From Gammaproteobacteria bacterium (GTDB taxonomy: Bacteria > Pseudomonadota > Gammaproteobacteria > Nitrosococcales > Methylophagaceae), in assembly GCA_014859375.1 (NCBI GenBank), contig JACUUH010000013.1:1-50301 (forward strand): a stretch of DNA of 50,301 nucleotides, given 5' to 3'. The notes under the pieces are model-generated. The model was not told the DNA's origin and did no database searches. It saw nothing but the letters and a program-made list of their open reading frames with translations. Below are positions 1 to 50,301 of this stretch, piece by piece (position 1 is the first letter of the stretch; each line of letters opens with the position of its first letter). The position numbers were made by a program, and so were the translations under genes.

Positions 1-304
1 AATCCTGCATAAACCGCGCGCCATCACCGTCAAATACAAAGGCTTCAAGCACTGGCTTAAACCATTCTTTTAATTTGTCTGCACTTGGCGGTTGCTCATT
101 CCACTGTTTCCACTCAATTTCAGAATCCATCGGCGTGGTGGTTTGCACCAAGCCAATTAAAAACTGAATGAGTGCACCGTTAAAATCCGGGCGGCGCGCA
201 TCTAACGCAACAATTGTTGGCTCTGTTATTTGTAGCGGTGTAATCCAATCCTGTTCGCCATTACTTCTGCGCACTGGAATCCATGCGTCATCTAATAAAT
301 TCAT
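1..304 (-). CDS. casA: CasA/Cse1, large subunit of type I-E Cascade (N-terminal part only)
   Basis: The minus strand from an ATG at 304 is open to the window edge (about 101 residues). It begins MNLLDDAWIPVRR and continues with TPLQITEP, ALDARRPDFNGALIQFLIGL and ends FMQD at the edge. This is the opening of Cse1/CasA, which starts NLL-D-WIPV in known homologues. In type I-E systems Cse1 recognises the PAM and recruits Cas3. Its ATG overlaps the cas3 TGA by 4 nt, so the two are translationally coupled and co-transcribed. The rest of the operon (expected cse2, cas7, cas5, cas6e, cas1, cas2) and any array would lie left of this window. The subtype call rests on this fragment and on its position right after cas3. 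Confidence 0.85.
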   Translation of the reverse strand, partial: MNLLDDAWIPVRRSNGEQDWITPLQITEPTIVALDARRPDFNGALIQFLIGLVQTTTPMDSEIEWKQWNEQPPSADKLKEWFKPVLEAFVFDGDGARFMQD

Positions 305-3066
305 TCACTAATCACTCCTTTGTAATTATTTTCACTCACCATTTGTAAACCTGTGTTGGCGCTGTATTCCCATGTCAATAACTGTGCAGCTTTGTTTTGA
401 TCTGATGTCCATGCTTGTGCAAGCCAGCAACCAGTTGAACTTTGCTCAAGTGCTAATAACAATGACCATTTACCCTTGTCAGGCAGGGTTTCCAGTACGC
501 GGTCATATTCAGCCAATTGATTGTCAGTAGCGGGCAATTTCACTTTGGCAATTAACCGCTCGGCAATTTTTACCGTGCTATAAGCCCACGCATGATTGCG
601 TTTTACCCAAGGTACTAAGCGATCATTCTCCCAACGCGCTAAAAACACATTGATACTATGCTCACCTAACCGCGAAGGGGTTTTGGCTTCACTCCACCAA
701 TCCATTACATCGCCACGCTTATAGCCAGATACCAACGTAAGCGTGTTGTTTTTGGCATGACTGGCGTCGGCCATTTGCTGGCCTTGCACAGTTAAATTCG
801 CTTGCTGCAACCCCGTTGGAATTGCTGAGTCATCACCAAAAACGGATTCAATTAAATGGCGAGAGTCATGCGGCATAGTGAAGCTACCTGACTGCAACAT
901 TTTGGCAGTTAACCACAGCTGGCCGTGATCGGGATACACAAACCCCGCTTTAGGCAATACGTTTTTTACCCACTTTTCTGAAGGCTCATCTGTCCACTCG
1001 GGAGCATAAACCCATAAATAAGGTTTACCACGTTGGTCAACCGCACCATCTGTCAATAACCGATTACCTTGAGCATCTCTAATATGACGGCGCAACCGTC
1101 CTGCTCTTTGCACCAATCGGTCTATAGGTGCAAGATCAGAAATAAGCAAATCAAAATCTACATCTAATGATTGTTCAATAACTTGAGTAGCAATAACTAA
1201 CTGGCCTTTACGCAACTCATGGGTACTGGATTTGCCAAACTTATGAAGAACTAATTCCTCTGCATCTAAGCGATCGCTCAAACAAAAACGTGCATGAAAT
1301 AAAGTGATGTTCTCAGCGGGAATTTCATTCTCAAATAACGTATGAACCTCTAATGCATCGGCAATAGTGTTACGAATCCAGCACACACATTGCCCTGCAT
1401 CTAATGCGGCTAGCACCGCACTTTTTATTTGAGCTAGATCGTGCTGATAATTCACTGCAACAGTGCGAGTTACTTCTTGGCGTGTATCCAAAGGCTCTTG
1501 ATGCAACTGATTTACATTTGTTTCTTGCCACCAAGTGGCTAAAGGGTAAGCATGCTCAGAAATTGTTGGGCAGGAAGCACCTCGCCCCTTGGCATAAGCA
1601 CCCAATAGCTTCTGCTTCATATTCACAGGTAGAGTTGCGGACAACAAGATCACACTGCCGCCAGCCCTAGCATGAAATTCTAATAATACTTCTAATATGC
1701 CCTGCATATAGGCATCACAAGCATGAACTTCATCCACAATTAACACTTTACCAAACAAACCCAGCAACCGAAGTGATTGGTGCTTACTGTGTAAAACCCC
1801 CAGTAACGCTTGATCAATAGTGCCTACGCCAACTTGCGCGAGTAACGCACGCTTATTGTGATCGGCCAGCCATGCAGTGCAGCGCGCGCTAGCGGTTTCA
1901 TCTTTTTGTTCGGAGTCATTTTCTGCAATAATTGTTTCCGAAAACTCTTCCACGAGGCTACGGCTTCCATGTGCCAAAATCAAATTTGCGTTACCAGCAA
2001 ATAACTTTGGATACACATTGGCAACCCGCTCATACATTGCATTTGCAGTGGCCATTGTTGGTAAGGCCACAAAAATTCCATCTGCATTACCTGATTCCAT
2101 CAAACGATATGCCAAGGTAATGGCAGCCTCGGTTTTACCTGCACCAGTTACATCTTCCAACAGAAATATTTGCGGAAAGTTTTGAATCTCAACATTAACT
2201 GCCCATTGCTGTAATGGTGAAGGGGTATGAATAACAGGGAAAAGATCATTAAAACGCAAACCCTGCGTAATCTTACAAGGAACAACGCCGCTATCGCTAA
2301 GCGCTTCTTTAGCTTTTAACTGAGCTATAGCCCAATAATCTTGTAGTGGAAAAGCTTGGTTGTTATAAAGGAAATATTTTGTATTTGAGCCCAGCCAATC
2401 AGCTAAAACTGCAACACCCGTAAACCACCAAGACAAGAATTTACTGACACTTTCAAACTGTATAGGTGTTAATTGCGAGCACAGATTCTTTGCGCCTTCT
2501 GTTAAAAATAATGTCTGTAACTCTTCAATAAAGTCCTGAATTGCCCTGCGGTCTTTCTTGCTGAAATAATCATCGCTGGGATAATTCGACGATGCAGCCT
2601 TGGGCGGTTGGCCGTGATGCCCCGTTACTGCCCGCATCCAAAAATCCAAGCTAGTTTGCTGCGCATCAACAAACCAGTTTTCATCAATAATCTGATCGAC
2701 CAATCGATCATTCCAATACCACTGCCCCAATGAGTCATGGCGTTCATTATAGTTTTTTTCCAGATTGGGCTCACGCCCTTGCAATTGCTCGAACAGTTCA
2801 ACTTTTTGTGATTGAAATGCCTCGCTAAACTTACCTAGATCATGCAATGCTAACCAAAAACCAGCCCAATTTAACCAATCCTCTTTTTTACAATTTAACT
2901 GCTCACAATAAAATTGCGCCAGCGAATAATGCTGAGATAGATACTCAATACCCACTGCTGCTACATCCAAGCAGTGATACGGCAATAGGTGATAATCCGG
3001 TCCGTCACGTTCCAAATCATGCTTGGCTTTGCCCCAATAACGAAAATAAGTAGCTGTTTCAGTCAT
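301..3066 (-). CDS. cas3: CRISPR-associated nuclease-helicase Cas3 (type I-E)
   Basis: This protein of 921 residues joins an HD nuclease domain to a superfamily 2 helicase. Visible in order: H31; the HD pair in 'ALHDLGK' near residue 75; 'GHHGQ' near 149; Walker A 'TGAGKTEA' near 307; DEVH box near 445; motif III 'SATLP' near 475; and the late motif 'LVQRAGRLRRH'. Cas3 unwinds and degrades target DNA after Cascade binding, acting in the cytoplasm. ATG at 3066 is chosen; a GTG directly before it (3069) is possible. No strong Shine-Dalgarno sequence is seen. The 3' end overlaps casA by 4 nt, and the WYL regulator gene lies 68 bp upstream on the same strand. All catalytic motifs appear intact, so the gene is probably functional. 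Confidence 0.95.
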   Translation of the reverse strand: MTETATYFRYWGKAKHDLERDGPDYHLLPYHCLDVAAVGIEYLSQHYSLAQFYCEQLNCKKEDWLNWAGFWLALHDLGKFSEAFQSQKVELFEQLQGREPNLEKNYNERHDSLGQWYWNDRLVDQIIDENWFVDAQQTSLDFWMRAVTGHHGQPPKAASSNYPSDDYFSKKDRRAIQDFIEELQTLFLTEGAKNLCSQLTPIQFESVSKFLSWWFTGVAVLADWLGSNTKYFLYNNQAFPLQDYWAIAQLKAKEALSDSGVVPCKITQGLRFNDLFPVIHTPSPLQQWAVNVEIQNFPQIFLLEDVTGAGKTEAAITLAYRLMESGNADGIFVALPTMATANAMYERVANVYPKLFAGNANLILAHGSRSLVEEFSETIIAENDSEQKDETASARCTAWLADHNKRALLAQVGVGTIDQALLGVLHSKHQSLRLLGLFGKVLIVDEVHACDAYMQGILEVLLEFHARAGGSVILLSATLPVNMKQKLLGAYAKGRGASCPTISEHAYPLATWWQETNVNQLHQEPLDTRQEVTRTVAVNYQHDLAQIKSAVLAALDAGQCVCWIRNTIADALEVHTLFENEIPAENITLFHARFCLSDRLDAEELVLHKFGKSSTHELRKGQLVIATQVIEQSLDVDFDLLISDLAPIDRLVQRAGRLRRHIRDAQGNRLLTDGAVDQRGKPYLWVYAPEWTDEPSEKWVKNVLPKAGFVYPDHGQLWLTAKMLQSGSFTMPHDSRHLIESVFGDDSAIPTGLQQANLTVQGQQMADASHAKNNTLTLVSGYKRGDVMDWWSEAKTPSRLGEHSINVFLARWENDRLVPWVKRNHAWAYSTVKIAERLIAKVKLPATDNQLAEYDRVLETLPDKGKWSLLLALEQSSTGCWLAQAWTSDQNKAAQLLTWEYSANTGLQMVSENNYKGVISE

Positions 3067-3134
3067 CACAATTGGTCTGTTCCAATCTCATATGCTTTCA
3101 TCCTCTCACCCTTGAGTCCTAAATACCGATACTT

Positions 3135-4097
3135 TCAAAAATATTTTTTCAGTGTTGCTTGCAGTTCTTGTTTTACTTTGTCACGTAACGATTCAGGGCT
3201 TAACACTTCAATATCACTGCCAAAACGCAGGATGTCGCGGATCAGTTCTGGGGTGTCACTGTAGGGTACAGATAGCAAATATTGGCCTTGCTCTGTCCAT
3301 TGGCTTTGCTGATCGGGGTGCCAACTTTCACGACTAACGCGTTTGGATAGTGATTTTGAAAATTTAAGTTCGGCGATATCTTCAACTTGTCCGGCAAAGA
3401 TGCCGTAACCCGGTGTTACGTGAGCATTAAGTTGTTCGGTGTTGATATCTAGGGCTTTGTCTGTTGTTTGTTTGCTGCGGCAAATGGCGTCAATAGAGAA
3501 GGTTCTTAATGCCTCGCGCTTATGACACCATGCGTCCAAATACCAGTTATCACGGTAGTAAACCAGGCGTTGCGGGCTGATGATGCGAGTTTCAATGCTA
3601 TCGGTTTTCCACTGCCAGTAGTCGATTTCCAGTTGCTGTCTGTTGAGTAGTGTGTGTGCGACATTGATGAAATGATCGGGTTCGCAGAGGCGTTGCCATT
3701 GTGTGGCGACTTTGATGCGGTGCTGCCAGTCATGCTGACTGATATGTTGTTTGGCGAGTAATTGATGTAGGCGTTCGGATACGGGATGTAATAGTTGTTT
3801 GACGACTTCGGGCTGAAGTGTTTCGCTGAGTTGTTCGAGCAGGGCGAGGGAGACGATTTCTTTAGCGCTGAACCACAGGCCAGGCAATTCGTAGGTTTCA
3901 CCTGATTTCAGGTCATAAAAATAACCTTCGCCCTTACGATTTTTGAGCGGTGCACCCAAAACATCACACATGAAATTTCGGGCAATATTGAAGGTATTTT
4001 TGCTAAATTCAAACTCATTGAGAATGGCGTTCAGCGGCACTGGATGACGACGGTTGGAAAAAAATTTGTGTAATGCATAAATCCGTTCAAAGTCCAT
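3135..4097 (-). CDS. WYL-domain transcriptional regulator next to the cas operon
   Basis: This 320-residue protein has an N-terminal winged-helix-like region (start MDFERIYALHKFF, typical of YafY/WYL regulators: '-RI--LH--'). A central WYL domain spans about residues 135-205 ('IISPQRLVYYRDNWYLDAWCH', 'LRTFSIDAI'), followed by a C-terminal WCX-like extension. WYL proteins are thought to sense nucleic acid or nucleotide ligands, and they often sit beside CRISPR-cas and other defence operons as regulators. It is on the same strand and directly upstream of cas3 with a 68-bp gap, so it may be the first gene of the operon. A 20-bp dyad lies 21-40 bp upstream of its ATG and may be its own operator. 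The ligand and the direction of control cannot be read from sequence. Confidence 0.85.
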   Translation of the reverse strand: MDFERIYALHKFFSNRRHPVPLNAILNEFEFSKNTFNIARNFMCDVLGAPLKNRKGEGYFYDLKSGETYELPGLWFSAKEIVSLALLEQLSETLQPEVVKQLLHPVSERLHQLLAKQHISQHDWQHRIKVATQWQRLCEPDHFINVAHTLLNRQQLEIDYWQWKTDSIETRIISPQRLVYYRDNWYLDAWCHKREALRTFSIDAICRSKQTTDKALDINTEQLNAHVTPGYGIFAGQVEDIAELKFSKSLSKRVSRESWHPDQQSQWTEQGQYLLSVPYSDTPELIRDILRFGSDIEVLSPESLRDKVKQELQATLKKYF

Positions 4098-4117
4098 TCT
4101 CGTTATCCTTTAACAAA

Positions 4118-4137
4118 AAAAGTACCTTAGTACTTTT
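4118..4137. promoter_or_regulatory. Perfect 8-4-8 palindrome upstream of the WYL gene, candidate operator
   Basis: Seen directly: arms AAAAGTAC (4118-4125) and GTACTTTT (4130-4137) separated by CTTA. It lies 21-40 bp upstream of the WYL regulator start on the minus strand, where a promoter or operator would be expected. The arms are too A/T-rich and the position is wrong for a terminator of a gene reading into it. An autoregulatory binding site controlling regulator and cas genes is an inference. Confidence 0.45.
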
Positions 4138-4241
4138 AAGTTCAGTTCTGATTGGCCTTAATCGATAGTATCAAATGTGTAAGATTTTCATAAGTCCAAT
4201 TATTTATCGATAGCCAGCTTAACAAATAAAATGACTGGTAA

Positions 4242-4467
4242 GGTCTGAAAACTGTAGACACTTTTTATGGTAAGAAGCAATTTAACCAAATTAGCCAAGA
4301 TATCCTGACCGAAGATGGCAGTGTCGCAGGTACAACTTGTACGTTGGATTAAAAGCGAAGATGGCACTGCAACAACGTTACTCAGTTTGAAATTAACTGA
4401 TTACCAATCAGCTTTGGTTTTAAATGGTCAACACGTTCATTTAGTGAGTGACACTATTCCAGCTTAG
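4242..4467 (+). pseudogene. Probable decayed gene: two overlapping protein-like frames, +1 frameshift
   Basis: The 451-bp gap 4098-4548 holds two protein-like plus-strand frames that replace one another. Frame A (4242-4352) reads through TFYGKKQFNQISQDILTE and stops at TAA 4350. Frame B (ATG 4315 to TAG 4467, 50 codons) reads MAVSQVQLVRWIKSEDG and later LKLTDYQSALVLNGQ. Neither has a convincing ribosome binding site. Together they look like one frameshifted coding remnant of roughly 70 residues. Frame B alone could be a small intact protein. I do not recognise the family. The rest of the gap shows only the dyad at 4118-4137 and A/T-rich DNA. Confidence 0.35.
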
Positions 4468-4548
4468 TTATATTCAGATGTGTGTTGTTGATTTCTATTG
4501 ACCATATGTTCATTGACGATATAACCTAAAACTATCTTATATGATTAT

Positions 4549-6114
4549 ATGGTTTATCAAATGAATTCAGGTATGACTGAAGATAAGGTTGTTGTTCCAT
4601 CGTTAAAACTACGTCGTGTAGGCATTGATACCTACAAGGAAAACGTGGCGTATTTACATCGTGATTGCCCTATCTATCGCAGTGAAGGCTTTCAGGCGCT
4701 TAGTAAAATTGAGATTCATATCGTCTCAAATGGTGCTCCCGTCATTGCTTTGCTCAATGTTGTAGACGATGACTGTATTACAGGTTTGGATGAACTGGGG
4801 CTGAGTGAACAAGTTTTTCGCCAACTTGACAAGCCTGAAGGCACAGAAGTGTTTATAAGTCATGCAACCCCCCCAACATCGCTACAATCAGTTCATCTCA
4901 AAATCGCAGGTGAACGACTCAGTTATGAACAGTATCTAACTATCATCCAGGATATTGTTGACAGCCGTTATTCTAAAATTGAAATTGCCGCATTTCTGGT
5001 TGGTTGTGCTGAAACAGGCATGGAGCGAGAAGAAGTATTAAGTCTTACTCGCGCTATGGTCAATACTGGAGAAAAACTTGATTGGGGCGAACACCAGGTC
5101 TCAGACAAGCATTGTATTGGCGGTATTCCGGGTAATCGCACTACGATGCTTGTTGTGCCTATTGTCGCAGCTCATGGCATGTTAATGCCTAAAACCTCAA
5201 GTCGTGCAATCACATCCCCCGCCGGTACCGCTGACACGATGGAAGTCTTAGCCGACGTTGATCACCCGCAACAGAAACTACGTGATATTCTTCAAAAAGA
5301 ACGGGCTTTTATTGTCTGGGGCGGTACAGCACAACTTGCTCCGGCAGATGATATTCTCATCGCAGTTGAACGCCCATTATCGATGGACTCTTCCGGTCAA
5401 ATGGTCGCGTCAATTTTATCCAAGAAAATAGCTGCCGGAGCAACGCACTTACTTATTGATATTCCTGTTGGTCCAACGGCTAAAATTCGTAATTCATCTG
5501 ATGCACTAAAATTACGCAAACTATTTGAATATGTCGGCGATAAAATGGGCTTACATACTGAAGTCGTGTTAACTGACGGCACCCAACCCATTGGTCGCGG
5601 GGTTGGTCCTGTGCTAGAAACAATGGATATTATGAAAGTCTTGGAAAATGCGCCTGATGCTCCGATTGACCTTCGTGAAAAAGCATTACAACTTGCTGGC
5701 AGAATCATCGAATTTGATTTTGATGTTAGAGGTGGTCAGGGCTATGTTATCGCGCGTGACATTGTTGAATCAGGTCGTGCCTTGGCAAAAATGAATGCGA
5801 TTATAGATGCCCAAGGTCGTAATCTAACACCACTGACATTAGGCAAATTACACCATGATGTCATCGCCCCCAAATCAGGCATAGTGACCAGTATCGATAA
5901 CCTCAGAATAGCATCGATAGCGCGCTTGGCTGGCGCGCCATTAGATAGTGGCGCCGGTGTTTATTTACATAAGAAACGTGATGAGCGTGTTCAAAAAGGT
6001 GACACACTTTTCACTATCTATGCCGAATTTAATGCTGATTTTAACTTTGCAATAACCGCTGCTGAACAAGAGGACGGTTATCAAATTGATACTGATGGCG
6101 CCACAAATGAATGA
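4549..6114 (+). CDS. AMP phosphorylase / putative thymidine phosphorylase (archaeal-type DeoA family)
   Basis: This 521-residue enzyme belongs to the nucleoside phosphorylase family that contains thymidine phosphorylase and archaeal AMP phosphorylase. The phosphate/substrate loop reads '[16 protein letters not shown]' (near residue 182), followed by '[20 protein letters not shown]' (near 210). These match the AMP-phosphorylase subgroup rather than E. coli DeoA (DKHSTGGVGD, S-R-L-HTGGTLD). It also carries the subgroup's N-terminal extension of about 80 residues. Archaeal members release the base from AMP to give ribose 1,5-bisphosphate; bacterial members are usually labelled putative thymidine phosphorylase. 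The start is uncertain: ATG at 4549, 4561 or 4573, none with a good ribosome binding site. It overlaps the PRPP-synthase-like gene, so the two are probably co-translated. Confidence 0.85.
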
Positions 6115-7009
6115 CTGTCTGGTATTAGGATTTCCAGAATATCAACAGCAAGCTTCTCAACTGGCACAAGCCGCTAAACTACCCTATGCTCAAATTCAAA
6201 TTCACCATTTTCCTGATGGTGAAAGTCAGTTATTTCTACCCGAAGCTTTACCGAAACACCTTGTTGTGTGTCGAAGTTTGAATAATCCTAATGAAAAATT
6301 AGTTGAACTAATGTTGGTTGCTGCCAGCGCGCGCAAACAAGGTGTGGAAACAATTAGTCTGGTTGCACCCTATCTTTGTTATATGCGACAAGATAAAGCA
6401 TTTCATCCAGGTGAAGTTGTTAGTCAAATCCTAATAGGTGAATTATTGGCAACACAATTTGATCATATTTTAACGGTAGATGCGCACTTACATCGAGTGC
6501 ATGATCTGTCAGACGCCATTCCAGTTCAAAAAGCAATCAATATCACCGCAACCGATCCAATGGCTGATTTTTTACAAAACCATGTCAACAATCCGTTTCT
6601 TATCGGGCCTGATAGTGAATCAGAACAATGGGTAGCAAGCATAGCCCAGCATTATAATTTGGATTATTGCATTGCCAGCAAACAACGTTTTGGTGATAAA
6701 GAAGTTGAAGTAGTCTTACCTTCTGCTGACTATCATGGTCGTCACATCGTGATTGTTGATGATATGGCCAGCACAGGTAAAACCTTATTAGCCACTGCAC
6801 GAAAACTGGCTCACTATCAACCCGGATCAATTTCAGTATTAGTAACACATGCCTTATTTGTTGATAATGCTATTTCAGAGTTATATGCGGCTGGCATCAC
6901 TAATATCTGGAGTTGCGATACGATTTCACATGCCACCAATAGCATTTCCTTAGCACACTTTTTGGCCAAGGAATTACAGCACTTTCTAATTTGTACTTTT
7001 AAAAAATAA
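6086..7009 (+). CDS. Ribose-phosphate pyrophosphokinase (PRPP synthetase)-like protein
   Basis: This 307-residue protein has the phosphoribosyltransferase/PRPP synthetase fold: 'HHFPDGE' near residue 40, '[13 protein letters not shown]' near 104, 'TVDAHLHR' near 133, and the PRPP-binding loop '[10 protein letters not shown]' near 225. Housekeeping Prs is usually about 315 residues and carries a more standard flexible loop, so this is more likely a specialised paralogue than the housekeeping copy. Starts in frame are TTG 6086, ATG 6095 and ATG 6107. AGAGGA at 6069-6074 fits TTG 6086 best, which gives a 29-nt overlap with the phosphorylase gene. The coupling suggests a joint task, such as moving ribose phosphates between nucleotides and PRPP. 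That role is inferred. Confidence 0.82.
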
Positions 7010-7109
7010 ACTCTACACAGCACTAATATCTTCAACAATAAGAAATAATTCCTTTACTAAATACTTGAATATCATATTTTTGTTGATAATAAATCGGGAT
7101 ATCTGGTTC

Positions 7110-7180
7110 ATTTGTTGGTCGAGTCGTAGTGATACCATTAAGTTTACGACTGATTTTAAAAGGCTCCAGAACTGAGGTTA
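7110..7180 (+). repeat. Degenerate end of the MITE-like repeat seen at 32012-32252
   Basis: Positions 7165-7180 read TCCAGAACTGAGGTTA, identical to the tip of the terminal inverted repeat at 32229-32252 and of the copy at 14675-14722. About 55 bp upstream, ATTTGTTGGT (7110-7119) also occurs in the full element 47 bp before its tip, so this may be a diverged right end. Between them, GTCGTA and TACGAC can pair across a short loop. It occupies the upstream region of the ADP-ribosylglycohydrolase gene. Confidence 0.5.
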
Positions 7181-7219
7181 TATAGCGAATCATCACTATA
7201 TGTTTTTAGGGAAGACGGC

Positions 7220-9061
7220 ATGACTGACACGATTGAATTGCATTTTAATGCTAAAACACTAAAAGAATTTAACTTACCCAATATCGCTTATCCAGTACCT
7301 GCCGATCTGTTACTGGAAGATGATGGCAATATTCCGTTTGCTACCCTTCTCTATTATTTGCAATGTGCGGCAAGTGATGGCAATACCGATTGGCGGTCAT
7401 TATCAGTCGCGTTACTGCATCTAACCGAGTTACTCGCGCCAGAGGACAAACAAGTAAGCAGTAGTGCCGCTGGCGACACTTGGTGGATGGCATTATCTGA
7501 TATCGACTTATCCAAGAGTGAAATCGTCACTATTCAACGTGATGACATACTGATAGCGGCCATTACGCCTTGCGATGATGGCAGGCTAAACGTAGCGACC
7601 TATCAGCCACTGGATGCAAAAAGTATTGCTTACTTAATAAGTTTATCAACACACCCACATCCAGAGCATGGTATCGCGATGCGTGAAAACAACTGGCAAT
7701 ATGCTAAAGATTGTTGTGCTGGCACGGGAAACTATTATGCAAGTGATGCTGGTGAAGCGTATCTGTCTTACTGGCAATATGGCTTGGGTATCACATTGGA
7801 CGGCAATGAAATTGAAGTTTGGAAAAAACAAGCCTCGCAGTCACCATTATTGCCAATCATGGCGATAACCGAGCTTGGTGTCCATCAGCTTGAGGGTGAT
7901 GCTGAATCGTTAACACGCTCACTGTCTGTTCCTAAACCTAGCTGTCTAAACAAACGCCAGCAGAAACGGACTATAAGAAGTCGTTTTCTGGGATGCTTAT
8001 TAGGCGGTGCTGTCGGTGACGCACTGGGTGCTCCAGTCGAATTCATGTCGCGTGATGAGATTGTTGATCGCTTTGGTTCTAACGGTATTCGTGACTACGC
8101 ACTCGCCTATGGCAAACTGGGTGCAATCACTGATGATACTCAAATGACCTTATTTACTGCTGAAGGCTTATTACGAAGTCGCGTTCGCCAAATATTGAAA
8201 GGATTAAGTTCCCCTGTCGCTCAAACTGCTTATGCTTATCAACGATGGTTGATAACGCAAGGTATGTCTTCATCGCTGTCGAATACAGCACGAATGGATG
8301 ACGGATGGTTATTCACTATCAACGAGCTTCACTCACAACGTGCGCCCGGATATACCTGTCTATCTGCCCTGCAAAACATGTCAGCACCTGAACGTGCGGC
8401 TCAGAATAATAGCAAAGGTTGTGGTGGTGTAATGCGTGTTGCCCCAGCGGGACTGTTTGCTTGGCAATTCCGGAAAGAAGTGTCACTCACTGATGTGTTT
8501 GAGTTAGGTAGAGATTTGGCCGCTTTGACACATGGCCATCCAACAGGATCTTTAACGGCAGGTGTATTTACCGTACTGGTGATGTTACTCACTGACGGTC
8601 AACAGCTAACGCAAGCACTGGCTATCGCTAAAACCTGTTTACGTAACTATCGTGATTATGAGGAAACATTAACTGCTATCGAACTTGCACAACAATTAGC
8701 TGTGGAGGCTATTCCTGCTGAACAGGCTATTCAAAAACTCGGCGAAGGTTGGATAGCTGAGGAAGCATTAGCTATTTCAATATACTGTGCCCTTATGGCA
8801 AAAACATTCCGTCAGGGTATTTTGATGGCCGTCAATCATGACGGTGATTCAGATTCAACCGGTGCTATCACCGGTCACTTACTTGGCGCGATGTTGGGGA
8901 CAAAGAAAATACCACGTCATTGGTTAGAAAATCTTGAGCTGTATGATGTCATCGAACAGGTTGCCATCGATCTGTTTGAATTTCCAAATTGGCCATTATC
9001 TACTTATGGTGGTGACCAAGCATTTGAACAGATGATTTGGAAGAAATATCCTGGGTGTTAG
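7220..9061 (+). CDS. ADP-ribosylglycohydrolase (DraG family) with a long N-terminal extension
   Basis: This protein has 613 residues. The C-terminal 360 are a DraG/ADP-ribosylglycohydrolase domain: 'LGGAVGDALGAPVEF' near residue 261, metal-binding 'TDDTQ' near 304, 'GCGGVMRVAP' near 395 and 'GDSDSTGAI' near 547. These Asp/Thr clusters bind the two Mg2+ ions used to remove ADP-ribose from proteins or small molecules. The first 250 residues are not a domain I recognise. They include a TWWMALSDIDLS segment and a WQYGLG segment, and may bind the substrate or a partner. The start ATG 7220 is preceded by AGGGA. The gene follows the phosphorylase/PRPP-synthase pair after 210 bp, so it may be transcribed separately, but the theme of ribose and ADP-ribose turnover is shared. 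Confidence 0.88.
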   Translation: MTDTIELHFNAKTLKEFNLPNIAYPVPADLLLEDDGNIPFATLLYYLQCAASDGNTDWRSLSVALLHLTELLAPEDKQVSSSAAGDTWWMALSDIDLSKSEIVTIQRDDILIAAITPCDDGRLNVATYQPLDAKSIAYLISLSTHPHPEHGIAMRENNWQYAKDCCAGTGNYYASDAGEAYLSYWQYGLGITLDGNEIEVWKKQASQSPLLPIMAITELGVHQLEGDAESLTRSLSVPKPSCLNKRQQKRTIRSRFLGCLLGGAVGDALGAPVEFMSRDEIVDRFGSNGIRDYALAYGKLGAITDDTQMTLFTAEGLLRSRVRQILKGLSSPVAQTAYAYQRWLITQGMSSSLSNTARMDDGWLFTINELHSQRAPGYTCLSALQNMSAPERAAQNNSKGCGGVMRVAPAGLFAWQFRKEVSLTDVFELGRDLAALTHGHPTGSLTAGVFTVLVMLLTDGQQLTQALAIAKTCLRNYRDYEETLTAIELAQQLAVEAIPAEQAIQKLGEGWIAEEALAISIYCALMAKTFRQGILMAVNHDGDSDSTGAITGHLLGAMLGTKKIPRHWLENLELYDVIEQVAIDLFEFPNWPLSTYGGDQAFEQMIWKKYPGC

Positions 9062-9263
9062 TCCCGATACTTTGTTGTGACCATAAGTCCTTCATTTTAT
9101 GTTTAAATCATCAACGAGAAGCTAGTGTTTTATTTTCTGTATTTCCACATATGGGATTGAATACCCTGTCTGATACATGATAAATAACACAAATGATTGT
9201 ACAATTATGATTTTTTTATACTTCAACATTGATAATTACCCTTAACAATTCTGAGAGTCTACT

Positions 9264-10007
9264 ATGATAGTTCAAAGCGATTTTGCTGATCTTGATACAC
9301 CAACAGGTGTTATGCGTACTTATATTCATCGCCCTATTGGTGATGGTAGCTACCCTGTTATTTTGTTTTATTCAGAAATATTTCAACAAACTGGTCCGAT
9401 TGAGCGTGCAGCTCGTTATATGGCCAGTCACGGTTATGCGGTGTTGGTGCCTGAAGTATTTCATGAATTAAACCCTATTGGCACGGTACTGGGTTATGAC
9501 GATGCGGGGCGTGACAAAGGCAACGCAGATAAAGAAGCCAAAGATGTTCAGGCTTATGATTCTGATAATGTCGCTATGATCGAGTTTGTTAAACAACAAG
9601 CCTGGTGTAATGGTCATATCGGTGCCATGGGCTACTGTATTGGTGGTCACTTGGCATTTCGTGCAGCGTTACAACCCGAAGTTAAAGGCACTGCCTGTTT
9701 TTACGGTACCGATCTTCATATTCAAACAATCCCTAATAAGCCAGGCCAGCATAGCATGGAACGTTTGGCTGACATTAAAGGTGAGTTATTGATGATTTGG
9801 GGCAAACAGGATAATCATATTCCCGCTTCTGGTTTGGCTAAAATTTATAAAGAATTAAACCAAACAGATATCACCTTTACATGGCATGAGTTTAATGCTG
9901 GTCATGCCTTTATGCGTGATGAAGGCGATGGTGGCCGTTTTGATGCTCAAACAGCAAGTTTGGGTTATCAGTTGGCATTAAACCTGTTCAGCAGAACCTT
10001 ACGTTAG
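9264..10007 (+). CDS. Dienelactone hydrolase family protein
   Basis: This 247-residue alpha/beta hydrolase has the dienelactone-hydrolase triad: nucleophile Cys125 in 'GYCIGGH', Asp183 in 'GKQDNH', and His214 in 'AGHAF'. Length and layout are normal for the family. Members hydrolyse lactones or small esters in the cytoplasm; the substrate here cannot be told, as no aromatic-degradation genes are nearby. Start ATG 9264 has a GAG-containing leader. It is flanked by roughly 200-bp gaps and looks monocistronic. The upstream gap (9062-9263) is A/T-rich, with no structure I can name. Confidence 0.88.
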   Translation: MIVQSDFADLDTPTGVMRTYIHRPIGDGSYPVILFYSEIFQQTGPIERAARYMASHGYAVLVPEVFHELNPIGTVLGYDDAGRDKGNADKEAKDVQAYDSDNVAMIEFVKQQAWCNGHIGAMGYCIGGHLAFRAALQPEVKGTACFYGTDLHIQTIPNKPGQHSMERLADIKGELLMIWGKQDNHIPASGLAKIYKELNQTDITFTWHEFNAGHAFMRDEGDGGRFDAQTASLGYQLALNLFSRTLR

Positions 10008-10037
10008 TACTGTATCTCTTGAATTTATAATACTGTA

Positions 10038-10070
10038 AGGCACTTTCATTTTATAGAGATGGAAGTGCCT
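10038..10070. terminator. Hairpin after the dienelactone hydrolase gene
   Basis: AGGCACTTTCAT (10038-10049) pairs with ATGGAAGTGCCT (10059-10070) with one mismatch and a 9-nt loop. It lies 31 bp past the stop codon. The T-run that follows is weak, so it may be a factor-dependent terminator or an mRNA-stabilising hairpin. The remaining DNA to 10214 shows nothing else clear. Confidence 0.45.
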
Positions 10071-10214
10071 CCTGCTTACTACTCTGAACTCACATAAGAT
10101 GAGTTAGCCGTACAACATTCTCTCATTAAACAAAACCTGTTATTTAGTTTTGTTTTTCAGCTTTATTTCAGGTTCATCTTCTATGCTTTAGCCAAGTTCA
10201 TTAGGAGACGAGCC

Positions 10215-10781
10215 ATGAATACCTCAAAAATTAAAATCTGGGATTTACCCGTACGCATTTTCCATTGGTTACTTGTGGCATGTTTTGCCACGGCTTATTT
10301 GACTGAAGATGATTTTATGACCATTCATACCTATGCTGGTTATACGATTATGGGATTACTGTCATTTCGCATTATATGGGGAATTATTGGTCCACAACAT
10401 GCCCGTTTTTCTGACTTTGTTCAAACGCCAAGTTCAGTGTTGGCCTATCTCAAGGATATCTTTTATAACCGAGCTAAACGCTATTTAGGCCATAACCCTG
10501 CCGGTGGTGCCATGGTCATTGCCTTGATAGCCAGCCTGTTACTGACAACGATTACTGGCTTGGCCGCCTATGCTACTGAAGAAGCTGCTGGGCCGCTTGT
10601 TAGTCTGATGGATATGACACCTAATTTTATTTATGACGGAGCTGAGGATGTGCACGAGTTTTTTGCAAACTTAACTCTGGCCTTAATTTTCTTTCATATT
10701 GTTGGTGTTGTCATCGCCAGTCTATCGCACAAAGAAAACCTGGTTAAAGCCATGGTCACTGGCTACAAACAGTCAGAATAA
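10215..10781 (+). CDS. Cytochrome b561-family membrane protein
   Basis: This 188-residue protein has about four membrane helices (near residues 12-29, 37-55, 93-116 and 145-168). It also has the family's paired histidines: His17 in 'FHWLL', His38 in 'IHTYAGY', His143 in 'VHEFF' and His156 in 'FFHIVG'. These should bind b hemes in the inner membrane. It begins a run of plus-strand genes with SHP-type and diheme cytochromes, matching the known cytochrome b-SHP-DHC cluster. There the membrane cytochrome is thought to pass quinol electrons to the periplasmic cytochromes. The start ATG 10215 is supported by AGGAGA upstream. It is spaced 24 bp from the next start and is probably co-transcribed. Confidence 0.9.
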   Translation: MNTSKIKIWDLPVRIFHWLLVACFATAYLTEDDFMTIHTYAGYTIMGLLSFRIIWGIIGPQHARFSDFVQTPSSVLAYLKDIFYNRAKRYLGHNPAGGAMVIALIASLLLTTITGLAAYATEEAAGPLVSLMDMTPNFIYDGAEDVHEFFANLTLALIFFHIVGVVIASLSHKENLVKAMVTGYKQSE

Positions 10782-10805
10782 CGCATGCTATTACAGGAGA
10801 TTACG

Positions 10806-11210
10806 ATGAAAAAACAGACACTAGTGTTAGCCAGTTTATTAGTCGCTATTCACACACCATTATTTGCAGGTGAACAATTAGAATCAACAATTGAGCTTTA
10901 TCAACAGCAAGGCAATTTAAGCTTTAGTGCTGAGGCTGGTAAGGCCCTGTGGAATCAAGAAATAACACACAAACAAGCTCCAGTCACTCGAAGTTGTGCC
11001 AGTTGTCACGGCAGTGATGTCTCACAATCAGGCAAGCATATTAAAACAACCAAGGTGATCAAGCCTATGTCACCAACCATCAACCCTGCCCGTTTTACTG
11101 ATCAGGCAAAAATCGAAAAATGGTTTGTTAGAAACTGCAAATGGACATGGGGTCGTGAATGCAGTGTTCAAGAAAAAGGCGATATTTTGCGTTATTTAAG
11201 TCAACAATAA
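10806..11210 (+). CDS. shp: SHP-type monoheme cytochrome c (DUF1924 family)
   Basis: This 134-residue exported protein has a signal peptide of about 21 residues (MKKQTLVLASLL...FAG), a heme-attachment motif CASCH at 64-68, and the C-terminal block 'RNCKWTWGREC' with Asn110, Cys111 and Cys119. In the Rhodobacter sphaeroides heme protein SHP, an Asn near mature residue 88 is the sixth heme ligand and leaves on reduction to allow O2 binding; Asn110 here would be about mature 89. The Cys pair could form a disulfide. AGGAG at 10795-10799 sets the ATG at 10806 rather than the in-frame ATG at 10785. Its partners are the cytochrome b561 before it and the diheme cytochrome after it. Confidence 0.87.
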   Translation: MKKQTLVLASLLVAIHTPLFAGEQLESTIELYQQQGNLSFSAEAGKALWNQEITHKQAPVTRSCASCHGSDVSQSGKHIKTTKVIKPMSPTINPARFTDQAKIEKWFVRNCKWTWGRECSVQEKGDILRYLSQQ

Positions 11211-11229
11211 TGGTTGTCAGGAGTTTATT

Positions 11230-11784
11230 ATCAAAAAAAGTATCATTATCGGTTCAGTTATTATTTCGTCAGCAGTAGCATCACTTGCCTATTGTAGTGG
11301 TGGTGGAGAAAATGAAAGTGCTAAATGGTTTAAACCTCAACTTGATGTGGCTCCTGTGACACATCAGTTATATAAAAATGAATGTGCCAGCTGTCACATG
11401 GGCTATCAACCAGGACTTTTGCCTGAACGATCCTGGCAAAAACTGATGTCAGGTTTAGACAACCATTTTGGTGATAACGCTGAACTTACAGCTGAATCCT
11501 ATACTGCTATACTCAACTATCTTACTGATAACGCAGCAGATAAAAGTGATTATAAGCGTTCTCGTAGAATTACTAATTCACTTGCTGCCGATGACACGCC
11601 ATTACGAATTACCGACACTGACTATTTTAAAAGAAAGCACCGTGAACTATCATTAACAGCGATCACTCATAATGCCGAAATTGGTAGCTTCAGCAACTGC
11701 ATCGCTTGCCATCGTCAAGCTGATAAAGGGTCATTTAATGAAAATGAAATCAAGATCCCTGGCGCTTTGGGTAGATGGGATTAA
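11230..11784 (+). CDS. dhc: Diheme cytochrome c (DHC family) with a non-canonical start codon
   Basis: The protein has about 184 residues with two heme motifs, CASCH (52-56) and CIACH (157-161), and the DHC signature 'QPGLLPERSW' followed by 'LDNHFGDNAEL'. It would accept electrons from the cytochrome b and pass them to SHP in the periplasm. The frame is open from a stop at 11197 but has no ATG, GTG or TTG before GTG 11347, which lies past the export signal and conserved 'KWFKPQ'. AGGAG at 11219-11223 sits 6 nt before ATC 11230, the same spacing used by the preceding gene. Starting there gives IKKSIIIGSVIISSAVASLA, a good signal sequence. ATT at 11227 is the other option. Start codon ATC/ATT is inferred; a sequencing error is possible. 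Confidence 0.82.
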   Translation: MKKSIIIGSVIISSAVASLAYCSGGGENESAKWFKPQLDVAPVTHQLYKNECASCHMGYQPGLLPERSWQKLMSGLDNHFGDNAELTAESYTAILNYLTDNAADKSDYKRSRRITNSLAADDTPLRITDTDYFKRKHRELSLTAITHNAEIGSFSNCIACHRQADKGSFNENEIKIPGALGRWD

Positions 11785-11787
11785 ACA

Positions 11788-12084
11788 ATGAAACCGCGCC
11801 ATTATCTAATCGCATTGGTTTTATCCTTAGTGTCACTGTCTGCATATTCGGACAGTGATAATAAGCGTGCCCGCGAGTTACACCTTCGTGGTGAAATAGT
11901 GTCTCTGGAAAGTTTGTTGCCAACCATACGTCAGTATGGTGATTGGCCAATACTGGAAATCGAACTTGAACAAAAGCACGATGTTTTACTCTATGAAATC
12001 GAGTTGCTTGACGACCAAGGTCGTGTTCAAAAACTTAGGTTTGATGCTAAAACAGGCAAGGAAATAAAACGTGCTAAAAAGTAA
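11788..12084 (+). CDS. PepSY-domain periplasmic protein
   Basis: This 98-residue protein has an N-terminal signal (MKPRHYLIALVLSLVSLSAYS). A single PepSY-like unit follows: 'ARELHLRGEIVSLESLLPTI' then 'EIELEQKHDVLLYEIELLDDQGRVQKLRFDAKTGKEI'. Small PepSY proteins often precede PhoP/PhoQ-like two-component genes and are proposed periplasmic modulators of the sensor. It starts 3 nt after the diheme cytochrome stop and ends 18 nt before the response regulator, so it links the cytochrome and regulatory genes in one transcript. A role as accessory sensor is inferred from this position. Confidence 0.85.
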   Translation: MKPRHYLIALVLSLVSLSAYSDSDNKRARELHLRGEIVSLESLLPTIRQYGDWPILEIELEQKHDVLLYEIELLDDQGRVQKLRFDAKTGKEIKRAKK

Positions 12085-12102
12085 GCCTTTCGGAGTGTAT
12101 TG

Positions 12103-12771
12103 ATGAGATTACTTTTGGTTGAAGATGATCCTCGTCTTGGTCCAAGACTGAAACACGATCTGAGCAATGCTGGTTTTGCAGTTGATCTCGTCACTAATGG
12201 TATTGATGCTGAATTTCAAGGTATTGAAGATCCATACGATCTTGTCATTCTCGATTTGGGCTTGCCACAGCGATCCGGGCTTGAGGTTTTGCGAAACTGG
12301 CGTAAACAAAATATCAAATTACTGGTCATTATTGTGACTGCTCGTGATGATTGGTCAGACCGTGTTGAAGGTCTAAAAGCAGGTGCCGACGATTATATTG
12401 GTAAACCCTTTCATACCGAAGAGCTATTAGCCCGAATCGATGCCTTATTACGCCGTAGCCAAGATCGTGTTGAACAACATATCAACGTAGCTGGACTAAC
12501 ACTGGATCAAGAACAACAGCAAGTCACTTTATCCTCGGGCATAAATGTTCCACTGTCAGGCATTGAGTTTCGCCTTTTACGTTATTTTATGATTCGCCCC
12601 GGTAAAATTTTGTCTCAAACACAATTGGGCGAACATATCTATGAGGGTGACTCAGACCATGAAAGCAATGTAGTTGAAGTACATATTAGCCACCTTCGTC
12701 AAAAAATCGGCAAAGACTATATCAAAACACGGCGTGGTCAAGGTTACTTATTCACTGAAGCTGCACAATGA
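12103..12771 (+). CDS. Two-component response regulator, OmpR/PhoP family
   Basis: This 222-residue regulator has a receiver domain with acidic pair Glu7-Asp8-Asp9, phosphoacceptor Asp51 in 'LVILDLGLP', Thr79 and Lys101 in 'GKPF'. A C-terminal winged helix follows ('IEFRLLRYFM', 'VEVHISHLRQKIG', 'IKTRRGQGYLF'). ATG 12103 is preferred over TTG 12100 because GGAG lies 7 nt ahead. Its last four bases overlap the sensor kinase ATG (ATGA), so the pair is translationally coupled. The upstream cytochrome genes are the natural candidate targets, though no binding site was identified. Confidence 0.95.
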   Translation: MRLLLVEDDPRLGPRLKHDLSNAGFAVDLVTNGIDAEFQGIEDPYDLVILDLGLPQRSGLEVLRNWRKQNIKLLVIIVTARDDWSDRVEGLKAGADDYIGKPFHTEELLARIDALLRRSQDRVEQHINVAGLTLDQEQQQVTLSSGINVPLSGIEFRLLRYFMIRPGKILSQTQLGEHIYEGDSDHESNVVEVHISHLRQKIGKDYIKTRRGQGYLFTEAAQ

Positions 12772-14102
12772 ACTCACTTGAACGTCGCTTACAAGCAGGT
12801 CTGGCTGTTAGCCTGATCGCTTTAATGGTGTTATTAGGTTGGGCACAAGTATCAGTCATCGAAAAACTCACTGAACGTTTCATCGAATCTCGCCTGGAGC
12901 ATGACAGTCAGAGTCTACTTGCCGCAATCGCATTCGACCCAGAAGGCAATGTAAGTCTCGTCAACACCCAGCTTACTAATGTATACGCTCAACCCTATTC
13001 GGGGCATTATTATCAAATCGTCACCTCGAATAATGCCGAGCCTATTCGTTCACGCTCATTGTGGGATGATACATTAGAATTTGAGCTTCCTAGTTTAGGC
13101 CGTAACAACACTATCGAACAAGATGGTCCTGACTCTCAATCATTACTGATTCATATTGCCAGTTATCAAAAAGAAAATCGTATTGTCACCATTGCGGTTG
13201 CAGAGGATATTTCGCCGTTGCAACAACAGTTACGCTTTTACAGCACATTATTTATTGGCATTGCCATTATTGCTTTGTGTCTTTTAGTTCTAATTCAACG
13301 CATCATTATCAAAACATCATTTCGGCCACTCCGTCATGTGCACGATGAAGTGTTGAAATTATCAGAAGGTGAACAAGGTCAGTTAACTGAAAACGTACCC
13401 AGCGAAGTTAAACCATTGGTCGAGGCCGTCAATCATCTGCTGTTAGTTATGACGCAACGCCTTCAACGCTCACGTAATGCCTTGGGTAATTTGGCTCATA
13501 CTTTAAAAGGGCCATTGATCCTGCTCACACAACTTTCAAATGATGAAAAAATAAAACAACATCCCGATATTTTTAATGAGATACAAGAGCATACAACCAG
13601 AATGCAACAAATCATTAATCATGAATTGAAACGAGCGAGGCTAGCTGGTTCAGGCACACCAGGCCAACGGTTTGTACCGTCTAAAGAAATTCCCAATCTG
13701 ATCAACGTACTCAAACTGATGTACCGGGATAAATCACTTTCATTTGAATGTGACATTGCTCAAGGGACGTTTGATGATACCGATAGAGACGATATGTTAG
13801 AACTTATGGGAAACCTATTAGACAACAGCTACAAATGGGCAAACAGCATGATCAAATGTAGCGTTAAGACAGAACCAGAATTGACCATAATTGTTGAAGA
13901 TGATGGCCCAGGTTGCTCAACACAACAGTTGGACTTCATCACCCAACGCGGCATTCGTATTGATGAATCAGTTGCCGGTCACGGCCTTGGACTGACCATT
14001 GTTAAAGAAATTGCCCAGATCTATCACCTTGACTTGCAACTAGACCAATCGCCCACTTTGGGTGGGCTACGCGTTCGATTAAACCAAGCAAAAACAGAGT
14101 AA
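12768..14102 (+). CDS. Membrane sensor histidine kinase (PhoQ-like)
   Basis: This 444-residue kinase has TM1 at about 11-29, a periplasmic sensor region 30-157, TM2 at about 158-180, and a HAMP-like linker. The phosphoacceptor is His244 in 'NLAHTLKGPL'; the ATP-binding boxes are N 'ELMGNLLDNSYKWA', G1 'VEDDGPG' and G2 'GHGLGLTIV'. The dimerisation box 'LAHTLKGPL' is the PhoQ-type variant. It partners the OmpR-type regulator, with which it overlaps by 4 nt. The signal is unknown; with the upstream PepSY protein and cytochromes, a redox, oxygen or metal stimulus in the periplasm is plausible. Confidence 0.94.
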   Translation: MNSLERRLQAGLAVSLIALMVLLGWAQVSVIEKLTERFIESRLEHDSQSLLAAIAFDPEGNVSLVNTQLTNVYAQPYSGHYYQIVTSNNAEPIRSRSLWDDTLEFELPSLGRNNTIEQDGPDSQSLLIHIASYQKENRIVTIAVAEDISPLQQQLRFYSTLFIGIAIIALCLLVLIQRIIIKTSFRPLRHVHDEVLKLSEGEQGQLTENVPSEVKPLVEAVNHLLLVMTQRLQRSRNALGNLAHTLKGPLILLTQLSNDEKIKQHPDIFNEIQEHTTRMQQIINHELKRARLAGSGTPGQRFVPSKEIPNLINVLKLMYRDKSLSFECDIAQGTFDDTDRDDMLELMGNLLDNSYKWANSMIKCSVKTEPELTIIVEDDGPGCSTQQLDFITQRGIRIDESVAGHGLGLTIVKEIAQIYHLDLQLDQSPTLGGLRVRLNQAKTE

Positions 14103-14147
14103 ATAAAACTTTTCACAATTAACTAAACATAGCAGCGAGAACATACC

Positions 14148-14483
14148 ATGAAATCACTCTCAACCTTATGGCTTACAGGCTTGATACTAATCAGCACTAG
14201 TCTGCTTTATGGCTGTGACCAAGATCAAAAAACAGCTCAATTGCCACAACAAAACCAGTCTCAAACTCAAGAAGTGAATGATAAAGATGTCACTGCAAAC
14301 GTTAAACAAGCACTAGGTGATCATACTGAGTTCAAGCATCTCAACATAACAGTCGTCACAACCAAAGGCGATGTATTGCTTACAGGTGAAGTAGATAACG
14401 AAGATCAACTAGAAACTATCACAATGCTGGTTCACACTATTGATGGTGTCCACACTGTACATAATCATTTGCTTACACGTTAG
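14148..14483 (+). CDS. BON-domain lipoprotein
   Basis: This 111-residue protein has a lipoprotein signal ending in lipobox LLYGC (Cys23), a Gln-rich linker, and a single BON domain at about 46-111 ('VTANVKQALGDHTEF', 'LNITVVTTKGDVLLTGEV', 'DGVHTVHNHL'). BON domains bind phospholipid or stabilise the envelope; OsmY and YraP-like proteins are relatives. It follows the kinase by 45 bp and may be the last gene of the cytochrome/two-component unit or part of its regulon. The last 72 bp, including the stop, are duplicated at 28154-28225 with few changes. Confidence 0.88.
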   Translation: MKSLSTLWLTGLILISTSLLYGCDQDQKTAQLPQQNQSQTQEVNDKDVTANVKQALGDHTEFKHLNITVVTTKGDVLLTGEVDNEDQLETITMLVHTIDGVHTVHNHLLTR

Positions 14484-14674
14484 ATGTATTAGAGTCTGTT
14501 TATCTTTAATCTGCAACGAGATTTGGGCTTGTCCAAGGTGAGGATTTTCCAATGTAAACGCAATGATAGTTGCTTCAACTTGTTTGCTGGCCTAAGAAGC
14601 GTCGATCCACTACTAATCAAATCTGCTCGGATCATGGGACTGAGCCTGACCGATCCTCACGAAATTTTAGATAG

Positions 14675-14722
14675 CTAAAACAAAGGTGCTGGATGGCTGT
14701 GCTTATCCAGAACTGAGGTTAA
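14675..14722 (+). mobile_element. Partial MITE copy (48 bp identical to one end of the 32012-32252 element)
   Basis: Bases 14675-14722 are an exact reverse-complement match of 32015-32062, including the terminal repeat tip ending GAGGTTAA. No matching opposite terminus is visible in the gap 14484-14904, so this is a solo or half element. The rest of that gap holds a GTGAGGATT/GATCCTCAC inverted pair (about 14538-14660) of unknown meaning and the terminator at 14816-14865. Confidence 0.75.
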
Positions 14723-14815
14723 ATTAAGTCCTTTATCATGTACCGCTCTCAAACCAATAAATCGAAGCGTTGTCGTTGTGTTTAATAAAACCCGTTCTGC
14801 CAAGGCATTAGCATG

Positions 14816-14865
14816 AAAAAATCAGCCAACAACCAGCCAGGGTTAACTGGTTGTTGACTGCTGAT
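14816..14865 (-). terminator. Rho-independent terminator of the peroxiredoxin gene
   Basis: Read on the minus strand, CAGTCAACAACCAG (14860-14847) pairs with CTGGTTGTTGGCTG (14836-14823) with one G-T pair and a 10-nt loop, followed by a six-T run (14821-14816). It sits 40 bp past the peroxiredoxin stop codon, on the same strand. This is the best-formed minus-strand terminator in the window. Confidence 0.8.
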
Positions 14866-14904
14866 ACCTAAAAGTTGGCACATGCCGTATACGCGGTGAG
14901 AGTA

Positions 14905-15537
14905 TCAGTGTAAATCAGTAAAACGCAGGTATGGTCTTACCGCGTCATAACCTTGAGGAAAACGAGCAGCGAGTTCAGCTTCATCCTGAATCGATGGCAC
15001 AATCACGACCCTATCGCCAGCTTGCCAATTGCCTGGTGTTGCTACTTTTTCGTTATCGGTCAGTTGCAAAGAATCTATCACCCGCAAAATTTCATTAAAA
15101 TTGCGACCCGTACTGGCTGGATAGGTAATGATTAATCTGACTTTTTTTTGTGGATCGATAATAAATAACGATCGTACTGTCAGTGTCGCATTGGCATTGG
15201 GATGAATCATGTCATACAACTCGGATACCTTACGATCAGGATCTGCCAGGATTGGAAAATTGACTGTAGTATTTTGAGTGTCATTAATATCGTCGATCCA
15301 TTGATGATGCTTATCGACAGAGTCAACAGATAAGGCTAATACTTTGACATTTCTTAATTCAAATTCAGCTTTTAACTTGGCTGTCAGACCTAATTCCGTT
15401 GTACATACCGGTGTAAAATCTGCTGGGTGCGAAAACAGTACACCCCAGCTGTTTCCCAACCATTGGTGAAAATGAATGCGACCTTCGGTTGAATCTTGCT
15501 CAAAGTCAGGGGCAGTATCGCCTAATCTGATGGTCAT
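14905..15537 (-). CDS. 1-Cys peroxiredoxin (Prx6 family)
   Basis: This 210-residue thiol peroxidase has the active-site motif 'HPADFTPVCTTELG', with peroxidatic Cys45. The extended C-terminal domain ('PGNWQAGDRVVIVPSIQDEAE') is typical of Prx6 rather than the shorter AhpC group. It reduces H2O2 and organic peroxides in the cytoplasm, and usually needs an external thiol. No second resolving cysteine is evident. The start ATG 15537 has AAGGAGAAAC just upstream on the minus strand. A strong terminator follows, so it ends its transcript; it may be read with the hydrolase gene 27 bp upstream. Confidence 0.93.
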   Translation of the reverse strand: MTIRLGDTAPDFEQDSTEGRIHFHQWLGNSWGVLFSHPADFTPVCTTELGLTAKLKAEFELRNVKVLALSVDSVDKHHQWIDDINDTQNTTVNFPILADPDRKVSELYDMIHPNANATLTVRSLFIIDPQKKVRLIITYPASTGRNFNEILRVIDSLQLTDNEKVATPGNWQAGDRVVIVPSIQDEAELAARFPQGYDAVRPYLRFTDLH

Positions 15538-15564
15538 GTTGTTTCTCCTTGGTTTTGCCTGCTA

Positions 15565-16251
15565 TCAGGCATAGTGTAAAAAAGTATTGTTTATTGCCAC
15601 GGTATTGATCGTTGGGTAAGTTCTGGGTAGTTGACGTTTACGTGAGTTATTCCAGTTACCTAACTGATAAACCTCATCACCTGGCAGCGGCTCTACAGCG
15701 TCAAGCATCGCTAAAACAAAATCCTTGATTAACGGCCATTGACCATAGCCAGATGCGCTATTTATATGACCGGCATTGCCTGCGTTATAAAACGCTAAGC
15801 CCCAATCACGACTCAGTTGATCCGCCTGAACAAGTGGCATCCACGGATCATTTTTACTGGCAACCACTACCCCTAAGGTATTTAGATGCCGGTCAGGCAT
15901 GCAAGCTGCTATCGTTTGTAAGGTGTTTTGGCTGTCATTAATCGGCCCATAAAGCGCAAAACGTTCTGGCGCTGCTGGTGCGACTAATATAACGCCGACT
16001 ACTTTTTCTGGTCGCCATGACGCTATCACGGCACTTACCAAACACCCAAAACTGTGCGCGACCAAAATCACTTGTCCAGAGATACTATCGAGCTGCTTTT
16101 CTAGTGCCTCTGACCAAGTGAACAGTGCTGGTGTCTCCCAGTCGACACCGGTCAAACGTTCACTTTCTGGAAATTGTTGTTCGAGCCAGGTTTGCCAGTG
16201 TTGATCATCACTGCCATGAAACCCTGGCACAGTTAGGATTTTGGTGTTCAT
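15565..16251 (-). CDS. RBBP9/YdeN-family serine hydrolase
   Basis: This 228-residue alpha/beta hydrolase starts 'ILTVPGFHGSDDQHWQTWLE', the family opening. The nucleophile Ser is in 'VAHSFGCLV' (near residue 87), the acid is in 'ASKNDPWMP' (near 155) and the His is in 'GNAGHINSASGYGQWP' (near 181). Bacterial members are small esterases of unknown natural substrate. The extra 30 residues at the C terminus (KRQLPRTYPTINTV...) go beyond the core fold. It lies 27 bp upstream of the peroxiredoxin gene on the same strand. A repeat element occupies its upstream region, so its promoter may be inside or next to that repeat. Confidence 0.85.
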   Translation of the reverse strand: MNTKILTVPGFHGSDDQHWQTWLEQQFPESERLTGVDWETPALFTWSEALEKQLDSISGQVILVAHSFGCLVSAVIASWRPEKVVGVILVAPAAPERFALYGPINDSQNTLQTIAACMPDRHLNTLGVVVASKNDPWMPLVQADQLSRDWGLAFYNAGNAGHINSASGYGQWPLIKDFVLAMLDAVEPLPGDEVYQLGNWNNSRKRQLPRTYPTINTVAINNTFLHYA

Positions 16252-16264
16252 TATGCTGCTCCTT

Positions 16265-16587
16265 GATCTATATACCTGTAATCATTGAAGATGCAGATAT
16301 GGCTAAAAAATTTCGGTTCACCCTGAGCTCTGAGCTCGTCGAAGAGTCAAAGGCTTGGCTTACTTCGGTTCATGGTTCGACAAGCTCTCGGCAACTGCTT
16401 ATCCACATGGATGTGGTGTATGCAGAAGAAACGTCAGGAACGTTTCCTGTCTTGCGTTGCTCTACCTCCTGCATCCATGCAGTCGACCACGAACGGTAAA
16501 AAATCTCGTCACGAACAGCGAAAGTAGGACAAGCTCGTCACCAACGGTAAAAGTAGTAAGCATCTTCGAGTTGATTGGGTATAGATC
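16265..16587. repeat. Dispersed palindromic repeat, long copy (shared with 28841-29006)
   Basis: The ends are imperfect inverted repeats: GATCTATA...GAAGATGC at 16265-16294 and GCATCTTCGAG...TATAGATC at 16559-16587. Inside are CCTGAGCTC..CTCGTCGAAG and GTTCATGGTTCGACAAGCTC, shared with the 28841 copy. This copy carries about 150 extra bases (about 16388-16535), including the imperfect palindrome CAGGAACGTTTCCTG and a second set of CTCGTCAC/ACGGTAAAA segments. It lies between the hydrolase and TOBE genes. No transposase is visible; it looks like a non-autonomous repeat. Confidence 0.7.
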
Positions 16588-16589
16588 GT

Positions 16590-16814
16590 TTATATCTTGC
16601 TGAAACTGGCCAGCGCCACTTCCGTTGATTTGAATAAGGCTATTACTTCAAATCCTGGTTTAAGTCCAAGGTGATCAATTGAACTTGTGGTCACCACCGA
16701 TGTGATAATGCCAGCACGTGTATCAACTTCAACTTCACTGACTACATCGCCACGTTTTATGCGTTTGATCGTGCCTTTAAATTGATTTCGGCTGTTTATT
16801 GCTTTAATGGTCAT
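16590..16814 (-). CDS. TOBE/Mop-domain molbindin-like protein
   Basis: This 74-residue protein is a single TOBE (Mop) domain: 'SRNQFKGTIKRIKRGDVVSEVEVDTRAGIITSVVTTSSIDHLGLKPGFEVIALFKSTEVALA'. Stand-alone Mop proteins oligomerise and store molybdate or tungstate in the cytoplasm; related domains bind sulfate-like oxyanions in ABC transporters. It is the last gene of the porin / sulfate-binding protein run, 62 bp after the binding protein. That position suggests oxyanion handling. The repeat element begins 2 bp past its stop codon. Confidence 0.87.
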   Translation of the reverse strand: MTIKAINSRNQFKGTIKRIKRGDVVSEVEVDTRAGIITSVVTTSSIDHLGLKPGFEVIALFKSTEVALASFSKI

Positions 16815-16876
16815 GTCTATATCCTTTTATTTTTACTATTCGGCCTGACTTATTTCAGGCCGAATTATTGATTGAA

Positions 16877-17890
16877 CTAGTTAATAGAATAGATAGTGTC
16901 AAACACACCACCATCATTAAAATGCTTTTTCTGAGCTTTTTGCCAGCCGCCAAAAGTGTCATCAACTGTGAAGGTTTTCACTTTTGGGAAACGGGCAATA
17001 TCTGCTGGATCCGCGTGTTCCGGTAGGTAAGGACGGTAATAATGTTTTGCTGCTAACTTTTGTCCCACTGGCGAATACAGATAGCTCAAATAAGCCTTTG
17101 AAACCTCTACTGCATTATTTTTTTGAGCATTGCCATCAACAACCGTAACCGGTGGTTCGGCCAAAATCGACACTGAAGGCACAATAATTTCAAACTTATC
17201 TTTGCCCAGTTCATTAACGGCTAAAAATGCTTCGTTTTCCCATGAGATGAATACATCACCGATACCACGTTGAACAAATGTATTGGTCGAACCACGCGCG
17301 CCAGAATCGAGAACCGGAACATTTTTAAAGAGTTTGCTAACAAATTCTTTAGCTTTTTCTTCACTGCCATATTTTTCTTCAGCAAAGCCCCATGCCGCCA
17401 GATAATTCCAGCGTGCACCACCCGATGTTTTTGGATTAGGTGTAATCACTTCAACACCTTGTTTTACCAAATCATCCCAATCTTTGATGCCTTTTGGGTT
17501 ACCTGCTCGTACCAAAAAAACAATTGTTGAGGTATAAGGTGCACTGTTATTAGCCAAACGAGATTGCCAATCCGCTGGAATTTTGCCGGTTTTTTCACCA
17601 ATAGCATCAATGTCATAAGCAAGTGCCAGGGTCACAACGTCAGCTTCCAAGCCATCGATGACTGCTCTCGCTTGTTTGCCAGCACCACCATGTGATTGCT
17701 TAATCGTGACGTTATCGCCTGTTTTTTGTTTCCAGTGTTTAGCAAAAATCGGGTTGTATTCCTGATAAAGCTCACGGGTTGGGTCATAAGATACATTGAG
17801 GATCTCAATGTCTTTCGCCAGCGTATTAGCTGAAGCAATAGCTAGACTTAATGCCAAAGGCAAGGTCTTTAATATAGTTTTTAATTTCAT
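16877..17890 (-). CDS. sbp: Periplasmic sulfate-binding protein (Sbp family)
   Basis: This 337-residue secreted solute-binding protein has a signal peptide ending near 'ASANTLAKD'. Family signatures are '[12 protein letters not shown]', '[13 protein letters not shown]', '[14 protein letters not shown]', '[16 protein letters not shown]' and '[27 protein letters not shown]'. It would hand sulfate or thiosulfate to a CysTWA transporter, but no permease or ATPase gene is in the window. ATG 17890 is preferred over the in-frame start at 17911 because AAGGAAA precedes it at good spacing and the signal peptide then starts normally. The neighbours are a phosphate-type porin upstream and a TOBE protein downstream on the same strand. 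Confidence 0.92.
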
Positions 17891-17931
17891 GATATTTCCT
17901 TTATTAAGCAATAGATTTGCAAAAATTATGT

Positions 17932-19311
17932 TTAAAAATCGATTTGAGCACGGGCAGCGAAAATATCGCCATCCTTACCGTCCAATGCGTTACCTGGACG
18001 ATCGATATCCAGTACCTTGATGTAGTTAGCAGCAAAACGGACGTTATTAGTTGCATACCAGTTGACACCGAAAGTCGCGTTATCCAGCTCACCACCGATA
18101 ATGTCGCCATCAGTCAGATCAGCCGTGCTGTAACGTGCTGCCACTTCCCATGCACCATAACCGCCCTTGCCCACAGCTTTTTTGACTTTGATGCGATCGA
18201 AGATGCCATTTTTGTAAGTGCGTGATTCGCCGGTCAGGAAGTAACTGGCATAGGCATACCAGCCATCAAAGTCTAGGTCTTGTCCCTGATCGCGTTCGAT
18301 TTCAGTGGTGATATATTCAGCCTGTAATGACAAAGGTCCATAAACACCCGCCAATTCCACACCGTAGGAACGTTGTTCATCGATATTTCTAATCTTGTTG
18401 CCAATTTTATCAGTACCAGTATCAATCAGCCTGGCGCCATCAACACCGACTTCTGGACGTGCGCGAAGTCGAATGCTGCTATCAGTATCACCAGCCCAGT
18501 TCTGACGTGCTGCCAGACCGATATGGAGCAAGCCATTATCTGACTTGAATGGGGTTGCAGTGACGCGGCCGATTAAGTTCCAGCCTTCATCAGTGCTAGT
18601 GCTGTCATTTTTCTCATTTTCTTCTGCCGGACCACCAAAACCACCCACGGCAAAGGTCCAGTTATCGCCTTTGGTGTCAAAGCCGATACCGATACGTCTG
18701 TCTGGGGTGAATACATGATTGAGGCCACGTTCAAGGAAAGTCGAATGCAAACTGCTGGTCAAATGCTCAAGTCCAAACGGTGTCTTGAATTGACCGACGG
18801 TGATATTGCCGGCATCTAAACCGGTATATTTGATATAGGCATCACGAATACCACGTGTTGAGGTACTGCCATTTGGCCGAGCAAAGTCATACTGGAAACG
18901 ATAAGCCCAGTCTTTATAGACCTGACCACGCAGATCAAGAAAGATCCGTCTGAAATCAGTGCCGTCGCCACTTGGAATATCGCCATCATAAAAAGCGGCA
19001 TCAGCCTGCAGGCGGCCACCTACTTGAGCGACAAAATCACCATCGGCTGATTCAAATTTAAGACTACGGCCATTGGTTTTAGCAATAACTGCATCTTTGG
19101 TTGCTGCTTTTGTTGTTTTTATCTCTTGTTGCTGTTGGTTTAATTGTGCGTTTTGCTCATCTAACTTTTTGAGCAGAAGGTTAACCTGCTGTTCCAGCTT
19201 TTCGATACGCGCATCAGCATCATTGTTAGCAGCCTGCGCCGCCAAAGGCGACAAGCTTATAAAGCCTGCCAACAGTAAATGCTGTGTTAAAGGTTTGAGT
19301 TTGAATGACAC
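17932..19311 (-). CDS. Phosphate-selective porin O/P family outer-membrane protein
   Basis: This 459-residue protein has a signal peptide (cleavage near 'AAQAANND') and a coiled coil at about 32-70 ('[20 protein letters not shown]'). A beta-barrel follows, ending in Phe ('ARAQIDF'), as expected for outer-membrane insertion. '[25 protein letters not shown]' and '[15 protein letters not shown]' are OprP/OprO family features. Such porins pass anions; with a sulfate-binding protein 41 bp downstream, sulfate rather than phosphate may be the cargo here (inference). The start is GTG 19311 with AGGAG 7 nt ahead. The upstream gap 19312-19619 must hold the promoter. Confidence 0.9.
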
Positions 19312-19619
19312 CGTCTATCTCCTGTAGTTTTGAAGTGCAGGCAGATAGTAGGATTATGGGGTTATAAACCAAACCAATTAAAAACGGATTGTTTATTCAA
19401 TATCGTGTTAAACAAGCCAGCTCAAGTCTTTCAAGCAAATTTCCGGTGTGTAGAATTTTGTTTTAGCGGTTTATTTTTGTGTCATCGCCTGATTATTATC
19501 CGCATGGCTGAGTCAATGATCTGTTTAAAATACGGCTTAAGTTCTATCAATAGGCAGTGTCAGAAATGCGCTTTATTCATAAGGTGCGGGTCAAACTATC
19601 CAATAAAACCAAGATCACC
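19312..19619. other. Intergenic region upstream of the porin gene, no gene seen
   Basis: This 308-bp gap separates the porin start from the stop of the acyltransferase gene, both on the minus strand. It must carry the porin promoter and the end of the acyltransferase transcript. It is A/T-rich, with a possible minus-strand -10 TATAAC near 19362-19367. I see no convincing -35, hairpin terminator or small gene. Confidence 0.4.
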
Positions 19620-21335
19620 TTAACCCGTCAAATAGCGCTTGCGTTTTGATGCCTTAAGTAAACTCAAATCGACAATTACCAAGCCATCAATACAATTTGC
19701 AAAGTTAGCGTCGATGTTAAAATCAACAAATTTAACACCACCTTGTTCACATAAATCAGCATACTGTTTATACAAGGTAGGCACCGTGACATTCATATGA
19801 GTTAATTGCATACGTAATGCCTTGAAATCAGCCTCATAATCTAAACCGGTCACCGTCAGCCTAACCTGATAGTGTTGATCGTCAGTTAATCTATAGGGCA
19901 TACGTGCACTAGCCAGTTGCCGATCATCATTAAAATAATGCTGATAAAAGCTGACTAATAGCGCTTTAGCGCGCTCTGGATAATTATTACTTAAACTGAC
20001 TGGGCCAAATAAATAACGTATATCTGGATAGTGCTTTAAGTAAGCACCGATACCGTACCACAGATAATCAAGACTGCGCATACCCCAATATTTTGGACTG
20101 ACAAAACTACGTCCTAACTCTATGCCTTGCTCAAAAATCGGTACCATTTTATCTGGGTTGTACTCAAATAATTCCTGGCTATAAATACCGCGACTATCCG
20201 TCTTTTCAATCAGTCGTTTTACCTCTGCCAACCGATAGGCTCCTGCAATTTCCAGCTCCTGATCATCCCACAAAATCAAATGGCGATAATCACGATCGTA
20301 GCGATCTAGATCACGTTTTTTACCCGTACCTTCGCCCACTTGCCTAAACGTAAATTCACGTAGACGGCCGATTTCATGCATAACCGCTGAATCTGGTCGG
20401 TAATCAAACAAATAGATTTTTTTACCATCACTGGTTTCACCAAGTAACTGGGCTTGTTGCAATTCTTTTTTTATCGCTCGCCGATCTTGTGGATGCACGA
20501 TAGTTTGTTCTGTTAGAAATAATGACGATTTACCTTTAGCAATCCGATAGAGATGGCGGCGAATAAGCTTGGTTTTTTGCTTTTTAGCAAGAGCAAGAGA
20601 AGCAATAGCTTGATAGGGAATAGCCTCGCCTACTTTCATTGTGATTGTTTTAGATCTTTTATTAAATATTTCATGTGCTAACAGCATACCCGCTAAAGGC
20701 TTGTAGACCATTGAGCTGCTGTAAAATAAAGGTGAATTTCTCGCATTGACATAGATAGGTAAAATGGGAGAGTTGGTTTTTTTAGCAAAACTTAAAAATC
20801 CATTTGTCCACTTGCCATCACGCACACCATTAGGACGAATTCGTGATACTTCACCCGCTGGAAATACAATCACTGCTTCGTCATTATTCAAGCAGTCAAT
20901 AATTCTGGCAACACTGCTTTTTTGCGTTGTTTTATTTAAATTATCTACTGGTAGCAGTAACGCTTCGACCGCTTTGAAGTTCATCAACATATCATTGACG
21001 ACAATCCTGACATCGCGACGAATTTCACCGACCAATTTTAATAAAGCAAGACCATCTAATGCGCCAAGTGGATGATTGGCAACAATAACAACGCGACCTG
21101 TTGCCGGAATATTTTTACGGTCACGATCAGCGATAGCGTAACTGAAATTAAAATGTTCAAGCACTTGCTCCACAAAGTCAAAGCCTTGCAGATCTTGATG
21201 AGTATCGAGGAAATGATTAACTTCTTGCTCATGAGAAAGCTTACGTAATAAACTGATTGTCGGTTTTTTTATCCAAGGACTTTTGCTTTCAAAACCGGGA
21301 AATTTTTGGTGAATTGCATCTTCGATAGTTAGCAT
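19620..21335 (-). CDS. olsF: OlsF-like bifunctional acyltransferase (ornithine/aminolipid synthesis)
   Basis: This 571-residue fusion has an N-terminal PlsC/OlsA-type O-acyltransferase (HX4D in 'VANHPLGALDG' near residue 87; 'VFPAGEVSR' near 157). The C-terminal half is an OlsB/GNAT-like N-acyltransferase ('MHEIGRLREFTFRQVGEGTG', 'DRYDRDYRHLILWD', 'ELGRSFVSPKYWGMRSLDYLW'). This order matches OlsF, which makes ornithine lipids from ornithine in one protein, a phosphate-free membrane lipid strategy. The start ATG 21335 opens on MLTIEDAI, typical of these proteins. It stands alone, with 148 bp upstream and 308 bp downstream. The exact amine substrate (ornithine, glutamine, lysine) cannot be read from sequence. 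Confidence 0.82.
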   Translation of the reverse strand: MLTIEDAIHQKFPGFESKSPWIKKPTISLLRKLSHEQEVNHFLDTHQDLQGFDFVEQVLEHFNFSYAIADRDRKNIPATGRVVIVANHPLGALDGLALLKLVGEIRRDVRIVVNDMLMNFKAVEALLLPVDNLNKTTQKSSVARIIDCLNNDEAVIVFPAGEVSRIRPNGVRDGKWTNGFLSFAKKTNSPILPIYVNARNSPLFYSSSMVYKPLAGMLLAHEIFNKRSKTITMKVGEAIPYQAIASLALAKKQKTKLIRRHLYRIAKGKSSLFLTEQTIVHPQDRRAIKKELQQAQLLGETSDGKKIYLFDYRPDSAVMHEIGRLREFTFRQVGEGTGKKRDLDRYDRDYRHLILWDDQELEIAGAYRLAEVKRLIEKTDSRGIYSQELFEYNPDKMVPIFEQGIELGRSFVSPKYWGMRSLDYLWYGIGAYLKHYPDIRYLFGPVSLSNNYPERAKALLVSFYQHYFNDDRQLASARMPYRLTDDQHYQVRLTVTGLDYEADFKALRMQLTHMNVTVPTLYKQYADLCEQGGVKFVDFNIDANFANCIDGLVIVDLSLLKASKRKRYLTG

Positions 21336-21483
21336 TTCAGATCTCTATTTTGACGTATTCCATCAAATAATAGAGATTATCCATGACAAACGAATAACAG
21401 TTTGATGACTGTTTTGTGACTACATTTGAGTTGACTAGTAGAGGCTAGAAGTACCGATAAAATCAACCACTCTATTTGGCTAG

Positions 21484-22002
21484 CTATTTATGCTCTTCTG
21501 CATGAGTTAGGTAAAGTGTCACGCCAATCAAAGCAATACCACCAGCTAGTGCTAATAACTCCAGCGCACCGTGAAAGTCCATACTAATGGCATGTTCAAA
21601 GAAATTAACAATTAAGATCATGATCACAACACGACCTAAGCGTGTTTTAAGATCATCAAGACTATTAATTGCCAATACAGATGATTGCATATCTGATTGT
21701 TCCGCTTGTCCAATTTTGCTAATAAACAATTCGTATAAACCTAATGCAAAAATCAATAAAACCGTAGCTAGTAAATAACCATCAATCACCTCTACCACAT
21801 GCGTCACAGTTTCCGCACGAAAGACCTTACGAGCTTCACCAATCAGATCGGGAGAAAGGTACTCACCCAAATGTGAGATCAGGAAATAAGCATCTACCGT
21901 TGCCATATAAAACATGGCAAATGACGTTGCCAAGCTGACTAATACCGAAACGACCACAACAAAGCGGCTGTTCCACAACATACTTTCGAACAGTCTTTCC
22001 AT
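21484..22002 (-). CDS. yqhA: YqhA/UPF0114 family membrane protein
   Basis: This 172-residue inner-membrane protein has helices near 14-34, 75-95, 122-141 and 147-165. The UPF0114 pattern is visible: 'ESMLWNSRFVVV' at the start, 'VIDGYLLATVLLIFALGLYELF', then 'DLKTRLGRVVIMILIVNFFEHA'. The function is unknown. It lies 27 bp downstream of panD on the same strand, so it may be the tail of the pantothenate transcript, although nothing in the sequence ties it to that pathway. Confidence 0.87.
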   Translation of the reverse strand: MERLFESMLWNSRFVVVVSVLVSLATSFAMFYMATVDAYFLISHLGEYLSPDLIGEARKVFRAETVTHVVEVIDGYLLATVLLIFALGLYELFISKIGQAEQSDMQSSVLAINSLDDLKTRLGRVVIMILIVNFFEHAISMDFHGALELLALAGGIALIGVTLYLTHAEEHK

Positions 22003-22028
22003 TATTGAACTCTGTGAATGCTTATTAA

Positions 22029-22409
22029 TTAAGCAGCTTGAACAGGAATTGAATGACGCATAGTGATGATGTCGTTGTGCTCATTCAAATAAACCAGGGT
22101 TGGTTTGAATTCGGCAACCGCACTTTCATCCATCGTGCCATAAGCACAAATAATGATGCGATCACCTGGGTTTGCTTTATGAGCTGCTGCACCATTGACT
22201 GAAATGATTTTTGATCCTGCTTCAGCACGAATTGCATATGTCGTAAAGCGTTCACCATTAGCGACATTGTAAATCTGAATTTGTTCGTATTCATGAATAC
22301 CCGCAGCTTCTAACAATGTACTATCAATAGCACAAGAGCCTTCATACTCAAGTTCAGAATGGGTAACACAAGCACGGTGTAATTTGGTTTTTAATAAGGT
22401 CAGTTGCAT
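22029..22409 (-). CDS. panD: Aspartate 1-decarboxylase
   Basis: This 126-residue pyruvoyl enzyme makes beta-alanine from aspartate for pantothenate. Self-cleavage site Gly24-Ser25 in 'YEGSCAID' produces the pyruvoyl group; Lys9 and 'NGAAAH' (near 72) are also conserved. ATG 22409 is chosen over TTG 22418 because it puts the cleavage at the standard 24/25 position. It lies 51 bp after panC in the same direction. The regulatory partner PanM/PanZ, known in enterics, is not in the window. Confidence 0.95.
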
Positions 22410-22460
22410 GTCCGACAATCACTAGTTATCTAATGCGACATTATCCCTTTTTAAGCGTAC

Positions 22461-23312
22461 TCAAGCAAGATTACAAGCGATATTATCAATTAAACGTGCT
22501 TTGCCTAAACGTGCTGCAGCTAAAATGCGTAAGGCTTTATCACCTGAAGTTGCTTGTGCTAAGGTATCCGCTTGGCGGATATCAACATAGTCTGGCTCAA
22601 AGCCCAATCGTGTTAATTCAGATAGTGCAACAGATTGAATTTGTTCAAAATTATCATCACCTTGTTGCAGTTTTTGTTCAATAGATACTAGTGTTTGATA
22701 CAATCCAGCCGCTTGCTGGTGCTGTTGCTGGGTTAAATACTGATTGCGCGAACTCATTGCTAGGCCATTATCTTCACGATAAGTAGCCACACCAACGATA
22801 TCTATCGGTATATTTAAATCTTGAACCAGTTTTTTTATCACTAATAACTGCTGGTAATCTTTTTCGCCAAATACAGCAAAATCAGCTTGTACCATGTTGA
22901 ATAACTTGGTCACTACAGTAGCGACACCATCAAAGTGACCTACGCGGTTTTTACCACACAATTTGTCATCACTGCCTGGGACAGATACGGTAGTTTGATT
23001 ATCCATTCCTTCGGGATACATGACATCAGCTGATGGCGTAAAAACAAGATCGCAGTCTATTGTTGTTAATTGTTCAATATCGTGTTGGATAGTTCGTGGA
23101 TACGCTGATAAATCAGATTTATCGTCAAACTGTAACGGGTTGACAAAAATACTGACTACAACCTTATCTGCATACTCTTTCGCTTTGGCAACAAGGGATA
23201 AATGGCCTTGATGCAGGTTTCCCATGGTAGGAACAACTGCAATAGTGTGATCGGCACGACGCCATGCTTTAATTTGTGCTTTCAGTGCACTGACTGTTTC
23301 AACTATTTGCAC
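22461..23312 (-). CDS. panC: Pantothenate synthetase
   Basis: This 283-residue enzyme joins pantoate and beta-alanine using ATP. The ATP-binding 'PTMGNLHQGHLSLV' motif (HxGH near residue 34), 'VSIFVNPLQF' and 'FGEKDYQQLLVIKKLV' are clear, as is the 'AMSSRNQYL' (KMSKS-like) loop near 185. The start codon is GTG 23312, whose G overlaps the last base of the panB TAG (TAGTG), so the two genes are translationally coupled. The product and length are standard for the family. Confidence 0.96.
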   Translation of the reverse strand: MQIVETVSALKAQIKAWRRADHTIAVVPTMGNLHQGHLSLVAKAKEYADKVVVSIFVNPLQFDDKSDLSAYPRTIQHDIEQLTTIDCDLVFTPSADVMYPEGMDNQTTVSVPGSDDKLCGKNRVGHFDGVATVVTKLFNMVQADFAVFGEKDYQQLLVIKKLVQDLNIPIDIVGVATYREDNGLAMSSRNQYLTQQQHQQAAGLYQTLVSIEQKLQQGDDNFEQIQSVALSELTRLGFEPDYVDIRQADTLAQATSGDKALRILAAARLGKARLIDNIACNLA

Positions 23313-24106
23313 TAGAAATGATGCTCTTGTCTTGGGAATTCAAGCGATTTTACAGCGTGAACATAGTTGGCAATAGCGGCTGGAATCGCGCCAGTATCAG
23401 CTAAAAAATCATGCGTAAATCGTGGACGTTTACCTGGTGTCAGTCCTAACATGTCATAAAGTACCAACACCTGTCCGTCGACATCACTGCCGGCACCTAT
23501 ACCAATAACGGCCATATCAACTTCACTGGTAATACGTTTAGCTAAACTTGCGGGCACACACTCAAGCACAACCATATCTGCTCCAGCTTCTTGTAAAATC
23601 AAGGCATCGTTTACAAGTTGATCAGCTGTATCTTGATCACGACCCTGAACTTTGTAACCACCCAAACGATGCACGGATTGTGGTAATAAACCTAAATGTG
23701 CACACACAGGGATACCACGATCAGTTAATTGCTTTACAGTGTCGGCAACCACTGCCCCACCCTCAAGCTTAACCATATGAGCACCACCTTCCGCCATCAA
23801 TCGCGCTGCATTTTTAATAGCTTGTTCTGAATTGGCGTAACTCATAAATGGCATATCAGCGATAACAAATACTGATTCGGTGCCTCTGACCACGTTTTGG
23901 GTGTGATAAATCATGTCATCAACAGTAACGGGTAATGTGCTTTCTTGCCCCTGAATCACCATACCTAAAGAGTCACCGACTAATATGACATCAACACCAG
24001 CTTGTTCTAAAACATGCGCAAAACTAGCATCATAGGCAGTGAGCACAGCAATCTTGGTTTGCTCGGTTTTCATCTTGCGAAGATGGCTTAAATTTAACCG
24101 ACTCAT
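23312..24106 (-). CDS. panB: 3-methyl-2-oxobutanoate hydroxymethyltransferase
   Basis: This 264-residue enzyme transfers a hydroxymethyl group from methylene-THF to ketoisovalerate, the first committed step to pantoate. 'TAYDASFA', 'ILVGDSLGMVIQGQESTLPVT' (metal Asp), 'DMPFMSY', 'VKLEGG' and 'AHLGLLPQSVHRLGGYKVQGR' are family signatures. It overlaps the upstream kinase stop by one base (TAATG) and the panC start by one base. The operon supplies two of the three pan steps seen here; the pantoate reductase PanE is not in the window. Confidence 0.96.
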   Translation of the reverse strand: MSRLNLSHLRKMKTEQTKIAVLTAYDASFAHVLEQAGVDVILVGDSLGMVIQGQESTLPVTVDDMIYHTQNVVRGTESVFVIADMPFMSYANSEQAIKNAARLMAEGGAHMVKLEGGAVVADTVKQLTDRGIPVCAHLGLLPQSVHRLGGYKVQGRDQDTADQLVNDALILQEAGADMVVLECVPASLAKRITSEVDMAVIGIGAGSDVDGQVLVLYDMLGLTPGKRPRFTHDFLADTGAIPAAIANYVHAVKSLEFPRQEHHF

Positions 24107-24771
24107 TATTTTTTCTCTTTAACAGCTAATGGATTGTAGTATTGGCGACCGCTATGCAAACTACTGATTTGTGATAACAAATTTTGGTAATCTTGTTCAC
24201 TGTTAACCAGATCAATTTGTTCGGCATTGACAATTAATAATGGCGATTGATCGTAATAGTGGAAGAAATCAGCATAACTATCAGTTAAGCGTTTTAAGTA
24301 AGCATCTTCAATACGTTGCTCATAACCAATACCACGCTGCGATACTCGAGTTTTCAATACCGATAACGGTGCTTGCAAATAGATGACAAGATCTGGTTTG
24401 CGATGTTGCATCGTAAGATTGTCGTAGACCATGTTATATAGGGCAAGCTCATCATCATCTAAGGTGATTTGAGCAAATAAACGATCTTTTTCAACCATAA
24501 AATCGGCAACCCGAAGTTCATTAAAAAAATCATCTTGTTCTAAGGTTTTGCTTAATTTGACCCGTTGCATCAAGAAACTAAGCTGTGTCGGCAATGCCGA
24601 TTGCTCTGGATGCAGATAGAATTTTTCAAGAAAAGGATTGTTTTCCGGTTCTTCCAGCAAAATACTGCCCGATAAACTGTCTGCCAATCGTTTCACCAGA
24701 TGTGTTTTACCAACACCGATAGGACCTTCAACAACAATATAGCGATATGGTAATTTAAAATTCATACTCAA
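24106..24771 (-). CDS. Deoxynucleoside kinase (dGK/dAK type)
   Basis: This 221-residue nucleoside kinase has P-loop 'GPIGVGKTHL' near residue 16, 'EEPENNPFLEKFY' (substrate Glu) near 40, 'DFMVEKDRLFA' near 109, and a 'RVSQRGIGYEQRI' lid near 165. It phosphorylates deoxynucleosides with ATP as donor in salvage. It overlaps folK by 4 nt (ATGA) upstream and panB by 1 nt downstream, and sits in the pcnB-folK-kinase-panBC arrangement common in gammaproteobacteria. Which deoxynucleoside is preferred cannot be told from the motifs. Confidence 0.88.
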   Translation of the reverse strand: MSMNFKLPYRYIVVEGPIGVGKTHLVKRLADSLSGSILLEEPENNPFLEKFYLHPEQSALPTQLSFLMQRVKLSKTLEQDDFFNELRVADFMVEKDRLFAQITLDDDELALYNMVYDNLTMQHRKPDLVIYLQAPLSVLKTRVSQRGIGYEQRIEDAYLKRLTDSYADFFHYYDQSPLLIVNAEQIDLVNSEQDYQNLLSQISSLHSGRQYYNPLAVKEKK

Positions 24772-25253
24772 TTCTTTTCCAGAAGGTGTATGCCAGCAGG
24801 CGGGCAGTTTTCTACTAATTGCCTAATATCACCTAGAATTGGAATGTCAATATCAGGCGCAATTTCAGCTAATGGATAGAGTACAAATGATCTATCTGCA
24901 ATACCTGGATGTGGTAGCTGAAGACGCTGATCATCTATCACGACATCATCATAAATTAAGATATCCAAATCGATAGTTCGTTCACCCCAATGCCGCTTTC
25001 TGACCCGACCTTGTTGTTGCTCAATGGCTTGTAAACCATCAAGTAATAGATGAGGCGACAGCTCAGTATCAATAAGCACTACCGCATTGACATAATCGGG
25101 TTGATCTTGAGGCCCCATCGGTGGACTCGAATAAAGCGATGATTGCTTTATCACCGCTGTATCAGCTAATGTATTCAGCGCATCAATAGCCCAATTTATT
25201 TGTTTTACAGGCTCAGCTAAATTGCTACCCAGGCCAATATATACCTGCATCAT
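24768..25253 (-). CDS. folK: 6-hydroxymethyl-7,8-dihydropterin pyrophosphokinase
   Basis: This 161-residue enzyme activates the pterin for folate synthesis with ATP. HPPK signatures are 'IGLGSNLAEP' at the start, 'SSLYSSPPMGPQDQPDYVNAVV' in the middle, and 'RKRHWGERTIDLDILIYDD' (the metal-binding DLD) near 92. Its ATG 25253 overlaps the pcnB TGA (ATGA), and its end overlaps the kinase start by 4 nt. The gene is of normal length and should be functional. Confidence 0.96.
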   Translation of the reverse strand: MMQVYIGLGSNLAEPVKQINWAIDALNTLADTAVIKQSSLYSSPPMGPQDQPDYVNAVVLIDTELSPHLLLDGLQAIEQQQGRVRKRHWGERTIDLDILIYDDVVIDDQRLQLPHPGIADRSFVLYPLAEIAPDIDIPILGDIRQLVENCPPAGIHLLEKN

Positions 25254-26620
25254 TCACTCTTTGCTGCGGGTTTACGCCGGCGACGGCGACGTGGTTTAGG
25301 TTTAACAGATGAATCAGCTAAGGAATTGACCATTGTTAAACGCTCTTGTTCACTCGCGACCTGAAAATCAGTCCACCATTGCGTTAATTCTGTTACTGGC
25401 TCACCCGATTCTGCCCGTAACAATAAAAAATCATAAGCGGCTCTAAATTTTGGATGCTCTAAAACACGAAAAGCGCGCTTACCAGAACGTTGCTCCAGCC
25501 GTGTTTGTAACACCCAAATATCTCGCGTTACTAAAGTAAAGCGTTTTGGCACAGCAACATTTTTTATTTGTTCAGCAATCACTTCAGCACAGGCGCGCTG
25601 TAATGCAGGGATATTAGGAATTTTATTAGCAATATAGTCTTGCCAACGTTGTCGCACAGGTTCCCAAAGTAATGCGGCAAATAAAAATGCGGGGGTGACA
25701 GGCTTATCATCATCAATTCGTTGATCGGTGTTCTCAAGCGCCTTTATCAATAAGGTTCTTGGAAAATGATCTTGTTCGGTATGTAAAACAGCATCGGTTT
25801 GTGGAAACAACTGCGGAAACACATTGTAATGACATAATAATTCATGGGTCACTGCTGCATTGCCGCTTAAATACAACTTCAACGACTCATCAAATAATCG
25901 TGCGGCGGGAATCGCTTTTAATAAATCGGCAAGTTTTGGGATCCAGCGTTCGGTTTCTTCATCCAACACAAGGCCTAATTTTCCGACAAAGCGAAGCGCC
26001 CGTAACATCCGAACCGGATCTTCACGATAACGCGTTTCAACATCACCAATTAACCTAATCTTGCCTTGTTCTAAATCAGCGATACCACCCGTGTAATCGA
26101 TAAGTGAAAAGTCACGAATATTGTAATATAAGGCATTGATCGTAAAGTCGCGGCGCCATGCATCTTGCTCTAAGGTACCAAAGACATTATCACGCGTGAT
26201 CTTGCCTTGCTCATCAACATGTTGTTCGGCCTCAGGAGGTGCTCTAAATGTCGCCACTTCAATAATATTTTTACCAAAGCCAACATGTACCAATTTAAAG
26301 CGCCGACCGATCAGACGGCTTTTTCTGAATAATTTATGGATCTGTTCCGGTGATGCATCGGTTGCAACATCAAAGTCTTTAGGCTCATGACCTAATAACA
26401 AATCACGCACACAACCACCGACTAAATACGCTTCATAGCCGGCATCTTTTAGACCATACAATACTTTTAAAGCGTGCGGGCTAATTTGTTTGCGAGAAAT
26501 TGTATGATCTGGTCTTTGAATAATTAGGGGCGCAGCACTACTCGAAGCAGTCTGTTTATCAGTGTCAGAACGTTTATGTTTATTTCTCAATTTGGAGAAG
26601 ATTTTATTTAAAGATAACAT
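25250..26620 (-). CDS. pcnB: Poly(A) polymerase I
   Basis: This 456-residue class II nucleotidyltransferase adds A tails to RNA 3' ends and so promotes decay. The head domain carries 'YLVGGCVRDLLLGHEPKDFDVAT' with catalytic DFD near residue 83; 'RRDFTINALYYN' (near 154) and 'YREDPVRMLRALRF' (near 200) follow. The Arg/Lys-rich tail 'PKPRRRRRRKPAAK' is typical of PcnB rather than tRNA nucleotidyltransferase. It is the first gene of the pcnB-folK-kinase-panBC unit. The 266-bp gap upstream (26621-26886) should hold the promoter; I see no distinct motif in it. Confidence 0.95.
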   Translation of the reverse strand: MLSLNKIFSKLRNKHKRSDTDKQTASSSAAPLIIQRPDHTISRKQISPHALKVLYGLKDAGYEAYLVGGCVRDLLLGHEPKDFDVATDASPEQIHKLFRKSRLIGRRFKLVHVGFGKNIIEVATFRAPPEAEQHVDEQGKITRDNVFGTLEQDAWRRDFTINALYYNIRDFSLIDYTGGIADLEQGKIRLIGDVETRYREDPVRMLRALRFVGKLGLVLDEETERWIPKLADLLKAIPAARLFDESLKLYLSGNAAVTHELLCHYNVFPQLFPQTDAVLHTEQDHFPRTLLIKALENTDQRIDDDKPVTPAFLFAALLWEPVRQRWQDYIANKIPNIPALQRACAEVIAEQIKNVAVPKRFTLVTRDIWVLQTRLEQRSGKRAFRVLEHPKFRAAYDFLLLRAESGEPVTELTQWWTDFQVASEQERLTMVNSLADSSVKPKPRRRRRRKPAAKSE

Positions 26621-26886
26621 TGCCGGCTATAATACCACGCTTTATTTCAAAATTAGACGTAGTTTAATTTTCATTTAATTCACGTTGTAATTGGCGTATA
26701 GATAAATTTCAGCTTGTAATAACAAGAGCGTTGCACCAAGCAGTCAGCTAACTTTTGAATACATTGCGCAAAAAATGATTAATACGCTCTTTTGATCCGA
26801 TTTACCGGTGTTTTACCCGTTATTTACTTTTCTAGGCACACTGAATTCTGTCTAAGTGATAAGTTTCGTTTAATACCAATCGTTGA

Positions 26887-27201
26887 TTAGTCGAGATATG
26901 AGCAACAATAATCAACAAGCTCTGTCACAACCAGATCAAATGATGAATCACCCGGCACATTAAACGCTTCGCCACCATTAACGGTGTTCCACGCATCGCT
27001 GCCGGCAAGTTTATAGCGTAATTGTCCTGCTAAAATTTCCATTAACTCTGGTTGTGCCGTGCCAAATGTGTATTCACCCGGCATCATAATACCCAAGGTT
27101 TTAGTGCAGCCATCAGCAAACCTAACTGTTCGGCTTGTCACATTACCATTGAAATAGACATTGGCTTCACGTGTAACGGTGATATTGTTAAATTCAGACA
27201 T
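26887..27201 (-). CDS. ppnP: Pyrimidine/purine nucleoside phosphorylase PpnP
   Basis: This 104-residue cupin of the UPF0345/PpnP family carries 'ANVYFNGNVTSRTVRFADGCTKTLGIMMPGEYTFGTAQPELMEI' and 'EAFNVPGDSSFDL', close in pattern to E. coli YaiE/PpnP. PpnP splits many nucleosides with phosphate to give ribose 1-phosphate and free base. It lies 9 bp after ubiK on the same strand, so the two may be co-transcribed. The family has about 95 residues, so this copy is slightly long at the N terminus. Confidence 0.9.
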   Translation of the reverse strand: MSEFNNITVTREANVYFNGNVTSRTVRFADGCTKTLGIMMPGEYTFGTAQPELMEILAGQLRYKLAGSDAWNTVNGGEAFNVPGDSSFDLVVTELVDYCCSYLD

Positions 27202-27210
27202 GCTCGTCTC

Positions 27211-27483
27211 TTAATTGTTATTTTCTAATTCCGCAACACGTTGCACTTGTTCTAATTCCGCAACACGCTGCTCTAGGGCTTCCAACTTTGAACGGGTGCG
27301 ATGTAAAACCTGAGTTTGAACATCAAACTCTTGCCGCGTGACCAAATCAAGCTTGGCAAATGTTGCACTTAATGCGGCACGAATGTTTTTTTCGACATCT
27401 TGTTGCATCTCTGTAAAGCTTGCAGGCATAAGCTTAGTGATCGCCTGAACGACTTCTTCCAGTTTTTTAGGATCTAACATCAT
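27211..27483 (-). CDS. ubiK: Ubiquinone biosynthesis accessory factor UbiK
   Basis: This 90-residue protein reads MMLDPKKLEEVVQAI and 'RAALSATFAKLDLVTRQEFDVQTQVLHRTRSKLEALEQRVAELE'. It matches the UbiK/YqiC pattern of an N-terminal amphipathic helix and a C-terminal coiled coil. UbiK helps assemble the soluble ubiquinone-synthesis complex with UbiJ. The end holds an internal duplication: the 9-residue unit ending QRVAELE occurs twice, encoded by an 18-nt exact repeat at 27223-27240 and 27250-27267. The ATG at 27483 has AAGG 7 nt upstream. Confidence 0.85.
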   Translation of the reverse strand: MMLDPKKLEEVVQAITKLMPASFTEMQQDVEKNIRAALSATFAKLDLVTRQEFDVQTQVLHRTRSKLEALEQRVAELEQVQRVAELENNN

Positions 27484-27597
27484 TTTTTATCCTTATATCT
27501 TTTTGCCAGCCATTCTACCATTAGTCAGCATCGTTAATCGCTCGATATGATAAATTGTCACATTATTAACACGTAATTATTGTTCCAGGAGAAAAGC

Positions 27598-28086
27598 ATG
27601 ATTCAATCTGCTGTCACCGACTTGCTTAATCAGCATCAGTTTAACTACGACATTATAGAAATTCCGTTATCAGACGATAAAAAACCGATTCGACAATTAG
27701 AAGACTTATTACAATCACAACACCGTGATCCTAATTCCGTTGTAAGAAGCGTGTTATTTAAAAAGAATTCTGGTGGTTTTACCTTGCTAGCCGTTGCAGG
27801 CATTGGTCGTGCTGATTGGGCATCATTACGTAAACACCTTGGCGAACGTAAACTGCGTATGGCTGAATATGATGAAGTAAATGAAGCTACCGGTTACATT
27901 GTGGGTGCCGTTCCACCCGTCGCTTTACCTGACACAATTCAAGTCCTGGTTGATGATAGTGTGAGCGAATTTGATACCGTCATTATTGGCAGTGGTGTAT
28001 TGGGTTATGCCCTATCGCTTGCAAGTGCTGATTTACTGACATTGTTAGCCGAGTGTGATCGTGGTCAGTTTGTTAAAACTGAATAA
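27598..28086 (+). CDS. YbaK/ProX-type aminoacyl-tRNA editing domain protein
   Basis: This 162-residue protein has a YbaK/ProX fold: 'VVRSVLFKKNSGGFTLLAVAGIGRADWASLRKHLG' and 'ATGYIVGAVPPVALP', then 'VIIGSGVLGYALSLASADLLTLL'. Members hydrolyse wrongly charged tRNA in trans. The usual catalytic Lys of YbaK could be Lys55 or Lys56 in 'LFKKNSG'. ATG 27598 is set by AGGAG at 27587-27591. The gene stands alone; its upstream gap is shared with divergent ubiK. The amino acid it edits cannot be told. Confidence 0.83.
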   Translation: MIQSAVTDLLNQHQFNYDIIEIPLSDDKKPIRQLEDLLQSQHRDPNSVVRSVLFKKNSGGFTLLAVAGIGRADWASLRKHLGERKLRMAEYDEVNEATGYIVGAVPPVALPDTIQVLVDDSVSEFDTVIIGSGVLGYALSLASADLLTLLAECDRGQFVKTE

Positions 28087-28153
28087 CAGTTATGCTGGAA
28101 TTATTTAACCAAAAATTCAAGATAAGATATGTGTAGTAGTGTCATTACCAAGG

Positions 28154-28225
28154 GAAACTATCACAATGCTGGTTCAAACTATTGATGGTGTTCAAACTGT
28201 ACATAATCATTTGGTGTTGCATTAG
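28154..28225 (+). pseudogene. Duplicated 3' end of the BON lipoprotein gene
   Basis: These 72 bp align without gaps to 14412-14483, the last 24 codons of the BON gene. They read ETITMLVQTIDGVQTVHNHL then VLH and TAG, against ETITMLVHTIDGVHTVHNHL and LTR there. No upstream BON sequence, signal peptide or ribosome binding site precedes the fragment, so it is a remnant rather than a gene. It lies directly past the end of the truncated CRP-like gene (28260), at what looks like a rearrangement junction. Confidence 0.85.
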
Positions 28226-28259
28226 ATTAGACCATTGCTGTGATATCTATTTCGGCTGC

Positions 28260-28814
28260 TCACCTTGTTACAGGCTTCAGCCCCATGTTATCGTCGTATG
28301 GTATATGACTCAAAAGATAATCAACTAAACGAAACGTGGCGTTATGCAAGGTCAGTCGATCCACTTCGTTAATCATCCAATGCAATCTTTGACTTAATTT
28401 AGCCAATAAATGCATTGATAGTTCATTAGACGTACTAACAAGCTTTAGATAGGTTTTTGCATGAATCGCAATAACAACTGATGGTGCAAGCGCTATCGCA
28501 GAAACCGGAAAGCGTGAACCACCTGAAAACAACACTGCTTCGGCAAAGGTTTGTCCTGGACGAATGATCTCAAACACTTTCTCCTCACCATTGGGTGCTA
28601 ACCGTTGTAACTTAATGCCGCCTGAGATCAGTAAATAAATTGCGTTTAACTCACTTCCCTGTTCAAACAAGGTGTCATTCTCAGCTAAATGACAGACTTT
28701 TGCTGTGTGTAAAATCTGATCAAAACCGTCTTGATCCAAGGGTTGTAAAAGTATGCATTGCCGCATTGCATTGACAATCATGTCACTTGGCTCACTATTA
28801 TCTGTTTTTATCAT
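28260..28814 (-). pseudogene. CRP/FNR-family regulator lacking its DNA-binding domain
   Basis: The 184-residue frame has an intact cyclic-nucleotide-binding fold ('LFEQGSELNAIYLLISGGIKLQRLAPNGEEKVFEIIRPGQTFAEAVLF') and the long dimerisation helix ('ELSMHLLAKLSQRLHWMINEVDRLTLHNATFRLVDYLLSHIP'). CRP/FNR proteins normally continue with a winged helix-turn-helix of about 60 residues, but this frame stops after 'GLKPVTR'. The lost part is replaced by a stray BON-gene fragment 35 bp further on. It could still be a stand-alone sensor domain, but truncation by rearrangement is more likely. Start ATG 28814; no clear ribosome binding site was judged. Confidence 0.8.
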
Positions 28815-28840
28815 TTAACTATGATCCCAACAGTAAAAGA

Positions 28841-29006
28841 CTATATCCGCAATCATTGAACATGCAGATATGGCTAAAAATTTCCGTTCACCTTGAGCCC
28901 TGAGCTCGTCGAAGAGTCGAAGGGTTAGCTTACTTAGGTTCATGGTTCGACAAGCTCACCACGAACGGTAAAAGTAGCAAGCATCTTCAAGTTGATTAGG
29001 ACTATA
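28841..29006. repeat. Dispersed palindromic repeat, short copy (shared with 16265-16587)
   Basis: The ends are inverted: CTATATCC..CAATCATTGAACATGC on the left and GCATCTTCAAGTTGATTAGG..CTATA on the right. The core holds GAGCTCGTCGAAGAGTCGAAG and GTTCATGGTTCGACAAGCTC, which can fold into a long hairpin; a third shared piece is CCACGAACGGTAAAAGTAG. It lies between the CRP-like remnant and the hypothetical gene at 29031. It is the compact version, about 166 bp, and presumably closer to the ancestral element than the long copy. Confidence 0.72.
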
Positions 29007-29030
29007 AGTGAAAAATTCAATACAAAAATC

Positions 29031-29333
29031 TTATGAATCGGCATCTGGAAATAAGTGATCGATACTGGCTTGATCACCAACCAGCAATGCCAAGTCCATA
29101 TCAGCAAATTCACCATCAAAAGGACTCGCGCCAAATTGCATCGCCAAACTAGATGCTTTAGGTGCAAAATAAATCGCGGTATTCTGTGATTCTGAATCAT
29201 AGCTATAAAACACAGCCATGCCTAACGGCCGTCCAGCACCGACATATTTTGGCATGAACGCATCCATAATACGTTTCATCGTATCTTTAGCTTGTTCGCT
29301 GTCGGCTAACTCAATTGAATACCACGTTGTCAT
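29031..29333 (-). CDS. Hypothetical protein, 100 residues
   Basis: I do not recognise this protein. It reads MTTWYSIELADSEQAKDTM, then 'MPKYVGAGRPLGMAVFYSYDSESQNTAIYFAPKASSLAMQFGASP' and an acidic end. There is no signal peptide, membrane segment or cysteine. The alternation of charged and hydrophobic residues suggests a small alpha/beta protein, perhaps of the ferredoxin-like kind. ATG 29333 follows AGGAG on the minus strand at short spacing, so it is likely translated. It stands alone next to repeats on both sides. Confidence 0.7.
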   Translation of the reverse strand: MTTWYSIELADSEQAKDTMKRIMDAFMPKYVGAGRPLGMAVFYSYDSESQNTAIYFAPKASSLAMQFGASPFDGEFADMDLALLVGDQASIDHLFPDADS

Positions 29334-29648
29334 TTAATACTCCTAAACTAATTACGGTAAATAGTAACAACTAAAGACATGAAGTTTAAGCCTATCTTAA
29401 TTTATGTCGTTTATTTTGTTTGGTTTTGCTTATAATCGACTGAAAAATTACTCGATCCCGTCATTCCCGCAAAAGCCGGAATCCAAGGATAGCGACTAAA
29501 TTTACTGCCTATGGATCCCCGCTTTCACGAAGATAACAAAAGATGGTTTTCTACAAATTGAAGTGCCATGGCTATAAATGCGGTAGTCTTAAGTGGGCTT
29601 ACTTTTAACATACTCATAAAATACCTATATTCTAAACATTAACGACCA
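29334..29648. repeat. Gap with a degenerate CGTCATTCCCGC-type repeat (29452-29525)
   Basis: This 315-bp gap between divergent genes contains CGTCATTCCCGCAAAAGCCGG (from 29459) and, after about 40 bp, GGATCCCCGCTTTCACGAAG (29513-29532), which form an imperfect inverted pair of a widely distributed bacterial repeat type. The following AACAAAAGATGGTTTTCTA also occurs, with few changes, at 45247-45265 after a similar CCGCATTCGCGCGGATGAC. Apart from this and the two promoters, nothing stands out. Confidence 0.5.
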
Positions 29649-30086
29649 ATGGATTACTTGACAGAGCTCGGCTTGATCGGCCTTTTTATTGCTGCGTTTT
29701 TAGCTGCGACTATATTGCCACTCAGCTCTGAAATTGTATTAACAGCGCTATTAGTTAACGGTTTTTCTCAAGCTTTAGTCATTTTCACGGCAACACTAGG
29801 CAATGTTCTAGGATCACTAAGCAATTATGGCTTCGGCTATTGGGCAAGCTTAGGTATCATCAAAAAGTGGTTAAAAATGTCTGAACATGAGTTTGTTCAA
29901 GCTGAGCAACGTTTTAACAAATATGGCCTTTTTTCTCTGCTTTTTGCATGGGTCCCTATTATCGGTGATCCATTAACTGTTATGGCGGGTGTCTTACGTA
30001 TTAATCTTTTGTGGTTTTTGTTATTAGTAACACTAGGTAAATTAATACGCTATGTCGTGATTAGCCACTTTGTTATGTCAAGCTAA
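29649..30086 (+). CDS. YqaA/DedA-like (VTT-domain) membrane protein
   Basis: This 145-residue membrane protein has helices near 7-30, 38-58, 96-113 and 118-138. The DedA/YqaA-type features are 'AAFLAATILPLSSEIVLTALL' and 'GNVLGSLSNYGFGYWAS', then 'FNKYGLFSLLFAWVPIIGDPLTVMAGVLRI'. The latter resembles the conserved [F/Y]xxxG...R.....GxxxG segment of VTT proteins. Members are proposed lipid scramblases or transporters of undecaprenyl phosphate or other lipids; this short YqaA subgroup is uncharacterised. Start ATG 29649. Its end overlaps the convergent hypothetical gene by 9 bp. Confidence 0.85.
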   Translation: MDYLTELGLIGLFIAAFLAATILPLSSEIVLTALLVNGFSQALVIFTATLGNVLGSLSNYGFGYWASLGIIKKWLKMSEHEFVQAEQRFNKYGLFSLLFAWVPIIGDPLTVMAGVLRINLLWFLLLVTLGKLIRYVVISHFVMSS

Positions 30087-30608
30087 ATTATCAAACACCT
30101 GTTTGGGTTTATTCTGTACAAATATAGTTTCCTGCAAGGTATCAACAGAAATTGCATTAATGGTTACAAGCTCGTACAACCAATAATAAAAGCCGCCTTC
30201 AAACACACGATAACGCCACTGATATTGACATTGAATAAAGTTATTATCTATCGAAGCTAAAATTTGAGCTGGCCTTACTGAATTTTCTTGTCCAGTGTAC
30301 GCAATCATTGTTGTGCTTAAGTCTATGTTAAAGCGATCTATTTGGAGAAGGTTATCATCACTGTATTTATAACTTAAACGGTTTCCTAGCACATCATCGC
30401 CTTGCTTATCGATGATGCAGTGTTGATCACAGATATAAAAACTAGTGTCTCGCCCTAATACCCTTGTGTTTGGTAACTTAGTTCGCGCCTCAACATGATG
30501 CGGCTCGCGCTGACTTTTATCCCATTGCTGAATGATAATTTGAACTATAACAATACTCATAGGCGGCAAGGGATGATGTTGCATAGAAAACTGCTTATTG
30601 TACGCCAT
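30078..30608 (-). CDS. Hypothetical protein, 176 residues
   Basis: I do not recognise this. It reads MAYNKQFSMQHHPLPPMSIVIVQIIIQQWDKSQ, later 'LGRDTSFYICDQHCIIDKQGDDVLGNRLSYKYSDDNLLQIDRFNID', and 'FEGGFYYWLYELVTINAI'. There is no signal peptide or membrane helix; the mixed beta pattern suggests a soluble cytoplasmic protein. Two cysteines (near residues 59 and 63) might be coincidental. It ends inside the 3' end of the convergent YqaA gene (9-bp overlap). Length and codon use look coding, but no family name is offered. Confidence 0.65.
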   Translation of the reverse strand: MAYNKQFSMQHHPLPPMSIVIVQIIIQQWDKSQREPHHVEARTKLPNTRVLGRDTSFYICDQHCIIDKQGDDVLGNRLSYKYSDDNLLQIDRFNIDLSTTMIAYTGQENSVRPAQILASIDNNFIQCQYQWRYRVFEGGFYYWLYELVTINAISVDTLQETIFVQNKPKQVFDNLA

Positions 30609-30719
30609 TAACTCTTTCTACTAATAGAGTATTCGAGCACACATTGACGCGTCTTGTACCAAGACTAAACGGCAAGCTGTAAACTAATGTTCTTAATTAA
30701 TTTTACGTCTGAGTGCATC

Positions 30720-31298
30720 ATGAAAAAAATCTGTGTCTATGCCGCATCAAGTCCTAACATTAGACCAACGTTCTTTGATGCCACACAAACACTAGCCAAA
30801 CTGTTTGTAGAAAACAATATTGAATTAGTATTTGGTGGTGGAGCCAAAGGATTAATGGGTAAACTGGCTGATACTGTCATTGCACATAATGGCAAGATCA
30901 AAGGCATCATGCCCCAGTTTATGAATGAAGTTGAATGGGCACATAAGGGTGTTACCGATTTCGAGTTTACTCAAACTATGCATCAACGCAAAGCCCGCTT
31001 TCTTGAAGATATTGACGGATTAGTTGCCTTACCGGGAGGCTGTGGCACTTTAGAAGAATTGTTGGAAGCAATTACCTTGAAACGCTTAGGTCAATTCACC
31101 AAACCCATCGTTATACTTAATACCGACAATTATTATCAACCATTAAAAGACATGCTCAATAAAAGTGTTGAAGAACAATTTATGCATACCAAGCATCTTG
31201 ATATGTGGTGCTTTGTTGATGAGCCGGAACAGGTTATTGATGCCCTCAAAAATGCACCAAGCTGGAGTGCTGAAGCCATTAATTTTGCCAACAAATAA
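30720..31298 (+). CDS. LOG-family nucleotide 5'-monophosphate nucleosidase (TIGR00730)
   Basis: This 192-residue Rossmann-fold protein starts 'KKICVYAASSPNI' and carries 'FGGGAKGLMGKLAD' near residue 40 and the active motif 'ALPGGCGTLEELLE' near 104, with Arg in 'HQRKARF' just before. LOG proteins split a base from nucleoside 5'-monophosphates to give ribose 5-phosphate; plant and some bacterial members act on cytokinin nucleotides. ATG 30720 is chosen over 30687 because it begins the family's conserved first strand. The 52-bp gap to the esterase gene could allow co-transcription. Confidence 0.85.
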   Translation: MKKICVYAASSPNIRPTFFDATQTLAKLFVENNIELVFGGGAKGLMGKLADTVIAHNGKIKGIMPQFMNEVEWAHKGVTDFEFTQTMHQRKARFLEDIDGLVALPGGCGTLEELLEAITLKRLGQFTKPIVILNTDNYYQPLKDMLNKSVEEQFMHTKHLDMWCFVDEPEQVIDALKNAPSWSAEAINFANK

Positions 31299-31349
31299 GC
31301 AAATATTGATTACACTACTCGGCTAAATTAACTAACCTTGTATATATAC

Positions 31350-32018
31350 ATGACCGAATTATTAGCTCACGTTGAACTTGAAACCAATCCAAATCCAGAT
31401 GCATCTGTTATCTGGTTGCATGGCTTAGGTGCTGATGGCCACGATTTTGAACCGATAGTTGCCCAACTTCACTTACCCAGTGATGCTGCCATTCGTTTTA
31501 TCTTTCCTCATGCCCCGTCTTTGCCTGTTACCATCAATAATGGCATGGTCATGCCTGCCTGGTATGACATCGTTGAAATGAACATTGATCGAAAAATTGA
31601 TGACGTTCAATTAAAAAAGTCGGTTAATGCTGTGATTGATTTTATTCATAATGAAATCTCACGTGGCATCGCCAGTGATCGCATTATTATTGCGGGCTTC
31701 TCTCAGGGTGGTGCAGTTGCATTTGAAACCGCATTAGCCTTTCCACAAAAATTAGCAGGACTGTTGGCCTTATCAACCTATTTTGCAACTAAAGACAGCA
31801 TTCAATATCACCCCACTAACCAAAACTTACCGATTGCTATTCATCATGGTGAATTTGATCCGATCGTACCAATGCGTTTAGGTGAAGCCAGTTTTGCGTT
31901 ATTGTCTTCGAAGGGCTATCCAGTTGAGTTCAAACGTTATCCCATGGAACATTCTGTCTGTCGTCAACAAATAGCAGATATCCGTCAGTGGTTGATTACT
32001 ACACTTGATATTAATTAA
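31350..32018 (+). CDS. Carboxylesterase/phospholipase (EstB-type alpha/beta hydrolase)
   Basis: This 222-residue hydrolase has the triad Ser118 in 'AGFSQGGA', Asp170 in 'GEFDPIVP' and His201 in 'PMEHSVC', with the opening 'VIWLHGLGADGHDFEPI'. Members hydrolyse short-chain esters and lysophospholipids; some are thioesterases. ATG 31350 is taken as start, with a TTG at 31338 also in frame. The last seven bases, including the TAA, coincide with the left terminal repeat of the MITE at 32012-32252, so the final residues and stop codon probably came from that insertion. The protein is nonetheless of near-normal length. Confidence 0.87.
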   Translation: MTELLAHVELETNPNPDASVIWLHGLGADGHDFEPIVAQLHLPSDAAIRFIFPHAPSLPVTINNGMVMPAWYDIVEMNIDRKIDDVQLKKSVNAVIDFIHNEISRGIASDRIIIAGFSQGGAVAFETALAFPQKLAGLLALSTYFATKDSIQYHPTNQNLPIAIHHGEFDPIVPMRLGEASFALLSSKGYPVEFKRYPMEHSVCRQQIADIRQWLITTLDIN

Positions 32019-32252
32019 CCTCAGTTCTGGATAAGCACAGCCATCCAGCACCTTTGTTTTAGCGGCTATCCGCGTTAGATTTTCTTGCAATAGCTGGGCT
32101 ATTGCTACATAAATCTGCCTTGATATCCACTAAAACAAAGGCACTGGTTATGTGATTAAAACTGGTTTTAGTGGTTTCACCAGCTATTTGTTGGTAAGTC
32201 ATTGTTCGTTATAGGGTAGCTGACTATTCTTATCCAGAACTGAGGTTAATTA
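32012..32252. mobile_element. 241-bp MITE-like element with perfect 24-bp terminal inverted repeats
   Basis: Bases 32012-32035 are the exact reverse complement of 32229-32252. Inside, 32045-32094 and 32098-32147 are complementary over most of 50 nt around a 3-nt loop, with the perfect 8-bp tip GCAATAGC/GCTATTGC; the right 80 bp are not palindromic. There is no coding frame. Exact 48-bp and diverged partial copies occur at 14675-14722 and 7110-7180. The combination of terminal repeats, small size and multiple copies indicates a non-autonomous transposable element. Target duplication could be TA or TTAA, hidden in the repeat ends. It separates the esterase and ppiC genes. Confidence 0.85.
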
Positions 32253-32281
32253 TTTTTTTGATTTAACTGGAGTATTTTGAT

Positions 32282-32560
32282 TTGGCCAGAGCAGCTGCAC
32301 GTCACATTTTGCTTAAAACAAAACAAGAAGCTGACACTATTAAACAGCAATTAGCCAACGGTGGTGACTTTGCCAAACTCGCTAAAAAATATTCAATCTG
32401 CCCTTCTGGCAAAAAAGGTGGTGATTTGGGTGAGTTTGGACCGGGTACAATGGTGAAAGCGTTTGATAACGTTGTATTCAAACTCCCTGTTCTGAAAATA
32501 CATGGTCCGATTAAAACCAAGTTTGGCTATCACTTGATTCAAACGATTTATCGCAATTAA
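32282..32560 (+). CDS. ppiC: Parvulin-type peptidyl-prolyl isomerase (first copy)
   Basis: This 92-residue cytoplasmic PpiC/parvulin begins '[13 protein letters not shown]' and has '[29 protein letters not shown]' and '[12 protein letters not shown]', matching the single-domain PpiC of E. coli. It isomerises X-Pro bonds. The start is TTG 32282, with GGAG 9 nt upstream; there is no ATG in frame. A paralogue lies at 42720-43004. The MITE ends 29 bp before the start, so transcription probably starts near or inside the element's right end. The gene converges with the pseudouridine synthase gene, 6 bp apart. Confidence 0.9.
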
Positions 32561-32566
32561 GTTAAT

Positions 32567-34231
32567 TTAAAACTCAGCATCAATTTGAAATTCGATCAGG
32601 CTATCACTGACAGGATGTTTCAAGGCTAAATAATCGGCATGAAGATGCAATCGATTGGCTTTTTTACCATAAAGATCATCGCCAACAATCGGCATATTTA
32701 AGCCTTTAACATGGGCTGAATGCACACGTAATTGATGAGTGCGCCCTGTTTTAGGATAAAAATAAACTTTGGTTTGACCGTTTTTAGTTTCAATAACATC
32801 CCAGTCAGTCTCTGCTGCTTTGCCATAGTCATAACAAACAAGTTGCCGTGGTCTATCATCTAAATCAACACGAATTGGTAAATTAATCGTGCCCCTTTGC
32901 TGATGTAATTCGCCATCTAATAACGCAACATAACGTTTTTTAACCGTACGCTGAATAAATTGTGTTTGCAGGTGTTTATTAGCTTGTTTGGTGAGTGCAA
33001 TCACCATTAAGCCAGAGGTAGACATATCCAAGCGATGCACAATAAGCGGGCCTGTTGCTGTTGGAAATGCATCTTTCATGCGTTGATAGACCGAATCTTG
33101 AATTGATTTTCCAGGCACTGACAACATGTCAAATGGCTTATTGATAATCACCATTACCTCATCCTGATAAACAATGTCGATGTCTTTATTGTGTGCTGGA
33201 TTGGCCAACAATGGATTTTCATCGACTAACATTCCCTCAAGCATGTGACTTAATATCGGCTGACACTTATTATTACAGGCCGAATAAAACTGCTTATGTT
33301 GTCTAATTTCTGATTTGGGTGATGCGCCCCACCAAAACTCAGCCATCGCTAATGGCTTCAAGTCATGTAAAAACGCATAGTGCAGCAATTTTGGTGCGGC
33401 ACACTCACCTGCTCCCGCTGGTGGAGTATCTCCAAATAAGTCACTAATGCTTTTATAGTCACCTGAACTATTTAAAAAGCGATACTGTTCGAATAAGTTT
33501 TTCTGTAGTGATACTGACAGTGTTTTACGTTTATTTTTTAATGCATCTATTGGTTCGATGAAAGATGCTAAAGCCTGTTTGACGGCATTAATCCGATCAT
33601 CCCAATGCTGAGTAAGCAATTCCAGTTGTTTCTTTTGAATAATACTTTCATTGGCTAATTGCTGACACAGTAGTTCATAGCCTTTTGGACTGAGTTGTCT
33701 TAGACCTTGCTGGCGTTGTTGTTTTCTGTGTTTTCGTCCTTGTATCATCGCCTCTCGATGGGCTTGAATATGCTGTTGAGATAAGGCAATTTCTTCAGCT
33801 AAAGTGTGCTGGTGATGTTTAATTTTAGGATTCGATTCTAACTGTTGGATCAACACATTAAGCTGCTGAATAACGGCTTGTTGCTGTTGAAAAAAACTAT
33901 TTTCAGTCAACATATCAAATACCGGTGGTACAAAATAAGACCACTTATTCGAGTCTGCTAACTTACCTGAAAATGCTGCCAGATAACCAAGCTCGCCCTG
34001 TTTGTTTTGCACCAGTAATACACCAAACATTTTGCCAATTGCACTGTCTACATCGCCAGTTAAGCCAAAATTGTGCTGCCATTGCGTCTGTGTTGACAGG
34101 TAATCTTGTAACTCCTGTGCAGCTAATACACACAGCGGATGTGGCGCATAATAAAAAGGAAATGTAAATTTCTCCGGCAAATCAACACTGTCTAACGTGT
34201 GTTTGAATGTATGGAAGCAGCCGTCTTGCAT
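32567..34231 (-). CDS. RluA-family RNA pseudouridine synthase with long N-terminal extension
   Basis: This protein has 554 residues. The C-terminal 210 are an RluA catalytic domain: 'IVYQDEVMVIINKPFDMLSVPG', the catalytic Asp in 'HRLDMSTSGL', 'KRYVALLDG' and 'PKTGRTHQLRVHSAHVKGL'. The first 340 residues lack a recognised catalytic motif. They contain a Gln-rich coiled-coil stretch (about residues 110-235) and the segment 'GECAAPKLLHYAFLHDLKPLAMAEFWWG', known from long RluA-like proteins. It would convert uridine in rRNA or tRNA to pseudouridine. It converges with ppiC 6 bp away and starts near the structured element at 34401. Confidence 0.87.
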   Translation of the reverse strand: MQDGCFHTFKHTLDSVDLPEKFTFPFYYAPHPLCVLAAQELQDYLSTQTQWQHNFGLTGDVDSAIGKMFGVLLVQNKQGELGYLAAFSGKLADSNKWSYFVPPVFDMLTENSFFQQQQAVIQQLNVLIQQLESNPKIKHHQHTLAEEIALSQQHIQAHREAMIQGRKHRKQQRQQGLRQLSPKGYELLCQQLANESIIQKKQLELLTQHWDDRINAVKQALASFIEPIDALKNKRKTLSVSLQKNLFEQYRFLNSSGDYKSISDLFGDTPPAGAGECAAPKLLHYAFLHDLKPLAMAEFWWGASPKSEIRQHKQFYSACNNKCQPILSHMLEGMLVDENPLLANPAHNKDIDIVYQDEVMVIINKPFDMLSVPGKSIQDSVYQRMKDAFPTATGPLIVHRLDMSTSGLMVIALTKQANKHLQTQFIQRTVKKRYVALLDGELHQQRGTINLPIRVDLDDRPRQLVCYDYGKAAETDWDVIETKNGQTKVYFYPKTGRTHQLRVHSAHVKGLNMPIVGDDLYGKKANRLHLHADYLALKHPVSDSLIEFQIDAEF

Positions 34232-34400
34232 CGTGATATAAAGCCAATGTCGAAGTGAAAGTCGAGTTACATTCTAGCACCAGATCGTGATTAAGATAGC
34301 GCTTGTTCAGTCTGGGGCTTTAATGTCATAGTGAGCGAGAAAAGTATTACGTCTTCCAAGAGATAATCTAGGGTCTGTTGATCTGTCATCGCCACCCCTG

Positions 34401-34605
34401 CTGGAGCTGTTTTTTGGTCGAACAAGACGGAAATGATGTAATGTAGTTATTCTACATAAGTCATTTCCAACGCTGTGGGGCGGAAAAACAGCCCCAGCCC
34501 TCCGGGTTGTGATTGAGAAACCGTCACCCGGTGTTGCTCGTCATTCACTTGGAACAACCAAGCTTCATTGCTCGCGCCTTGGTTGACGGTTTCTCAATTC
34601 ACAAC
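34401..34605. repeat. Highly structured intergenic element: two nested palindromes
   Basis: Palindrome 1 pairs 34401-34414 with 34484-34497 (CTGGAGCTGTTTTT against AAAAACAGCCCCAG), then GGAAATGA (34429-34436) with TCATTTCC (34461-34468), and an inner ATGTAG/CTACAT (34441-34457). Palindrome 2 pairs 34506-34527 with 34582-34605 with few mismatches and holds the small hairpin CTTGG/CCAAG (34548-34562). The two are 8 bp apart and end 11 bp before the LEA-protein ATG, placing its ribosome binding site AGAGG just outside. No protein frame is evident. It may be a mobile repeat unit or a structured RNA leader; the sequence cannot settle which. The preceding bases 34232-34400 show nothing else clear. 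Confidence 0.75.
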
Positions 34606-34615
34606 AGAGGCGGCT

Positions 34616-35110
34616 ATGAAAGACAAACAGACCCTAATGAAAAAAATGTTTGTAGTGGTATTGATGTTAATTGGTCTTGTTAGTCAGGCTGGTGTCTTAG
34701 ATCAAGCTATAATGATGCCCGAAATACAGACTATAAAATTGAAACAATTTTCAGCCGAACTGAACAGCGCCATTTTCGAGGTTGAAGTCTATAACCCTAA
34801 TAGCTTCAAATTACCTGTTAAACAACTCTCTGGTGATATCTTGCTGAGTCACAACAAAGTGGCACAACTGAATGCAAGTAGCAAAAAAAGTCTAGCTGCA
34901 CAATCAACTCAACTATTTACTGTTCCAGTAAGTGTTAACCTAGATAACTTGTTGCTATCAATGGATTCGGTCTTGAAATCAGGCGTTGCTCACTACCAAT
35001 TCCAAGGGTATATGATGACACCCGTAGGTGATCTTCCTATTGAGCAACATGGCGAATTAAGTAATGATCAAATCCTGGTTTTATTGCACGCACTATTAAC
35101 ACGCCAATAA
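34616..35110 (+). CDS. LEA type 2 (WHy-domain) family exported protein
   Basis: This 164-residue protein has an N-terminal signal (FVVVLMLIGLVSQAG). A LEA14/WHy-type domain follows: 'IQTIKLKQFSAELNSAIFEVEVYNPNSFKLPVKQLSGDILL' and 'AAQSTQLFTVPVSVNLDNLL', including the typical 'V-NPN-F-LPV' motif. In bacteria such proteins are periplasmic or lipid-associated and of unknown precise role. ATG 34616 follows AGAGG (34606-34610). Upstream in-frame codons run back into the palindromic element and are not taken as coding. No lipobox is obvious, so it is more likely soluble in the periplasm. Confidence 0.82.
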   Translation: MKDKQTLMKKMFVVVLMLIGLVSQAGVLDQAIMMPEIQTIKLKQFSAELNSAIFEVEVYNPNSFKLPVKQLSGDILLSHNKVAQLNASSKKSLAAQSTQLFTVPVSVNLDNLLLSMDSVLKSGVAHYQFQGYMMTPVGDLPIEQHGELSNDQILVLLHALLTRQ

Positions 35111-35262
35111 AATAACTCAGATTATGCTTTTAATAACAGACCTATTATTCGACAATATAATGAACTTTTTATAGTGGAATACCTGTTATTCTATTAGCCT
35201 AGGTGTAATCATTAATTGACTGTTACACTGCTAAGCAACAACATCAGCCTTGAGTACAAGTT

Positions 35263-35643
35263 ATGTTAAAGAAATATTGTGTCGTTTTATTATTAGTTTT
35301 GCCATTGTCAGCACAAGCAGAAACCTCTTATTCGGGTGATTCGCTCGGTAAAATTTATCTTGAAATGCGCTATTTACATGAATTGGGGGTTGAACTTCAT
35401 AAACAATACGATTTAACTGATCGTGAGCAAATCGGACTGTGCAAATTTGAAACAGGACATAATGCAACACGCGCTCGTAACTTGATTGGCGCTGTGAATC
35501 GTATTGACTATCCAGATAAAGAAACACTGATCAACGCTGCCTGGTCAACCTATAGTTGCGCCAGCTGCAAGGGCGATGGCGCAATATGCGACACCATTCC
35601 TGAACAATTAGACAAAATTCAAGCAGTGTTGGAAGCTGATTAG
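35263..35643 (+). CDS. Exported small protein with cysteine motif, unknown function
   Basis: This 126-residue protein has a clear signal peptide (MLKKYCVVLLLVLPLSAQAE). I do not recognise the mature part: 'LGKIYLEMRYLHELGVELHKQYDLTDREQIGLCKFETGHNATRARNLIGAVNRI', then 'STYSCASCKGDGAICDTIPEQL'. Four mature cysteines (one in GLCKF, three in CASCKGDGAIC) should form disulfides or bind a metal in the periplasm; CASCK is not a heme motif, having Lys rather than His. It lies 152 bp after the LEA gene and 14 bp before the GGDEF/EAL gene on the same strand. Confidence 0.72.
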   Translation: MLKKYCVVLLLVLPLSAQAETSYSGDSLGKIYLEMRYLHELGVELHKQYDLTDREQIGLCKFETGHNATRARNLIGAVNRIDYPDKETLINAAWSTYSCASCKGDGAICDTIPEQLDKIQAVLEAD

Positions 35644-35657
35644 CATCTCCAATCACA

Positions 35658-37952
35658 ATGTTTCATCTAAATAAATTCTGTAAGCCTGCTATAAAAATAT
35701 CAGTAATTTATGTCATTGTAGGTGCTATATGGATTTTGGCATCGGACCTTGCCCTTACATACCTTTTTAGTGATAAACAAAAAGTAATTGAACTACAAAC
35801 AGTAAAGGGTTGGTTTTATATCTTTGCTACTGGTGCCCTTCTGTTCTGGCTTGTTCATCGTCAAATGAAACTACTACAAGATAGTGAAGAACGTTGGCGC
35901 TTTGCCTTGGAAGGTTCTGGTGATGGCGTTTGGGACTGGTATGTACCAACAAGCAAAGTCTGGTTCTCGAAACAACTCAAGAATATGCTCGGCTATGCCG
36001 AGAATGAGATCGGCACCGAACTGCATGAATGGTCAAACCGCGTTCATCCAGACGATATATCATCGGTAATGCAAGACTTGCAACAGCACCTTGAAGGTCA
36101 TACCCCAACCTATATCAATGAACACCGCATACGCTGCAAGGATGGCAGTTATAAGTGGATCCTCGACCGTGGACAAGTGATTACACGCGATGCTACCGGC
36201 AAGGCGATCCGCGTCGTGGGTGTACATACTGACATCACCGAGCGCAAACAATCTGAAGAAAAACTCAAACTAGCTGCTACCGTTTTTACTCATGCTCGCG
36301 AGGGCATTATTATCACTGATCCTGCACACAGAATAATCGAAGTTAATGACACATTCAGCGCCATCACGGGCTACAGTCGCGATGACGTTATCGGTCAAAA
36401 TCCTCGCATCCTGCAATCTGGCAGGCAATCACCTGAATTCTATGCTTCGATGTGGCAAGCAATCACTACATTTGGTTACTGGACCGGTGAAATCTGGAAC
36501 AAACGTAAGAATGGTGAAGACTATATTGAAATACTCACCATCAGTGAGATTAAGGATGCTACTGGCGAAGTCTGCAATTATGTCGCCGTGTTTTCCGATA
36601 TTACCCAGATAAAATCACATCAAAGTCAGCTCGAATGGATGGCTAATTATGACGTATTAACCAGCTTGCCCAACCGTGCATTACTCGCTGACCGCTTAAA
36701 ACAATCTATGATGCAATGCCGACGCCACAGCCAGTCTCTCGCCGTCGTGTTTTTAGATTTAGATGGTTTTAAACATATCAATGATCTGCATGGTCATAAA
36801 GTGGGCGATTAACTATTAATTATCATATCGCAACGTATGAAAGACGCCTTGCGTGAAGGTGATACGCTAGCCCGAATCGGTGGTGATGAATTTGTTGCTG
36901 TATTGTCTGATTTAGTCAAAGTTGAAGATTGTCAGCCAGTATTAGATCGTTTGTTATTGGCATCGTCTGAACCTGTTTCTATCGATGATAAACAATTAAC
37001 TGTCTCGGCCAGTATTGGGGTCACCTTTTACCCGCAAGATAGTGGCGATGCTGACCTACTCATGCGCCATGCTGATCAAGCTATGTATATGGCCAAGGAA
37101 CTAGGTAAAAACCGCTATCATTTATTTGATACAACTCAAGATGATGCCATTAAAATACATCGACAAAAATTGCTCGCTATTCGACAGGCATTAGATAAGC
37201 AGCAATTTGTCTTATATTATCAACCCAAGGTAAATATGCGGACAGGCGCAGTGATTGGGCTTGAAGCATTGATTCGTTGGCAACATCCTGAACACGGTTT
37301 ATTACAGCCTAATGAGTTTTTGCCTGTCATTGAAAATAATGTAATTAGTATTGAAGTCGGGGAATGGGTTATTAAGACTGTACTGATGCAAATCAGTCTA
37401 TGGCAAAAAATGAACATCCACCTCCCTGCAAACATTAGCGTAAATATTGCGGCAGAACAATTACAACAGCCTGACTTTACTGATCGGCTGGCAACATTAC
37501 TCGCGCTTCAACCCGATGTTGAACCCTGCCGTTTAGAACTGGAAGTACTCGAAACCAGCGCCTTAGACGATGTGCATCACATATCAGAAACGATGAATGC
37601 CTGCATAGCACTGGGAGTTAACTTTGCTATAGATGACTTTGGCACCGGTTATTCGTCCCTTACTTACCTTAGACACCTGCCTGCTCACTTAATTAAAATA
37701 GATCAAAGCTTTGTAAGGAACATGCTCGCTCATAATGATGATCTTACTATTGTTAAAGGTGTAATAGCTTTAGCTAACTCATTCAAACGACAAGTCATTG
37801 CCGAAGGGGTGGAAACGATTGAGCATGGCACTGCCCTATTACATCTGGGATGCGAATTAGCACAAGGTTATGGCATTGCCAAACCGATACCTGCAGATGA
37901 AATTCCTACCTGGTTACGCGAATGGAAGCCTGATCTAAGTTGGCAGATCTGA
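35658..37952 (+). pseudogene. PAS-PAS-GGDEF-EAL protein gene interrupted by an in-frame TAA
   Basis: Codons 1-384 give two TM helices (about 12-34 and 52-70), two PAS/PAC units (about 80-200, 205-325), and the start of a GGDEF domain ('DVLTSLPNRALLADRL', 'FLDLDGFKHINDLHGHKVGD'). A TAA at 36810-36812 then interrupts. The same frame continues LLIIISQRMKDALREGDTLARIGGDEFVAV, then a full EAL domain ('LEALIRWQHP', 'IDDFGTGYSSLTYLRH', 'VIAEGVETIEH'), and stops at 37952. The expected residue at the TAA is usually Glu or Gln, one base away. The result is a c-di-GMP synthase/phosphodiesterase split in the middle of its GGDEF. The EAL part could be made separately from ATG 36837, but this would lack a normal start. 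TAA excludes selenocysteine. Confidence 0.9.
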
Positions 37953-37998
37953 ATAAGCAATTGGATCACTTAAACCCACAATGTACAGTCGTTATTGT

Positions 37999-38107
37999 CT
38001 CGTTCCCACAGTCCTCCATGGGAATGCAGGTCGGAACCTGCCAAAATAACCTCGTTTTGTCTGCGTTGAGCAAGTAAGCGTTCCCACACGGGCGGCCTAG
38101 CAACGAG
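37999..38107. repeat. CTCGTTCCCAC-type dispersed repeat
   Basis: The ends are inverted, CTCGTT (37999-38004) and AACGAG (38102-38107). Inside are CTCGTTCCCACAGTCC, CATGGGAATGCAGG with TCGGAACCTGCC, and GCGTTCCCACACGGG. This pattern of TTCCCAC/GGGAATGC is found as an intergenic repeat in many gammaproteobacterial genomes. It lies in the 288-bp gap between the EAL gene end and oadG, with a possible -10 TATAAT at 38171 after it. Confidence 0.6.
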
Positions 38108-38170
38108 TGAAGACTATGACAATTTAATGACATTCCAGTGTGCAATTCATGCCTGACTAGTGATAAATGA

Positions 38171-38176
38171 TATAAT
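38171..38176 (+). promoter_or_regulatory. Possible -10 element (TATAAT) upstream of oadGAB
   Basis: TATAAT at 38171-38176 lies about 68 bp before the oadG start in A/T-rich DNA. No good -35 hexamer sits at 16-18 bp spacing (the window there reads TTCATGCC), so the assignment is weak. Confidence 0.3.
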
Positions 38177-38243
38177 TATCGGCTGTTTGCTATTAAGTGC
38201 TTGAAATTAGTACGTTACCACTTTTTAAAAGAGGATCTGAGTG

Positions 38244-38534
38244 ATGGATAAATCCAGCTTAATGAGTGATGGTTTTACACTCATGCTATTTGGTATGAGC
38301 TTTGTATTTATATTTTTGACTGTGTTGGTTTTTGCTACTGGTCTAATGTCAAAGCTAATTTCGCGCTATGAACGTAATGTTGGCGTGATTCCTGAAGAAG
38401 GCGTGCCGTCGCCTACAGCGGTTATTCCACACCACGAACATCCTCATTCTTCATCTGCATCACCTGCGGATGATGCCACTGTTATTTCAGTAATAAGCGC
38501 AGCCGTTACAAAATTCCGCTCGCGCCATAAATAA
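38244..38534 (+). CDS. oadG: Oxaloacetate decarboxylase gamma chain
   Basis: This 96-residue protein has one N-terminal membrane helix (about 10-32: 'LMLFGMSFVFIFLTVLVFATGLMS'), a short Pro/His-rich linker, and a C-terminal end 'VISVISAAVTKFRSRHK' typical of OadG. The gamma subunit assembles the alpha and beta subunits and binds Zn2+; the His cluster 'PHHEHPH' fits that role. ATG 38244 has GAGG at 38231-38234; a GTG directly before is possible. It is followed by oadA after 33 bp and oadB, in the usual G-A-B order. Confidence 0.9.
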   Translation: MDKSSLMSDGFTLMLFGMSFVFIFLTVLVFATGLMSKLISRYERNVGVIPEEGVPSPTAVIPHHEHPHSSSASPADDATVISVISAAVTKFRSRHK

Positions 38535-38567
38535 TTCATATTTTTGATTTTTAATAAGGCCATCACT

Positions 38568-40352
38568 ATGACCGAAAAAGCTAATGCATTAGGGATTACA
38601 GATGTTGTCCTTCGTGATGCACACCAATCATTATTTGCTACACGCCTTCGTCTTGATGACATGTTACCCATCGCTGACAAACTCGACCAAGTTGGGTTTT
38701 GGTCTGTCGAATCTTGGGGCGGTGCCACCTTTGATGCCTGTATTCGTTATTTAGGTGAAGATCCATGGCATCGTATTCGTAGCTTAAAAGCAGCGATGCC
38801 TAACACACCACAACAAATGTTGTTACGCGGTCAAAATTTATTAGGTTACCGTCACTATGCTGATGATGTAGTTAAAAAATTTGTCGAACGTGCGGCTATC
38901 AATGGTGTCGATGTTTTCCGCATTTTTGATGCGATGAATGATCCTCGCAACCTAGAGACTGCAATCAAAGCAGTTTTAGAAAATGATCGCCATGCACAAG
39001 GCACCATTTCTTATACGATTAGCCCTGTCCATACGCTTGATATGTGGCTTGATTTAGCCAAACAAATTGAAGATATGGGTGCGCATTCTTTATGTATTAA
39101 AGATATGGCTGGTTTGCTTAAGCCTTATACGGCGTATGAATTAGTTACAAGTCTTAAGCAAGCTATCGATATCCCAATTCATATGCAATCACACGCAACA
39201 ACAGGTCTATCAACTGCAACCATCCTAAAATGTGTTGAGGCCGGTATTGATAATGTCGATACAGCCATTTCATCTATGTCAATGACCTATGGTCACTCGG
39301 CAACCGAATCTGTTGTATCTATCTTTGAGGGCACAGAACGCGATACAGGCCTTAATATTGAATTGCTGGAAGAAATTGCCTGCTACTTCCGTGACGTTCG
39401 TAAAAAATATGCCCAATTTGAAGGTTCGTTAAGAGGCGTTGACTCACGTATCTTAGTCGCACAAGTTCCTGGTGGCATGTTAACCAATATGGAAAGTCAA
39501 TTACGTGAACAAGGTGCAATCGACCGCTTTGATGATGTATTGGCAGAAATTCCACGGGTGCGTGCTGACTTGGGCTATATTCCTCTGGTCACTCCGACAT
39601 CACAAATTGTTGGTACTCAGGCTGTTTTTAATATATTAGCTGGTGAGCGTTATAAATCAGTCACAGCAGAAACTGCCGGAATATTAAAAGGTGAATATGG
39701 TGCTGCACCGGCCCCGTTTAATACAGAACTCCAACAACGTGTATTAGATGGAGCCGAGCCAATTACTTGCCGTCCTGCTGACTTGATCGAGCCAGAAATC
39801 GAAAAGCTTACTATCGAACTTCGTGAGCATGCAGATCAAGATAACATTGAGCTTGAACTAGGTGAGCGTGAAATCGATGATGTACTTACCTATGCCCTGT
39901 TTACGCAGGTTGGTTTGAAGTTCTTAGCCAATCGTAACAACCCAGATGCATTTGAACCTGTTCCAACCCTGGAATCAGCACAAGCAGCGACAGCACCGGC
40001 ATCTAAAACATCGGATCAAGATGTTTACACAATCGCAGTCAATGGACAGAGTTATGTTGTTCAAGTTAATGAGGGTGGTGACATTAGTAATATTGCGACA
40101 ACACCAGCATCTACTCCGGCTGTTACCATGCAAACCGATGGCATACCGGTTAAAGCACCATTGGCCGGTACTATTTGGAAAGTTGAAGTGGCTATCGGAC
40201 AAAGCGTGGAAGAAGGTGATGTCTTGGTTATTCTTGAAGCCATGAAAATGGAAACCCAGGTCGTCGCAGAAAGAGCTGGCACCGTGACTTTTGTTGCTGT
40301 TAAGCCTGGCGATGCAGTTAAAGTCGGCGATCAACTCGTTTCTATTGCATAA
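38568..40352 (+). CDS. oadA: Oxaloacetate decarboxylase alpha chain (biotin carboxyl carrier)
   Basis: This 594-residue protein has an N-terminal carboxyltransferase domain ('[16 protein letters not shown]', '[18 protein letters not shown]', '[12 protein letters not shown]', 'KDMAGLL' with metal-binding '[11 protein letters not shown]'). An Ala/Thr-rich linker (about 475-490) and a biotin domain with '[10 protein letters not shown]' follow, Lys being biotinylated. It transfers CO2 from oxaloacetate to biotin, which OadB then uses to drive Na+ export. ATG 38568 is chosen because the family's '[12 protein letters not shown]' follows at the expected distance. A biotin ligase gene is not in the window. 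Confidence 0.95.
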
Positions 40353-40361
40353 GGGTTAATG

Positions 40362-41498
40362 ATGGAAAATATCTTACATTTATGGGAAAACACTGGTTTG
40401 TATCAAATGCAACCAGGGCAAGGCATTATGATTGCCATTGGCATGTTGTTGCTTTATTTGGCCATCAACAAAAACTTTGAACCATTACTATTAGTGCCCA
40501 TCGGTTTTGGCGGTGTGTTAGCCAATATTCCAGGCGCTGGTTTAGCTGAACACGGTGGTATTTTGCATATTTTCTATAGCGTTGGTATTGAAAGTGGTGC
40601 ATTTCCTCTGATCATCTTTATGGGTGTTGGTGCCATGACCGATTTTGGACCATTACTTGCCAATCCCAGAACACTATTTTTAGGTGCAGCAGCCCAATTT
40701 GGTATCTTTGCAACCTTAATGGGTGCAGTTGTTTTATCAACGTTTGGTATCTTTGATTTTAGTTTAGCTGATGCTGCCGCTATTGGTATTATTGGCGGCG
40801 CTGATGGCCCAACCTCAATTTATGTCGCTAGTAAACTTGCTCCAGATTTACTCGGGGCGATTGCCGTTGCATCCTATTCATACATGGCTTTAGTACCGTT
40901 AATTCAACCACCGATTATGCGTCTATTAACCACTGAAGCAGAACGTAAAATTAAAATGGTACAACAACGTCATGTGTCACAGCGTGAGAAGATCATTTTC
41001 CCCTTGTTGTTGTTATTGTTAGTTGCATTCTTATTACCCGATGCAGCACCACTATTAGGTATGTTCTGTTTTGGTAACTTGATGAAAGAGTGTGCCGTTG
41101 TTGATCGTTTGAGTAATACAACCCAAAACTCATTGATCAATACTGTCACCATCTTCTTAGGTTTAGCAGTCGGCTCTAAATTAAGTGCTGATAAATTTCT
41201 GGATCTAACAACCTTAGGCATCTTATTACTCGGTATGATTGCCTTTAGTATTGGTACTGCTTCGGGCGTAGTGATGGCCAAAATAATGAATAAAATCAGT
41301 ACAAAACCAATCAATCCATTGATTGGTTCTGCCGGTGTTTCTGCCGTACCCATGGCAGCACGTGTATCAAACAAACTTGGTTTAGAAGCTGATCCTCACA
41401 ACTTCTTATTGATGCATGCAATGGGACCTAATGTGGCGGGGCTAATTGGTTCGGCCGTCGCTGCCGGTATTATGATTAACTACGTCACTGGCGGTTAA
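40362..41498 (+). CDS. oadB: Oxaloacetate decarboxylase beta chain (Na+-pumping membrane subunit)
   Basis: This 378-residue protein has about nine membrane helices. It carries '[33 protein letters not shown]' (Na+-site Asp in MTDFGPLL), '[20 protein letters not shown]' (ADGPT motif) and '[16 protein letters not shown]'. It decarboxylates carboxybiotin and moves Na+ outward. ATG 40362 (AAGGG 6 nt ahead) is preferred over ATG 40359. It is 9 bp after oadA, completing the GAB operon. Confidence 0.95.
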
Positions 41499-41552
41499 TC
41501 ACAAACAAAAAAATAAAGCGTTACAGGCTAAATCCTAGTCTGTAGCGTATTT

Positions 41553-41858
41553 TTAATATTCAATCATTTTTGCAGCTGCAACTGTTTTAGATGTGCCTTT
41601 AATTTCACAAAATTCTTGCGCAAATGGTGAATGACTACTTGCTATAGCAGTCCACTTACCACCAGCGAGATCATCATCATTTGGACCGGTAATTTTAGCC
41701 CCACTATTGTGTGCTAATTCAATAAACTCGCTCTTAGCCATGGCAGCACGAGTATTTCGATAGAGTTGTTCCACTTTATCAGTATCCCAGATATGAAAAA
41801 TTGGGAAGATAATTGCTACAACTATCGCTACCTGTATCAGATTAACTAAACATTTCAT
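41553..41858 (-). CDS. Membrane-anchored small protein, unknown function
   Basis: This 101-residue protein has an N-terminal hydrophobic segment (MKCLVNLIQVAIVVAIIFPIF), then 'DKVEQLYRNTRAAMAKSEFIEL' and 'DDLAGGKWTAIASSHSPFAQEFCEIKG'. I do not recognise it. The anchor suggests a periplasmic or membrane-facing protein. The start is chosen at ATG 41858; a TTG at 41912 would add 18 residues with no signal-like character. It converges with oadB, leaving 54 bp between them. Confidence 0.6.
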   Translation of the reverse strand: MKCLVNLIQVAIVVAIIFPIFHIWDTDKVEQLYRNTRAAMAKSEFIELAHNSGAKITGPNDDDLAGGKWTAIASSHSPFAQEFCEIKGTSKTVAAAKMIEY

Positions 41859-41982
41859 GCCTATTCGCCAACTATCGGTATTCAAACTATACCGCAAGCA
41901 TAGATATTTCAACTAGTTCAAACTGATAGCATCATCACATAATTGCTCACGAACAGCTTAAGAAATCAGCCTTAAGTTATTC

Positions 41983-42348
41983 TTATTTCTTCAATAAACT
42001 AGCTAAATCTGCAAATGGATTATGTGTTGCTTTTTGAGAATTTGAACCGGATGCATCATTACTGCCATATCGCACCTGTTCGATATAACGCTGATGTTCA
42101 TTATCGTGGCAATAGATACACAATAATTCCCAATTACTGCCATCCGCAGGATTGTTATCATGATTATGATCACGATGATGCACGGTCAATTCTTGTAAAT
42201 TTATATTGGTAAATTCTCGCGAACAACGCCCACATACCCACGGATACATTTTTAGCGCTCGTTCGCGGTAGGTGCCTTCACGTTCTGCTTGATATTTTTT
42301 TGCTTGAGCAACAATATCGTCTAAGCGTTTATTTTTTTCTAATGCCAT
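41983..42348 (-). CDS. yajD: YajD-family HNH nuclease
   Basis: This 121-residue protein has 'ALKMYPWVCGRCSREFTNINLQELTVHHRDHNHDNNPADGSNWELLCIYCHDNEHQRY', with a CxxC/CxxC zinc site and the HH-D/N/H catalytic core, and the tail 'NPFADLASLLKK'. It matches E. coli YajD closely in pattern. HNH proteins of this class are putative nucleases with unknown cellular targets. ATG 42348 is chosen over TTG 42357. It diverges from the S4 gene, with 75 bp of promoter space between them. Confidence 0.92.
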   Translation of the reverse strand: MALEKNKRLDDIVAQAKKYQAEREGTYRERALKMYPWVCGRCSREFTNINLQELTVHHRDHNHDNNPADGSNWELLCIYCHDNEHQRYIEQVRYGSNDASGSNSQKATHNPFADLASLLKK

Positions 42349-42423
42349 CTTTAACAACCCATTTTTAACACATTGAACGACTGAACAACGTAAACTATAA
42401 CCTTAATTTATCAGGTTATTACT

Positions 42424-42648
42424 ATGACACAAAATACTATCACCGTTGCACTTCAACATTCACCGACTGAACTTTATAAAATTCTAAAATTTGAAGGACT
42501 GGTCAGTAGTGGTGCCGAAGCAAAAATTGTTATTGCAGACGGCCAGGTTCAACTCAATGGCGAAATCGAACGCCAAAAGCGTAAGAAAATTGTCGCTGGT
42601 GACATCGTTGATTTTGATAATAATCGACTCATTATTACCTTGGCATAA
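42424..42648 (+). CDS. S4-domain RNA-binding protein (YbcJ-like)
   Basis: This 74-residue protein is one S4 domain: 'ELYKILKFEGLVSSGAEAKIVIADGQVQLNGEIERQKRKKIVAGDIVDF'. It resembles YbcJ/YaaA-type stand-alone S4 proteins that bind structured RNA. ATG 42424 comes shortly after a T-rich stretch; the ribosome binding site is weak (AGG at 42412-42414). It lies 71 bp ahead of ppiC-2 on the same strand, close enough to be co-transcribed. Confidence 0.85.
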   Translation: MTQNTITVALQHSPTELYKILKFEGLVSSGAEAKIVIADGQVQLNGEIERQKRKKIVAGDIVDFDNNRLIITLA

Positions 42649-42719
42649 TGCTCAATTTCAACTTAAATCACATGATAGGTTATAATCGCTGATTTTTAAT
42701 TATTCTTTAGGAATGCACA

Positions 42720-43004
42720 ATGGCTAAAAAAGCAACAGCACGTCACTTATTGGTAGACAGCGAACAAATCTGCCTGGAACTTAAAAAAGAAATCGAACAA
42801 GGCGCTGATTTCGCTGATGTTGCCAGAGAACATTCATCATGTCCTTCAAGTGCACAAGGCGGCGATTTAGGCGAATTTGGTCCAGGTATGATGGTGCCAG
42901 AATTTGATAAAGTTGTGTTTTCTGCACCTGTCAACACAGTTCAAGGCCCAGTTAAAACACAATTCGGTTACCATTTATTAGAAGTCACTAGCCGCACAGA
43001 ATAA
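42720..43004 (+). CDS. ppiC: Parvulin-type peptidyl-prolyl isomerase (second copy)
   Basis: This 94-residue PpiC starts MAKKATARHLLVDSE and has '[33 protein letters not shown]' and 'VQGPVKTQFGYHLLEV'. It is closer to the standard PpiC sequence than the 32282 copy (ATG start, TTAGG 5 nt ahead). The active His pair and 'GEFGPG' are conserved in both. The rho-independent terminator at 43031 follows directly, so it ends the S4-ppiC transcript. Two stand-alone cytoplasmic parvulins in one 11-kb stretch is a mild oddity. Confidence 0.93.
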   Translation: MAKKATARHLLVDSEQICLELKKEIEQGADFADVAREHSSCPSSAQGGDLGEFGPGMMVPEFDKVVFSAPVNTVQGPVKTQFGYHLLEVTSRTE

Positions 43005-43030
43005 ATTCACAATCCATTCTGAATAAATAA

Positions 43031-43056
43031 AGTCCAGTCTTGAACTGGGCTTTTTT
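43031..43056 (+). terminator. Rho-independent terminator after ppiC-2
   Basis: AGTCCAGT (43031-43038) pairs with ACTGGGCT (43044-43051) with one G-T pair across a short loop, followed by a run of six T. It ends at the last bases of the convergent dinG gene (43055), so it may stop transcription from the ppiC side. Confidence 0.8.
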
Positions 43057-45130
43057 ATGTTAGTCGATAATTAGGCAAATGCTGCAATAACTGTTTGCCA
43101 TAGGCTTTAGTTAACAAACGCCGATCTAAAATCGTAATGCGGCCTGAATCCGTTTCTTTTCGAAGCAATCGTCCACATGCTTGAATTAAACGAATACTGA
43201 CAGCAGGCAATGATAAGGCGATAAACGGTTGGCCACCTGATTTGATGACCCATTCTTGTTTTGCTTGTTCAATCGGGCGGGTAAATACTGGAAATGGCAG
43301 TTTGGTGATCACCACATGGCTACATAAATTACCCGGTAAATCGACACCTTCAGCAAAGCGATCCATACCAAAGATAATGCTACCCTTACCCTGCTCGATT
43401 CGTTTGATATGTGCTTGAACCATGTTCCTGGGTGATAGCTTATTGCCTTGTAATAACACCAGATCAGTCAAATTCTGTGGCAGTTTTTTATATACTGTAT
43501 CCATCACTTGTTTAGATGTGAATAATACTAAGGTAGCTTCTTCAACATTAATTATGTGTATTAGTTGGTTTACAATTTCTTGCTGCCAATCAGCAAAATT
43601 ATCATTCGGCAATGCCGTCATATTGGGCAAATGCAAACTGGCTTGTTGGTGATAATTAAATGGCGATTTAACGGCTAAAAAATGTTTCTCACTAAAGTGT
43701 TTTAAACCACAATCACTTCTAAAACGCTGAAACAAACCCATACCGCGTAATGTCGCTGAGGTTAACACCGCAGCATACGCCCTATTCCATAATGTTTTTT
43801 CAAGAAAATAAGCCGCTGTCATCGGGCCGGCATTAACAACCAATGTCGTAGACTTGCCGAACTGTTGATACGATAACCAACGCACGTTCGGCGGAAAGTC
43901 GGGCTTATCTTCATCTAAAAATAAGCCCATAAAATCAATTAAATAGCCAAAAATATTTTGCACTGTGCCAACTTGTGGCAATAACACTTCGGCAATTTTG
44001 TTGGTGATCTCTTTGGTTTCTAAGGCGTCTTTTATCCACTTGGCAAACAAGGCATAGTGTTTATAAATGGTATTAGCGCGTTGAAATAAGCCTTGGCAAG
44101 GAACCAGCATCGCTTGCACTAAGGGACTTTGCCAATAAATGCGTGGCTCACTGATCTTGCCTGCTACTAAGTCTTTGACGACATCATGACTTTGCAACAG
44201 CGTTTCCAGTTGGCCTAACAAGGTAATAACTGCTGGCAGATCACGTCTAAGTTCTTTCAACATAAAACCAAAATCATGCTGTCTAAATGACAATGCCTGC
44301 GGTATTTTTTTCAACACACTATCGGCTGCTTCAGTTGTTTGATAAAGTTGGGCAAAATTAAGTGCTTTGGCGGCATGATCCAAGGCTTTTTGTGGCAAAT
44401 TATGGGCTTCGTCAAACACAAATAAAATCTCTTCAGGATTAGGTAGCACCAAACCACCACCCAAATCAGCATCACTTAACACCAAGTCATGATTCGCTAT
44501 CACCACATTCGCGGTCATCATATCGCGTCGCACCAGATAATAAGGACAACGTAGATATTGCGAACAACTCTTGCCGGCACATCCTTCTGAATCTGTTGAT
44601 ATCTGATGCCAAAGAGCAGGTTCAATCGCATCACTGCGGCTATCGCGATCCCCATCCCACTGTTGTTTATCCCATTGTTCAAATACGCGTTTTGCCGCTG
44701 TGTGTTGTTTGGCTTGTTGATATTTTTGATCGACATCAAACGACAAATCTTGTTGAATCGGTGATTCAACCAACGATATCAATTTACTAGGACAAAGATA
44801 GCGTCTACGTCCTTTTGCCTGAACGACTTTGAGGTCTTTACCTGTGGCTTTAGCAAAATGTGGCACATCTTTTTGCAATAACTGTTGTTGAAGATTGACG
44901 GTTGCAGTGCTGATCACCAAGATCTTTTTATTATCAAGTGCCGCATCAATCGCACCCGCTAAATAGGCCAAGGTTTTACCTACGCCAGTGGGCGCTTCAA
45001 CCACAGCAACACGTTGATGTTCACCCTGCTTCAATGTGTCGGCGATAAACTGACTCATCTCGACCTGTTGTGGACGAGATTTAAAATCAGGTGTTGCCTG
45101 CTCAATATTGGCGAAAAGGGTTTTTATCAC
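43055..45130 (-). CDS. dinG: DinG/YoaA-family ATP-dependent DNA helicase
   Basis: This 691-residue XPD-like helicase has Walker A 'EAPTGVGKTLAYL' near 45, motif 'STATVNLQQQLL' near 75, an Fe-S cysteine set ('RYLCPSK', 'GCAGKSCSQYLRCPYY') between about 112 and 205, the DEAH box 'FVFDEAHNLP' near 240, and late motifs 'IFGMDRFAEGVDLPG' and 'QACGRLLRKETDSG'. The Fe-S site and length match DinG, which unwinds D-loops and R-loops 5' to 3' and may resolve transcription-replication conflicts. Start ATG 45130; a GTG is also possible a few codons in. It stands alone, and its upstream region overlaps the repeat-bearing gap. Confidence 0.92.
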   Translation of the reverse strand: MIKTLFANIEQATPDFKSRPQQVEMSQFIADTLKQGEHQRVAVVEAPTGVGKTLAYLAGAIDAALDNKKILVISTATVNLQQQLLQKDVPHFAKATGKDLKVVQAKGRRRYLCPSKLISLVESPIQQDLSFDVDQKYQQAKQHTAAKRVFEQWDKQQWDGDRDSRSDAIEPALWHQISTDSEGCAGKSCSQYLRCPYYLVRRDMMTANVVIANHDLVLSDADLGGGLVLPNPEEILFVFDEAHNLPQKALDHAAKALNFAQLYQTTEAADSVLKKIPQALSFRQHDFGFMLKELRRDLPAVITLLGQLETLLQSHDVVKDLVAGKISEPRIYWQSPLVQAMLVPCQGLFQRANTIYKHYALFAKWIKDALETKEITNKIAEVLLPQVGTVQNIFGYLIDFMGLFLDEDKPDFPPNVRWLSYQQFGKSTTLVVNAGPMTAAYFLEKTLWNRAYAAVLTSATLRGMGLFQRFRSDCGLKHFSEKHFLAVKSPFNYHQQASLHLPNMTALPNDNFADWQQEIVNQLIHIINVEEATLVLFTSKQVMDTVYKKLPQNLTDLVLLQGNKLSPRNMVQAHIKRIEQGKGSIIFGMDRFAEGVDLPGNLCSHVVITKLPFPVFTRPIEQAKQEWVIKSGGQPFIALSLPAVSIRLIQACGRLLRKETDSGRITILDRRLLTKAYGKQLLQHLPNYRLT

Positions 45131-45404
45131 ACTATTTACCTGAGTTCAGGGTAAGAAAAACACGGTGTCTTCCCCCTGAAAAATAGAGATTGCTACACAT
45201 AGTGGCTATTTGTACGGTCGATGGTCTCCCGCATTCGCGCGGATGACAAAAGATGATTTTCTATAGACTGATCAGTCATGAGTATATCTGGCTATCAGGA
45301 AAAAATGAATTACGTTTCATTAACAAATAAGCTAAAAATGTAAAGGAATGGTCATTTAGGCATGATAAGCTTAGTCTTTGAATGTAAAGCATAAAGGATA
45401 ATTC
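45131..45404. repeat. Gap between dinG and xfp with a degenerate repeat (45221-45265)
   Basis: This gap holds divergent promoters. CCGCATTCGCGCGGATGAC (45229-45247), then AAAAGATGATTTTCTA, resembles the repeat at 29452-29545. AAAGGA at 45392-45397 is the probable xfp ribosome binding site. No gene is seen. Confidence 0.45.
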
Positions 45405-47798
45405 ATGTCTGCTAGCAACACCGTTAACCCATTATCACAAGTTGAAATCAATCAACTACATGCCTTTTGGCGAGCGTGTAACTATTTATCAGCGGGTATG
45501 ATTTATTTGCAAGATAACCCATTGCTTCGACAGCCGCTCAAACCTGAACACATTAAAAACCGTTTATTGGGACATTGGGGATCAAGTCCTGGTTTAAGTT
45601 TTACTTACATACACATGAATCGTTTAATCAGAAAGTATGACTTAAATGCGATTTTTTTGACTGGTCCTGGGCATGGTGCTCCTGGTGTATTAAGCCCGGT
45701 TTATTTAGAAGGTACCTATTCCGAAATCTATCCACTTAAAAGTGAAGATACGGATGGTATGCTTCATTTCTTCAAGGATTTTTCATTTCCGGGTGGAATA
45801 GGCAGCCATTGCACACCAGAAACACCAGGTTCAATTCATGAGGGTGGTGAATTAGGTTATAGCGTATCACATGCTTTTGGTGCTGCATTTGATAACCCTG
45901 ATCTGATTGTGACCGTAGTTGTTGGTGATGGTGAAGCTGAAACGGGTCCGCTGGCTACATCATGGCATTCCAATAAATATCTTAATCCAGTTCGAGATGG
46001 TGCGGTATTGCCAATATTGCATCTCAATGGCTACAAAATTAACAACCCAACCTTGTTATCTCGTATTTCACATGACGAGTTGGAAAGTTTATTTAAAGGT
46101 TATGGTTGGAAGCCGTATTTTGTTGAAGGTTCAGATCCAAAAGACATGCATCAAAAAATGGCAATGGTCATGGAAACCTGTGTCTTGGAAATTAAGCACA
46201 TTCAACAACAGGCTAGAACCAGTGATAGTTTTGAACGCCCACGTTGGCCAATGATAGTATTACGCAGCCCTAAAGGTTGGACTGGTCCAGACTATGTCGA
46301 TGGTCATAAAGTTGAAGGTTTTTGGCGCGCCCATCAAGTGCCGTTGGCAGGGGTGAAAGAAAATCCCGAACATTTAAAACAACTGGAAAATTGGTTGCGT
46401 AGTTATCGGCCTGATGAATTGTTTGACGATAACGGTCGTTTAATGCCTGAGTTAAAAGCACTTGCACCGATAGGTGCCAACAGAATGAGTGCAAATTTAC
46501 ATGCAAATGGTGGTTTAATTCGTAAGGCATTAAAAATGCCAGATTTTCATAATTATGCGGTTAAATTTAGCCATCCTGGCACTGAACAAGTTGAAAACAC
46601 TCGGCCATTAGGTCAGTTTCTACGTGATGTGATGAAACTTAATTCAACAAATTTTCGAGTGTTTAGCCCTGATGAAAATAGCTCGAATAAACTGGATGAT
46701 ATCTATCAGGTATCAAAAAAATTATGGTTAGCGGATTATTTGCCAGAAGATGCTGATGGTGGCGAGTTATCCCGTGAAGGTCGCGTACTAGAGATGTTAT
46801 CGGAACATACTTTAGAAGGTTGGCTAGAGGGCTATTTATTAACGGGTCGGCATGGTTTCTTTTCTACCTATGAAGCCTTTGTTCATGTCATTGATTCCAT
46901 GTTTAATCAACATGCTAAATGGTTAGACATAAGCCGTCATGTTTCTTGGCGCGCACCGATTTCCTCGCTTAATTTATTGATTACATCGACGGTATGGCGA
47001 CAAGATCACAACGGCTTTACGCATCAAGATCCAGGCTTTTTGGATATCGTTGTCAATAAAAGCCCAAGCGTCTGCCGTATTTATTTGCCACCTGATGTTA
47101 ATACGCTGTTATCGGTAGCTAATCACTGTTTACAAGCCGAAGACTACATCAATGTTATCGTCGCTGATAAGCAAAAACATTTCCAATACTTGTCTATGGA
47201 TGAGGCTATTATCCATTGCACTAAAGGCTTGGGGATTTGGCAATGGGCAAGTTCCGATCAAGGTGCAGAACCCGATCTGGTCATGGTTGGCTGTGGTGAC
47301 GTGCCAACACAAGAAAGTCTGGCTGCAATATGTTTGCTAAATGACTATTTTCCAGAGTTAAAAATACGATTTATCAATGTGGTCGATTTGTTTAAATTAA
47401 TGCCAGAAGAAGAGCACCCTCATGGCTTATCTAATACAGATTTTGATAGTTTATTTACCAAAAACAAACCGGTTATCTTTAATTTTCATGGTTATCCCTG
47501 GTTGATTCACCGCCTAGCCTATCGTCGAACTAATCATAAAAACTTCCATGTCAGAGGTTACAAAGAAAAAGGCAATATCAATACCCCGTTTGAACTTGCG
47601 ATTCGAAATGAAGTAGACCGGTTCAGCTTGGCAATTGATGTGATTGATCGGATTGAATCATTACAACAAATTGGGGCGCATGTGAAACAAACATTACGTG
47701 ATAGGCAGATTGAATGTAGCCAATATGCCTACCAACATGGTGTTGATAAACCTGAGATTGCCAATTGGACTTGGCCTTGGCAAGATAACATTAAGTAA
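45405..47798 (+). CDS. xfp: Phosphoketolase (xylulose 5-phosphate/fructose 6-phosphate)
   Basis: This 797-residue thiamine-diphosphate enzyme carries '[24 protein letters not shown]' near residue 85, '[22 protein letters not shown]' (TPP motif) near 175, '[12 protein letters not shown]' and '[21 protein letters not shown]'. It cleaves xylulose 5-phosphate (and in many members fructose 6-phosphate) with phosphate to acetyl phosphate plus an aldose phosphate. Start ATG 45405 is preceded by AAAGGA. Acetate kinase starts 20 bp downstream, forming the ATP-yielding second step. Specificity for Xu5P alone or both sugars cannot be read from sequence. Confidence 0.95.
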
Positions 47799-47818
47799 TC
47801 ATACGAGTACAAACAGTA

Positions 47819-49063
47819 ATGAATGATGAGGCTAAGTCAGAACAACTCATTTTAGTAGTTAATACAGGTAGCTCATCGATCAAATATAGCTTATTCCATT
47901 TGCCTGAGGAATCCTTAGTCATCCATGGTGAAATCAGTGGCTTAGCGTCTGAACATAAAAAACATTGCATTCATTTGTATGATTCAGATCGGCCAACAAT
48001 GGTGGTTGAGGATGACCATGTAGAATTTGACACGCATGAGCAAGGAATTCGTGCCGTTATTGATGTGTTGTCACGATTTAATCAATCAGTGAGACCACTA
48101 TCATTATCAGCAATCAGTCATCGATTTGTTCATGGAGGGGACACATTTATTGCGCCAGTATTGGTTGATAAATATGTCGTCCAGCAATTAAAACAACTAA
48201 CCCATCTTGCGCCCTTGCATAATCCGAGTAATTTATTAGGGATTACATTGTGTCACCATCTTTTGCCAGAGATCCCACAAGTTGTAGTGTTTGATACCGC
48301 ATTTCATCAAACCTTACCGGACTATGCTTATCGATATGCAATTCCACAAGCATGGTATCTAGACCATAAAATACGTCGATACGGCTTTCATGGCTTGTCA
48401 CACAGCTATGTAGCACAACAAGCTGCCGATTTAATGGATCGGCCTCTTGAATCATTGAACATAATTAGTTTGCATTTGGGTAATGGTGCAAGTATCTGTG
48501 CCATAAAGCAGGGACAAAGCATTGATACTTCAATGGGCTTTACCCCGTTAGAAGGCTTGGTGATGGGCAGTCGCAGTGGTGATATAGACCCTTCTATTCC
48601 ACTCTATATTCAACAAAAATATGGGCTCACAAACGAACACATTGAGCATAGTTTGAACTACGACTCTGGATTAGTGGCCTTAGCTGGAACAAACGATGTT
48701 CAAGCGCTACTCGAACGCGAACAAGCTGGTGATCACAATGCTAGGCTAGCATTAGCTATTTATATCTATCGGATTCGTAAATATATTGGCGCTTATCTGG
48801 TCGCGTTGGGCCAGGTTGATGCCATTATTTTTACAGCAGGAATCGGAGAAAATTCTGCTGAAATTCGCACCCGTTGTTGTCAGGACCTTGAGCAGTTTGG
48901 AATCAAGCTGGCTACTGAACGTAATCAACAAATCCTATCTCAAGCAACGATTATTAATGACTCTGATAGTGCAATTAAGATTCTGGTCATACCAACCAAT
49001 GAAGAATTACAAATCGCACATGAAACTAAGTCTTTTTTAGATTCTGCAAATAGAGTGGACTAA
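47819..49063 (+). CDS. ackA: Acetate kinase
   Basis: This 414-residue enzyme has 'LVVNTGSSSIKYSLF' at the start, 'SAISHRFVHGG', 'YGFHGLSHSYVAQQA' near 188, 'SLHLGNGASICAIKQGQS' near 219, and 'IFTAGIGENSAEIR' near 338, all AckA motifs. It turns acetyl phosphate and ADP into acetate and ATP. It is the second gene of an operon with xfp (20-bp spacing). No phosphotransacetylase gene is adjacent, so acetyl phosphate from phosphoketolase is the likely substrate. Confidence 0.96.
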   Translation: MNDEAKSEQLILVVNTGSSSIKYSLFHLPEESLVIHGEISGLASEHKKHCIHLYDSDRPTMVVEDDHVEFDTHEQGIRAVIDVLSRFNQSVRPLSLSAISHRFVHGGDTFIAPVLVDKYVVQQLKQLTHLAPLHNPSNLLGITLCHHLLPEIPQVVVFDTAFHQTLPDYAYRYAIPQAWYLDHKIRRYGFHGLSHSYVAQQAADLMDRPLESLNIISLHLGNGASICAIKQGQSIDTSMGFTPLEGLVMGSRSGDIDPSIPLYIQQKYGLTNEHIEHSLNYDSGLVALAGTNDVQALLEREQAGDHNARLALAIYIYRIRKYIGAYLVALGQVDAIIFTAGIGENSAEIRTRCCQDLEQFGIKLATERNQQILSQATIINDSDSAIKILVIPTNEELQIAHETKSFLDSANRVD

Positions 49064-49258
49064 ATCGAAAGTCATTCGATGATGGTGAAAAATACGTTTT
49101 AATGGGTATGTGAACGATAATTTTGTGACAGGTAGCTCATTTGCCGTTTAATTTCAATATTAGATAATTGAATAGTGATTGAATTGCGCGCATATTTGAA
49201 ATTGATTGAACACTAGATCCTAGTGCTCAGAACAATATCAATATGAAAGGTACTAGCT

Positions 49259-50215
49259 TTGAATGCAGAATATGTAGATGTCATTGCAAAACTTCCATGC
49301 CTGAATCAGGTCATGGTCAAACTATTGGCATTAGACTCGAACGACATACATTATTTTGATAGTGTATATGAATTAGCACATGAAGATCCGTCATTTGCTG
49401 TTCGTATTATGCATCTGGCAAATGTAGCAGATAAAGCGCCTGTTAGTCCTGTAAAAACCTTACGTCAGGCAATACCCCGTATTGGTGTTAGCCATATCCA
49501 AAGCATTGTTTCTACCTATGCATTAGCGGATGCCTTTCAATGTCAAACAAAGTCAGATAGTGATTTATGGATACATTCTGTTATGGTCGCTGTGTTTGCA
49601 AGAACACTCGCTCCTTTTATACATGAATTTATTCTGGATGAAGAAGAGGCCTATCTTTGTGGGCTACTTCACGATATCGGTCGTTTTATCTTCTTTTCTC
49701 AACTCACAGATGCGCCCAAATTGATTGATGAATTTAATTGGGTTGATGGTGAACAGTTATTGATTTCGGAAGAAAAAGTATGTGGTATGGATCACGCTAC
49801 ACTGGGCGGCTATGTATGTGAAAAGTGGCAGTTACCTCAATACATACATAATGTAGTGTCTAAGCACCATGTCTATGAGTATAGCGAAGACAAACAAGCC
49901 GATAAGAAACTTGCAGCTATGCTCAAACTCGTTCAGGTCAGTGATGCCTTAAGCATGTTGATTATGCATAAACCTGAACTGATATCATTATCGGGCAACG
50001 CGTTACATGATGCGTTGATTCCTAAATGCCAACATCCTAGTTGGAGTTCTATGCCTATAGCTGTTGAGATAATTGCCTCTCATCTCACTGAGATATTAGA
50101 ACAAACAAAAAATATTTTACGCGGTATAGAAGGTCTTGATGAAGTTTTAAACCGCGATTATCCCGATTGGTTTGAAGTAGCTGAAGCTGAACAAGATACA
50201 GAGCATGGGAAATGA
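49259..50215 (+). CDS. HDOD-domain signalling protein
   Basis: This 318-residue protein has an HDOD domain at about 10-215: 'LPCLNQVMVKLLAL', 'FAVRIMHLANVAD', 'VKTLRQAIPRIGVSHIQSIV' and 'AYLCGLLHDIGRFIFF', with HD at about 140-141. HDOD proteins regulate c-di-GMP and motility or other responses and lack normal HD phosphohydrolase activity in most cases. The C-terminal 100 residues are not a domain I recognise. The start is TTG 49259 with AAAGG 8 nt ahead; an internal ATG is not better supported. The gap 49064-49258 (195 bp) shows no clear element. A repeat-like sequence follows the gene. Confidence 0.86.
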   Translation: MNAEYVDVIAKLPCLNQVMVKLLALDSNDIHYFDSVYELAHEDPSFAVRIMHLANVADKAPVSPVKTLRQAIPRIGVSHIQSIVSTYALADAFQCQTKSDSDLWIHSVMVAVFARTLAPFIHEFILDEEEAYLCGLLHDIGRFIFFSQLTDAPKLIDEFNWVDGEQLLISEEKVCGMDHATLGGYVCEKWQLPQYIHNVVSKHHVYEYSEDKQADKKLAAMLKLVQVSDALSMLIMHKPELISLSGNALHDALIPKCQHPSWSSMPIAVEIIASHLTEILEQTKNILRGIEGLDEVLNRDYPDWFEVAEAEQDTEHGK

Positions 50216-50225
50216 AGAGAAGTGG

Positions 50226-50252
50226 AGAGGGTCAGGTCTTGAATTTTGCAAA
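50226..50252 (+). repeat. Possible REP/RAYT-type repeat end
   Basis: GGTCAGGTCTTGAATTTTGC (50230-50249), just past the HDOD stop codon, matches a motif I recall from edges of REP-associated tyrosine transposase (RAYT) regions in gammaproteobacteria. No inverted copy or transposase frame is visible before the window ends, so this is a suggestion only. Confidence 0.35.
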
Positions 50253-50301
50253 ACCAATTCTTTAAATATGTCTTGAGTTAAAATAAATTAGCCTTGTTGC
50301 A

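Follow-up and report, generated by a model that had tools for sequence, protein, structure and literature searches.

The start codon of infC in E. coli is AUU, and its product, IF3, discriminates against start codons of this type and acts on its own start. In E. coli, translation reportedly begins at AUC with much lower efficiency than at AUG (Hecht 2017). The organization of the SHP operon is described in PMC2909971 as a six-gene layout, in which cytb, shp and dhc stand in this order together with a small ORF, a response regulator and a sensor kinase.

The window, which is the whole stretch of 50,301 nucleotides analysed, carries on its forward strand an operon whose gene order agrees with the layout in that paper. 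Its cytb gene (10215..10781) codes for a membrane protein of the cytochrome b561 type (PF01292, E 5.3e-28), and its shp gene (10803..11210) for a monoheme cytochrome c (DUF1924/SHP; PF09086, E 1.2e-38) matching PDB 1dw0 (E 1.4e-21), an entry with the structure title "cytochrome c" which we take to be SHP. The body of dhc (11233..11784) codes for a leader, two CxxCH heme motifs (CASCH and CIACH in the translation) and a DHC domain that begins at nt 11371, where residue 58 of the frame is encoded. It scores 131 bits with PF09626 (E 5.6e-38), where the curated cut-off is 22.2, and matches the solved DHC structures 3u99 (E 5.8e-30), 2fw5 and 2fwt. A PepSY-domain protein follows (11788..12084; PF03413, 25.5 bits), which from its position would be the Orf1 of SHP operons. 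The last two genes, 12103..12771 and 12768..14102, are presumably the response regulator and the sensor kinase, to judge by their translations. With shp and cytb as neighbours, as in the published layout, dhc codes for the diheme cytochrome c in an SHP operon of six genes.

The dhc frame is open from 11200 to 11784 after an in-frame TAA at 11197-11199, and the earliest ATG, GTG or TTG in it is GTG 11347, in agreement with the first-pass annotation. The annotation was equally correct in describing a Shine-Dalgarno sequence, AGGAG (11219..11223), followed after 6 nt by ATC (11230..11232), which is the spacing between AGGAG and ATG in the gene before dhc. A full-length product thus has no ATG, GTG or TTG available, and a properly spaced Shine-Dalgarno sequence precedes the ATC, from which a leader-like sequence is encoded; export of the product is a prediction. 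In this the gene differs from other DHC genes. PF09626 was matched in 82 of 369 genomes of the class, and among the best 30 loci from these, the window included, 28 of the 29 others were readable at the leader (L144 was not) and start there with ATG (26) or GTG (2). GTG 11347 was rejected as the start because it would lose the leader while keeping the heme domain, and because G017, a relative from the same genus, has a conserved ATG upstream. The annotation had placed this GTG beyond both the signal peptide and the conserved region; the former is right, but the DHC domain lies downstream of the GTG. It should be noted that table-11 gene callers restricted to ATG, GTG and TTG would begin dhc at this GTG and lose the export leader.

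Only three of 63 genomes of the order carry dhc, namely the window genome, G017 and G019; this is three of 29 in the genus, so that the gene is dispensable there. G017 (also JARGFJ010000068.1) has 90% protein identity and reads ATG AAA AAA AGT where the window reads ATC AAA AAA AGT; G019 (66-67%) has ATG AAA AAA ACA at the same place. AGGAG is kept in G017 and is AGGAC in G019. Since both relatives have ATG at 11230, the start position is right and the ATC is a change of this genome: judged by these alignments, 11230 is the ancestral dhc start, and ATC is derived and, among the genomes compared, confined to this one. The annotation had left the choice between ATC and ATT; the position of ATC 11230 was well chosen, while ATT 11227 was rejected, being just 3 nt past AGGAG and having no counterpart in the ATG of the relatives. 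A fusion of dhc to shp through a frameshift was set aside, as the two are separate genes in both G017 and G019. Further copies were sought elsewhere. One scan of genome_contigs returned the G017 record and a distant copy from Arcobacteraceae starting with ATG. An exact-pattern search of viral_contigs gave no independent copy of the locus, one 20-residue match there being taken as chance, and matches to plasmids, all below 60% identity, gave none either.

The comparison of start codons in close relatives had been proposed in the first-pass annotation, and the ATG at 11230 in both is the very result that it had set against its own proposal. On the sequence comparison the ATC of dhc is not a conserved regulated start, and since no relative has it there is no sign of selection for it. 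The idea of a start codon limiting the level of the protein, as drawn from infC, is not supported by an ATC seen in one genome, although the parallel as such is apt, the infC of this genome itself apparently starting with ATC. The other suggestion made there, a lost start codon, fits as an event.

How unusual such a replacement is was judged by comparing 680,837 bases from this genome with 1,183,479 from its sister genome G017, which gave 179 ORF pairs; 156 of these had at least 80 aa and at least 75% identity, some of them probably antisense shadow ORFs. The first start lies in the same column in 129 of the 156 pairs, and at least 15 codons later here than in G017 in 6, dhc included. Only in dhc is the leader aligned and the start codon itself replaced by a non-start. 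The remaining five were inspected by eye: three share a downstream start, C6:4117 is frameshifted and C6:15138 is cut short. Seven pairs were flagged in the opposite direction; inspected by eye, none showed such a replacement. At least 95% coverage was found here for 137 of 145 G017 genes, and in G017 for 141 of 144 genes of this genome. Split frames were flagged three times here, once for a clear frameshift, once in a simple repeat and once in a short case, and never in G017, and besides these there were four in-frame-stop flags each way. The clear frameshift is at G000:C6 ~4124, where a gene that has 573 codons in G017 lacks 2 nt in this genome after a T8 tract and is otherwise 95% identical; it would be an error, a phase-variable tract or a pseudogene.

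These figures bear on the possibility, which we consider unlikely, that ATC is a consensus error or the base of a minority strain in a metagenome-type assembly and that the organism has ATG at 11230. A single base is concerned, both relatives have ATG, and the assembly is a draft of 106 contigs with an estimated contamination of 2.63%. Furthermore, errors come to light preferentially at such sites because the first reading had searched for anomalies. This is at variance with the small number of lesions, a single clear frameshift besides dhc in 145 G017 genes plus the in-frame-stop flags that occur equally in both directions, and with the position of the ATC in the densest cluster of differences from G017: five of the nine bases at 11224-11232 differ, against 208 differences in the 4448 nt compared, so that a true change has occurred there.

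If the ATC is real, it may have switched the gene off. A fresh null allele, in which ATG to ATC abolished dhc in effect and there was no time for further decay, is in our opinion doubtful but to be taken seriously. The locus resembles a pseudogene made by loss of its start codon in that a single conserved ATG has been replaced, and differs from one in that no further damage was found in dhc or in the operon: the frame is without stop, frameshift or loss of a heme motif, and the adjoining shp, cytb and regulator genes are intact and constrained. The dN/dS of dhc against G017 is 0.160 (leader 0.147, mature part 0.167), and the values for cytb, shp, PepSY, response regulator and sensor kinase are 0.059, 0.159, 0.138, 0.092 and 0.103. 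On the window branch, with G019 as outgroup, there are five replacement and two silent changes in dhc and 13 of each in the five other operon genes; the dhc replacements include an S to R exchange immediately behind the second heme motif. These counts lean towards decay and are far too few to tell (Fisher p 0.41). The dispensability of dhc in the genus and the frameshift in another gene of this genome also speak for a null allele.

The infC gene offers a yardstick for what an ATC may do. An IF3 match was obtained in 24 of 29 genomes of the genus, the window genome among them (G000:C2, ~18.1 kb, L159; the others are L158 and L160-L181), and 5 gave none. In all 24 the frame contains an invariant ATC GCT ACT GAT, 8-9 nt after AGAGG, and ATG, GTG and TTG are absent from the 16 codons shown. 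The codon before the ATC varies (ATT, ACT, GTT, AAT) and is a stop in G012. An invariant ATC behind variable codons or a stop, with no canonical start nearby, makes ATC the likely start; from these alignments, infC of the genus appears to begin at a conserved ATC and not at ATT. A literature search for infC with an AUC start found no paper. That infC apparently starts with ATC throughout the genus is a useful side result of the analysis. As in dhc, the start is a third-base change from AUG behind a Shine-Dalgarno sequence, and it is plausible that the codon can serve as a start. The two genes differ in that ATC is found in all 24 infC genes and in a single dhc, for which no feedback is known; infC is a special case in that IF3 acts on its own start.

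The explanation that we favour, tentatively and as one that may well be wrong, is weak AUC initiation at ATC 11230, giving the full exported precursor at lower yield. In the common ancestor with G017 and G019 dhc would have begun with ATG at 11230, and this would have become ATC in the lineage of the window. Ribosomes, many of which would come from shp 20 nt upstream, would still start at the AUC, because AGGAG, its 6-nt distance from the start and the AAA AAA codons behind the start are all kept, and would make less of the exported precursor than they would from an AUG. We infer both the use of AUC and the low yield; the former draws on the ATG with AAA AAA in the two relatives, on the intact body of the gene and on the ATC that is conserved in infC. 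Provided that the ATC is real and in use, a working gene has recently gone from AUG to AUC in nature, with two ATG relatives at hand, and dhc would test the protein yield from AUC in a wild bacterium, and later loss versus compensation.

A compensating change in the leader was looked for by folding. In the 14 nt from Shine-Dalgarno sequence to start the openness is 0.72, which only one of 93 background starts reaches; part of this comes from the changed base itself, and compensation is therefore no more than hinted at. When the third base of the start is masked, 15 and 17 of the 93 are at least as open in the two fold windows, and 12 or 13 when only Shine-Dalgarno sequence and spacer are considered. 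Over -20..+20, again masked, the figures are 40 and 28, which is not unusual. Under the same masking, G017 and G019 fall close to the median. In this model, openness of the leader as compensation is at most a hint. One could go further and suppose that, after the loss of its ATG, this lineage maintains dhc as a periplasmic cytochrome started from AUC, as infC is, so that both follow the IF3 level and the electron supply to SHP tracks the state of translation, with the more open leader and its five changes as the compensation; we regard this as improbable.

An out-of-frame ATG at 11210 with the A7 run (11233..11239) behind it had been overlooked in the first-pass annotation. It opens a frame of 22 codons on the forward strand (11210..11278) which overlaps the stop of shp, and a -1 slip on its TCA AAA AAA continues with AGT ATC in the dhc frame. 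The product, MVVRSLLSKK-SIIIG..., is likewise leader-like. Ribosomes could in this way re-start at ATG 11210 and slip on A AAA AAA into dhc, or the polymerase could slip on the A7 run; even taken jointly the two variants are very improbable. The ATG and a correctly phased slippery heptamer are both present, and the frame is open from the one to the other, but the ATG is absent from G017 and G019, so the arrangement is unconserved, and no stimulating structure lies close downstream (z -0.33; in the 61 nt folded, the first stem comes at position 33). Moreover, it is not unlikely that chance alone puts an ATG in a suitable frame within 30 nt, and MKK requires the A7 run in any case. Weak initiation at the ATC remains the reading that we prefer.

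Some minor observations concern the surroundings. The SHP operon (10037-14484) is 95% identical in DNA to that of G017, where it lies on a contig of its own of 5970 bases, and the identity is 84% over 14764-20000 and 88% over 2952-4235. Dispersed repeats are found at window positions 14634-14724 and 16269-16586, short pieces of which match many places in G017, several of them at contig ends. A small lipoprotein-like gene at 14148-14483 has a dN/dS of 0.86 against G017 (4 silent and 12 replacement changes), its neighbours having 0.06-0.16.
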